A stretch of 38,769 nt of DNA from a virus: positions 1 to 38,769 of the IMG/VR virus record IMGVR_UViG_3300044715_000249; one strand, 5' to 3'. The notes below the pieces were generated by a model, which was not told the DNA's origin, searched no databases, and saw nothing but the letters and a program-made list of their open reading frames with translations. Within the stretch, counting starts at the first letter, position 1. Each line of letters starts with the position of its first letter. The position numbers and the translations under genes are program-made. Shown here piece after piece: positions 1 through 38,769 of the stretch.

Positions 1-446
1 GCTCGTTCAAGTGCATCTTGTACTGCTTCTTTGCGCATGTATTGATGCAAGTATTCTAAGTATATTACTTCATGTGTCCAATGGTCAATCTTCTTATTTT
101 GTTTAATTACATATTCAATAAATAATTTAGGGTTCACAGCCCGGATATTAATAATATGACGACCAAATTTAACAAACGCTGTGTAGTATGGACTTGAGAC
201 AAAGTCAGCATAGCTCTTTAGTTTAGCTGACCCTTGTGTCAGTTCAAAGAAACGTAGGTATGCTTGTAGACCAAACTGTACGCCAACTTCCTTTTCCTGT
301 TGCCAACGACGTTTGGGCTCACAAAGATGCGCAGCCAAAGTACTTTCCTTACGAAATTCCTTTGAACAATATTTACAGGTATATGTTGGTGTAGCTTCTA
401 TAGTAGTTTTACCTTCATTCCAAGCTGATACTATGTCGTCGATCAT
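1..446 (-). CDS. Conserved phage protein with N-terminal zinc-finger motif (3' end cut off by window)
   Basis: The reading frame starts with ATG at 446 and is still open at the window edge (148 codons visible). Residues 24-42 hold Cys24-x2-Cys27, then His40-x-Cys42, the spacing of a small C2H2/C2HC zinc finger. A basic stretch follows and then a helical, aromatic-rich region (FVKFGRHIINIRA near 90). I recall similar proteins near uvsW in T4-like marine phages, where no function is established; nucleic-acid binding is an inference from the finger. The start overlaps the stop of the upstream gene as ATGA, so it is the last visible member of the uvsW operon and probably translationally coupled. 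Confidence 0.8.
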   Translation of the reverse strand, partial: MIDDIVSAWNEGKTTIEATPTYTCKYCSKEFRKESTLAAHLCEPKRRWQQEKEVGVQFGLQAYLRFFELTQGSAKLKSYADFVSSPYYTAFVKFGRHIINIRAVNPKLFIEYVIKQNKKIDHWTHEVIYLEYLHQYMRKEAVQDALER

Positions 447-910
447 TCCAACTCTTTCTTAATGGTCTTATCATCCATGCCCAGCTGTTGACCTAAGAGT
501 TTAAGACTTTTAGTATCGTTAATTGCTACCAGCACGTCGAGTTCATCTTGACGTAGGTTAGGATATAGTTTAGCAAGAAACTTTGATGCTTTGCTGTTGC
601 CTTCTTTCTTTTTGGTGCCCTGCCAATAATGACTTTGTCTGCCCATGCCCGGACTTACAGTTGTACAACATAGCCATTGTAACTTAGTGTGCTTGTTTAT
701 GTCAAAGAAGTTTTTATTTACACGTTCATTCACTGCTAGTAGATAATATGCCTGTAGGTCACTCGAACCTGTGACACTAGCACCATAACGTAGCATTAGA
801 TAGGTACTGAACTTCTTACGATCTTCTTCTGTAAAGTTATCATAGTAAGCACGATCTTTGCGATCATATGCTGCCATTTCATCGTTGATTTGTAAACTAC
901 TGCTCATCAT
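443..910 (-). CDS. Conserved T4-like phage protein, possibly clamp-loader small subunit (gp62)-like
   Basis: 155 residues beginning with two ATG codons (910 or 907). The middle part has a helical pattern (YLMLRYGASV, then LAVNERVN, then HTKLQWL) that resembles the order of helices in T4 gp62. The basic KRFxxW-type segment expected in gp62 is not clearly present, so this assignment is weak. The C-terminus ends in a helix-turn-helix-sized segment (LLGQQLGMDDKTIKKELE). The gene overlaps both neighbours by 4 bases and belongs to the uvsW operon. A safe label is conserved hypothetical protein; gp44 and RegA, the usual neighbours of gp62, are absent from the window. Confidence 0.75.
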   Translation of the reverse strand: MMSSSLQINDEMAAYDRKDRAYYDNFTEEDRKKFSTYLMLRYGASVTGSSDLQAYYLLAVNERVNKNFFDINKHTKLQWLCCTTVSPGMGRQSHYWQGTKKKEGNSKASKFLAKLYPNLRQDELDVLVAINDTKSLKLLGQQLGMDDKTIKKELE

Positions 911-1146
911 TTACCTTTGCGCAAATAACTAAGAATTCCAGTTATACTTTGTTGCATATTATTGTATTTGTACTTAAGACTTTCCAATTCTTCGGCTTGT
1001 CTATGTATTTGTAGTTGCAAATTTAGAATAACATCTTTTTGTTCTCTAATAACTTTGTCATGCGACAGCAGGTTAGGGCGCGGTGGCGCATTAGGATCCA
1101 CTGCACGTTTTTTCTTTGCTTTATATTGGTCTGGATTATACGCCAT
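907..1146 (-). CDS. Small basic protein with coiled coil
   Basis: 79 residues. The first 30 are basic and proline-rich (KAKKKRAVDPNAPPRP). Residues about 35-70 form a heptad-like helix (VIREQKDVILNLQLQIHRQ and onward) that predicts a coiled coil. There is no signal peptide or membrane segment. It overlaps the gene before it by 11 bases and the gene after it by 4, as expected for translational coupling in one operon. A DNA- or protein-binding adaptor is plausible, but I do not recognise a family. Confidence 0.7.
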   Translation of the reverse strand: MAYNPDQYKAKKKRAVDPNAPPRPNLLSHDKVIREQKDVILNLQLQIHRQAEELESLKYKYNNMQQSITGILSYLRKGK

Positions 1147-1360
1147 CTTTATATTCCTTTGATAACTTATATATCATTATAGCATGATCAAGTGCAGCTT
1201 GTAAAGTCTTATTTGTTTTTGCGGCTCGCCGAACTTCACCCCAAAGACGATCTTCTCGTATTTGGGCCATTGAATCTTTTAGTTCATTATCATCTAATGC
1301 TATTACACCTTCGTACATCATATCGTCGGTGATCACACTAGGATTAAGTTTAGTTACCAT
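1136..1360 (-). CDS. Small hypothetical protein
   Basis: 74 residues from the ATG at 1360 (MVTKLNPSV). A longer in-frame reading up to 1396 exists, but the ATG at 1360 follows the stop of the preceding small gene by one base, so I prefer it. The sequence is acidic in the middle and helical at the end (LQAALDHAIMIYKLSKEY). No family recognised. It sits in the uvsW operon, overlapping the next gene by 11 bases. Confidence 0.65.
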   Translation of the reverse strand: MVTKLNPSVITDDMMYEGVIALDDNELKDSMAQIREDRLWGEVRRAAKTNKTLQAALDHAIMIYKLSKEYKDGV

Positions 1361-1361
1361 A

Positions 1362-1532
1362 TTATCCGTTCCAGTGTCGCAGTACACCTGCAACAATAGT
1401 AAAGTTTGTCAGCAGATATGATAATACAATTATAGTACGTATTAGTGCGACTCTATCTGCTTCTTTATCAGTTGATCCAGTCTTTTCACCGAGTGCTTTG
1501 GCCCAAAGTCGCCATGCTTTTTTGTGTATCAT
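1362..1532 (-). CDS. Miniature single-span membrane protein
   Basis: 56 residues from the ATG at 1532, one base after the TAA of the preceding gene. A basic N-terminus (MIHKKAWRLWAKALGEK) is followed by one hydrophobic segment at about residues 32-50 (IRTIIVLSYLLTNFTIVAG). This predicts an inner-membrane protein with its N-terminus in the cytoplasm. A longer frame up to 1676 exists but overlaps the upstream gene deeply and has no ribosome-binding site. Function unknown. Confidence 0.6.
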   Translation of the reverse strand: MIHKKAWRLWAKALGEKTGSTDKEADRVALIRTIIVLSYLLTNFTIVAGVLRHWNG

Positions 1533-1533
1533 A

Positions 1534-2034
1534 TTACCAGATCTTTGAGTAGTCCACAATTTCACTCTGACGGCTAATATCCTTAACAAAGTACACACAC
1601 AAAGGAGCGGTGCCCGATTCAACCGGCACGGCCAACATCTGTCCGGGTTTAAGTTTAGGGAAGTACCACTTGACATCTTGATAAATGTCTACTATCTCAA
1701 TATTAAAGAATTCTGGTTTAAAGCTACTTAGGGGATTAAATGCAAACACACTAAAGCCTCGATCGTTAATACTAGTTAGCGGTATTACTTCTAGGTCACC
1801 AATGTCGGGCTCACCAATAAGTACCTGCCAGTCCACAGGCATTTTTACTATGTTGCCGCCGATGTTTAATACCAGTGCCGGGCTGTTAAATGATTCTAAA
1901 AAGATTAACGGAATAAAGAAGTAGTCTGGATTCTTTGGGTCACTATTGTCTAATATTGCAAAACGCAGATCCTCAACTTCGTCGGGGATTTCGTTCATTT
2001 CGTAGGCTTGATTTTCTAAGGTTAAGATGTGCAT
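1534..2034 (-). CDS. Hypothetical protein downstream of uvsW
   Basis: 166 residues, acidic, with many predicted beta strands, and no membrane segment or obvious catalytic motif. The start at 2034 lies 3 bases after the uvsW stop; a second in-frame ATG (MNEIPDEVED, residue 13) is an alternative. Its position in the uvsW operon suggests expression with recombination functions, but the protein itself is not recognised. Confidence 0.75.
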   Translation of the reverse strand: MHILTLENQAYEMNEIPDEVEDLRFAILDNSDPKNPDYFFIPLIFLESFNSPALVLNIGGNIVKMPVDWQVLIGEPDIGDLEVIPLTSINDRGFSVFAFNPLSSFKPEFFNIEIVDIYQDVKWYFPKLKPGQMLAVPVESGTAPLCVYFVKDISRQSEIVDYSKIW

Positions 2035-2037
2035 GTG

Positions 2038-3495
2038 TTACTTCCACTCCGTTTTTTCTACCGCATAAGGATAGTTTGCTTCTGTATAAAATTTCTTTCT
2101 GACTGTAAGATGCCGTTTAGCAAACTTACAAGTTGATGTTACGTCCCAGATTTGGACGAAGTCTTTGTCTTCCGCTTTGCGAATGCCACGCCCGATACTC
2201 TGGATGACCCTGACAAAAGATTTACCAGGTTCGATAAGCACAAGATTAAAAATACGAGGAATGTTAAGACCAACAGCCGCAACGCCATAAGTGGCAACAG
2301 CAACAAAGTCATCGCCTGTTGCAAACTCATCATAGCTTTCTTTACGGTCATCTGCTTTAGTTCCTCCACTGACAAACACAGCATTATTAATCTTTTCAAT
2401 TAATGCCTTGCCTGGTGCAATACGGTCAACTAGCACAAGTGTGTTGCCTGTCTTACGTACTGTTTCTACTAGTTTACTTATGTAATCTAGACGTGCTTCG
2501 GTCTCTAATAGATAACGCAGTTCGCTTTGGTAGTCTTTATACTCCACATGATCAATTAACTGTAAGATGTTTACGTGACAGTTAGCAAGTACACCCTGGT
2601 CCTGCAATTCACTGGCACTCAAACGGCCAATAACCTCGCCTAATGAACACTTTAGGCTCATAAATTCGTACATTTCTTTAGGTATTGTGCCTGTTAATCC
2701 CCACCGGATCGGAATATGTGCCATTACACCAGTAAGTAATGTTTTAAGTGCATCTGCTTTGGCCATGTGTACTTCATCAACCATAACACAAATAACATCT
2801 TCTAGAAATTCCATTATAGTAATGTCAGCTTCGTGTGCTTTGGTATTTTTAAGTAGAATGTTTAGACTCTGCCAAGTACAGATTGTATGCTGATGCCCAA
2901 ACTCTTTACGGTCACCGAAATACACACCAACGTCTAATCCTAAGTTGATGTAGTCTGCTTCTGTTTGTGTAACTAACGATTTATTTGGTACGATTACTAT
3001 AGTACGACCATACTGCTCACAGCTATAGCTAAGTGCCGCAGTGATCAATGTCTTGCCTGCACCTGTGGCAATTTCCTGTAGACACTGCGGATTCTCAAGA
3101 AACTTGTTAATAATCTCAATTTGATAATCTCTAAGCACAACTGGCTGACCTGCAATTGTATGTTTAGCTGGCCAAACTTTATGTGCAAATGTAGCTTCTG
3201 TTACCTGCGTAAAATCAAACTGTGTACGATAGTCGCGTAGGTCTTCTAGCTCAATATCATATCCACGCTCGTCAATGTAGGGTAACATTTCAGCAAGCAG
3301 ATTAGTGTAGGTACTGCCACCCAATTGAAAGTATGCTACCTTGCCATCCCAGCGACCAAGACGTACACTTGGTAGGTAACGTGCACCTGGTATTTCATAC
3401 TTAAATTTGTTTGCAAGATATTTGCGTTCTGTAAGTTCAAGTCCATCTAACTTACAGTTCACTTCATCTTTAATTATAATTTTACAGGTTGCCAT
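2038..3495 (-). CDS. uvsW: UvsW-type ATP-dependent RNA-DNA/DNA helicase
   Basis: 485 residues, close to the T4 UvsW length. An N-terminal substrate-binding domain (1-110) is followed by a superfamily 2 helicase core: Walker A ATGAGKT at 143-149, motif II DEVH at 240-243, motif III-like GLTGT at 266-270, and motif VI QSIGRGIRK at 432-440. In T4, UvsW unwinds R-loops and branched DNA, remodels stalled forks and helps shift replication from origin-dependent to recombination-dependent mode. The start codon overlaps the stop of the upstream gene by one base. Confidence 0.96.
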   Translation of the reverse strand: MATCKIIIKDEVNCKLDGLELTERKYLANKFKYEIPGARYLPSVRLGRWDGKVAYFQLGGSTYTNLLAEMLPYIDERGYDIELEDLRDYRTQFDFTQVTEATFAHKVWPAKHTIAGQPVVLRDYQIEIINKFLENPQCLQEIATGAGKTLITAALSYSCEQYGRTIVIVPNKSLVTQTEADYINLGLDVGVYFGDRKEFGHQHTICTWQSLNILLKNTKAHEADITIMEFLEDVICVMVDEVHMAKADALKTLLTGVMAHIPIRWGLTGTIPKEMYEFMSLKCSLGEVIGRLSASELQDQGVLANCHVNILQLIDHVEYKDYQSELRYLLETEARLDYISKLVETVRKTGNTLVLVDRIAPGKALIEKINNAVFVSGGTKADDRKESYDEFATGDDFVAVATYGVAAVGLNIPRIFNLVLIEPGKSFVRVIQSIGRGIRKAEDKDFVQIWDVTSTCKFAKRHLTVRKKFYTEANYPYAVEKTEWK

Positions 3496-4616
3496 TAATC
3501 GTTTTCTCTTAATTTGGTATTGGTGCAGTAGGCTATCTTTTCTGCTTGGTTAATCCATTCCATACGTTTGCCGCCGTACATCATTTCCACAGTGGAGACC
3601 AACAATGGTATTGAGTAATTCCATGTGGACGGAATCTTATTTGCATACACTACTTTAACATAATTTATATTGTAATCGCAAGTCTTTGTTTTACCACTAT
3701 AGTTAAAACGGACAATTTCATCTTCAGCGAATCTACTCAAGTCTATATTTACCGATGACATAGTTGGATCATAAATGCATATAGGATAACGATTGGTTAA
3801 CTCTGCGTATGAAAATAGAAATGACAAAGCATCTTCTGTCATAGGCAAATGTATATCACGTTTACTGCCGAATATATCTAACAGTGTGGGTCGTACTAGA
3901 TTGTCATCATAGGTATAACCTAACACACCAGAATTGTCAATTAATGCCAGTGCATTATCGGGGCCAAATCCGCCTAACTTGGTGTTAATATATTCAATTA
4001 AACTATCAGCAGCATTGGTAATTTCATACCCAGTGTCTGTACGCACTAGTTTAATTTCGTATGTACTAGCTTCGCACTCCATGATCAAATTAAACAAGTT
4101 TTGTACGAGTGGATCAATTTCAAATTGATTTATTTCGCCCCAGGTCACAGCCCAATTTACATTAGATTCGGTGATGGCCAAATACCAAACCTTTTCTTCT
4201 TGATTGTACTTCATACTACCTTGACTTATATTACGTTCTTCTTGTATAGCTTTAATCATTGGTAGGTCGTAGGGAAAGCGTACACCGATACGTTCATCAT
4301 CTAACCAAATTTGTTTTGATCTATTAACAACTCGTACTGGTTTACGAAACTGCGGAATTTCTGCCGGTGTTACATCAATACCGAATCGTGCAAACTGTTT
4401 GCGGTATTTAAGCACTAACCGTACAGCAAGATCTGCTTGTCTATCTGTTAAGGCGCCACCCCAATAGGTATGTGCGCTCATGCTTTCAACAATAGTAATA
4501 TCATAACGTGCTAAGTTGATAATAGGAGGCTCGGGAGGGTTAACGATTACCAACGTACCAGGTGTGTGGCCGCCTAGCAGTTCCAAATAGTCTTCGATGT
4601 GATTATAAGATATCAT
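3495..4616 (-). CDS. Hypothetical protein with HARP-like segment, coupled to uvsW
   Basis: 373 residues. Around residues 110-145 there is a segment (VRFPYDLPMIKAI, then KYNQEEKVWYLAI) with the pattern of the HARP/annealing-helicase accessory domain, in which a protein meets a flat substrate through 'W-x-KxxKxW'-like strands. No helicase motifs follow, so it is not itself a motor. Sharing a one-base junction with uvsW suggests a partner or substrate-recognition role, which is inference. A sigma-70 promoter lies 6 bases upstream of the ATG and there is no room for a Shine-Dalgarno, so the message may be leaderless. Confidence 0.8.
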   Translation of the reverse strand: MISYNHIEDYLELLGGHTPGTLVIVNPPEPPIINLARYDITIVESMSAHTYWGGALTDRQADLAVRLVLKYRKQFARFGIDVTPAEIPQFRKPVRVVNRSKQIWLDDERIGVRFPYDLPMIKAIQEERNISQGSMKYNQEEKVWYLAITESNVNWAVTWGEINQFEIDPLVQNLFNLIMECEASTYEIKLVRTDTGYEITNAADSLIEYINTKLGGFGPDNALALIDNSGVLGYTYDDNLVRPTLLDIFGSKRDIHLPMTEDALSFLFSYAELTNRYPICIYDPTMSSVNIDLSRFAEDEIVRFNYSGKTKTCDYNINYVKVVYANKIPSTWNYSIPLLVSTVEMMYGGKRMEWINQAEKIAYCTNTKLREND

Positions 4617-4622
4617 AGTATT

Positions 4623-4651
4623 AGTATACTTGATTGTTTTAAGTAAATCAA
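4623..4651 (-). promoter_or_regulatory. Sigma-70 promoter of the uvsW operon
   Basis: On the minus strand TTGATT (4646-4651), a 17-base spacer and TATACT (4623-4628). The ATG of the first gene begins 6 bases after the -10 hexamer, at the expected transcription start, so the transcript would have almost no leader. Confidence 0.8.
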
Positions 4652-4655
4652 CCGA

Positions 4656-4681
4656 TAAAAAAAGGCACTAAAAAGTGCCTT
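4656..4681 (-). terminator. Rho-independent terminator
   Basis: Perfect 8-bp stem (4662-4669 with 4674-4681, AAGGCACT/AGTGCCTT) with a 4-base loop. On the minus strand it is followed by a run of T. It ends the unit containing the 109-residue gene at 4703 and lies just upstream of the uvsW operon promoter. Confidence 0.88.
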
Positions 4682-4702
4682 GTTAGTAAACTAATTCCTT
4701 AT

Positions 4703-5032
4703 TTAAAAATCAATATCAAATTTAGCGTCGTTAACCCAGCTCGCAACATCTGCACCATATTCTAATATAGTATTATGGTCTACAGTTTGTATTAAGTAGT
4801 CGGAGAAATCTGTGTCATCACATGCGTCAGTTTCCCAATATGCGTTGTATGCTACTCCGATTGGTGTGTTCCATCCTGCTAACCATTCGTAGCCATCATC
4901 ATTTCCTATGCCAGAAATACGATGAACTCCGCGCTCTATTTTTATTGCGGCTTTTTTAACGGCAGGATTAACAACAGGCACTTCGGCTTCTGTAATCAAG
5001 TCTGCAAACTTTCTAAAAAATTCCGTTGTCAT
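4703..5032 (-). CDS. Hypothetical acidic protein, possibly late-expressed
   Basis: 109 residues from the ATG at 5032 (MTTEFFRKFADLITEAE), preceded by CAGGA about 10 bases upstream. A frame up to 5095 would add 21 residues but runs across a late-promoter-like ATAAATA and lacks a ribosome-binding site. The N-terminal amphipathic helix FRKFADLITEAE resembles the N-termini of several virion proteins of T4-like marine phages. The rest is acidic and rich in aromatic residues. Function unknown; late expression would fit a virion or assembly protein. Confidence 0.75.
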   Translation of the reverse strand: MTTEFFRKFADLITEAEVPVVNPAVKKAAIKIERGVHRISGIGNDDGYEWLAGWNTPIGVAYNAYWETDACDDTDFSDYLIQTVDHNTILEYGADVASWVNDAKFDIDF

Positions 5033-5054
5033 TTCAATAATTCCTGTATAAAGA

Positions 5055-5061
5055 TATTTAT
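5055..5061 (-). promoter_or_regulatory. T4-type late promoter motif
   Basis: ATAAATA on the minus strand in the context GATAAATATC, 22 bases before the preferred ATG at 5032. It matches the T4 late consensus TATAAATA in 7 of 8 positions. Confidence 0.5.
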
Positions 5062-5107
5062 CATTATCAAAAAAAAGCTCAACGTAGTTAAACATTGAGC
5101 TTTGAGG

Positions 5108-5143
5108 ACGTTACACTAGGAGCATGACTGTGCAGTGTAACGT
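5108..5143. repeat. Perfect 10-bp inverted repeat in an intergenic gap
   Basis: ACGTTACACT (5108-5117) pairs with AGTGTAACGT (5134-5143) around a 16-base loop that can itself form a GCA/TGC pairing. No T-run follows on the minus strand, so it is not a standard terminator. It lies between the 56-residue membrane protein and the 109-residue protein; an RNA processing or protein-binding site is possible. Confidence 0.7.
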
Positions 5144-5150
5144 AAAACTG

Positions 5151-5321
5151 TTATCGAGGACGGAGAGTGTAATTTACTGCTACAATGAAAGCATCCAATA
5201 CTGCGCCTGGATAGTTGTGTTTGCCCATATCCACAAAGAAACACATAACAAATAAACCAATGAAGAACCATGTTAGTTGTCGATCATTTTCATGCAACCA
5301 AAAACGAATTTTATTCCACAT
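5151..5321 (-). CDS. Miniature membrane protein (56 aa)
   Basis: 56 residues, MWNKIRFWLHENDRQ then a hydrophobic span (WFFIGLFVMCFFV, about residues 18-30), ending in TLRPR. A strong Shine-Dalgarno AAGGAG stands 8 bases before the ATG at 5321. It is the last of three tandem mini membrane proteins after the AAA+ ATPase, with 3 bases between it and the preceding gene. No family recognised. A role at the host inner membrane is the natural inference. Confidence 0.75.
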   Translation of the reverse strand: MWNKIRFWLHENDRQLTWFFIGLFVMCFFVDMGKHNYPGAVLDAFIVAVNYTLRPR

Positions 5322-5324
5322 ATA

Positions 5325-5468
5325 CTACTCCTTGTTAGCTAATTTTTCAGATAATTTTTTTAGTTTATCTACAGCTTCATCGTAACGGACCCAAGATTCA
5401 TGCGCACGACCAAAACAATAACCAATAAACACAAACCAAACCACGCTTAACCAATATTGCCATTCCAT
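5325..5468 (-). CDS. Miniature membrane protein (47 aa)
   Basis: 47 residues: a very hydrophobic, tryptophan-rich N-terminal span (WLSVVWFVFIGYCFG, residues 6-20) and a charged helical tail (DEAVDKLKKLSEKLANKE). A strong AAGGAG lies 8 bases before the ATG at 5468. The shape is that of an N-terminally anchored protein with a short coiled-coil tail. It is the middle gene of the three-gene cassette; function unknown. Confidence 0.75.
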   Translation of the reverse strand: MEWQYWLSVVWFVFIGYCFGRAHESWVRYDEAVDKLKKLSEKLANKE

Positions 5469-5479
5469 ATTAAATCTCC

Positions 5480-5611
5480 TTAGTCTTTACCGCTAGCTAA
5501 AAGAATTACGGTAAGTAGGAACCACCAAGCACTCCAATCCTGCCAACCTACTAGGTAAACGGTACCTCCTAGTAGGATTAAATTATAAATCATTGCCAAC
5601 AGCAATTTCAT
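5480..5611 (-). CDS. Miniature membrane protein (43 aa)
   Basis: 43 residues, almost all hydrophobic: MKLLLAMIYNLILLGG, then WWFLLTVILLASG, so two short spans are possible. Its ATG at 5611 overlaps the TAA of the AAA+ ATPase (TAATG), so translation is probably coupled to the ATPase. With the two following genes it forms a cassette of small membrane proteins. A holin-like or superinfection-exclusion role is conceivable but not shown by sequence. Confidence 0.72.
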   Translation of the reverse strand: MKLLLAMIYNLILLGGTVYLVGWQDWSAWWFLLTVILLASGKD

Positions 5612-6633
5612 TATGCTGCCTTCATACAAGTTGTTTTAGCCATGCTTTCCCAAGTGTTAGGAAAACTCTTGTATAGCTGTGCTACTTTAATTGCCATACG
5701 CAAACTCATCTCACGCATTTTGTTTTTGTTAGCATCCAAAAAGTCAATAATAACATCTTGTCCAACTTCGCTAATGCCTAAGTCACTAAACATCTCGCCT
5801 TGTTTAGCAATCTGTCTAATACGCAATACTTTATCACGCATTGTATCTAATGTCAAATCTAAATAGTGACAGCGCGACTGTAATGCTTCTAAGTGATCTT
5901 TCAAACGTTGTGACTTAACTGCGTCAAATTTTAAGTTAGTAATAAAAATTACACTACCTTTAAATTGGAAACTGTTAGGAATATCTTCTTGTTTTAGTAC
6001 ACGTGATTCTGACAACCAGCTAATCTTACGTGACTTACCACTGTCTAGCGCACCTTTAAGCAAGTTCAAACTAACATCATCAAATAGTATGCTATCACAG
6101 TCATCAAACACAATAACGCTGTTAGCATCACTATACTCGTACAATACCTTGTACAAACCAATAGCACTAGCACTACCTTTAACCACAGTGTGTTTAGGTT
6201 TTGCATTAGCAATGTTTTGGAATAAGTTTGCTTTGTCAATTTGTGCTTCCACTGTGTAGCTTTTACCCACACCCGGAGGTCCACTTACAATCATCGCACG
6301 TATATCACCGTTCAATACTGCCTTAGTCATTTCGTCAAGCATTTCAAAACGCAAGCCAATATCAGCAATACGTTCTTCGTCTGACTGTTTGCTAGTTGCG
6401 TCTACTTCTTTAGCAGTTACTACACCAGTATACTCGTCAGCATGTACAAACTCAATGTCTGTAGGACTTTCTACTAATACTCTAATTTTATCTTTACCAA
6501 ACTGCCCTGTACCATCAACAGTAATAAAGCCGCCTTTAGCACCAACAGTATAATGTTTTACCAGTGGAAATACTTCGTTTTTAATTTCAGTGTTTCTATA
6601 ACTACCATTTTTAATTTTAACAAAACCAGTCAT
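5611..6633 (-). CDS. AAA+ ATPase
   Basis: 340 residues. An N-terminal region (1-95) of unknown fold precedes one AAA+ module: Walker A GPPGVGKS at 118-125, Walker B VIVFDDCD at 173-180, a sensor-1-like SVIFITN at 227-233, and Arg254 in the region where an arginine finger would sit. It is not the clamp-loader gp44 (different N-terminus and no SRC motif in context). Such ATPases occur in many T4-like phages without a firm assignment. A sigma-70 promoter at 6669-6697 gives an early message with about a 30-base leader. It is coupled to a run of three tiny membrane proteins. Confidence 0.88.
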   Translation of the reverse strand: MTGFVKIKNGSYRNTEIKNEVFPLVKHYTVGAKGGFITVDGTGQFGKDKIRVLVESPTDIEFVHADEYTGVVTAKEVDATSKQSDEERIADIGLRFEMLDEMTKAVLNGDIRAMIVSGPPGVGKSYTVEAQIDKANLFQNIANAKPKHTVVKGSASAIGLYKVLYEYSDANSVIVFDDCDSILFDDVSLNLLKGALDSGKSRKISWLSESRVLKQEDIPNSFQFKGSVIFITNLKFDAVKSQRLKDHLEALQSRCHYLDLTLDTMRDKVLRIRQIAKQGEMFSDLGISEVGQDVIIDFLDANKNKMREMSLRMAIKVAQLYKSFPNTWESMAKTTCMKAA

Positions 6634-6668
6634 TTATTGCTCCTTTTGTTGTTTTCTTAGTATTCGTA

Positions 6669-6697
6669 ATTATAGCACCTCTGCGTGTGCTTGTCAA
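6669..6697 (-). promoter_or_regulatory. Consensus sigma-70 promoter before the AAA+ ATPase
   Basis: TTGACA (6692-6697), 17-base spacer, TATAAT (6669-6674), both hexamers perfect. The -35 lies a few bases before the stop codon region of the preceding gene (stop at 6703). Confidence 0.93.
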
Positions 6698-6702
6698 CCG
6701 CT

Positions 6703-6990
6703 TTAGTAATTAAGTTCGCGGAAGTCGGAGTATGGAATTGTGTAGTTGTTAGCACGAATTATTGTGACTAACTCTTTTGCCGCCGCGTTGTAAAAACGTG
6801 CGTATTGACGAACTTGTAGACCGCTACGTTCACCGTCGCAGGTTAAGTTCTCTGGGCTTAGGTCATTGTCTAAACTGTCATACAAATTTTGACAATCACG
6901 TTCTGATAAGTTATTAACATCGTAGGTTACATTATTGAAAATACGTGCCCAAGCATTTTTTTGTTCAATGTATTGTGCTAGATTTTTCAT
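6703..6990 (-). CDS. Small hypothetical protein
   Basis: 95 residues from the ATG at 6990 with GGAGCAAC just upstream. Helical, with two cysteines (C34 and C51) and a tyrosine-rich C-terminus. No membrane segment and no family recognised. It is transcribed from its own consensus promoter at 7023-7051 and followed at once by another promoter, so it may be a monocistronic early gene with read-through into the ATPase unit. Confidence 0.75.
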   Translation of the reverse strand: MKNLAQYIEQKNAWARIFNNVTYDVNNLSERDCQNLYDSLDNDLSPENLTCDGERSGLQVRQYARFYNAAAKELVTIIRANNYTIPYSDFRELNY

Positions 6991-7022
6991 TAGTTGCTCC
7001 GTTTTGTTAGTGTATGTATAGC

Positions 7023-7051
7023 ATTATACAGTCATTTTACCAAAATGTCAA
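7023..7051 (-). promoter_or_regulatory. Consensus sigma-70 promoter
   Basis: TTGACA (7046-7051), 17-base spacer, TATAAT (7023-7028), all perfect. It overlaps the last codons and stop (7032) of the upstream gene and drives the 95-residue gene ending at 6703. Confidence 0.93.
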
Positions 7052-7259
7052 CCGTTTTAAATGGACTATCTTTGAGTGCAATCTTCTCAAACTTGCGACC
7101 GCGTTTGTCAAACTTGGCCTTGTGATCAAAGTAGATAGGAAGACCTTCGCCCCATTTTTGATAACCAATGACCCGTTCACCACTCATTAGGTAAACATGG
7201 TTTGGCTGTCGATAGTCTACCTTCCACTCTGTTACTTCACGAATAACTTCAATAGCCAT
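7032..7259 (-). CDS. Small basic hypothetical protein
   Basis: 75 residues, rich in Lys and aromatic residues, with a predicted beta-rich core (NHVYLMSGERVIGYQKWG) and a basic run FDKRGRKFEK. No signal peptide. The ATG at 7259 overlaps the stop of the upstream gene by one base, so the two are co-transcribed. Its 3' end doubles as the -35 region of the next promoter. Function unknown. Confidence 0.72.
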   Translation of the reverse strand: MAIEVIREVTEWKVDYRQPNHVYLMSGERVIGYQKWGEGLPIYFDHKAKFDKRGRKFEKIALKDSPFKTVDILVK

Positions 7260-7459
7260 TATTGTGCTAACTTTGTGAAAATACTTTGTTGGAGTTCTGC
7301 TACTTCGTCGTTGGGTACATAATAATCCGTTGTAGGATCATAGTATTCGCCGGCAGGTGCGTCATAATATAACACACGACCGTTGGGATAATGGAATGGA
7401 CCTTCTAAGCCCTTGCGTGGGCCATATTCTTTGCCATTTTGAAAAACTGTGTAAGCCAT
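7259..7459 (-). CDS. Small tyrosine-rich hypothetical protein
   Basis: 66 residues with many Tyr, Pro and Gly (for example GRVLYYDAPAGEYYDP) and an acidic end. AAGGAATAG lies upstream of the ATG at 7459 and a perfect sigma-70 promoter at 7491-7519. Co-transcribed with the 75-residue gene. No family recognised. Confidence 0.72.
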   Translation of the reverse strand: MAYTVFQNGKEYGPRKGLEGPFHYPNGRVLYYDAPAGEYYDPTTDYYVPNDEVAELQQSIFTKLAQ

Positions 7460-7490
7460 TTGTCTATTCCTTATTAACTAAACAAATGCT

Positions 7491-7519
7491 ATTATACGTT
7501 CTTTTGGTGTGGTTGTCAA
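7491..7519 (-). promoter_or_regulatory. Consensus sigma-70 promoter
   Basis: TTGACA (7514-7519), 17-base spacer, TATAAT (7491-7496), both hexamers perfect. It drives the pair of small genes at 7259-7459 and 7032-7259 and starts 8 bases beyond the stop of the gene before it. Confidence 0.93.
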
Positions 7520-7526
7520 CCGTTAT

Positions 7527-7655
7527 TTAATCACAGTCAGAGAACGCTTCTATCAAACGTTTGTTACATTCTGTGTCGCCTGGTTGACAGACAGTTGACG
7601 GAGTAATTGGTTCTTGTGGTGTAATTGGTAAGGTTGGTTCTGTAGTAGTTGACAT
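7527..7655 (-). CDS. 42-residue Thr/Pro-rich peptide
   Basis: Starts at the ATG at 7655 (MSTTTEPTLPITPQEP) with AAGGGA 7 bases upstream. A longer frame up to 7760 would include the -10 of a strong promoter in its first codons and is rejected. The C-terminus has three cysteines, one about 5 residues from another (C-x5-C) and one near the end. The Thr/Pro-rich first half looks unstructured. The predicted leader is about 90 bases. Function unknown. Confidence 0.6.
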   Translation of the reverse strand: MSTTTEPTLPITPQEPITPSTVCQPGDTECNKRLIEAFSDCD

Positions 7656-7751
7656 TGTATGTCCCTTGGTTAATTTGTATGGCAATTTTGTCACCATGCA
7701 AATATTTAGTTGTTTATGAAAATAATAAGTAGCACCATTCACTAAAAACAT

Positions 7752-7780
7752 AGTATACATGAATTTAGTGAAGGTGTCAA
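7752..7780 (-). promoter_or_regulatory. Sigma-70 promoter
   Basis: TTGACA (7775-7780), 17-base spacer, TATACT (7752-7757). It drives the 42-residue gene and lies immediately after the stop of the cell-wall hydrolase gene (7784). Confidence 0.92.
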
Positions 7781-7783
7781 GCG

Positions 7784-8317
7784 TTATCTTATAGCAACTT
7801 TATCGCCACTGTAGAATGTGTGTCCGCCAATGCGATCTATTCTTTCAAGACCCCACTTTGGACGTACTCGGGCATTATGAAAATACAATGCGTCAGAGCC
7901 AAGTGATTCTAATCTAAGTCCGTCAAGTAATACCTTACGTGCAATTTCCTGACTTTCTTTCCATGCTTTAGAATATACTCGTCGACCTTTAGCCAACGGA
8001 TCACACACCCATGAGAACTGACATATAGTTTTGTCTGCTACTTGAGTTTTTTGATGTACAACCCCGCATATGGTTGATGGGAAATTACCACTGTTAGCTC
8101 TATTAACTGTTACTTGAGCCACTGCTACTTTGCCATTGTAACTTTCGCTACCGGCTTCATGGTAAATGTTTTGTGCTAGACACGTTAATTGTCGTTGCGT
8201 TGATGCGGTTATTTCATCTGCTTGCGCAGGTACTGCTACTGTTACTGCTATTACAACAATGGACATTTTTGCCCAGGTTAGTAAATTTCTGTGAAACAAT
8301 CGTGAGATTGATCGCAT
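7784..8317 (-). CDS. Secreted SleB-type cell-wall hydrolase
   Basis: 177 residues. A basic start, a hydrophobic core (about 18-30) and AQA before Asp34 form a signal peptide. The mature part carries the hallmark of the SleB/Hydrolase_2 family: LAQNIYHEAGSES at 47-59, with Glu54 as the catalytic glutamate, then CQFSWVCD at 99-106 and a final YFHN...PKW region. The family cleaves peptidoglycan glycan strands as a lytic transglycosylase or amidase-like enzyme. A strong AGGAGG precedes the ATG. Export to the periplasm would let it attack the wall without a holin; this use is inference. Confidence 0.9.
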   Translation of the reverse strand: MRSISRLFHRNLLTWAKMSIVVIAVTVAVPAQADEITASTQRQLTCLAQNIYHEAGSESYNGKVAVAQVTVNRANSGNFPSTICGVVHQKTQVADKTICQFSWVCDPLAKGRRVYSKAWKESQEIARKVLLDGLRLESLGSDALYFHNARVRPKWGLERIDRIGGHTFYSGDKVAIR

Positions 8318-8358
8318 AGCGTTTCCTCCTGTTTAGTTTTGTCTTTAGGTTGTCGGCC

Positions 8359-8595
8359 TTAAGAATTGATGTCAGCAAGTGCCTTGTCGATGCTGACATA
8401 ATATTGGCATGATCGTGTGCTGGTATCTTTAATCATTACCAAGTCATAATCATCAAATGGTGCACGGGTAATCTGTGTGCTTGATGTGTGTCTATGACAT
8501 TTTTCTCGCTTTGCGCAATATCTTCCTGCGCAATAGTAAGTTCTTGCTTCTGTACTACTTATATCTGCTACTGTCATTACCTTAGATTTCGTCAT
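8359..8595 (-). CDS. Small cysteine-containing hypothetical protein
   Basis: 78 residues. Cys22, Cys27 and Cys33 with a nearby His35 and His36 (YYCAGRYCAKREKCHRH) could bind a metal ion; the second half has one more cysteine. GGAGGA stands 8 bases before the ATG at 8595. It precedes the cell-wall hydrolase by 41 bases and may be co-transcribed with it. No family recognised. Confidence 0.72.
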   Translation of the reverse strand: MTKSKVMTVADISSTEARTYYCAGRYCAKREKCHRHTSSTQITRAPFDDYDLVMIKDTSTRSCQYYVSIDKALADINS

Positions 8596-8614
8596 CTGAA
8601 TCCTCCGAAGGTAT

Positions 8615-8643
8615 AGTATATAGCTAGAGTTTGATCTTGTTTA
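8615..8643 (-). promoter_or_regulatory. Possible weak sigma-70 promoter
   Basis: TATACT (8615-8620) with a 17-base spacer from TAAACA (8638-8643), a 4/6 match to the -35. It would serve the 78-residue gene and the hydrolase. The region 8596-8675 otherwise separates these genes from the glycan operon. Confidence 0.45.
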
Positions 8644-8675
8644 CTGTATACTTTACTTTCTTTAGTTCTAGATAA

Positions 8676-9509
8676 CTACTCTAATCCTAAAATCCCTGGA
8701 TGTTGTCGTAGTATAGTTGTTCTATACTGAAGCCAAATGTCGTATAATTCGTCACTATCATACCGATTTATCAGTACTTTTAAGTCAGAAAGTGCTATAA
8801 TATCGCCAATATATGGCTTATATTTTTCACCCACTGTTTCTGTTGTATGTCGGTATGCTAATACCTTAATGCCTTCTAATTCGATATAAATTGAAACTAA
8901 TCGTTCAATTAAAAAGATAAACATTGGTAAGTTTGGATTAAAAGCGTATTTGCTGCCGCCTACTCCAAATACTAATTGATTAAACTCGAGATCTTTTTTG
9001 GCTTCATCAAATAACTTAGTACCAAATGCCATAAATCCATCCCAAAACTTACGACTGCCTACTATGTAATTACACCACATAGTAGTCGATCTATCTGTTA
9101 AGATTTCCCTAACGTGTACATCACTATAGCCAATCTTAGCTAAAAACATATCAGCAATTTGACTAATATTCGGATGGTACTTGTCACCTTGTTCCCACCC
9201 ATTGGTAAATAACGCTTCATTGGCAATACTAGGATTTACAAAATATAGTTCATATCCCGGATTGTCTTCAATGAATTTGATAAACTGCTCTCCGTTAAGA
9301 TTTGTCTTTTGTCCAAACTTCCAACTTAAGAATCCCCAATATTCTAATCCCTCGTCACAACACTTTTGGTAATCTTTATTCCATACATACCATTCTTGAT
9401 ATTCTGGATGTGGATTAGCTATATTATTCCACGGTATAAATGCTGGGTCTAACTGCGGTAGTTGTTCCGTTTTATAATAAATTTGATGTATTTTTATGTT
9501 GTTGGACAT
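8676..9509 (-). CDS. Putative glycosyltransferase (DUF4422-like)
   Basis: 277 residues. The N-terminus (IKIHQIYYKTEQ) and the 'NKDYQ...WGFLSWKF' region resemble glycosyltransferases that begin with a beta strand and sense the neighbouring polysaccharide. Residues about 145-165 (MWCNYIVGSRKFWDGF) and 200-215 (PMFIFLIERLVSIYI) follow the pattern of DUF4422-type transferases (CNMFI..., then ERL). No classical DxD motif is clear. It is the last gene of the glycan operon and overlaps the preceding glycosyltransferase by 38 bases. The specific sugar is unknown. Confidence 0.7.
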   Translation of the reverse strand: MSNNIKIHQIYYKTEQLPQLDPAFIPWNNIANPHPEYQEWYVWNKDYQKCCDEGLEYWGFLSWKFGQKTNLNGEQFIKFIEDNPGYELYFVNPSIANEALFTNGWEQGDKYHPNISQIADMFLAKIGYSDVHVREILTDRSTTMWCNYIVGSRKFWDGFMAFGTKLFDEAKKDLEFNQLVFGVGGSKYAFNPNLPMFIFLIERLVSIYIELEGIKVLAYRHTTETVGEKYKPYIGDIIALSDLKVLINRYDSDELYDIWLQYRTTILRQHPGILGLE

Positions 9510-10221
9510 ACTGCTCTATTTCCTTTGTTAAGCTAACTGTTCTTGGCAAGAACTCTGTTTCTAATCTATAATTAAGTGTTTCTTTATTAGTAATATGATG
9601 GAAGCCCCAATTACGCTGGCGATCTACTAAAGGTATTTGTGTTTGTATTTGTAGTTTCCGAGACAAGGCCTGTTCATTAAATGGACTCCATCCATAATAA
9701 AAGATTACCAGTTTATCTGTGGTGTAGTTTGGATAATGTCTGCCAGGAACAGGATACTCTACAGAAATATTGTGTAGGCTACGGGCGCGACGATCTATAA
9801 AGTTATTGTGAAATGTGAACCCGTCTGTTTTTTGTTTATATAAAGGTAGATCGTAGGTTAATTCTTGTTCTTTATTTGTATCAACAAAAAACATACTGGG
9901 TATTAACAATTGTCGAGGTACATCATCCATTAATGAATAATCACCGATTAACTGTTCAGTTACGTTAAGACAAATTTTCCAACCTTTGATAGACTGCTCA
10001 ATATCCATAACTTCGTAGTCAATCATGTCTGCTTGAAAGTTAGGATTACGACTAGTGACAATAGTCCACGTAGGGCATAATTCTCTAATAATCTCAACAC
10101 TGCGATCAGTGCTGTGATAGTCAATCATTATGCCATGATCAAATATCTGCTTGTGATGGTTAAGGAACCATGGTAGCATATACTCTTCATTATAGAAATG
10201 GCAAAGTAAGGTTTTCTTCAT
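9472..10221 (-). CDS. Glycosyltransferase family 2/92-like protein
   Basis: 249 residues. It begins with FYNEEYMLPWFLNHH (9-23) and continues with IMIDYHSTDRSVEII (31-45), the NEE...D-x-S-TD pattern of GT2/GT92-type enzymes, where the Asp and the S-TD loop bind nucleotide sugar and metal. It lacks a membrane segment, so it would act in the cytoplasm. It is a close paralogue of the next gene upstream (shared LLCHFYNEE, HHxQIFDHGIMIDY, GRH and a GW/FYYG region), clearly a local duplication. The 4-base overlap with that gene supports coupling. Confidence 0.85.
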   Translation of the reverse strand: MKKTLLCHFYNEEYMLPWFLNHHKQIFDHGIMIDYHSTDRSVEIIRELCPTWTIVTSRNPNFQADMIDYEVMDIEQSIKGWKICLNVTEQLIGDYSLMDDVPRQLLIPSMFFVDTNKEQELTYDLPLYKQKTDGFTFHNNFIDRRARSLHNISVEYPVPGRHYPNYTTDKLVIFYYGWSPFNEQALSRKLQIQTQIPLVDRQRNWGFHHITNKETLNYRLETEFLPRTVSLTKEIEQYVQQHKNTSNLL

Positions 10222-11018
10222 TGTTTGTTATCTACCCATTGTTTGTGCAGAGCAATAATTGGTTTGATTTCTGCTGTTAGATCTCTACTCAACAGTTGTT
10301 GTTCTAATCTAAATTTTTCCAATAACTGTTCTTTGGTAAACACATGATGCGATCCAGGAGCAGTTCCTTTGGGTGGGGTTGAAAATTTAGTTTGAATTTG
10401 TAGTCTTCGTTTTAAACTATTTTCTTCTATACTACCGAACCCATAATAGAAGATTACCAAATCTTCAAAAGAATGTTTTTCTTTCCAAAAATGTCTGCCA
10501 ACTGTTGGATATGGTGCAGCGTAATTGTGTATACTTCGAGGTGGTCGTTTTACACTACCGTGAGACTGTAAACCAGCAAACTCAGTTACTATTCCATAGC
10601 CCCAGTGTCGTTGTTCGTATATAGGCTGATTAGCATCCAATAATTCAGGTTCGCCTTGGTGTTCCATGTCAACAAACATATATTGTCCGATATAGTGCCT
10701 GACGTTTGTAGCTGTATTTTCTAACCTATTATAATTGCCAATTAAGAATTCTGGGACGTTTAGGCAAATTCGCCAACCTTCTAACGGTGCTTCATAATTT
10801 AAAACTTCTCGATCGATACTTGAAGGATTTTGAAAGGTAGTATTAGATGATTGATGTATTTCCCATGTAGGGCAAATTTCTCGAATAATTTCTACAGACC
10901 TGTCAGTTGAATTGTAATCGATCATAATGCCATGGTCAAATATCTGCCTATGGTGCTTTAGCCAAAATGGTAATAACCATTCTTCATTATAAAAATGACA
11001 GAGAACAGTTTTCTTCAT
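10218..11018 (-). CDS. Glycosyltransferase family 2/92-like protein (paralogue)
   Basis: 266 residues; same architecture as its downstream neighbour: FYNEEWLLPFWLKHH near 9-23, then IMIDYNSTDRSVEII at 31-45, and later LVIFYYGFGS. The C-terminal halves are more divergent, so the two copies may have different sugar donors or acceptors. The ATG at 11018 overlaps the stop of the methyltransferase gene by one base. Part of the glycan operon. Confidence 0.85.
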   Translation of the reverse strand: MKKTVLCHFYNEEWLLPFWLKHHRQIFDHGIMIDYNSTDRSVEIIREICPTWEIHQSSNTTFQNPSSIDREVLNYEAPLEGWRICLNVPEFLIGNYNRLENTATNVRHYIGQYMFVDMEHQGEPELLDANQPIYEQRHWGYGIVTEFAGLQSHGSVKRPPRSIHNYAAPYPTVGRHFWKEKHSFEDLVIFYYGFGSIEENSLKRRLQIQTKFSTPPKGTAPGSHHVFTKEQLLEKFRLEQQLLSRDLTAEIKPIIALHKQWVDNKQ

Positions 11019-12244
11019 TACTCTACACTGATAGTTGGAAAGTAACGCACGTATACATCATCGGCATTGTCGCGTTTGACTTTAATTTTAGTTTTAATTT
11101 CGTCAAAGAAATTCCACGCCAGTGGCACAAATGCAATATTCAAATCCTTACATTCATCTAACATTTCAATCCCTACCACAGGGTCGTGTATACCTGGAGT
11201 AAATCGTCCTTGTTTAAGTGGATTATCGTCGATGATAAAGTCTAAATGAATGCCACCAAAGTTAAGTAAGGTCATACCTTTGGCCGCAGCTCCGTAGCCA
11301 GCAATAACAAATCCTGCTGCACGATAAGCACCAATCGTTGATTTTAAATCGATCACTACCTGTAGGCAACGACGTGTATATTCTTCGTAGGTTGCTGTGT
11401 TTTGTAGGCCGTATGCATGTTCTTCAGCTAGGATCTGTTGTACTGTACTGTTATCACCCGGTACTTTGCTAAACATAAACACATAGCTGTTACCGTGAAT
11501 AGGAGTTTTGCGCACATCTAACAAGTATAGGCCAGCACGACCTGCTAGTTCATTCATGCTGTTAACATTAAAAAAACTAATATGCTCGTGATATACTGTG
11601 TCAAACTGATTTTCTTTAACCATATCTGCTTGGCTAGTCTGAATGAACAGTATGGTATCATCGCGCATAATATCACGACACTGTTCTAAGAATTCTAACG
11701 GATAGCTGTTATGTGCTAGAACGTTCTGTGCTGAAATGATATCTACTTTATCTTTAAACAATGCTACATGTTCTTGTTTAAAGTAATCACATACTACTTC
11801 GTGTTCTTTACTACTAAGCACATGTAGGTTTGTTGCAGGGTCTATACCATATGTAGTTAGTCCCATGTCCTTGTAGACGTTTAATTGTGTGCCGTCGTTG
11901 CAGGCAATCTCTAGTACTGAATTAGGCTTACGGCCATTACGCAGTTCAAACTCTGAAATGTTATATTCAGCAAACCATTTAAAGTATTCTAATAGAGTCT
12001 TACTTGTACCGCTGACATATAAGTAGTTACGGAATAGTAAATCTGGATCTACTGCGTGACTTAACTGTAAGTGACTACATTCTGTACAGCGATTTAATAC
12101 CAATGGGAATGTTAGTTCAGCTTCATCTTTGCTCTCAATAAAACTATTAGCCATAGGCTGTACACCTAGATCTAATGTTAATTCTAAATGCTTACTGCCA
12201 CAGCATAGGCATTCTGTTAATTCTTTAGCGTGTTCTATAGTCAT
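11018..12244 (-). CDS. Nucleotide-sugar C-methyltransferase family protein
   Basis: 408 residues with the three-part layout of TDP-sugar C-methyltransferases (TylCIII/NovU/TcaB9 type). A zinc ribbon has Cys12/Cys14-15 and Cys53-x2-Cys56. A class I SAM fold has VLEIACNDGTQL at 110-121. The catalytic segment YHEHISFF lies at 218-225, where the family uses the Tyr and His-Glu-His. A C-terminal domain (from about 290) contains GYGAAAKGMTLLN. These enzymes add a methyl branch to a keto-sugar nucleotide made by a 4,6-dehydratase; such a dehydratase is encoded upstream. The product is inferred to be an unusual branched deoxysugar. Confidence 0.9.
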   Translation of the reverse strand: MTIEHAKELTECLCCGSKHLELTLDLGVQPMANSFIESKDEAELTFPLVLNRCTECSHLQLSHAVDPDLLFRNYLYVSGTSKTLLEYFKWFAEYNISEFELRNGRKPNSVLEIACNDGTQLNVYKDMGLTTYGIDPATNLHVLSSKEHEVVCDYFKQEHVALFKDKVDIISAQNVLAHNSYPLEFLEQCRDIMRDDTILFIQTSQADMVKENQFDTVYHEHISFFNVNSMNELAGRAGLYLLDVRKTPIHGNSYVFMFSKVPGDNSTVQQILAEEHAYGLQNTATYEEYTRRCLQVVIDLKSTIGAYRAAGFVIAGYGAAAKGMTLLNFGGIHLDFIIDDNPLKQGRFTPGIHDPVVGIEMLDECKDLNIAFVPLAWNFFDEIKTKIKVKRDNADDVYVRYFPTISVE

Positions 12245-13160
12245 ACTCTTTTTCCCATTGATATATCATATAATTATCGCGACGCCCAATGTGCGCTGAA
12301 TTATACTTTTTTATTAAGCTGTCTACTATAGTAGTAGGTGTTTCAGTAAATGTAAAGTCAAATGTCTTTTGAAATAATGTAGTATCTAGTCCAAAGTCAT
12401 AGGCATTAGCTGTTGTGCCTTTGTCTATCAACGGTACATTTAATTGTTCTGCCACTGCGTTAGCAATGTTCTCAACACTGGTATTAAAGCTGGCCATGTT
12501 GTAGATACCTGCTTGAGGTCTTTCTATACAGTGTGTAATACCACGACATAGATCTTCAATGCCTAATAGGGCACGATTAATATGCTTGTTAGTCACAGTG
12601 ATCTTTCCCTGCGATTTAGCCGAGTTATACATAGCATTGATCATAACATCAGCACGTAGGTTAGGAGCCCAACCGTTTACTGTACCAAAGCGCAGTCCTA
12701 TGAGCATCTGTCCTTGACCTATTAGAATCTTAGCTTCTAAGTCTAAGGTGTATTTGGTAATGTCATAGTTGTTTACAGAAATGAAGCGTTTGTTAGATTC
12801 GACAAATAGTTGTCCGGGTAAACTGTTACCGTAGACACTTGCTGAACTAGCATAGATAAGTGGAATATTCTTCCAACTTAGTTTAGCCGCTAGGTCTGTA
12901 AAGTTAGTAACGTTGTTTAACCAAGGTCCATCAATTGGACCAACACAGCTAGCCACACTACTATGCCCTGCTAATAACACCACAGCACTAAACTGTTCTA
13001 GGTATTCCTGTGTTAATTTGTGATAGTCTAGTCTAGTTGAATTTAGATCATAGTTGTACCAGCAACAATCTACACTTTCAACAGTGTAGTCTTGCGCTAA
13101 TACCTGCCTAAGTCTTGAACCGACGTAACCATTACCGCCAATGATTAAAATGTTTTTCAT
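12225..13160 (-). CDS. NAD-dependent sugar epimerase/dehydratase
   Basis: 311 residues, extended short-chain dehydrogenase fold: GGNGYVG nucleotide-binding loop at 8-14, SSASVYG at 105-111, and the catalytic pair in YDITK at 132-136. The family reduces, epimerises or dehydrates nucleotide sugars. Near the C-methyltransferase and the RmlB-like dehydratase it is likely to reduce or epimerise the 4-keto intermediate. It overlaps the methyltransferase by 20 bases. Confidence 0.88.
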   Translation of the reverse strand: MKNILIIGGNGYVGSRLRQVLAQDYTVESVDCCWYNYDLNSTRLDYHKLTQEYLEQFSAVVLLAGHSSVASCVGPIDGPWLNNVTNFTDLAAKLSWKNIPLIYASSASVYGNSLPGQLFVESNKRFISVNNYDITKYTLDLEAKILIGQGQMLIGLRFGTVNGWAPNLRADVMINAMYNSAKSQGKITVTNKHINRALLGIEDLCRGITHCIERPQAGIYNMASFNTSVENIANAVAEQLNVPLIDKGTTANAYDFGLDTTLFQKTFDFTFTETPTTIVDSLIKKYNSAHIGRRDNYMIYQWEKEYDYRTR

Positions 13161-13900
13161 TAGTCAATAATCATCATACCATTTGGTGCAATGTTGCCCT
13201 GTAGGCCAACTGTTTCCAATTCAACTAACTTATCTTGAGGAATATATTTGGCCATAGAGTGTTCAACGTCAATATATTTCTGTTGATTAAACGTAGCAAA
13301 CATATTTTGTAAAATAGTTTGAAACAATTGAATAGTATCAATGAATAAACTTGGAGTAAATGACCATAGGCGTGTTTGCAACATAGTAGTTACACCAGTA
13401 TCAGCCGAGTTAATCCAACTGGCCTGCGCTCGTTTAAATACATATTTGTCAGCAGTGGCTTCGTTATCAAATGCAGAGATATCAAACTTATCAGTTAGTT
13501 GATAACGACCACTAAGTTTAAATATTCTCGATGAGGTTGTAATGATTTCCATTATTTCAGGATTAGAAGACATATAAGTAAGTGCCTTGTACATGCCAAC
13601 ACATTCCATTGAATTTTTACCAATATCATAATTAGTAATATTGTTATGGAAATGTTGTATGTCCTTGTCATCACTGTTGTCAATGTAATAATCAACTGTA
13701 TCTATTAGCTCATTGAATTCTACGCTGTCATCTGCCTGCACCGCAACTGTGCTATTATCAATTAAAATGATAGTACAATCTGGTATATATTGCTTGGCGC
13801 TTTTAACTGTATCTAGGGTTTGTTGTATACGTTGTTTAGCATCGTAGATACCGTAGTTAGTATATACTGCTGATGTAATTAAGACTAGTTGTTTACTCAT
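13160..13900 (-). CDS. Glycosyltransferase-like protein of unknown family
   Basis: 246 residues. The N-terminus is a beta-alpha-beta start (LVLITSAVYTN) and a later IILIDNST strand. The segment RIFKLSGRYQL near 145-155 is of a kind seen in cytoplasmic glycosyltransferases that extend surface glycans. No DxD pair is certain. It overlaps the flanking glycan genes by 1 and 4 bases. Glycosyltransferase is the likely role but is mainly inferred from this motif and context. Confidence 0.6.
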   Translation of the reverse strand: MSKQLVLITSAVYTNYGIYDAKQRIQQTLDTVKSAKQYIPDCTIILIDNSTVAVQADDSVEFNELIDTVDYYIDNSDDKDIQHFHNNITNYDIGKNSMECVGMYKALTYMSSNPEIMEIITTSSRIFKLSGRYQLTDKFDISAFDNEATADKYVFKRAQASWINSADTGVTTMLQTRLWSFTPSLFIDTIQLFQTILQNMFATFNQQKYIDVEHSMAKYIPQDKLVELETVGLQGNIAPNGMMIID

Positions 13901-14568
13901 ATTGGTGTGCTCGTTACTAATTCAGTTGGGCGTTTGCCATCTTTGTCTAATACTACAATACTATCATAGAAATGTTGTCCTGACAGATCTTTATAGAAGT
14001 CAGCAAACATTATATTATCTGGATGACGATCCAACTCTTTGTAGTAATTAACATTCATTGTGTCGGTAATTTGTTTAGCATAGTTTAAAAACGTGCTAGG
14101 TACTCGAACACCGCCACCATACTCTGGCCAATAATTAGTATGTGTATCTTCACATAGATAAACACCGCCTGGAGTAATGCTTGGCCATGTCTTTTGTAAG
14201 GTTAAAATTTGGTGACTGCATACATGACTTCCGTCATCGATGAATACATCAATGTTTGGATATTCTATTAAGAACTTGTCCCAAAAATTTGGGTCAGCTT
14301 GACTACCATTTACCTGTATACAACCTGGAGTTTGGTGTTCTGGTTTAAATGCATTTGGGTCAATATCAATACCAACAATAGTAGCACCTTCGCCAAAATA
14401 CTTCTTCCACATTTCAGCTGAGCCGCCACGACAAATACCAACTTCAACTACTACTGGATTCTTACCAACAAACTTGTTAAAGTGCTGTTCGTAGATGTCA
14501 AAGTAATGACTCCATTTACCGCAGTGTAGATCTAAATTATCAAATATTTCTCTTAGCATCTTAACCAT
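13897..14568 (-). CDS. Class I SAM-dependent methyltransferase
   Basis: 223 residues. VVVEVGICRGGSAEMW at 39-54 is the SAM-binding loop and DVFIDDGSH at 107-115 the metal/active-site motif of the Methyltransf_24 / MycE-CmcI-like group, which O-methylate sugars and hydroxylated products using a divalent metal. An internal ATG (residue 4) is a possible start. It lies between a dehydratase and a glycosyltransferase-like gene, so a sugar O-methyltransferase is the best guess. Confidence 0.82.
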   Translation of the reverse strand: MVKMLREIFDNLDLHCGKWSHYFDIYEQHFNKFVGKNPVVVEVGICRGGSAEMWKKYFGEGATIVGIDIDPNAFKPEHQTPGCIQVNGSQADPNFWDKFLIEYPNIDVFIDDGSHVCSHQILTLQKTWPSITPGGVYLCEDTHTNYWPEYGGGVRVPSTFLNYAKQITDTMNVNYYKELDRHPDNIMFADFYKDLSGQHFYDSIVVLDKDGKRPTELVTSTPI

Positions 14569-15581
14569 CTCTCATTTGCTAGTGTCCATTGTACTACTTC
14601 GCCGATACGTTCAGTTAGCGCAACTTTTGGCTCCCAACCAAGTTTACGCATGTAGTCACCACTTAGTGCATAACGTAAATCATGACCTGGACGGCTACTA
14701 TGAAAATCTACCATATCATATTTAAGCTCTTTGCCCTGTGCGTCAGCGATAAGTTGTGCCAATCTTAGATTATCGATTTCTTCTTTGCCTACTAGGTTAA
14801 ACTTAGGACATTTAGCACCACCATAATCTTTTTCTAACTTATTAGGATCTAAATTCAATAAGAAATGCATAGCATCTGCTACGTCTGCAGCATGGATGTA
14901 ATATCGACTACCTGGTATTGTACGTGTTGCATCACTGTGGATTGTAATAGTATCACCGTCGTTTACCTTACGAATACACATAGGAATAAACTTCTCTGGG
15001 TGTTGACGTTGGCCAAACACGTTCATTGTATGTGTAATATAAATTGGTAGCCCGTAGGTATTTTCAAACGCTACTGCTAGTTCTTCGCCGCCAGCTTTGG
15101 TAGCTGAATAAGGATTGCCACTGTTGTAACGATCACGCTCACCGTAGTTAACACCATTTGGTGCTGGACCAAATACTTCATCTGTTGAGAAGTAGATAAA
15201 ACGTTCTAAGTTAGGTAGTTTACGTGCGAACTCTAAGATGTGACCTGTGCCAACTACATTGTCCCAAACAAACTCCATCGGAAACTCAATACTGCGATCA
15301 ACGTGTGATCCTGCGGCTAAGTGTAGAACATAGTTTACATCACCAATGTCACGAGCCACCATTGGATTTAATTCTGCACGTAGATCATGGAATACAACTT
15401 TAACACGCTTACGTGTTTCTACGTCAAAGTCTGACATCATATCAGCTAATCGGTTTAAGTTGCCCGAAAAGTCTAAGCGGTCTAAGCTGACAATATTCCA
15501 ATCTGTATTTTTAAGTAAGTTTTCGATAACGTGATGTGCGATGAAGCCTGCACCACCTGTTACCAGCACGGTTTTTGACAT
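14553..15581 (-). CDS. dTDP-glucose 4,6-dehydratase-like (RmlB family)
   Basis: 342 residues, the family's usual length. TGGAGFI at 8-14 binds NAD; STDEVFG at 132-138 supplies the Thr-Asp-Glu acid/base set characteristic of RmlB; YSATK at 158-162 is the catalytic Tyr/Lys. The enzyme makes a 4-keto-6-deoxy sugar nucleotide, the entry point for the C-methyl and other deoxysugars. It is the first gene of the glycan operon; AAGGA precedes the ATG and a late-promoter motif lies at 15621-15627. Confidence 0.92.
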   Translation of the reverse strand: MSKTVLVTGGAGFIAHHVIENLLKNTDWNIVSLDRLDFSGNLNRLADMMSDFDVETRKRVKVVFHDLRAELNPMVARDIGDVNYVLHLAAGSHVDRSIEFPMEFVWDNVVGTGHILEFARKLPNLERFIYFSTDEVFGPAPNGVNYGERDRYNSGNPYSATKAGGEELAVAFENTYGLPIYITHTMNVFGQRQHPEKFIPMCIRKVNDGDTITIHSDATRTIPGSRYYIHAADVADAMHFLLNLDPNKLEKDYGGAKCPKFNLVGKEEIDNLRLAQLIADAQGKELKYDMVDFHSSRPGHDLRYALSGDYMRKLGWEPKVALTERIGEVVQWTLANERWLRC

Positions 15582-15620
15582 TGAAGTGTTCCTTGTTAAT
15601 TGAATGTTACTACTATACAG

Positions 15621-15627
15621 TATTTAT
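15621..15627 (-). promoter_or_regulatory. T4-type late promoter motif before the glycan operon
   Basis: ATAAATA in the context AAATAAATACTG on the minus strand, 40 bases before the ATG of the dehydratase gene. It is the only clear promoter-like motif before a seven-gene-plus operon, suggesting late expression of the glycan genes. Confidence 0.55.
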
Positions 15628-15650
15628 TTTAGCCAATTACGCAACTAAAA

Positions 15651-15806
15651 TTATGCTGGTTGTGATACTTTGCCTTCTACATATTCACGAATGAATTTAA
15701 CTGCTTTGCGGCTTGTGTCAAATACAAACTCTTTAGCATCTTCTTCTGTATTTAAAATTACAATAAAACCGTTTGCTACTTTACGAATTTCGATTGATTC
15801 AAACAT
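15651..15806 (-). CDS. Small conserved phage protein (51 aa)
   Basis: Starts at the ATG at 15806 (MFESIEIRKVANGFIVIL) with CTGGAG about 9 bases upstream; a longer frame to 15878 would overlap the promoter. Two parts are visible: a beta hairpin (IEIRKVANGFIVIL) and an EDAKEFVFDTSRKAVKFI segment. I recall this pattern from small proteins of T4-like marine phages; function unknown. It is a monocistronic unit under its own promoter. Confidence 0.75.
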   Translation of the reverse strand: MFESIEIRKVANGFIVILNTEEDAKEFVFDTSRKAVKFIREYVEGKVSQPA

Positions 15807-15848
15807 AATGTGTACTCCAGTTAATTTAAGATAAACTCTTATTTTACT

Positions 15849-15878
15849 ATTATAACATTGTTTTGATACGTTAGTCAA
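15849..15878 (-). promoter_or_regulatory. Sigma-70 promoter (18-base spacer)
   Basis: TTGACT (15873-15878), 18-base spacer, TATAAT (15849-15854). It drives the 51-residue gene. The -35 lies next to the terminator hairpin of the preceding unit. Confidence 0.85.
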
Positions 15879-15879
15879 G

Positions 15880-15923
15880 AGAAAAGGCAGAAAAACTTGC
15901 CAAAATTAACAAGTTTCTGCCTT
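15880..15923 (-). terminator. Long rho-independent terminator
   Basis: A hairpin with AAGGCAG... (15884-15899) pairing to CAAG...CTGCCTT (15910-15923), with one bulge. TTTTC follows on the minus strand. It ends the transcript of the 66-residue gene. Confidence 0.8.
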
Positions 15924-15934
15924 ATTTGATTCAA

Positions 15935-16135
15935 TTAACTAGGTTGACGTGCTTGACCACCGTTAGCTGGTGTTGAGCGTAACTCGGAGAACTTTTTGTT
16001 TTTTGATTCCATATATGATTGCTGTGCGCTGACCATTGCTTTCAAATAGATCCTGCGTTCGGTTTTATCTAAGATTGTTGCTAGTGTTAATTTAACCATC
16101 TTACCTAATTTAAAACCTGCGTTTGTTTTAGCCAT
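15935..16135 (-). CDS. Small basic hypothetical protein
   Basis: 66 residues, net positive, mainly helical (LGKMVKLTLATILDKTERR, then YLKAMVSAQQSYMESKNKK) with an unstructured C-terminal tail of Ser/Pro/Gly/Arg. GGAGCAAT precedes the ATG. Located 12 bases after the 79-residue gene, so co-transcribed from the promoter at 16394-16422. Function unknown. Confidence 0.7.
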   Translation of the reverse strand: MAKTNAGFKLGKMVKLTLATILDKTERRIYLKAMVSAQQSYMESKNKKFSELRSTPANGGQARQPS

Positions 16136-16147
16136 GTGTATTGCTCC

Positions 16148-16387
16148 TTATCGTGATTCAACTTTGAGATTTAGTACAAAATTTTCTACTAACAGTTTAG
16201 TGATTGTTGCTACTATAATTGCTTCACCATCTTGTGCATTGACGTATTGCTGATATAGTTCGTATGCTTGACTTCCTACCAGTTGATATATACTATCTTT
16301 ATTCAACGGTAAGTTATCCCAATCTATAGCATCAGTTGTTTCTACTTCTTTTGCTAGTTCTATAATTTGTTCAAGTGTGTAGTTCAT
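16148..16387 (-). CDS. Small acidic hypothetical protein, predicted leaderless
   Basis: 79 residues, acidic and helical (LEQIIELAKEVETTDAIDW, then YQLVGSQAYELYQQY). The ATG at 16387 begins 6 bases after the -10 hexamer TATACT, at the expected transcription start, and no Shine-Dalgarno is possible. Its C-terminal half is hydrophobic enough for a small folded domain. No family recognised. Confidence 0.7.
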   Translation of the reverse strand: MNYTLEQIIELAKEVETTDAIDWDNLPLNKDSIYQLVGSQAYELYQQYVNAQDGEAIIVATITKLLVENFVLNLKVESR

Positions 16388-16393
16388 ATAATT

Positions 16394-16422
16394 AGTATAC
16401 TGCCTATTTTATGTAATGTCAA
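16394..16422 (-). promoter_or_regulatory. Sigma-70 promoter with leaderless start
   Basis: TTGACA (16417-16422), 17-base spacer, TATACT (16394-16399), and an ATG beginning 6 bases after the -10. The -35 lies inside the last codons of the metallophosphoesterase gene (stop at 16409). Confidence 0.9.
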
Positions 16423-17287
16423 CATACATTAACTCAAAGTTATCAGCTCGACTTTCATGTCCTATATAACCGCGTGGGTTACATACTACACGTGTTTCGC
16501 CTATAGCATAGTCAAAGTCATCATGTGTGTGCCCGTGTACCCATAACTTAATCTGCGGGCGATAGGCTATGAAGTCACCAAGTTCAGTATGGAACGCACC
16601 GTTCATATCACGATCACCTAACCATTTAGGTGCACAGCTCTGCCAGCTAGGTGTATGATGCGAAACTACTACATATTTCTTAGTGTCATCATTCATCAAC
16701 ACATGGTTAATATAGTCCAAGGCCTGCTTGTGATCATCGACGCTGTCCTGTGGACTAAACTTAGATGGTTCTTCTTTGACCTTATGCCCAATAACCTTAC
16801 GGTCCACGTTATACTCACCATCATCATACAATGGAACTGTACGTGATATCATTCTGTTACTGTTCTTTACATTGCGAAAGTCATTCATCATGTCTTTAAC
16901 AGCGTGTAGAGTAACAGGATCCTCATCGTTCATACTGGTCCACATAGTAGCACAGACAAAGGTAACATCCTCTAATTCAAGTGTTTCCTTGTCCATGACC
17001 TGTATGTTAGGAAACTTAGCTAGGTGACGTTTAAGTATGCCATAGCTATAAGCAAAGTCACCGTTGTAGTGTTCGTGATTACCCAAGATGTAAATGACTT
17101 TAGCAAACTCGTTTGATACTTGTTCAAAGAAAGCAAAGTAACGTTCTGCTCGTTTAGTCTCGGTGATTTCAAAGTCACGAGCCATACAGATATCACCAGC
17201 CAAAATAAGCACATCGGCATCAGAGTCATTGGTCAGCTCTATACTGCCAAACTCCAAATGTATATCTGATGCTATTGCTAAACGCAC
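16409..17287 (-). CDS. Calcineurin-like metallophosphoesterase
   Basis: 292 residues. It has the five metal-binding blocks: D8-x-H10 (ASDIH), GD at 31-32, GNHEHY at 69-74, SHH at 209-211 and HGHTH at 251-255. The family hydrolyses phosphoesters, including nucleic-acid ends, nucleotides and phosphoproteins, with two metal ions. The start is GTG at 17287, with AAGGAGAG 4 bases upstream, and a consensus promoter at 17312-17340. The host or phage substrate is unknown; the early promoter suggests a role in host takeover or nucleotide metabolism. Confidence 0.9.
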   Translation of the reverse strand: MRLAIASDIHLEFGSIELTNDSDADVLILAGDICMARDFEITETKRAERYFAFFEQVSNEFAKVIYILGNHEHYNGDFAYSYGILKRHLAKFPNIQVMDKETLELEDVTFVCATMWTSMNDEDPVTLHAVKDMMNDFRNVKNSNRMISRTVPLYDDGEYNVDRKVIGHKVKEEPSKFSPQDSVDDHKQALDYINHVLMNDDTKKYVVVSHHTPSWQSCAPKWLGDRDMNGAFHTELGDFIAYRPQIKLWVHGHTHDDFDYAIGETRVVCNPRGYIGHESRADNFELMYVDIT

Positions 17288-17311
17288 GTCGCTCTCCTTA
17301 GTTGATTGTGT

Positions 17312-17340
17312 ATTATACTACCAAACAGCTAATTTGTCAA
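17312..17340 (-). promoter_or_regulatory. Consensus sigma-70 promoter
   Basis: TTGACA (17335-17340), 17-base spacer, TATAAT (17312-17317), both perfect. It drives the metallophosphoesterase and overlaps the stop codon region of the gene before it (stop at 17337). Confidence 0.93.
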
Positions 17341-17819
17341 GCTGCCTTTTGTGTTTTAAGCACATGATGCAGTCTATCAGCGGCATAACTTGCGCACCAA
17401 GCATTTGGTTTAACCATTGGGATAACATTACAAGTACCGCGAATGTAACCTATTGCTTGTGTTACAACACAGCTACTACCATGTTCTTCGTTTGGGTTGA
17501 TGTCTAAGTGTACAGCAACATCACGACCTTCTAATACTTCGTGTAGTTTCAAGTACAGTTCTGAAATTTTGTACACTTCGTTCATTAGGCGCATACTCGG
17601 ACGATTACGTTTTTGGTCGTAGTCTACTTCTGTTGAACTTTCACCAAATATTTTACAGCCGTGTTTACCGTCAATGTGTACTACAATAGCCAAGGTGTAT
17701 TCTGCATGCCATTGACCGTTTAGACGAAAACGTGTGCTGTCACCACCAATGTAAATTTTAGTTGCATCACTTTGTGCATTGATAAAATCACGTACTTCAT
17801 TGAAATTCAGTTTTTTCAT
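17337..17819 (-). CDS. RNase H-like YkuK/DUF458 family protein
   Basis: 160 residues from the ATG at 17819 (MKKLNFNEVRD). It has the YkuK pattern: IYIGGDSTRF with an acidic residue, then EYTLAIVVHIDGKHG, GESSTEVDYD, VAVHLDINPNEEHGSS and KPNAWCASYAADR. The conserved Asp residues on three strands fit an RNase H-type fold; nuclease activity is predicted for the family, not proven here. It overlaps the preceding gene by 23 bases and ends a unit that starts with three tRNA genes. Confidence 0.85.
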   Translation of the reverse strand: MKKLNFNEVRDFINAQSDATKIYIGGDSTRFRLNGQWHAEYTLAIVVHIDGKHGCKIFGESSTEVDYDQKRNRPSMRLMNEVYKISELYLKLHEVLEGRDVAVHLDINPNEEHGSSCVVTQAIGYIRGTCNVIPMVKPNAWCASYAADRLHHVLKTQKAA

Positions 17820-18060
17820 ATTCAGATCCACGCTTTCTCAGTTCTTCTATTAGGCCACCGTAGGCAAAAGTGTACTGTTGTTCTAATCGTTCTAACATAT
17901 TAATGCAACTTATGATGTGTGCTGTATCCATGTCACTAATCAATAAGATTTTGCGTGTTTTAGTTAGCCACGTGGTACGATGCTGTCTACGGTACTCTTT
18001 AAAGTCCGCATAGTTAGGAGTACTTAATATATCCCAGGCTAATTGTTGTTCTTCATTCAT
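17797..18060 (-). CDS. Small hypothetical protein after tRNA cluster
   Basis: 87 residues from the ATG at 18060 (MNEEQQLAWDILSTPN). A longer frame up to 18195 runs through two tRNA genes and is rejected. Mixed helix/strand with a central hydrophobic strand (KTRKILLISDMDTAHIISC) and a charged end. It follows tRNA-Trp by 27 bases and overlaps the RNase H-like gene, so tRNAs and proteins may share one transcript. No family recognised. Confidence 0.65.
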   Translation of the reverse strand: MNEEQQLAWDILSTPNYADFKEYRRQHRTTWLTKTRKILLISDMDTAHIISCINMLERLEQQYTFAYGGLIEELRKRGSEYEKTEFQ

Positions 18061-18087
18061 TAGATTAATCTTACTGCTCAATAATAT

Positions 18088-18161
18088 TGGCTCCGGTGGA
18101 GAGAATCGAACTCCCACTAATGGTTTTGGAGACCATCGCACTGCCATTATACTACACCGGA
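18088..18161 (-). tRNA. tRNA-Trp (CCA)
   Basis: 74 bases including an encoded CCA. Acceptor TCCGGTG pairs with CACCGGA; the anticodon arm is ATGGT/CTCCAAA/ACCAT. The encoded CCA makes it independent of host CCA-adding enzyme. Confidence 0.95.
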
Positions 18162-18167
18162 ATAACT

Positions 18168-18259
18168 TGGCCGAAGAGGTGAGATTCGAACTCACGGTAC
18201 ATATTACTACGTACGACAGGTTAGCAACCTGCTGATTTCAGCCACTCATCCACTCTTCG
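18168..18259 (-). tRNA. tRNA-Ser (GCT)
   Basis: 92 bases with a long variable arm (CGTACGTAGTAATATGTACCG) typical of Ser tRNAs. Acceptor CGAAGAG pairs with CTCTTCG; anticodon loop TTGCTAA gives GCT, reading AGC and AGU. CCA is encoded. Confidence 0.95.
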
Positions 18260-18266
18260 TTATATT

Positions 18267-18354
18267 TGGCGGAAGTGGTAGGATTCGAACCCACGGACCC
18301 TTTCGGATCGACAGTTTAGTAAACTGCTGCTTTAGACCACTCAGCCACACTTCC
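18267..18354 (-). tRNA. tRNA-Ser with anticodon ACT (unusual)
   Basis: 88 bases, class II with a long variable arm (GATCCGAAAGGGTC) and encoded CCA. Acceptor GGAAGTG pairs with CACTTCC. The anticodon stem GCAGT/ACTGT closes a 7-base loop TTACTAA, so bases 34-36 are ACT. This is the first RNA after the promoter at 18366-18394. A34 in a Ser tRNA is very rare in bacteria; with a GCT isoacceptor next to it, an inosine or unmodified A would enlarge or sharpen AGN decoding. Confidence 0.9.
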
Positions 18355-18365
18355 ATTTAAAAACT

Positions 18366-18394
18366 ATTATAACACCGTTTAGTTACTGTGTCAA
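18366..18394 (-). promoter_or_regulatory. Consensus sigma-70 promoter for the Ser/Ser/Trp tRNA unit
   Basis: TTGACA (18389-18394), 17-base spacer, TATAAT (18366-18371), both perfect, about 5 bases before the 5' end of tRNA-Ser (ACT). Confidence 0.93.
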
Positions 18395-18427
18395 GTACTT
18401 ATCAGAGATAATAGTCAAACTTACCTG

Positions 18428-19459
18428 CTAAACATTGTGATTAAAATACTCACTAATTTGTTCTTGAATTTGATTAATATCTTTAAGATATTGTTGATGC
18501 AATCCATTCCAAAAATAATTATGATTATGTTCTAACACAGGTTTAATTTTTGTATACATTGAATTTAATGTTTCCTGTGATTGGTTAAAAAGATCAAGTA
18601 ATTGTTTAAGTAATAGCTCAAATCTTAGTTGAGGAACATCAACACTATCATAACTTTCATCAAATATAGAACTATATGTTTCAAATCCTAATTTTTTCAA
18701 TTCTGCTAGTGCACCAGCACTGCTAAACAATAACATCGGATGTCCGTATGCCAATGGTTTCATAGTTTTTTCTGTAAAAAATACATTATAGTTTTCATTT
18801 ATATATGTTTCATTGACAAAGGAACAAAAACTTTTTTCGTAATACTCAATGTTTCCCGGACCCCAATCATTATTAACAAAATTATCTATTTTATATGGTA
18901 ATTTTTGATAGGCCTGTTCCATATCTAAATCTAAGTTATACCATCGTTCACCATTGCCAATTGTATCGTTTAGAGTATTATATATAGTTTTACTATCGTT
19001 AACACCAAAACGATCCTGCATCAAATAACTAAAGTAACAGCGATCTAATAGATTAAATTTCAACATAAACTGATATAACGCTTGTCTCGGCCACGCGGCA
19101 CGATTGTTTAAACTTAATAATAGTTTTTCAAATGTTCTATCAAAATTAACCGGTACTTGCGGCATCTCTGTTGTATAGTATGCATAGGCCGATGGTATTT
19201 TAAAAAACTTGCAATCATAAGTTTGACTGAACTCTTCGGGATAATCTCTTGTGGTAACTATAGCAACTCGACAATGTTGATAGCGTTTTAACATGTTTTC
19301 AATTTGATCATTTCTAGTAGCTTCACCTAGACATGAATAAATTATATATTTTTTTGTTGAGCTACTATCATACATTCCATGATAATTACTAACCAAATCA
19401 ACCTGGTCTGATATCAACGTGTCGAGTTCCGGGTAAGGATTTGATTTTTTTGGATTCAT
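18428..19459 (-). CDS. GT10-like glycosyltransferase (paralogue 1 of 3)
   Basis: 343 residues. The C-terminal half carries FFTEKTMKPLAYGHPML (227-243), then GFETYSSIFDESYD (258-271). This matches the acceptor/donor lobe of fucosyltransferase-like GT10 proteins (E-K-x...L-x-G-x-P, then a G-F...F-D-ESYD). Two other genes (27242 and 31654) share this C-terminal block but diverge in the N-terminal lobe. No membrane segment. Base composition is more AT-rich than the neighbouring tRNAs, and the gene sits alone between RNA genes, suggesting an insertion. Confidence 0.75.
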   Translation of the reverse strand: MNPKKSNPYPELDTLISDQVDLVSNYHGMYDSSSTKKYIIYSCLGEATRNDQIENMLKRYQHCRVAIVTTRDYPEEFSQTYDCKFFKIPSAYAYYTTEMPQVPVNFDRTFEKLLLSLNNRAAWPRQALYQFMLKFNLLDRCYFSYLMQDRFGVNDSKTIYNTLNDTIGNGERWYNLDLDMEQAYQKLPYKIDNFVNNDWGPGNIEYYEKSFCSFVNETYINENYNVFFTEKTMKPLAYGHPMLLFSSAGALAELKKLGFETYSSIFDESYDSVDVPQLRFELLLKQLLDLFNQSQETLNSMYTKIKPVLEHNHNYFWNGLHQQYLKDINQIQEQISEYFNHNV

Positions 19460-19678
19460 ATAATAGTCTTAGTGTAAGTATTCTGCTACTAGCACCACCT
19501 AGCCCAGAACTGAGTAGTTACCCTGTCCAACTGTTTACTTGTGGATGTAACAGTAAAACAACCTAGGATATTCTCAAGTCGCTCATATAGTGAGCCTTGC
19601 AGTAGATCTTACGCACTGTGCCTTTATGGTATCGGCAATTTACCCACTTTCATAAAGACAAAGTGTAACCCTAGTGTC
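19460..19678 (-). other. Noncoding leader or RNA region with hairpins
   Basis: 219 bases between tRNA-Gly and the glycosyltransferase. No frame longer than about ten codons begins here on the minus strand. Hairpins visible: GCTCA-TATAG-TGAGC near 19580-19596, CCTAG/CTAGG pairing across 19496-19565, and an ACTGTT/AACAGT pairing around 19530-19555. It may be a processed 3' trailer of the tRNA transcript or a leader of the glycosyltransferase mRNA. No promoter found in it. Confidence 0.4.
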
Positions 19679-19752
19679 TGGAGCGGGATAAGGGGATCGA
19701 ACCCTCGCTAAAAGTTTGGAAAACTCTTGTGCTACCATTACACCAATCCCGC
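19679..19752 (-). tRNA. tRNA-Gly (TCC)
   Basis: 74 bases with CCA. Acceptor GCGGGAT pairs with ATCCCGC; anticodon stem AGAGT/ACTTT (one G-T pair) closes loop TTTCCAA, anticodon TCC. Confidence 0.95.
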
Positions 19753-19755
19753 GAT

Positions 19756-19831
19756 TGGTACTCCCAAGGGAATTCGAATCCCTGTTACCTGCGTGAAAGG
19801 CGGGTGTCCTAGGCCTCTAGACGATGGGAGC
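19756..19831 (-). tRNA. tRNA-Glu (TTC) with a mispaired anticodon stem
   Basis: 76 bases with CCA; acceptor GCTCCCA/TGGGAGT (G1-T72 wobble). The anticodon loop CTTTCAC carries TTC. The stem CCCGC/GCAGG has a C-A mismatch at the middle pair (29-41), which bacterial tRNA-Glu normally lacks. The D-arm GTCTAGAGGCCTAGGAC is close to the standard tRNA-Glu. Confidence 0.93.
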
Positions 19832-19837
19832 CTAAAC

Positions 19838-19913
19838 TGGTGCCGCCAGAAGGAGTTGAACCCTCGACCCACGGATTACAAATCCGTTGCTCTACCAACT
19901 GAGCTATAGCGGC
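19838..19913 (-). tRNA. tRNA-Thr (TGT)
   Basis: 76 bases with CCA. Acceptor GCCGCTA/TGGCGGC; D-arm GCTCAGTTGGTAGAGC; anticodon arm ACGGA/TTTGTAA/TCCGT gives TGT. Confidence 0.95.
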
Positions 19914-19922
19914 TTAAAACTT

Positions 19923-20084
19923 TTACTTACGTGCTTCTAATATTCTAATACGACTACGGATCTTTGCTTGATCCTTTTTCTTACTAGTCTTTTCTAACAT
20001 GGTATTTAATTGTGTTAGGTTCAATGGACCTAAACGTGGTTTACCCGTGCGTGTCTGCATTGGATTTGCTTTTTTCACTGCCAT
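19923..20084 (-). CDS. Small basic conserved phage protein between tRNAs (53 aa)
   Basis: 53 residues from the ATG at 20084 with AGGAGAAG 4 bases upstream. The N-terminus is basic (MAVKKANPMQTRTGKPR), followed by LGPLNLTQLNTMLEKTSKKK and AKIRSRIRILEARK. I recall a very similar small protein in T4-like marine phages. It lies between tRNA-Met and tRNA-Thr in the same transcript. The high basic content suggests RNA or DNA binding; function unknown. Confidence 0.8.
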   Translation of the reverse strand: MAVKKANPMQTRTGKPRLGPLNLTQLNTMLEKTSKKKDQAKIRSRIRILEARK

Positions 20085-20100
20085 GTTACTTCTCCTGTGT

Positions 20101-20175
20101 TGGTTGCGGAGGACGGATTCGAACCGCCGATCTACAGGTTATGAGCCTGTCGGGTTGCCACTTCCCCACCCCGCG
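20101..20175 (-). tRNA. tRNA-Met (CAT) with initiator-like C1-A72 mismatch
   Basis: 75 bases with CCA. 5' CGCGGGG faces 3' CCTCCGCA, leaving a C1-A72 mismatch, the formylation determinant of initiator tRNAs. Anticodon loop CTCATAA. The anticodon stem is ACAGG/CCTGT, so only two of the three G-C pairs typical of initiators are present, and the D-stem ends in an A-A mismatch. Most likely an initiator-type tRNA that has drifted. Confidence 0.88.
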
Positions 20176-20344
20176 ATAAAAGTTCTGCGGCCAGTACAGG
20201 CCTGTTATCATGTGCAGAATCATGACTGATTTCAACGGTGGAGTTTCACCACAGGCATCAGCTACCCTTGGACGGTTTGCCGTACTCTCCTAACCTCGAA
20301 TACATATTGTTACGGCTTTCTTCCATTTACTTATTTGTTACTAT
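20176..20344 (-). ncRNA. Candidate structured RNA between promoter and tRNA-Met
   Basis: About 170 bases from a predicted transcription start near 20344. Visible hairpins on the minus strand: ACGG-CAAA-CCGT (20272-20283), GGTG-AAACTC-CACC (20237-20250) inside a CTGAT/ATCAG stem (20226-20261), and TTCTGC/GCAGAA (20183-20218) enclosing GGCC-AGTACA-GGCC. A 22-codon reading frame from ATG at 20326 has no clear ribosome-binding site. I match it to no RNA family. Confidence 0.45.
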
Positions 20345-20350
20345 CTATAT

Positions 20351-20379
20351 AGTGTAGCATTTTTGATATACGATGTCAA
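20351..20379 (-). promoter_or_regulatory. Sigma-70 promoter of the Met/Thr/Glu/Gly tRNA unit
   Basis: TTGACA (20374-20379), 17-base spacer, TACACT (20351-20356). It lies between the tRNA-like remnant and the candidate structured RNA and would transcribe the four tRNAs and the 53-residue gene. Confidence 0.85.
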
Positions 20380-20388
20380 CTATTATTT

Positions 20389-20470
20389 TGGCGACTCGAC
20401 GGAGAATCGAACCCAACAAGTTGCGATCTTGACCTAGCATGGCTAGGCTCCTGGCCCAACAGGACTATCT
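20389..20470 (-). pseudogene. Degenerate tRNA-like element with CCA end
   Basis: Reads as a tRNA 3' half: T-loop TTCGATT, a 7-base 3' acceptor strand TCGAGTC, then G and CCA. Upstream are a D-like arm (CCTG-TTGGGC-CAGG), an arm with CAT in its loop (CCTAGC-CAT-GCTAGG) and a variable-arm-like hairpin (CAAG-ATCGCAA-CTTG). No 5' strand pairs with the acceptor and the T-stem is mispaired. It may be a decayed class II tRNA or a non-tRNA RNA with a tRNA-like 3' end. Confidence 0.45.
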
Positions 20471-20690
20471 ACAAACTGTTAACGCATTCTTGCGAATGCG
20501 TATAATAAAGTACACTAATTACTCACCTAAGACATCGTCCACTTTTACTCTGGGTGGGACCTAGTTGCCGACTAATGTACTTTATTATAACAAGTATTTT
20601 CTGTCCACAAAAGAACATGCCATCCACTTGTCCGCCCGTTTACAAACTATCTTTAATGTGCCTTGTTGGACCTCGTTTCCGAGACACATA
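20471..20690 (-). ncRNA. Candidate noncoding RNA modules with repeat and inverted repeat
   Basis: 220 bases without a credible reading frame. It contains a perfect 8-bp hairpin with a GNRA loop (ACGCATTC-GCAA-GAATGCGT, 20482-20501), a perfect 13-bp inverted repeat (20501-20513 with 20577-20589) and a 17-base motif present twice (20554-20570 and 20665-20681, 14 of 17 identical). The second motif copy forms CTCG-GAAA-CGAG inside an ATGTG/CACAT stem. TACAAACT also recurs (20470-20477 and 20641-20648). Two related modules thus stand in tandem. Confidence 0.5.
20584..20612 (-). promoter_or_regulatory. Possible extended -10 promoter inside the noncoding region
   Basis: TGTTATAAT on the minus strand (TATAAT at 20584-20589 with an upstream TG). 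The -35 position (20607-20612) is only TTTTGT. The -10 is part of the 13-bp inverted repeat, so folding or strand opening and initiation could be linked. Confidence 0.45.
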
Positions 20691-20727
20691 AAACAAAAAA
20701 CCCTAGTAACATTTCTGCTCTAGGGTT
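20691..20727 (-). terminator. Rho-independent terminator
   Basis: AACCCTAG (20720-20727) pairs with CTAGGGTT (20699-20706), followed on the minus strand by TTTTTTG. It ends the one-gene unit of the 43-residue peptide. Confidence 0.9.
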
Positions 20728-20761
20728 CTTAATTAAAATTAACTTATATTATATATAAACT

Positions 20762-20893
20762 CTAATTAAGATCCCCATAGATACTATTCGGTGTGCGATC
20801 ATTGCCTAATGTCTCAATCGCTGACCAATAAGACATCGTAGCAAGTGCGCAGACTTGTTTCGATATTTTAAATTGATGTAGCTGGTTAAACAT
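20762..20893 (-). CDS. 43-residue peptide in its own transcription unit
   Basis: 43 residues from the ATG at 20893 (MFNQLHQFKISKQVCALATM, then SYWSAIETLGNDRTPNSIYG). AAAGGA lies about 12 bases upstream, rather far. A consensus-type promoter (20937-20965) and a strong terminator (20691-20727) flank it, so it is a complete single-gene unit. No membrane segment and no family recognised. If it is not translated, the transcript would be a small RNA of about 230 bases. Confidence 0.55.
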   Translation of the reverse strand: MFNQLHQFKISKQVCALATMSYWSAIETLGNDRTPNSIYGDLN

Positions 20894-20936
20894 TTTGCTT
20901 TCGCATTCCTTTAATTAATTTGTTACTATAACAACA

Positions 20937-20965
20937 AGTATACAGTCTATTTAATAACCTGTCAA
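20937..20965 (-). promoter_or_regulatory. Sigma-70 promoter
   Basis: TTGACA (20960-20965), 17-base spacer, TATACT (20937-20942). It drives the 43-residue peptide unit. Confidence 0.92.
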
Positions 20966-20979
20966 TCTGTTTGTTAATT

Positions 20980-20986
20980 TATTTAT
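20980..20986 (-). promoter_or_regulatory. Possible late promoter motif
   Basis: ATAAATA in the context AGATAAATAAAT, just upstream of the sigma-70 promoter of the 43-residue unit. AT-rich context makes chance occurrence likely. Confidence 0.25.
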
Positions 20987-21018
20987 CTTTTATTTTTGAT
21001 ACGATGTAATATATACAC

Positions 21019-21216
21019 TTATTCGCCAATTATATCAATTCCAGCAGTGCCAAGTTCAGTTACTGCTTCAACTGCGGCTTTTTTCTTTGGTGCACCCCAG
21101 AAGTTAGTTGTTGCTGTTTCACTTTGTACACCACGAGCTATTTGTTGTATCTGGCCACCATTGGCTAAAAACTCTGCCATTACTTGTTCATAATCGTATT
21201 CATTTATATCTGACAT
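21019..21216 (-). CDS. Small conserved phage protein (65 aa)
   Basis: 65 residues from the ATG at 21216 with AAGGAT upstream. Two parts: an acidic helix (YDYEQVMAEFLANGGQIQQI) and a FWGAPKKKAA segment. I recall small proteins with an 'EFLANGG...WGAPKKK' plan in T4-like marine phages; their function is not known. It lies 23 bases after tRNA-Arg and shares its transcript with the omega-like gene and the tRNAs. Confidence 0.8.
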   Translation of the reverse strand: MSDINEYDYEQVMAEFLANGGQIQQIARGVQSETATTNFWGAPKKKAAVEAVTELGTAGIDIIGE

Positions 21217-21239
21217 CTTATATCCTTATGTTATATTAC

Positions 21240-21314
21240 TGGTCCGGCGTGAGGGAATCGAACCCCCAACTAGGGAGTAGAAATCCCCTGTTATATCCAT
21301 TTAACTAACACCGG
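21240..21314 (-). tRNA. tRNA-Arg (TCT)
   Basis: 75 bases with CCA. Acceptor CCGGTGT/ACGCCGG with one T-G pair; D-arm GTTA/TAAC; anticodon stem GGGGA/TCCCT around TTTCTAC gives TCT, reading AGA/AGG, codons often scarce in hosts. Confidence 0.94.
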
Positions 21315-21320
21315 AGTGTT

Positions 21321-21397
21321 TGGTGGGCCTTACTGGACTTGAACCAGTGACATTCCGATTATGAGTCGGACGCTCTAACCAACTGAGCTAAAGGCCC
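21321..21397 (-). tRNA. tRNA with CAT anticodon, probably tRNA-Ile2 (lysidine type)
   Basis: 77 bases with CCA. Acceptor GGGCCTT/AAGGCCC; loop CTCATAA. The anticodon stem CCGA/TCGG and the T-arm region CACTGGTTCAAGTCCAG resemble tRNA-Ile2 of proteobacteria more than elongator Met. If so, host TilS would convert C34 to lysidine so that it reads AUA. Confidence 0.85.
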
Positions 21398-21404
21398 AAA
21401 TAAA

Positions 21405-21674
21405 TTATTGCCTAATTTGTTTGCCGACTTTAGTTAAGTATTCTACACCACAGGTACCTGCTTCGACATCTAGCAAGGCCTGCACAGTAGGAAGATTTTC
21501 ATATTTAGGTTGCGCTGTAGTTGATCCTGCATTGCGGGCGGCAATAACACGTGTTTTTGCAATTTCGTGTCCGCGCACACCTGCGGCTAAAATTAACTGG
21601 AATCGATTGCCACTGAATACGGCATCACAGTTATCAATGTTATATTTTTCAACTGACGCTATCTTTTTTGACAT
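21405..21674 (-). CDS. RNA polymerase omega-subunit-like protein
   Basis: 89 residues. Residues 23-38 (NRFQLILAAGVRGHEI) match the core omega/RpoZ helix, in which N-R-F/Y...A-A...R...I contacts the beta' subunit. A basic TRVIAARNAG follows. Bacterial omega is about 80-90 residues, so the length fits. The C-terminus (TVQALLDVEAGTCGVEYL) differs from host omega and has a cysteine. The gene is the first of the unit under a perfect sigma-70 promoter, followed by tRNAs. It may replace or compete with host omega during takeover; the direction of effect is inference. Confidence 0.65.
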   Translation of the reverse strand: MSKKIASVEKYNIDNCDAVFSGNRFQLILAAGVRGHEIAKTRVIAARNAGSTTAQPKYENLPTVQALLDVEAGTCGVEYLTKVGKQIRQ

Positions 21675-21705
21675 AGTATGTACCTAAGTTATTATTTAAA
21701 ATACT

Positions 21706-21734
21706 ATTATAACATAACTTAAGATGATTGTCAA
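21706..21734 (-). promoter_or_regulatory. Consensus sigma-70 promoter for the omega-like/tRNA unit
   Basis: TTGACA (21729-21734), 17-base spacer, TATAAT (21706-21711), both perfect. It starts 3 bases beyond the stop of the preceding gene (21737). Confidence 0.93.
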
Positions 21735-21736
21735 AT

Positions 21737-22720
21737 TTATTTTTTAGCTTTTTTTGAAAACGTCAATTGAGGTATGCTACCACGATCGACGTGTACTCCT
21801 GTAATGTACGGATTAGGTAATCCGATGTCATTGATCATTACCATCGGGTCTGTATAGTTACGTAAACGTCCTAGTTTAAAGTCTAAGATCATTAGACTAT
21901 CAAATCCGTGACGTTGTTTGTACACTTCATAATTTGCTGCAAAGAATTGTGGAATAACGCTTTGGCCGTTGGCAGCTTGTTGTGCCATTGCTGTTACATT
22001 TACTTTACCTCTAAATATGTAGGTAAACAATTCAGTAGCACATTGTAATCTCTGTTTAGGATCTTCAATTTCTGCTAAGATCTTAGGAATATCACTTACG
22101 TGCGCATTTGCTGCACTGTAATCTTTACCTGTATATTTCATTAATATCGCTGGGTTCTGTTCATAGGGAATATCCTTGCCGCCAGCTTCTCCCATACGTC
22201 CGCCGCCGGTGCCTGTCGGTGATACACCTTTAACTTCAACTTCCATCTTGCCTATTTTCAAATCTCCACGACCCGAAATAGCAATAAGCGGGCTTAACAC
22301 AGCAAGTGCTAGTTCACCTGGGCCTTTGTCATTTTGACTGCCAGCTAATGCGTAGAACACACGCTTAACAAATTCGATTGGTGTACCTGGTATACCTGTA
22401 ATTAATTCATCAAAGGTAACCATGTTGCCGCTGATCATTGCTGGAACATTGATATAACCTTTAGGATATCCTACAACAAATGCGTTCTTTTCTTCATAAG
22501 TACCTTCAGTTTGAATAATTAACTGCGTTAACATATTCAAATAGTTTTTAGTATCGGTATCTCTATGTAATATACTTGAAATACGTTCAGTTAGACCAGT
22601 CTGGTTAAGCACTGTAAATATACGATTCAACAGCATTTCGTCATCTGTTGTCTGTATTTGTGTGATTACGTCTTGACGTAATCTATTAATGTCTTCGTTA
22701 ATGATGTCTTTTATTTTCAT
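21737..22720 (-). CDS. Hypothetical protein with a nuclease-like motif
   Basis: 327 residues from the ATG at 22720 (MKIKDIINEDINRLRQD); a longer frame to 22786 overlaps a late-promoter motif and is rejected. Residues about 150-195 read GPGELALAVLSP, then GDLKIGKMEVEVKG and GGGRMGEAGG: the order of E, D and E-x-K resembles a PD-(D/E)xK nuclease core. The rest is helical. A virion protein carrying an enzyme fold, or a genome-processing nuclease, are both possible. The late motif nearby favours late expression. Confidence 0.72.
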   Translation of the reverse strand: MKIKDIINEDINRLRQDVITQIQTTDDEMLLNRIFTVLNQTGLTERISSILHRDTDTKNYLNMLTQLIIQTEGTYEEKNAFVVGYPKGYINVPAMISGNMVTFDELITGIPGTPIEFVKRVFYALAGSQNDKGPGELALAVLSPLIAISGRGDLKIGKMEVEVKGVSPTGTGGGRMGEAGGKDIPYEQNPAILMKYTGKDYSAANAHVSDIPKILAEIEDPKQRLQCATELFTYIFRGKVNVTAMAQQAANGQSVIPQFFAANYEVYKQRHGFDSLMILDFKLGRLRNYTDPMVMINDIGLPNPYITGVHVDRGSIPQLTFSKKAKK

Positions 22721-22727
22721 GATATAG

Positions 22728-22734
22728 TATTTAT
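22728..22734 (-). promoter_or_regulatory. T4-type late promoter motif next to start codon
   Basis: ATAAATA in AGAATAAATACTATATC, 7 bases before the ATG at 22720. With late transcription starting about 6 bases downstream of the motif, the mRNA would have a leader of only a few bases. Confidence 0.5.
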
Positions 22735-23495
22735 TCTCGACGTTCGATATCATCTTCGACACAAATGTCACCATATTGTATTTCAATTATACGACAGGGT
22801 TTGTTGTAAGGGTTAGCCAATTGATGCCACTGTTCTTCCGGTATGCGATGAGTTGAATGCTTAGGTAAATGCGGCGATTGAATAGTAGTTGGATAAACAC
22901 GACTATATTCGCCTACGGTTGCTTGGCCATCAGCAATAAACCATAATTCAGATCTATTATAATGTTTCTGCATACTTAGTTGCTTGCCTGGATTGATGGT
23001 TAATTCTTTGACTTTTAAGCCTAAAACGTCATGTAAAACGCGATAATAACCCCATTCTCGCTCAGTTTTAGGTGCTTTCCACTCATCTAATATCCAACTG
23101 CTACTATTACGCTTTTCCATGCCGCCAACACCAAATACAAATTCTACATCCTTACACTTCATCTCAGGGATATTGTCTTGGGTTCTATCGCCACCATTAG
23201 CAAATACTATATGACTATTCGGATACATTAGTTTAACATTATTAATTGCTTCAATAGCTGTGCCGTCATTATCATCAAACAATATACAGTGGTCAACCAT
23301 CTTCAAGTTTTCAATAATAGCAATACGTTCGGTGCCGGGCATAAACGCACGGCCCTTCTTACGGGCTACCCAAGCATCACTGTTTACTCCAACAACAAGT
23401 ATATTACCTAAGGCCTTAGCAGCTTTAAAGTATTCTATGTGCCCGCTGTGCAGAGGATCAAATCCTCCGGTGACTAGTATAATTTTATTAATCAT
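22731..23495 (-). CDS. Fusion of a cytidylyltransferase and a mannose-6-phosphate isomerase-type cupin
   Basis: 254 residues. Residues 1-135 are a nucleotidylyltransferase of the TagD/RfaE2 type: VTGGFDPLHSGH (8-19) carries the T-x-G-x-F-D...HxGH signature that binds CTP. Residues 146-246 form a cupin like the C-terminal part of type II mannose-6-phosphate isomerase/GDP-mannose pyrophosphorylase: EREWGYYRVL, NPGKQLSMQKHYNRSE (metal-binding His), then IIEIQYG. The fusion would activate a sugar- or polyol-phosphate with CTP and act on or sense a sugar phosphate. It supplies precursors for surface glycans; the exact substrate is unknown. Confidence 0.88.
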   Translation of the reverse strand: MINKIILVTGGFDPLHSGHIEYFKAAKALGNILVVGVNSDAWVARKKGRAFMPGTERIAIIENLKMVDHCILFDDNDGTAIEAINNVKLMYPNSHIVFANGGDRTQDNIPEMKCKDVEFVFGVGGMEKRNSSSWILDEWKAPKTEREWGYYRVLHDVLGLKVKELTINPGKQLSMQKHYNRSELWFIADGQATVGEYSRVYPTTIQSPHLPKHSTHRIPEEQWHQLANPYNKPCRIIEIQYGDICVEDDIERRE

Positions 23496-24384
23496 ATTTT
23501 TTCTTTGGTGGCCGCATAATACCGATTGGCTTAGCTATCTTAGTTTGTTTTTTAATTATATTTGCCTGTTGCACAGTCTGCTTGTCCGATGGTGTAGATA
23601 TATTAATAACCCCATCAAATGTACGTGTAGCTTCTTCTGGAATTTCTGTCCGTTGACTTACATAATCAATAAAGTAGTTTTCTTTATCTAACCACGGATA
23701 TAATATATCTTCTTGACGTAGATATCCATAATGGGTTATCGAATCAACTATAGTTGGATTTAACAAGCCTGTATCTAACAAATCGTACCACGATGTAGTA
23801 GTTGCATCCATTGGTGGTATATCTGATTTATATACTGCTATGTGTATCCACGGATCATTAAATGCTTTAAGTAGATAGGCATCCTTGCAGTCAAACCCAT
23901 TTACTGCCAACATATAGATTAAACTAGTTGGAGTAAAGTTATAAAAACATCCACTATGTGTTCGACTATAATATTTGTTATCTGCTACTCCGCTGTGTTG
24001 CGGAATGCTCAATACTAGCATTGCATTAACATTCATTTGATCATTCCACAATCGCAATGTTTCAATCGGATTGGTGCTGTATTGTAAACTATCATGCGAC
24101 CATACTAGATCGGCTTGTATAGGAATACATCGAGCAGTAAAATCTTTATTAATTAGTCGAATATTATCTAGTCGAGGTATTTGTTTAAGTTTATCAGCAT
24201 CTCGATCAACTGCAAAACAATTATAATTATAAGGGCGAGGAGGGTCATCACGTGATTCTAAAGTTGCCCACCAGGTAATATCTTCACCTGTGCCACAGCC
24301 CATGTCCACAATGGTTGTTAAACTGTCAAGAAAGCTATCGTACTCCCTAAGTTGATTTAATACCTTAAGTGCGTGCCTTGCCAT
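23488..24384 (-). CDS. Class I SAM-dependent methyltransferase
   Basis: 298 residues. TTIVDMGCGTGEDITWW at 23-39 is the SAM-binding loop; the strand FAVDRDADKL supplies the acidic residue for the ribose; the substrate-side region SHDSLQYSTNP is conserved in the fold. A C-terminal extension (from about 190) is basic at the end (MRPPKKKYD). It overlaps the nucleotidylyltransferase-cupin gene by 8 bases and belongs to the same small carbohydrate block between uvsY and a nuclease-like gene. A sugar or small-molecule substrate is likely. Confidence 0.82.
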   Translation of the reverse strand: MARHALKVLNQLREYDSFLDSLTTIVDMGCGTGEDITWWATLESRDDPPRPYNYNCFAVDRDADKLKQIPRLDNIRLINKDFTARCIPIQADLVWSHDSLQYSTNPIETLRLWNDQMNVNAMLVLSIPQHSGVADNKYYSRTHSGCFYNFTPTSLIYMLAVNGFDCKDAYLLKAFNDPWIHIAVYKSDIPPMDATTTSWYDLLDTGLLNPTIVDSITHYGYLRQEDILYPWLDKENYFIDYVSQRTEIPEEATRTFDGVINISTPSDKQTVQQANIIKKQTKIAKPIGIMRPPKKKYD

Positions 24385-24643
24385 TTTTCAATATCCTAAA
24401 AATAAAATCTTTACTGAAGTTGGTGTAAGCTTCTATAAATTTTGCAGTATAGTCCGCTTCGTCTTCGGCATTATTACTTAATCTTGCAAATCGTAATTCC
24501 TGTGAATAGGTCATTAGCTCGCCTTTACGTTGCATATAATCCAATATGTCAATATCATCGTCGGGACCAATATGAGAAGAAACGTATTTAATCTCTTCCC
24601 ATTGTGCTAAAAGTTCGTCTACATTATTGATTAACTGTTGCAT
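24365..24643 (-). CDS. Small helical hypothetical protein after uvsY
   Basis: 92 residues from the ATG at 24643 (MQQLINNVDELLAQWEEI), preceded by AGGAATGG. A TTG-initiated frame from 24682 is less likely. Acidic and almost all helical. It overlaps the uvsY end by 20 bases and the methyltransferase by 20 bases, so it is co-transcribed with the uvsX-uvsY unit. No family recognised. Confidence 0.7.
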   Translation of the reverse strand: MQQLINNVDELLAQWEEIKYVSSHIGPDDDIDILDYMQRKGELMTYSQELRFARLSNNAEDEADYTAKFIEAYTNFSKDFIFRILKNGKART

Positions 24644-25082
24644 CTTCCATTCCTGCTGTACGCAGTCTAACAATGTGTCCAATCATGTATGATTTTGCTT
24701 CTAAACCTTTCATAATACCTAACCATTTGTTACGTAGTAGAGCCACTTCGTTAATGATTGTTTCCATATCAATAACTTCGCTTTCGCCATCAACATACTT
24801 TTCAGCATCGCGACTAGTCAGCGCACGTGCGTAGGCTTCGAGATACTTTTTGTAGTGGTCTTGACGGATTTTGCGAAGTTTGATATTGAGAAAGTTAAGC
24901 ACCGCTTCAATCTCTTGTAATTGATTGAACCGTTGCTCAGTAACTCCGGGCAATGTAGCTAGCCCTTTTTCAATATTGCCGTTTACCCTGACTTCATTTT
25001 TAGCCTGCGTCAGTTCATTACTATAGTAGTCAATGAAGTCGGGTAAATTAGCGATATCTTGTACTACTTTATTATACCACAT
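24624..25082 (-). CDS. uvsY: UvsY recombination mediator
   Basis: 152 residues. The helical plan fits UvsY: an N-terminal helix, a basic region (IKLRKIRQDHYKKYL), a loop with acidic residues, and C-terminal helices with a hydrophobic pattern (LRNKWLGIMKGLEAKSYMI, then GHIVRLRTAG). The T4 protein is 137 residues. UvsY loads UvsX onto gp32-coated single-stranded DNA. The gene stands next to uvsX across one small gene, which supports the call. Confidence 0.85.
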   Translation of the reverse strand: MWYNKVVQDIANLPDFIDYYSNELTQAKNEVRVNGNIEKGLATLPGVTEQRFNQLQEIEAVLNFLNIKLRKIRQDHYKKYLEAYARALTSRDAEKYVDGESEVIDMETIINEVALLRNKWLGIMKGLEAKSYMIGHIVRLRTAGMEDATVNQ

Positions 25083-25084
25083 AA

Positions 25085-25315
25085 TTACTCGTCGTCGTAG
25101 TCGTTTTCAGGTTCAGCTTCTTCGCCTAGATATTCTTCTACAGCACGTCGAAGGTAAGCATCAGTACCGCCAAACTTCTTCAAATCTGCTTCTGTAATGC
25201 TGTGATCAGCAACTACATTAACCACATGATCTGCCACTGCTTGGCGATCCTTTTGCGAAATGTATTCCTTAGTAGTAAGCCACATTTCACTTAACAAATC
25301 AATTTCTAAACTCAT
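25085..25315 (-). CDS. Small acidic conserved phage protein between uvsX and uvsY
   Basis: 76 residues, strongly acidic at the C-terminus (LGEEAEPENDYDDE), with a helical N-terminus (LLSEMWLTTKEYISQKDRQ) and FGGTDAYLRRAVEEYLG. The ATG at 25315 overlaps the uvsX stop by one base. I recall such a protein in the same place in T4-like marine phages. Coupling to uvsX points to a role in recombination, but nothing is proven. Confidence 0.82.
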   Translation of the reverse strand: MSLEIDLLSEMWLTTKEYISQKDRQAVADHVVNVVADHSITEADLKKFGGTDAYLRRAVEEYLGEEAEPENDYDDE

Positions 25316-26412
25316 TATTCAGCCCCTTGCTCGAGTACTTCGTTTTCAGATACATCATCTGCAACTTCAGTAGTTGTTATACTTAGCAGATGCAGATTAG
25401 ACGAAATTTCTTTCATAACTTTATCTAAACATTCATCTTCGTTACGTTCCCACGCTTTACGGAATTTTTTAATAACAACCTTATCTGCTAGTGTATAGAC
25501 TAAACTGTTGCCTTCTTTCTTAAGCATGTTCTTAGCTTCTAACATATCTACCATACCACTGTAAGGACTCATACCTGTTTCATACGGAATCTCTACTTGC
25601 ACTGACTCAAACGGTTTAGCATAACGTGTTTTCATAATCTTACAAGCGGCACGGATACCGTTAACCGTCGTAGTTTTATTACCATCAGCGTCTGTTTTAA
25701 GTTTAAGTTTACGCATAGCTACAACGATACTCGAAGCGTAGATAAAGCCTTGGCCACCGCTGATTTTGTCATCTGGGTCAAACATATCCTGTGACGCATA
25801 CGTATGGTTAGTTGCTACTAGACCTAAGTTTAATGTACCGAACATGTTTACACAGTTACGTACAAGTGCCGTAAGTGCTTTAGGTTTACGGCCCATATCA
25901 CCCTTCATTTCACCTGCTTCAAACTGGTTAACGTCTGTTGGAGTTAGCATCATACCTAAACTGTCTAGAACAAACAATACTTTAGGACGGTCTTCTTCTG
26001 GAAGTGTACGATACTCTTTAACAAAGTCACTGATAACTTTAGCCACATCATCAATCATAGCCATGTTAAGTTTAAGTAACTTGCTTTCGTCTGTGTCTAC
26101 ACCTAATGCGTGTAACCATGCTTCGTCAAGTGCGTTTTCTGTATCAATTAAGATTACATAGATACCTTGCTCTTGCGCATGACGTACAATGTTGCCTGAA
26201 CAGATAAATGATTTACCTGCGCCGGATTCACCAGCAAACACAGTTACCTTACCCATCGGAATACCTTTGTTAAAGTCTCCGGATAATAGGTAGTTTAGTG
26301 TGTAGTTGCCTGTACTAATCCAATCAGTTGGATCGTTAAATCCAATACCTAATCCGTCAATACTTTTGGTAATTGACTTTCTAAATTTACTAATGTCAAA
26401 TGGTTTTGCCAT
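25315..26412 (-). CDS. uvsX: UvsX RecA-like recombinase
   Basis: 365 residues. Walker A GESGAGKS at 61-68, ILIDTENAL at 87-95, Walker B VLFVLD at 145-150, followed by an L1-type region near 160-175. The protein forms a filament on single-stranded DNA and promotes strand exchange for recombination-dependent replication and repair. AAGGAAAAA precedes the ATG. No sigma-70 promoter is clear in the 40 bases upstream. Confidence 0.96.
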   Translation of the reverse strand: MAKPFDISKFRKSITKSIDGLGIGFNDPTDWISTGNYTLNYLLSGDFNKGIPMGKVTVFAGESGAGKSFICSGNIVRHAQEQGIYVILIDTENALDEAWLHALGVDTDESKLLKLNMAMIDDVAKVISDFVKEYRTLPEEDRPKVLFVLDSLGMMLTPTDVNQFEAGEMKGDMGRKPKALTALVRNCVNMFGTLNLGLVATNHTYASQDMFDPDDKISGGQGFIYASSIVVAMRKLKLKTDADGNKTTTVNGIRAACKIMKTRYAKPFESVQVEIPYETGMSPYSGMVDMLEAKNMLKKEGNSLVYTLADKVVIKKFRKAWERNEDECLDKVMKEISSNLHLLSITTTEVADDVSENEVLEQGAE

Positions 26413-26454
26413 GATGTTTTTCCTTTGAGTTTATATTATATTAGTTTACACGAT

Positions 26455-27249
26455 TTATACAGCTATGTCTATATGTAATGACATATATCTTTTCCAAAAT
26501 TTGCCTATTGCTTCAGAATCAAAATCATCAAACCCAATTTGAGCGTATAATTTTTTCATCTCAAGAATAAACAGTTCTTTATTAAATATAGTCGAATCTA
26601 TATCAACTATTATTTTATTATTTTTTACAAGGTGCCATTGGTAAAATTGTTGCATTTCAACTATATCTGTTAGATAGTTATTTTCTTCAAATTGTTCCCA
26701 AGTTGGCCAATCTTGTCCTTTTAATACATTATATTTTTCTTTACAATAATTACCTGCATACGATTCAATTGGCTGCAGATTTGATGTTTTTAATTTTGAT
26801 GCAATATCAATAAATTTTCTATAATTTTTTAACATTATCACTGTAGCGTTTGGCCACACTTTAAGTAAATTTAATACTTCGCCCGGGCCTCTATGTGAGC
26901 AAATGAAGAATTTTAAATTTAAATTTGATAGTTGCTCAGTAAGTGAATTTATATAATTAACAGTTGGGCTACCTGTTCTCCATAATTCCTGCACTGGACC
27001 ATATATGTCAGCATCACCGTATTCATACATTGATATCCAATTTAGCATGTCGTGTTTTGGTGCCAACGAATTTAATGCAGTCTCTAGCCTAAAATGATAA
27101 TCATCGGGTGTACTAATCAAATATTCAGCAGCACGGGTATCCTGCGGCACAGCATACTTACTCAATGATAAACAATTGCTTATAAATTTGCCACCAGCAA
27201 ATGGCGTAAATTGTATAATAACTGGATTTGTGCTGTCGAAATTAACCAT
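26455..27249 (-). CDS. P-loop sulfotransferase-like protein (paralogue 1)
   Basis: 264 residues from the ATG at 27249 (an upstream TTG is less likely). Residues 15-30 (TPFAGGKFISNCLSLS) form a phosphate-binding loop with the same pattern as another gene here (28213); later KFFICSHRGP and MLKNYRKFIDIA resemble the 3'-phosphate segment of sulfotransferases. Function is inferred from this fold only. It overlaps the GT10-like gene by 8 bases and lies upstream of uvsX. Base composition is markedly AT-rich, consistent with acquisition. Confidence 0.55.
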   Translation of the reverse strand: MVNFDSTNPVIIQFTPFAGGKFISNCLSLSKYAVPQDTRAAEYLISTPDDYHFRLETALNSLAPKHDMLNWISMYEYGDADIYGPVQELWRTGSPTVNYINSLTEQLSNLNLKFFICSHRGPGEVLNLLKVWPNATVIMLKNYRKFIDIASKLKTSNLQPIESYAGNYCKEKYNVLKGQDWPTWEQFEENNYLTDIVEMQQFYQWHLVKNNKIIVDIDSTIFNKELFILEMKKLYAQIGFDDFDSEAIGKFWKRYMSLHIDIAV

Positions 27250-28222
27250 CAAATTTCTCTAATTGTGCTAGGTATTGTTTGCTCATGTACCAATCATAGT
27301 TATAATCAATTGTATCTTTTTCTAATAGATATAAATCGTGCCAATCAGCAGGAGTTAAATGACCAAACTTTGATAGCATACCTAAAAGTTCTACTAATCG
27401 AATAACTGGATTAGTAATTGTATCAAATTCATAATTGAATATCGTAGTATACAATTTAAACCCATACACATCAGATATATGTTTATGCCAACCGGGTTGA
27501 CTGTAACCTAGATACAACGATTTGCCCACTACCGGATATAAAAACTTTTCTGTAACAAAAGGTACATTACTAGTTGCCATTGTTTCCGATACTATCTGTA
27601 TAAATGATTGATTTATTTTGTCTAATAATATTTTTATATTGCGTTTATGATTATATCGTGTATATTCAATTGAATAGATATTATTATAAAACTCGTCTGC
27701 CGCGGCGCCATCAGCTAGGATAAATTTTCTATAAAATCTTTCATCAATACTTGATTCAAAACACTCAATTATGTTACCATCAATACGATCTTTGTATGTG
27801 GAGAAATTTTTAGTATTGTACTCAGGTGTAAACCAACCAAATTTATGTAGCGCCGATGTTAATAGTTGACGTGATATATGCTCAGACCCATTAAACGAAC
27901 ACACAAAGTTCTTAAAATCTTTTTCTTTATTGGGCAATTTAATATTATCAAAGTGCAAGAAATTTAATGTATTCTGATATTCTGATGAAAATTGAAGATT
28001 TAAATTTGAATAATTGTCACGAACTGCCTTGGGCAAAACATTATGATAATAGATGTCATAATGTTTATTTTGTGCAAGAGCATAATTGTTTATACTATCT
28101 AATACTGCATTGCGATTATGTATATCAAATCCGCCGAGGTGATCAAGTAATTGAAAACTCAATGGTAGGCTAGTAAAATCAATTTTTGACTCGGGTAAGA
28201 GTTGATATTGTTTTATTTGCAA
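27242..28222 (-). CDS. GT10-like glycosyltransferase (paralogue 2 of 3)
   Basis: 326 residues. The C-terminal lobe has VPFVTEKFLYPVVGKSLYL (220-238) followed by GFKLYTTIFNYEFD, the same plan as the genes at 18428 and 31654. The start is a TTG at 28222 with TGGAG 6 bases upstream; no usable ATG exists nearby. The stop of the upstream gene lies 10 bases inside. It sits between the two P-loop genes and very likely makes a set with them for glycan decoration. Confidence 0.72.
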   Translation of the reverse strand: MQIKQYQLLPESKIDFTSLPLSFQLLDHLGGFDIHNRNAVLDSINNYALAQNKHYDIYYHNVLPKAVRDNYSNLNLQFSSEYQNTLNFLHFDNIKLPNKEKDFKNFVCSFNGSEHISRQLLTSALHKFGWFTPEYNTKNFSTYKDRIDGNIIECFESSIDERFYRKFILADGAAADEFYNNIYSIEYTRYNHKRNIKILLDKINQSFIQIVSETMATSNVPFVTEKFLYPVVGKSLYLGYSQPGWHKHISDVYGFKLYTTIFNYEFDTITNPVIRLVELLGMLSKFGHLTPADWHDLYLLEKDTIDYNYDWYMSKQYLAQLEKFDG

Positions 28223-29055
28223 TTTCTACTCCACCATATATTATAAATTTTTCTTAATAAGTCTTTATTAGGCATTGAGATTGCACTGCCCCGGGCAATT
28301 TGTTCTATATTATCAATCACTGTATCTACAGAGAATATATTATCAAGATCAAACACCATATTAGTCACCTGTTGGTTACTTGGATGTTGGTACAAATTCT
28401 CTGTATTAGAAAATAAACTAAATTCTGAATTTTGAGATATATTAATCATTTTAAATTCATCTATACTATCAACGTGTATTACTGCATCCCCAGTAAAGAA
28501 TTTTTTTACTAGTTCTTTTCTTTTTGGATTACAATATGCAGGATCATGTTGTAATTGTCTAATTAGATTAGGTGACTCAACATGATAGTGCTTTGACCAT
28601 ACCATTTGCTCAACCCATTCTTTAGCACGAGCTGAGTTAATAATTACATTAACAAAAGTGCTGCCTAACATAAATTGAGGAATTTCAGATTTGTGTAAGA
28701 TTAAGTTTACTTTTTTATTTGCCTGTATATTATCAAAATAATAATCATTATATTCGTCGGCTAGTAATCGATTGTATTCTTCAATTGTTACATCTGTTCC
28801 TCGATCATATGTTCCGCTGTAAAAGTCAGAGCGATAGGGTAAATCGGGCTCCATACGCAAATGGTATGATAAATCAACTGGGAATTTTGAATCAACATAG
28901 TTAATACTAGTATCAGCAAAATTGTCTGTACCCTTAGTTGATTCAACAGTTGAATCCCAATGGGCAATATCGTCACTCAATTGAAATGCCGTAGATAAGA
29001 ATCTGCCGGCTCCGCCCGACGGGTACCTTACAACAATGAACGGTGACTTATGCAT
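28213..29055 (-). CDS. P-loop sulfotransferase-like protein (paralogue 2)
   Basis: 280 residues. The N-terminal loop at residues 11-27 (YPSGGAGRFLSTAFQLS) matches the loop of the gene at 26455: G-G-(A)-(G/K)-(R/K)-F-(L/I)-S-x3-x-L-S. It holds further short matches, such as a 'VNVIINSARAKEW' region in place of the sulfotransferase 3'-phosphate segment. Not a confident enzyme assignment. The ATG at 29055 overlaps the short-chain dehydrogenase end by 8 bases. Confidence 0.5.
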   Translation of the reverse strand: MHKSPFIVVRYPSGGAGRFLSTAFQLSDDIAHWDSTVESTKGTDNFADTSINYVDSKFPVDLSYHLRMEPDLPYRSDFYSGTYDRGTDVTIEEYNRLLADEYNDYYFDNIQANKKVNLILHKSEIPQFMLGSTFVNVIINSARAKEWVEQMVWSKHYHVESPNLIRQLQHDPAYCNPKRKELVKKFFTGDAVIHVDSIDEFKMINISQNSEFSLFSNTENLYQHPSNQQVTNMVFDLDNIFSVDTVIDNIEQIARGSAISMPNKDLLRKIYNIWWSRNCK

Positions 29056-29668
29056 TCTTAGTAAGGGTTATTGTTTCTATATAATCTAATTCAATCGCTG
29101 AATTAATTACCTTCACTACTTCATCAACAGTCATATGTTGTCTAGTGTCGTAAAACGAATCAATGGTTTGATCATTGTGTATTCCTCTATTCTTAGCAAA
29201 TGATGTTTTAATCCTGCCTGGGCGGATTTCTATTAACTGATAATTAGAATTTTTTAATTCATCACGCATACATTGTATAAACGTTGTTAGTCCAGCTTTA
29301 CTTGCAGAATAAATGCTATCACCGCCCATTGACGATTCGACGGCTCTGCTGGTAATAAAGATAATTTTACCTGTGAGATTTTGCTGAATAAATTTCTGTG
29401 TTAGATAAATTGGTGCCCGAAGATTTACATCAAGTATATCAGACCATGCTTGTACATCATGTGTCAAAATACCTGTGCCGCCACCGTGACTATGACCGGC
29501 ATTGTTAATTAATATATCAATTCCGGATAAATCAATAGTTTGTAGATCGGATAGTGAATTTAAATTAATTGTTGGTTTGTCAATGACAAAAACATCGTGG
29601 TTAATTTGCAGGCATTCTCTTAATGCCAGCCCTAGTCCGGATGTTGTGCCAGTGATTGCTATTTTCAT
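29048..29668 (-). CDS. Short-chain dehydrogenase/reductase
   Basis: 206 residues, shorter than the usual 240-260. TGTTSGLG at 6-13 binds the cofactor, NNAG at 55-58 supports the central sheet, YSASK at 120-124 is the catalytic Tyr/Lys, and Ser107 lies in the expected place. Acts on an alcohol or ketone, probably a sugar or polyol derivative given its neighbours. No Shine-Dalgarno precedes the ATG, which sits inside the tail of the gp32 terminator. Confidence 0.88.
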   Translation of the reverse strand: MKIAITGTTSGLGLALRECLQINHDVFVIDKPTINLNSLSDLQTIDLSGIDILINNAGHSHGGGTGILTHDVQAWSDILDVNLRAPIYLTQKFIQQNLTGKIIFITSRAVESSMGGDSIYSASKAGLTTFIQCMRDELKNSNYQLIEIRPGRIKTSFAKNRGIHNDQTIDSFYDTRQHMTVDEVVKVINSAIELDYIETITLTKNA

Positions 29669-29671
29669 TTT

Positions 29672-29704
29672 TAGAAAAGGAGATAGTAGTTAACCTACTA
29701 TCTC
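29672..29704 (-). terminator. Rho-independent terminator of the gp32 unit
   Basis: Perfect 10-bp stem GAGATAGTAG (29695-29704) with CTACTATCTC (29680-29689), a 5-base loop and CTTTTCT afterwards on the minus strand. Directly downstream of the gp32 stop. Confidence 0.88.
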
Positions 29705-29717
29705 ACTCTTTTAACAA

Positions 29718-30740
29718 TTAATTAGTTTTTTGACGATTGCGAATCATCGCTAAGATGTCTTCAGCACGTTGCCCGCCAGCTGCCGGAGTAGCTATTGGTG
29801 CTGTTGGAGCACTAACTGCCACTTCATCTGCTTCAAACGGAACATCTGCTGCAGGAGCAGGTGTACTTTCAACATGTTCAGAAACAACTGCACGATCAGC
29901 TGGTTGAGCAGCTACATCATTAGTTGTTGTAGGAGCATTTGATGTGTATGAACCGCGTGGTTTAAAGTACGCACCCCATTTTTCTTCATCATATGGTTGA
30001 CCATCAACACTTGCTTCAAACATTTCTTTCATGATTTTAAGCTCTGCTTCGTTTGGACGTTTAGGCAAGAAGTCAGCAAGGTTATATAAACCAAACTTCT
30101 CAATTGCTTCTGCTTCGTCTTGTGTTAAAGCACTTTCTTTACGTGACCATTTACTAGTACTATAGTCAGCATAACCACCTTTACTTGTTTTAGTAGCAGT
30201 AAAGTCCAAACCACCTGCATAGTCAGTTGGCAAGTTTTCTAACTCTGGATCCATCAATGCTGATTTAACCAAGTTGAAAATTTGTGGGCTAATGATAAAG
30301 CGACGAATTGGATTTTCTGGAGTCTTATCATCTTTCAAAGGATTCTCACGTACAAAGCCTTGGAATAAGTATGATTTCTTTTTCCAGTATTTACGACCCA
30401 TTTCTTCTAAACTTGGATCTTTAAACCATGTACGCACTTCTGCTAGGATTGGGCATGACTCGCCCCACATCTCAACGCACGGTACTTGTACTGTTGTTTT
30501 TTTACTGTCTGTTTGGCCTTTAATACCAGCGAACTCTAAGTTGATCATATTACGTTCAACCCAGAAGAATGTGTTTTTTGGATCTGCATCTGGTAAGAAA
30601 CGGATACGTGCTGTTGCACCTTCGTCAATATTCCAGTGTGCGTAGATTGCGTTGTCGCCGCCGCCTTGTGATGATTTACCTGAACTACGTGTGTCTTGCG
30701 CTTGTAACTTTGCTCTGATTTCTGCTAATGATGTTGCCAT
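29718..30740 (-). CDS. gp32: gp32 single-stranded DNA-binding protein
   Basis: 340 residues with the gp32 order: a basic N-terminal cooperativity region (MATSLAEIRAKLQAQDTR), an OB-fold core with VERNMINLEFAG and a zinc-site region (VPCVEMWGESCPIL, Cys88 and Cys96), the WxKKKSYLFQGFV strand, then a long acidic, Pro/Ala-rich tail ending in an EDILAMIRNRQK helix. It coats and organises single-stranded DNA and recruits UvsX, UvsY and replication proteins. AGGAGAA precedes the ATG. Sigma-70 and late motifs both lie upstream. Confidence 0.95.
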   Translation of the reverse strand: MATSLAEIRAKLQAQDTRSSGKSSQGGGDNAIYAHWNIDEGATARIRFLPDADPKNTFFWVERNMINLEFAGIKGQTDSKKTTVQVPCVEMWGESCPILAEVRTWFKDPSLEEMGRKYWKKKSYLFQGFVRENPLKDDKTPENPIRRFIISPQIFNLVKSALMDPELENLPTDYAGGLDFTATKTSKGGYADYSTSKWSRKESALTQDEAEAIEKFGLYNLADFLPKRPNEAELKIMKEMFEASVDGQPYDEEKWGAYFKPRGSYTSNAPTTTNDVAAQPADRAVVSEHVESTPAPAADVPFEADEVAVSAPTAPIATPAAGGQRAEDILAMIRNRQKTN

Positions 30741-30804
30741 GATGTATTTCTCCTGTTGTTTTAAGTTGGTCTTAATATAAGTAACTTCCCGCTACTTACA
30801 ATAG

Positions 30805-30811
30805 TATTTAT
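30805..30811 (-). promoter_or_regulatory. T4-type late promoter motif upstream of gp32
   Basis: ATAAATA in GTGATAAATACTATTG, 64 bases before the gp32 ATG and downstream of a sigma-70 promoter, so gp32 may be transcribed both early and late. Confidence 0.5.
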
Positions 30812-30824
30812 CACCTATGCATTA

Positions 30825-30853
30825 ATAATACGTTATATTGATTGCACGGTCAA
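30825..30853 (-). promoter_or_regulatory. Sigma-70 promoter for gp32
   Basis: TTGACC (30848-30853), 17-base spacer, TATTAT (30825-30830); one mismatch per hexamer. Confidence 0.8.
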
Positions 30854-30862
30854 GTAAAAAGT

Positions 30863-31657
30863 TTAAATAGTTTTACCAAAATAAGGAAGTAATTCATCTA
30901 CTAGTTTGCTGTATCCTGTAATGTCCGGATGCACTTCTTTCCAATGTTTGTATATTAAATCCAATTTCTCAGCGGCTACAATAGACATTGGTTTGAACTC
31001 AGATCCAAATTTCTGCATAAATTTTGGTGTATCTGCTAATTGACTATACCACTCAGGGTCGCTTAGATATACATCTTCTAATAGATTAGGTATTAATAAC
31101 TTAGTGGCACTAGGTACTACTGATGTTAAATTACTGTATTGGTTGACACTTGGGTGTAATTGACCCCAACACCCTAACATTAATACCTGCACATTACGAT
31201 GTAATGCAATTTCGTTTAATTTAGTATAGAATTTAGAAAAATAATCAGCAATCATATCATCTAAACTATCGTAGTTCAATAAAGAATCAACAAACGTATG
31301 CTCTAATTCTTTCCACTGTGTGAATTCAGCATCGGGCGGTTTCTTGACATATAGATAGTGTTCTCTAAATATATCTGTTTGCAGGAATACAATATAATCT
31401 ACAGTATCCCAGGCAATTTCTTTATATTCGTCACTGTGAGAATGCCCATATAAAGACCTGCCTGTATTGTTCCAATTACCTTCCATACGATCAAGTTGTA
31501 ACCAATTCGAGCCACCGGCTTTGCTTATATTAATCACAGTGTGCCCGTGTTCTTGTAGTATAGATGCTGGGCCGATACCTAAAGGACCGTAGTCACTGCC
31601 AGTGCCACCGAATACACCGATACCCCAACTGTCACCTGCTAGTACTATTGTGCTCAT
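30863..31657 (-). CDS. SGNH/GDSL-type hydrolase
   Basis: 264 residues. Block I is LAGDSWG (6-12) with nucleophile Ser10 in GDS; block II-III around AGGSN (47-51) supplies the oxyanion Asn; block V is HPDITGY (243-249) with the catalytic His near HPD. The enzyme class removes ester groups, often acetyl groups on sugars. No signal peptide is visible, so it acts in the cytoplasm or on the virion. It overlaps the GT10-like gene by 4 bases. Confidence 0.8.
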   Translation of the reverse strand: MSTIVLAGDSWGIGVFGGTGSDYGPLGIGPASILQEHGHTVINISKAGGSNWLQLDRMEGNWNNTGRSLYGHSHSDEYKEIAWDTVDYIVFLQTDIFREHYLYVKKPPDAEFTQWKELEHTFVDSLLNYDSLDDMIADYFSKFYTKLNEIALHRNVQVLMLGCWGQLHPSVNQYSNLTSVVPSATKLLIPNLLEDVYLSDPEWYSQLADTPKFMQKFGSEFKPMSIVAAEKLDLIYKHWKEVHPDITGYSKLVDELLPYFGKTI

Positions 31658-32679
31658 TTATTGTGGGATGATACTAATTTTAAATAATGATGTCTATTAT
31701 ACTCTATTGTTGGCAACATTTCTTGGAATATACTGTTAAGCTCGTCTAAGGAAAATGTAGCTATACGATCTATTTCTTGTTTAATAGCTTCAAATCGCTG
31801 ATAATTATTTTCAATTTGGTCATAACTTTCATCAAACCATGGGCTAAATGTTTTAAATCCTGCTTGTTGTAACCGTGTTAGGCTGTGTGCGCCCGACATC
31901 ATAATGAATGGTCGACCTATATATAAATTCTTAATTGCTTTTTCTGTGATCCATGTATTACTCACACAGTCTGTTTCTACAACAATTTCCATAAAATAAT
32001 CATGATACGGTTTACGGCCAGCGCCAACAATCATATCGTGATCATAAACTCGCTTAGGAAATAATTGATCGTATATAATTGGAGTATTAGCATCAGCCCA
32101 AGCTCGATCATCTTCAAAATATTTAAGAAACGGCAGGTCGATCAGCATGCCATATTCCTGATATGATATGTAAGAATCTTCTTTATATTGTGTATAAAGT
32201 TGACGTGCTATCTGCAGGCGGTAAAATGTGCCACGATGAAACCATGCGGCAAATTTCTTAGTAAATCTGCCAGTAGAGATAGTGATATCTTTGATAGTTG
32301 GATATAATACATTTATCCACATTTGTATACTATCGTGCTTAATAATTGTTGCCAGCGGTATATCTAAATCGTCTCTACAAAAAATAAGACAAGTGTCGGG
32401 AGTAAGATTATATTTTTTAATAATGAGTTTAACTATTTCTATGCCGCCCGACAGTATTGGGTTGCATCCATCCTCAAACACAAAAAGAAAACGTTTGCCG
32501 ATGCCAATTTTATCAACTTGATATATTAGTTGATCAGTGCCCATAAACGCATAATTACGATCAAACATACTATTGAAATTAAGAGCAATTACATCATCAA
32601 TTTCAATTATTGGTACACCTCGGTCTGCCCAGGATCTGCTCAAATACTTCTGCCAGAAAAACTTTGTTATTAGATTCAT
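31654..32679 (-). CDS. GT10-like glycosyltransferase (paralogue 3 of 3)
   Basis: 341 residues. Residues 242-258 (NTWITEKAIKNLYIGRPF) and 277-287 (FSPWFDESYD) match the same block in the genes at 18428 and 27242. The N-terminal lobe is different (FCRDDLDIPL, then SYQEYGMLIDL). The ATG at 32679 lies right after a late-promoter-like ATAAATA. Together with the SGNH hydrolase it forms a two-gene unit; a deacetylase-plus-transferase set for modifying a surface or virion glycan is an inference. Confidence 0.75.
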   Translation of the reverse strand: MNLITKFFWQKYLSRSWADRGVPIIEIDDVIALNFNSMFDRNYAFMGTDQLIYQVDKIGIGKRFLFVFEDGCNPILSGGIEIVKLIIKKYNLTPDTCLIFCRDDLDIPLATIIKHDSIQMWINVLYPTIKDITISTGRFTKKFAAWFHRGTFYRLQIARQLYTQYKEDSYISYQEYGMLIDLPFLKYFEDDRAWADANTPIIYDQLFPKRVYDHDMIVGAGRKPYHDYFMEIVVETDCVSNTWITEKAIKNLYIGRPFIMMSGAHSLTRLQQAGFKTFSPWFDESYDQIENNYQRFEAIKQEIDRIATFSLDELNSIFQEMLPTIEYNRHHYLKLVSSHNK

Positions 32680-32684
32680 ATCGA

Positions 32685-32691
32685 TATTTAT
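32685..32691 (-). promoter_or_regulatory. Late promoter motif almost touching a start codon
   Basis: ATAAATA in GCAATAAATATCGATATG; the ATG at 32679 follows 5 bases later, so a normal late start would give a leaderless message. Confidence 0.5.
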
Positions 32692-32696
32692 TGCTC

Positions 32697-32725
32697 AAAA
32701 GAAAGGGCATTAAAAAATGCCCTTT
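32697..32725 (-). terminator. Rho-independent terminator
   Basis: AAAGGGCATT (32716-32725) pairs with AATGCCCTTT (32702-32711) around a 4-base loop, with CTTTTG following on the minus strand. It ends the virion block transcript. Confidence 0.88.
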
Positions 32726-32751
32726 TGTTTAATTGATTTATTATTGTTATT

Positions 32752-34905
32752 TTACATAAGTCCAGCTATTTTACGCATTTGTGCGATATCTTCATCGAAT
32801 TGTTTATTGTATAATGACACATCGTCTTCTGGTTCATCTTTAGCTATTGCCTTGATACCATGAGGGATAGTTTTAAGTTTGTCTTTGAAGCTTAATGGTT
32901 TTGCGCCCATACGTTTTAGTTTTTCATCTTTGTTAACGTGATCTTCATATCCTTCTGCCAATGCTGCTTTCATTTCTTCTTTAGATTTATTATACTTTGC
33001 CTGAAATTCTTCATCTGATAGTTCTGTAAGATCCATGTCAACTTCTTTCATTTTGCCTTCATCAAGATCAGTTTTAGCCAACTCTTCAGACTTACGGCGG
33101 GCAACGTCACTTAAGTGTGTTACCTTACCACGTGGATCTTTACCTTGTGTAGATTTCCAATCACTTTCGTGTTCCCAGCCAGTTAATTTACCTGTTTTAG
33201 GATCATATGTTACTTTGTCTTTAGCTTCGTTCATTTCTGGATATTCTACGCCCACTTCGTTATATACTTCACGGACCATGATACTGATGTCACTCGAGCC
33301 TAATTCTTCCATTGGTGCGTGGAAACTTGCTACATCACGTGCAGCATTCATAACACCATCTGGTCCTGCTTTCATTAATAGTTCTTGGTGTTGCCCAATG
33401 TTGCTTGTAATTCTACGAATAATTGCTGTTTGTATTGATTCAACTTGGTCTTGATCATACTCGCCTTCGCTCATTCCACGATTAAACTGATCTGGGTTGT
33501 CACGATCTTGATCAAACTCCATATCACTACCGTATTCTTGATCAGGTTCGTCAAGGTCACGGTCAAATTCCATTTCATCATCGCCTTCAGCTACAGCTGA
33601 TTCGTATTGATCAGCTGGCTCTACGTCGCCGATTTCGTTCATAACTTTACCGTAGATTTCTGGCATATTTTCTTGTACCCAATCCATAACTACATCACGT
33701 GCATCTGCTTCTGGGTTTTCTTCTGCTAGGTCACCTAGACGATCAAACAATACATCGTCGCCGATTAAGTTGTATAATGCACTAGTAGCGTTAGTAGCAT
33801 CTACACCAACAATAAGTGGTTCCATTAGTAAATCAATTAGTTCAGAAACTTGTTCTTCACCTTCTGGTGTAGCCCATGTACCTTCAGCTACATTAGTAGC
33901 CCATGATTCAAATTGTTGTGCGAATTTATTAGATTTTTTCATATTATATGCCTTTTGTACAATTGGTAGTGCTGTATCAGTTGCGTCATTGTAAGTTTTT
34001 CTAACGAAACGCTCACGCATACTATCAACGTCGAAGTCATCCATTAGAGTTTGTTCATCCATCTGGAAACTTTCTTTGCAAGCAGCGTAACCCTTACGTC
34101 CGCTCATTCTTTTTAGAGTGTCATTCAATAAACCATGATATTCAAATGCCGCTTCAACCATAGCTTGCGTTTCGGCGTCTTCAAATGTTCTACGTACCAT
34201 TTGTGATTTAAACGGACGTAGTTTACTACATTCTTCTGCTACTTTAGTAATGTGTTGACCAAAATCATCATTGACATCGCCGCCTTCTGATACGTGACGT
34301 GCCATAGCACGTGCATATCTTAAATTGTTATATGGTAATTTAAAACGCTCACCATCTGTTGTTTCAACAAACAATGCTTTAATTTTACGACTACGTGCGC
34401 CACGTTGCTCTGGATCTACTCTATCGCTGTGACGTACAATAATCTTTACGTTACCATCTTGCTCGTAACTGCTACGACTTGTGCCGTGCATTCTGCTTTC
34501 GCCGATTACTTCGTCTTTACTGTATGTGCTGTCTGATTTACTTACTTGCTGTAGGTCGCGATGTTTTAGTGTACTACGTGTAATATCGCGTGGCTCAAAG
34601 CTCAATAGATTACGTTTAGCAAACTCACGCAACTCTCTTAAAAAGCCATACCATTTTGCTTTTTCTTCTTCGTCTAATTCACTGCTGATATTTTTACTAA
34701 AGTATATTTTAAGCGAAGTTTCATCAATAACACTAATGGTTATGTTGCCGTGACTAACACCGTCAACTGTATAGTCAAAGTTGAAAAAACGTGCGTCTTC
34801 TGGATTTTGTGTAGCTTTGGCATTTTCATCGCCTAAACTAACATCTTCAAACCTGTCGCGGATTTTTTCAAATAGTGCTTCGGATATTTTATTAATTTCT
34901 CTCAT
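32752..34905 (-). CDS. Large acidic virion-associated-type protein (717 aa)
   Basis: The ATG at 34905 (MREINKISEALFEKIRD) is the start; a TTG-initiated frame to 34920 covers a late motif. Mostly helical, with a PD-rich charged region near 465-510 in which MEFD-x-D-x-D-x-PDQ occurs twice. The C-terminus ends with a short helix QMRKIAGLM; related short 'R-x-L-A-G-(M/L)' sequences appear in other proteins of this block. It lies directly after gp17 in an otherwise structural block; portal, neck or scaffold-related roles are possible, but I recognise no T4 homologue. Confidence 0.82.
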   Translation of the reverse strand: MREINKISEALFEKIRDRFEDVSLGDENAKATQNPEDARFFNFDYTVDGVSHGNITISVIDETSLKIYFSKNISSELDEEEKAKWYGFLRELREFAKRNLLSFEPRDITRSTLKHRDLQQVSKSDSTYSKDEVIGESRMHGTSRSSYEQDGNVKIIVRHSDRVDPEQRGARSRKIKALFVETTDGERFKLPYNNLRYARAMARHVSEGGDVNDDFGQHITKVAEECSKLRPFKSQMVRRTFEDAETQAMVEAAFEYHGLLNDTLKRMSGRKGYAACKESFQMDEQTLMDDFDVDSMRERFVRKTYNDATDTALPIVQKAYNMKKSNKFAQQFESWATNVAEGTWATPEGEEQVSELIDLLMEPLIVGVDATNATSALYNLIGDDVLFDRLGDLAEENPEADARDVVMDWVQENMPEIYGKVMNEIGDVEPADQYESAVAEGDDEMEFDRDLDEPDQEYGSDMEFDQDRDNPDQFNRGMSEGEYDQDQVESIQTAIIRRITSNIGQHQELLMKAGPDGVMNAARDVASFHAPMEELGSSDISIMVREVYNEVGVEYPEMNEAKDKVTYDPKTGKLTGWEHESDWKSTQGKDPRGKVTHLSDVARRKSEELAKTDLDEGKMKEVDMDLTELSDEEFQAKYNKSKEEMKAALAEGYEDHVNKDEKLKRMGAKPLSFKDKLKTIPHGIKAIAKDEPEDDVSLYNKQFDEDIAQMRKIAGLM
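33490..33573 (-). repeat. Tandem coding repeat in the 717-residue protein
   Basis: Two copies of about 34 bases (33490-33523 and 33539-33573) separated by 15 bases; each encodes MEFD(R/Q)D(L/R)D(E/N)PDQ. They form an acidic, probably unfolded segment. Confidence 0.75.
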
Positions 34906-34909
34906 ATTG

Positions 34910-34916
34910 TATTTAT
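34910..34916 (-). promoter_or_regulatory. Late promoter motif before the 717-residue gene
   Basis: ATAAATA in TTGAATAAATACAATATG, 4 bases before the ATG at 34905; the message would be leaderless or nearly so. Confidence 0.5.
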
Positions 34917-34920
34917 TCAA

Positions 34921-36483
34921 TTAGAACATTATGAATGGCATAGGTTCTATAAAGTCATCCAATGTATCACGCATTGCGTTATCAAGTGTTGCATCGTATG
35001 TTTGTAATAACATTGCCATACGTACTATTAAAACTAAGCTCATTACCAAGTCATCTGTTTCGCCGGGTTTAGCAGCAAAGCTAGAGCCATTGGCAACAAA
35101 TGTTTTTAATTCTGATATTAAGTTTTTACTAGCAATGGTCATACGCTTAGTTTCTATTAGATTTTTTAATTTAGAACAAGCTGATATTTTGCTTTTGTTT
35201 GTAGTATTAAATCCTTTACGATAGCGTCTGCCAGAGCCCATAGCCTTAGGTTCATTTAAGAATGTTCCTTTGATATTTTCCTCGCCCATTTCGGCTACTG
35301 TTATTAGTGCCGCTTCACCTATTGTGTTGTTTTCCATACTATAGTAAATGTTGGTTACTGGCACTGTTTCTGCTAGATAGCGGGTAATTTCACGTAATAT
35401 ACCAATCTGTTGTTGTATTGGTGTGCGATTATGTTGCCATTCGCCCACTTGTATAAAGCTAGGCAATTCGACTATTTGTATTGCGGCAGGGTCGCCACCA
35501 GTACCTAAACTTGGGTCTAATGCAACAAGATATGTATTTGCTGGGTTGGGCTTTTTATACCAACGTATCTGACCTTGTCGTTCAATTGGGTCAATGCCGT
35601 CCATCTCAATTAAATGCCCTGGGTTAATTAATGTTTCATCCCAAATCAAAAATTCGCAATCCATCTCTCTACGGAAGCGTTCATCACCCAATTGCGCACG
35701 TTGTTCGCTTGCCCACTTGTCATCTCTATCCGGGTGTTCACGCCAATAACTGCGGAATGACTTAAACCCATTAACTCCCAATTCAGTGGCATTGCCAAAT
35801 TCATCAATGCATTTGTTGGCTCCCTTCCATAAGGTAGCAAATTGGTCTTCGTCTGAATTAGGAGTCGATGTGATAATACATTTACCACCTGTTGCTAGGG
35901 TAGGACTAATAGAAGTCCAGAATTCACGGCCAATAGTACTACGAACGAACGCAAACTCATCACAGTATAATAATGATATAGAAAGACCACGACCTGTATT
36001 TTCGGTAGTTGTACTTGACATGATCCGACTACCGTTTTCAAAGTCTATACTACCTTTGTTGTAGCTAGTTGCACCTGCACGTATAAAGTCCGGACACAGT
36101 TCGTATGCATAACGTATACGTGACATAATTTCCTGCGAGCCTGTAAATTTATGTGCGGCAATTAGGATAGTACTATCAGGTACAAACATAGCGTACCATA
36201 ACAAATAACCAGCGGCACTTGTCGATTTACCTGTTTGTCGAGGCATTAACGATATACTGAATCGATAATTGTGATATGTATCAATAAGTCGTGTCTGATA
36301 ATCAAACGGCTGATATAACATACGGCCTTGAGTAGGATGTTGTATATAGAAGTAATGACTCATGAAATACTGCGGCCCAGTGATTGGGTCAGCGCATCGA
36401 GCAAATTCTATAATTTGCTCTTCTGTAAAGGTCTCTGATTGGTGCGCACGTTTTACTAGTACGCCTTCAAGTGATTTAGCCAT
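34921..36483 (-). CDS. gp17: Large terminase subunit gp17
   Basis: 520 residues (T4 gp17 is 610). The N-terminal ATPase has Walker A PRQTGKST at 81-88 and Walker B LLYCDEFAF at 171-179 with catalytic Glu176. The RNase H-like nuclease begins at VALDPSLGTGGD (320-331, first Asp), followed by an acidic residue near YSMENNTIGE (381-390) and GETDD at 474-478. It cuts concatemers and pumps DNA into proheads. The small terminase gp16 is not recognisable among the small upstream genes. Confidence 0.97.
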   Translation of the reverse strand: MAKSLEGVLVKRAHQSETFTEEQIIEFARCADPITGPQYFMSHYFYIQHPTQGRMLYQPFDYQTRLIDTYHNYRFSISLMPRQTGKSTSAAGYLLWYAMFVPDSTILIAAHKFTGSQEIMSRIRYAYELCPDFIRAGATSYNKGSIDFENGSRIMSSTTTENTGRGLSISLLYCDEFAFVRSTIGREFWTSISPTLATGGKCIITSTPNSDEDQFATLWKGANKCIDEFGNATELGVNGFKSFRSYWREHPDRDDKWASEQRAQLGDERFRREMDCEFLIWDETLINPGHLIEMDGIDPIERQGQIRWYKKPNPANTYLVALDPSLGTGGDPAAIQIVELPSFIQVGEWQHNRTPIQQQIGILREITRYLAETVPVTNIYYSMENNTIGEAALITVAEMGEENIKGTFLNEPKAMGSGRRYRKGFNTTNKSKISACSKLKNLIETKRMTIASKNLISELKTFVANGSSFAAKPGETDDLVMSLVLIVRMAMLLQTYDATLDNAMRDTLDDFIEPMPFIMF

Positions 36484-36496
36484 ACAAATACTTATG

Positions 36497-36790
36497 TTAG
36501 AAAGGAGATTCGCCTGTCAAATAAGGCTTAGAAAACCATAATCGAAACCACTCGGGTGTCCCAGGCTTTACATTATTGTCTTGTTGATAGTTTACTTTTT
36601 CCATAGCAGTAACACTACAGTTACTACCTTCGTCACTAGTTTGGCTAGCAGTATATTCTTGTAATTTGGCTAGGCCGCCTAAGCCAGCAAGTGCTTTTAT
36701 TTCATGTATAGGATCGGCAGAGTCGAGCACTGCATCAGGAATAGTATCCTGAGAATAGTCTTGTGTACGAATTGAATATTGTTTAAACAC
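36497..36790 (-). CDS. Small hypothetical protein upstream of gp17
   Basis: 97 residues with a GTG start at 36790, just beyond the end of the preceding gene, and no Shine-Dalgarno. The central segment IHEIKALAGLGGLAKLQEY is helical and repeats the 'EI-A-LAGL' pattern seen in the 324-residue protein at the right edge; the end (PEWFRLWFSKPYL) is aromatic. Position before gp17 matches that of gp16 in T4, but similarity to gp16 is not evident. Confidence 0.7.
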   Translation of the reverse strand: MFKQYSIRTQDYSQDTIPDAVLDSADPIHEIKALAGLGGLAKLQEYTASQTSDEGSNCSVTAMEKVNYQQDNNVKPGTPEWFRLWFSKPYLTGESPF

Positions 36791-37136
36791 CGTATTTGTT
36801 TTTCTTAGGTTTGGCTACAGGACTGACTTTGTTTACTTTGTTGGATTCAACACTATTCTTGCCGCCGTGTGTTTTACGTTTAAGTCCAAACTTCTTAGCT
36901 GTGTGAGCAATAATTTCATCATCGGCATCACTATAACCTACTGTTACAAATTCACTGCCGGTGCCTGCCTGTTGATCAGCGTCTACGTCAGGAGCGCCTG
37001 CTAGCTCAATACCAAAGCGATATGCTAGGTATGGGTTAGCGTTGTTATCTAAATGAGGGAAAGACTGAAGATTAGGAAGGGCATTTTTAGAACCCGTTCT
37101 AACATCACCTTCAGTAACTATTTCATTAATTTTCAT
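36783..37136 (-). CDS. Small hypothetical protein of the packaging block
   Basis: 117 residues. An unstructured N-terminus rich in Asn/Pro, then FGIELAGAPDVDADQQAG and FGLKRKTHGGKNSVESNK, ending in a basic tail (SPVAKPKKNKYGV). No family recognised. The ATG overlaps the preceding stop by one base. Confidence 0.7.
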   Translation of the reverse strand: MKINEIVTEGDVRTGSKNALPNLQSFPHLDNNANPYLAYRFGIELAGAPDVDADQQAGTGSEFVTVGYSDADDEIIAHTAKKFGLKRKTHGGKNSVESNKVNKVSPVAKPKKNKYGV

Positions 37137-37474
37137 TAGTATTTGCCTGTTAGTGTAGCTATTTGTTTACGTAACTGTTCAAGTTCATCAGTAAGTGCAT
37201 CGAGTTTATGACTATTTGTATCAATTGCCAATTCTTCACCATCATTTTCAATTTCTAATTGATCAATGTCTGCTTCTTCTGCATCATTTTCTGCGCTAAG
37301 TGTTTTAATGTCAGCCATGCTATGGTTGTTTGCTTTACGCACCAATGTAGCCAATGCACTAAAATCATCAGTTGCATCAGGATATTTTGCTTTTGCTACC
37401 TTCAGCATGTTTTGTGTTTCTGGATCCATTGTGGATTCAGTAAGTTGCTCAATATATTCGCGCAATGTTTTCAT
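37136..37474 (-). CDS. Small coiled-coil protein of the packaging block
   Basis: 112 residues. The second half is heptad-like and acidic (AEEADIDQLEIENDGEEL, then LDALTDELEQLRKQIATL), predicting a coiled coil. Small, oligomeric coiled-coil proteins next to gp17 would fit a small terminase subunit, but similarity is only of this general kind. Confidence 0.7.
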   Translation of the reverse strand: MKTLREYIEQLTESTMDPETQNMLKVAKAKYPDATDDFSALATLVRKANNHSMADIKTLSAENDAEEADIDQLEIENDGEELAIDTNSHKLDALTDELEQLRKQIATLTGKY

Positions 37475-37475
37475 T

Positions 37476-37781
37476 TTAATATTCGTCGTCTTCTTCTAGT
37501 CTACCACGTAGATCAGTTACAGAACCTGTTTGACTATTACTACGCAAAAATGCTTCAAGCCACGGGCGAGTGTATGCACCAACAACATTACCTACTTCTT
37601 TAGTAGATTCAAGTTGATTCGCAATTCTAACCGCTTCCGATAATGCTTCCTCGAGTTGATCTATTAGATCAGCCGCGTGGCTAGTGCCTTCATCATCCCA
37701 AAGTGCTTCTTGGACTGGCTGTTCTAATGAACTACCGTTTTCAACAATCATCGCATATTTTTTTAATAAGTCTAAACTCAT
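37476..37781 (-). CDS. Small acidic protein of the packaging block
   Basis: 101 residues; an acidic helix ADLIDQLEEALSEAVRIANQ in the middle and an acidic C-terminus (GRLEEDDEY). Its ATG overlaps the end of the 324-residue protein by 4 bases. No family recognised. Confidence 0.7.
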   Translation of the reverse strand: MSLDLLKKYAMIVENGSSLEQPVQEALWDDEGTSHAADLIDQLEEALSEAVRIANQLESTKEVGNVVGAYTRPWLEAFLRSNSQTGSVTDLRGRLEEDDEY

Positions 37782-38769
37782 TTTGTTAGACCTTTTAACA
37801 AGCTAGTATATTTGCTCCAGCTAGTATCTTTAGCTTCAGCAACTGCCATCGGATTGTCACCTGGTTGTGCAATTTTGTAAGCACGTTTAGTAGCATGTAA
37901 GTCATTGCCACTCGGAATAGCTGCATCAATGCCAGCAGTTTGTTCACGTGGGCTGTTTACATATTCTGGATCACGTTCTTCGTCAACTGCATCAATCATA
38001 CCTTGTGCAATAGCTGACTCTGCATCTTGTGGTAATTCAACTGCTTGTATTACTGGTTGTGCTGTAACTTGTTCCATGCCTGCTAGTTTACGGAATAAGT
38101 TAAGTGCATCTTCTTGACCGTTAGCAGTAATGTTGACATTAATATCTTCTTTAACTGTGTAACGTTTACCAGCAACTTCGAACTCTTTAGCACCACTTGC
38201 TTTAGCAGCTGCCAATGCACCTGAGAATTCATTGCCTTCTGCCATTTCTGCTTCTGGTAAGGAATCCATATCAACATTAATTTCAGCTGGTGGATTAGGT
38301 AGTAATTCAGCTTCATTAACAACACCTGCGGCGGCATAGAATTTATCATGGCTGAAGCGTGGATTTTGTTGTTTAAATATATCAGCGTGATGTTGTGCTA
38401 ACTCTTTACGTTTAGCCTCATCTGGAATATTTTTAATTAAATCTGCTACCATACGGAAGTCTTTACGGCTTGCAGCTTCATTAATTGAACTTTCGTCTAA
38501 CTCTTCTAAGCTAGATCTTTCTAATCCAATTTCTTGTGCTACATCAGTTTCGGCAACAGGAGCAGGCAATCCAGCTAATGCTGCAATTTCATCTAATTCT
38601 GATACACCACCTAAGTGACTGTTCATTGGAACGCCACATTCTGCAACTTCTTTAGAGTAATGACTATATGATGTTGCTACATCACCTAAGAAATCTTCGT
38701 CCATTAAAAGAATGTTTCTAGCACGATTAGGTTGTATACCCTGCGCTACCATTTCTTTACGTACTGCAT
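37778..38769 (-). CDS. Virion-type hypothetical protein (5' end cut off by window)
   Basis: The frame stays open to the right edge, reading AVRKEMVAQGIQPN across 38769-38735, so the true start lies outside the window; 330 codons are visible. Features: SELDEIAALAGLP and FRKLAGMEQ, short 'LAGL/LAGM' helices shared with other proteins of this block, and an Asp/Asn-rich section near DINVNITANGQEDALN. The end is basic (SKYTSLLKGLTK). Probably a structural or assembly protein; no T4 homologue recognised. Confidence 0.72.
   Translation of the reverse strand, partial: AVRKEMVAQGIQPNRARNILLMDEDFLGDVATSYSHYSKEVAECGVPMNSHLGGVSELDEIAALAGLPAPVAETDVAQEIGLERSSLEELDESSINEAASRKDFRMVADLIKNIPDEAKRKELAQHHADIFKQQNPRFSHDKFYAAAGVVNEAELLPNPPAEINVDMDSLPEAEMAEGNEFSGALAAAKASGAKEFEVAGKRYTVKEDINVNITANGQEDALNLFRKLAGMEQVTAQPVIQAVELPQDAESAIAQGMIDAVDEERDPEYVNSPREQTAGIDAAIPSGNDLHATKRAYKIAQPGDNPMAVAEAKDTSWSKYTSLLKGLTK

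What the first reader, a model, noticed from the sequence alone, without database searches (positions are those of the whole stretch)
19460..20990. RNA island of nine tRNAs, tiny genes and unassigned structured noncoding DNA
Between 19460 and 20990 there are at least 800 bases with no credible protein gene on either strand, yet full of hairpins, promoters and a terminator. It sits amid tRNA genes, as expected for a locus of small RNAs. None of the structures fits a tmRNA, RNase P or other family I know. Phage RNA genes of this kind may control host translation or RNA decay. This is the best candidate for an undescribed system in the window.
Basis: partly seen in the sequence, partly recalled or inferred. 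Interest (0 to 1): 0.78.

Follow-up and report, generated by a model that had tools for sequence, protein, structure and literature searches.

The report
Three new phage tRNA-array RNAs
Between the tRNA genes of this phage lie three folded RNAs that match no family in the RNA library searched, and related environmental phages carry them among their own tRNA genes, which makes them good candidates for phage RNA genes of unknown function.

Summary
In detail: 19460-20990 keeps about 936 of 1531 bases outside tRNAs and two small ORFs. The stretch resolves into three separate conserved structured RNAs on the minus strand: A (20690-20478), C (about 20344-20178, with a 61-nt core at 20327-20267) and B (19678-19471). 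Between A and C lies a tRNA remnant fused by a deletion (20473-20388). Relatives show compensatory base changes in all three; C has a pseudoknot whose covariation rests on one lineage. None reaches an Rfam 15 family. Covariance models recover them in other environmental viral contigs, C and B usually once per contig (contigs up to 329 and 338 kb), inside tRNA arrays. B starts 0-5 nt after a tRNA in 19 of 22 rows, with differing neighbours. Six cultured large phages gave no convincing match. My best explanation: RNAs released from the tRNA-array transcript by tRNA processing and acting in trans. Transcription, processing and function are inferred, not shown. The nearest known things, GOLLD and ROOL, are also phage RNAs near tRNA islands but far longer and not matched.

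The parts
20478..20690 (-). RNA A, about 210 nt: P1 with an inner hairpin (loop AACGAGR), two nested hairpin stems, a long A/U-rich stem (about 20589-20502) with an exchangeable apical part, and a 3' hairpin (20501-20482)
   Evidence: 17 rows, 44 pairs, 15 with changes on both sides; score 0.215, shuffles 0.108 +/- 0.008, slid at most 0.048; relatives
20267..20327 (-). core of RNA C: P1, P2 and a pseudoknot between loop GGUU and AACC
   Evidence: 27 rows, 12 of 15 pairs with changes on both sides; score 0.434, shuffles 0.173 +/- 0.017, slid at most 0.088; but 'further pair types' 17 against 16.5 is no better than shuffles; model R1 gives 79.4 bits here
20178..20266 (-). second domain of RNA C, up to the tRNA-Met; other contigs have other or no second domains after the core
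   Evidence: alignments and printed flanks; no structure counted
20351..20379 (-). promoter-like site before C, TTGACA-17-TACACT
   Evidence: kept in the W-type relatives aligned
19471..19678 (-). RNA B, about 200 nt, starting directly after the CCA end of tRNA-Gly
   Evidence: 17 rows, 13 of 28 pairs with changes on both sides; score 0.414, shuffles 0.183 +/- 0.014, slid at most 0.080; relatives
20388..20473 (-). chimeric tRNA remnant: 5' part of a class-II tRNA-like gene joined in the T arm to the 3' end of tRNA-Asp
   Evidence: query bases 1-82 identical to L094, bases 74-98 identical to the tRNA-Asp ends of L005 and L018 (tRNA places)
20690..20728 (-). intrinsic terminator after the 43-codon ORF and just before A
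   Evidence: read from the sequence, kept in the relatives; not listed by the scan
20937..20965 (-). promoter-like site, TTGACA-17-TATACT, before the 43-codon ORF
20762..20893 (-). 43-codon ORF, frame kept in relatives
19923..20084 (-). 53-codon ORF under codon-type constraint
   Evidence: 8 relatives: 92 third-, 22 second-, 50 first-position differences
19679..19752 (-). tRNA-Gly(tcc)
19756..19831 (-). tRNA-Glu(ttc)
19838..19913 (-). tRNA-Thr(tgt)
20101..20175 (-). tRNA-Met(cat), initiator-like by its C1/A72 mismatch (initiator hallmark recalled)

Best explanation
A, B and C are three noncoding RNA genes carried as members of the phage tRNA array. Proposed working: they are transcribed with the tRNAs (C also from a promoter of its own in phages of the window's type); the host's tRNA-processing enzymes cut the transcript after the CCA end of the tRNA before them and at the 5' end of the tRNA after them; the released folded RNAs are stable and act in trans, most likely on the host's translation or RNA-handling machinery while the phage works with its own tRNAs. 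Shown here: conserved structure with compensatory changes; usually one copy per contig; B flush against tRNAs; A and some C copies flush against the tRNA that follows; neighbours that change. Inferred: transcription, cutting, stability, action in trans, and the target.
For: Compensatory pairs well above slid controls in all three. C core once in 24 of the 26 records with a match, 2 and 3 copies in the other two, of 37 records searched whole; B found in G002, a 338-kb record not used for its model, at 127.6 bits between tRNA-Gly and tRNA-Met. B begins 0-5 nt after a tRNA in 19 of 22 rows that reach its start, two of the 19 being truncated copies (L049, L018), and its neighbours include Gly/Ala, Met/Glu, Ser/Arg and Gly/Val. 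The three are interleaved with long tRNA arrays. A single copy in a long array and changing neighbours speak against a general processing signal or a control element for one tRNA.
Against: No transcript data. C is followed by tRNA-Ser in 20 of 30 distinct copies and tRNA-Met in 7, and A by tRNA-Pro in 20 of 24 rows, steadier than a free trans-acting gene needs. B is followed by a tRNA within 12 nt in only 13 of the 25 rows that reach its end; in the window a protein gene follows. No rRNA complementarity. Six cultured large phages lack convincing matches. Shuffle controls ignore relatedness, and the structures of A and B came from the alignments on which they were counted.
Confidence: 0.5

Rival explanations
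1. Cis-acting leader, attenuation or processing elements: C tunes the tRNA-Ser or tRNA-Met that follows, A the head of the array (tRNA-Pro).
For: Next tRNA after the C core is Ser in 20 of 30 and Met in 7 of 30 copies; A is followed by tRNA-Pro in 20 of 24 rows, 11 of them within 4-5 nt; C has a promoter of its own in the window type.
Against: B has many different neighbours; one copy per array of 20 or more tRNAs is too few for a general signal; the distance from the C core to the next tRNA runs from 2 to over 900 nt.
Confidence: 0.27
2. The C core is a small self-cleaving ribozyme that trims the array transcript.
For: A compact 61-nt pseudoknot with invariant unpaired segments and fixed loop length, close to tRNA 5' ends in some copies.
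Against: No match to the ribozyme families of Rfam; the distance to the tRNA is not fixed.
Confidence: 0.07
3. A, B and C are pieces of one large split RNA of the GOLLD or ROOL sort with tRNAs in its linkers.
For: GOLLD can hold tRNAs in its linker region (PMC12286853, passage); the three occur together in 15 of 37 records, B only in part in one of them.
Against: Order and spacing change: B lies before C in L043, L045 (second C copy), L072, L083, L058 and L094 but after C in the window type; no Rfam match in five loci with copies; covariation between the three was not tested.
Confidence: 0.06
4. DNA-level elements, such as inverted repeats for recombination, not RNAs.
For: A's long stem is a DNA inverted repeat; the array recombines (deletion fusion).
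Against: Compensatory changes in branched helices, G-U pairs and a pseudoknot.
Confidence: 0.04

Closest known systems
GOLLD RNA
   Same: Structured noncoding RNA of unknown function encoded in phages and prophages, often near tRNA islands, with tRNAs sometimes in its linker (PMC12286853, passages seen)
   Different: Many members exceed 800 nt (same passages); A, B and C are about 200 nt or less, are separate elements, and do not match its Rfam model in the window or in five related loci
ROOL RNA
   Same: Phage and prophage RNA, often near tRNA islands, rich in pseudoknots, function unknown
   Different: A 659-nt example is described there; no Rfam match here
PhiKZ ncRNAs
   Same: Noncoding RNAs of about 100 and 180 nt made by a large phage and seen on Northern blots (PMC8545117, abstract and passages seen)
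   Different: They come from untranslated regions of protein genes, not from a tRNA array; no sequence compared
RNA C and RNA D (species 1 and 2) of the phage T4 tRNA cluster
   Same: Stable non-tRNA RNAs cut from a phage tRNA transcript, function unknown (recalled, from no call)
   Different: No T4 sequence was compared directly; blastn of A, B and C against the phage collection gave no match for A and one weak match each for B and C in other phages

Membership tests
GOLLD / ROOL | match to the family's covariance model | tested here: not met
   Rfam 15 at gathering over the window and five related loci, and E up to 10 over 17800-21700, gave no such match
GOLLD / ROOL | length of several hundred nt as one RNA | tested here: not met
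   A, B and C are separate blocks of about 210, 200 and 170 nt, placed differently in different contigs; transcript length itself not measured
GOLLD / ROOL | location near phage tRNA islands | tested here: met
GOLLD / ROOL | homo-oligomeric cage | not testable with these tools
   needs cryo-EM
tmRNA | tRNA-like ends with a tag reading frame | tested here: not met
   ARAGORN, which also looks for tmRNA, lists nine tRNAs and no tmRNA; no Rfam match
RNase P RNA | match to an Rfam RNase P model | tested here: not met
self-cleaving ribozyme | match to a known ribozyme family | tested here: not met
self-cleaving ribozyme | self-cleavage | not testable with these tools
   needs an in vitro assay
tRNA (the stretch 20388-20473) | closed acceptor stem and cloverleaf | tested here: not met
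   not listed by ARAGORN or Rfam; halves of two different tRNA genes
T4 RNA C and D | sequence or structure similarity to those RNAs | not tested
   their sequences were not fetched; the family itself is recalled

The most novel reading that the evidence does not exclude
Phages of this group carry a nearly complete translation kit: tRNAs for most amino acids plus three dedicated RNAs, A, B and C, which together take over or protect translation or tRNA metabolism in the dying host. That would be a set of phage RNA parts for the translation machinery beyond tRNAs.
Probability: 0.15. Interest if true: 0.85.

Novelty: new variant of a known kind. Interest (0 to 1): 0.62.

Why it matters
Phage tRNA arrays are common, but what else is made from them is little known. 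Three covarying RNA families, one with a 61-nt pseudoknot core, give models that can be searched elsewhere and probes and deletions that can be made in any cultured phage found to carry them. They turn the question of what the non-tRNA RNAs of tRNA islands do into one that can be tested.

Tried and rejected
Rejected: tmRNA, RNase P and known ribozymes; one large GOLLD-like RNA; the tRNA-like stretch 20473-20388 as an exotic tRNA (a deletion fusion); the 43-codon ORF as a fourth RNA (frame kept and length changes in threes, although its codon signal is weak: 34 silent against 53 changed codons); an rRNA-complementary decoy (of 16 tests the best was 8 bases of A to 16S, reached by 4 of 60 shuffles; one of those bases covaries within A).

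Led nowhere: blastn of the three in the phage collection (no match for A; one match each for B, E 0.2, and C, E 0.05, not followed up); the C pattern in genome contigs (4 stretches; by eye none has the stem or the second pseudoknot strand; model R1 scores three of the four at E 0.045 to 3.2 through part of the motif); models R1, R2 and R3 on PA5oct, Atu_ph07, Phosso, Vibrio 2.275.O, Salmonella SD-1_S14 and Aeromonas 65 (the only matches, E 0.20 for R1 and 0.38 for R3, are both in Aeromonas 65; scored with stricter filters). Paper searches: in the titles and abstract starts listed I saw no description of these RNAs. The library holds open-licence papers only, and a 2017 survey of structured RNAs whose DOI I recalled is not held.

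Limits and dropped rows: shuffles ignore relatedness; structures of A and B came from the alignments counted. The 37 records were chosen from loci I held, so their shares do not tell how common the RNAs are. Hosts and habitats are not told by the tools. Dropped before counts: identical copies; copies over 97% identical (which set the rows of A6 and A7); truncated copies (A6, A7); the chance hit L108. L014 was added to A4 by hand although the script's AACC-type check failed for it, because its pseudoknot strand is changed; the pseudoknot's covariation rests on that row. One search showed 150 of 214 matches, all tRNA; the other 64 were not seen, so five loci were repeated (92 of 92 tRNA).

Full report
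What is there. The window is a virus record of 38,769 bases. Its large terminase is about 53% identical to that of PA5oct and relatives, 50% to those of Phosso and Atu_ph07. The interval 19460-20990 is part of a minus-strand array: nine tRNAs at 18088-21397, four inside the interval. About 936 of 1531 bases lie outside tRNAs and two small ORFs. Rfam gives tRNAs only at gathering scores and ten sub-threshold matches besides at E up to 10.

Relatives split the stretch. The 65-codon ORF at 21216-21019 and the 343-codon ORF at 19459-18428 led to 23 and 14 loci in viral contigs. Comparison showed three noncoding blocks conserved apart from each other, all to be read on the minus strand. A lies after a terminator and, in relatives, before tRNA-Pro; C lies between a promoter and tRNA-Met(cat); B directly follows tRNA-Gly. 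Exact patterns found 17 stretches for A, 16 for C, 30 for B and 40 for the centre of the C core; a looser C pattern found 49. That looser pattern in one genome for each of 84,980 prokaryote species gave 4 stretches, by eye none with the stem.

Structure. C core: 27 distinct copies (alignment A4). With P1 + P2 + pseudoknot, 94.3% of cells pair and 12 of 15 pairs have changes on both sides; the covariation score is 0.434 against 0.173 +/- 0.017 in shuffles and at most 0.088 with partners slid. The number of further pair types, 17 against 16.5, does not exceed shuffles. The pseudoknot pairs loop GGUU with AACC; only the L014 type differs, GGGA with UCCC, so its covariation is one event in one lineage. 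B: 17 copies (A6), 13 of 28 pairs, score 0.414 against at most 0.080 slid; 4 of 500 shuffles reached the number of double-changed pairs and 9 of 500 the number of types. A: 17 copies (A7), 15 of 44 pairs, 0.215 against at most 0.048 slid. The apical part of A's long stem differs wholly in L020/L080, L086, L083 and L078 while its base is kept. In a scan over all column pairs of A the top pair joins the R of loop AACGAGR to a later Y (G-C 11, A-U 5, C-G 1), perhaps a tertiary contact; many lower pairs in that scan are plainly lineage noise.

Distribution. I searched whole the 37 records behind loci that I held. C core: 26 of 37 at E up to 0.01, one copy in 24 of them, two in G015 and three in G016. 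B: 27 of 37 at E up to 0.01, of which 23 are strong, one partial (G018, E 1.3e-9) and three weak (E 0.001-0.0025), which I do not count as real; G008 has a second weak match. Three strong records, G002, G008 and G032, gave no row to the model; how close their copies are to rows used was looked at only for G002, where B scores 127.6 bits and lies between tRNA-Gly and tRNA-Met. A: 20 of 37, 18 of them at E 3.5e-12 or better, two weak (G035, G002); the model also gives weak matches on the opposite strand because the long stem is palindromic. All three: 15 of 37, B partial in one. Six cultured large phages gave no convincing match.

Neighbours. B begins 0-5 nt after a tRNA in 19 of 22 rows that reach its start (two of the 19 truncated) and is followed by a tRNA within 12 nt in 13 of 25 rows that reach its end; neighbours include Gly/Ala, Met/Glu, Ser/Arg and Gly/Val. 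After the C core the next tRNA is Ser in 20 of 30 distinct copies, Met in 7, Leu in 1, none within the locus in 2, at 2 to over 900 nt. A is followed by tRNA-Pro in 20 of 24 rows, within 4-5 nt in 11. In L026 the array reads Met Arg [A] Pro Tyr Lys His Asp Trp [C] Met Thr Glu Leu Leu Gly [B] Ala Asn Ile Ser Ser Thr Gln Cys Met Arg Gly His. In the window a deletion joined a class-II tRNA-like gene to tRNA-Asp through a T-arm sequence that both share, so Pro, Tyr, Lys, His and an intact Asp are absent there, and Trp stands at the far end.

Reading. Elements that keep sequence and structure, occur usually once, and lie flush with tRNA genes whose identity changes look like RNA genes of the array that tRNA processing cuts out. 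Structure I take as nearly certain, cutting from the array as likely, action in trans and its target as inference. Cis roles remain possible, most of all for C and A with their steady next tRNAs. A test for complementarity to E. coli rRNA was negative.

Known kinds. GOLLD and ROOL are phage RNAs near tRNA islands with unknown function (PMC12286853, passages), but much longer and not matched here. PhiKZ makes two noncoding RNAs from untranslated regions (PMC8545117, abstract and passages). The T4 omics paper (PMC9697503, passages) gave nothing on RNA C and D, which I cite from memory. I file A, B and C in none of these families: the same broad kind of thing, as three new small families.

Noticed in passing
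window 20388-20473 (-): A tRNA remnant made by a deletion between the T arms of a class-II tRNA-like gene and tRNA-Asp; relatives keep Pro, Tyr, Lys, His, Asp in between.
   Followed up: yes
L010 5571-5653; also L007 and L094 after element A: A class-II tRNA-like gene with a long variable arm; ARAGORN calls it Met(cat) in L010, while in L007 and L094 the anticodon loop reads GCCATGC without the usual T33 and it is not called.
   Followed up: partly
L054, L045 (4150-4400), L043, L072, L093, L100: Other conserved stretches flank C cores near tRNA-Ser: a module before the core and a long one after it (CCAGACCTCAA...GGTTTGTTAGGTTCC), possibly further structured RNAs.
   Followed up: no
L089, L091, L098: A different second domain after the C core, about 90-110 nt, so the core seems to be combined with exchangeable partners.
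   Followed up: no
window 20101-20175 (-): The tRNA-Met right after C has a C1/A72 mismatch, the hallmark of initiator tRNA (recalled); the array may supply an initiator tRNA.
   Followed up: no
window 19923-20084 (-): Basic 53-codon ORF between tRNA-Thr and tRNA-Met, conserved with codon-type constraint in 8 relatives; no PHROGs match.
   Followed up: partly
window 20762-20893 (-): 43-codon ORF with conserved SYWSAIE...DR(T/A)P, a promoter before it and a terminator after it; no PHROGs match.
   Followed up: partly
L004, L005, L007, L009, L010, L012, L013, L017, between terminator and A: Extra small ORF (MDKK..., coiled-coil-like by eye), absent from the window, L014, L018 and L020 in the alignment.
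   Followed up: no
alignment A7, columns about 128-186: The top of A's long stem is replaced by unrelated sequence in several phages, as if domains were swapped.
   Followed up: partly
G036 44010-44212, G021 138319-138469: Remote matches to the A model (E 3.5e-17 and 3.5e-12) in other large contigs; not examined.
   Followed up: no
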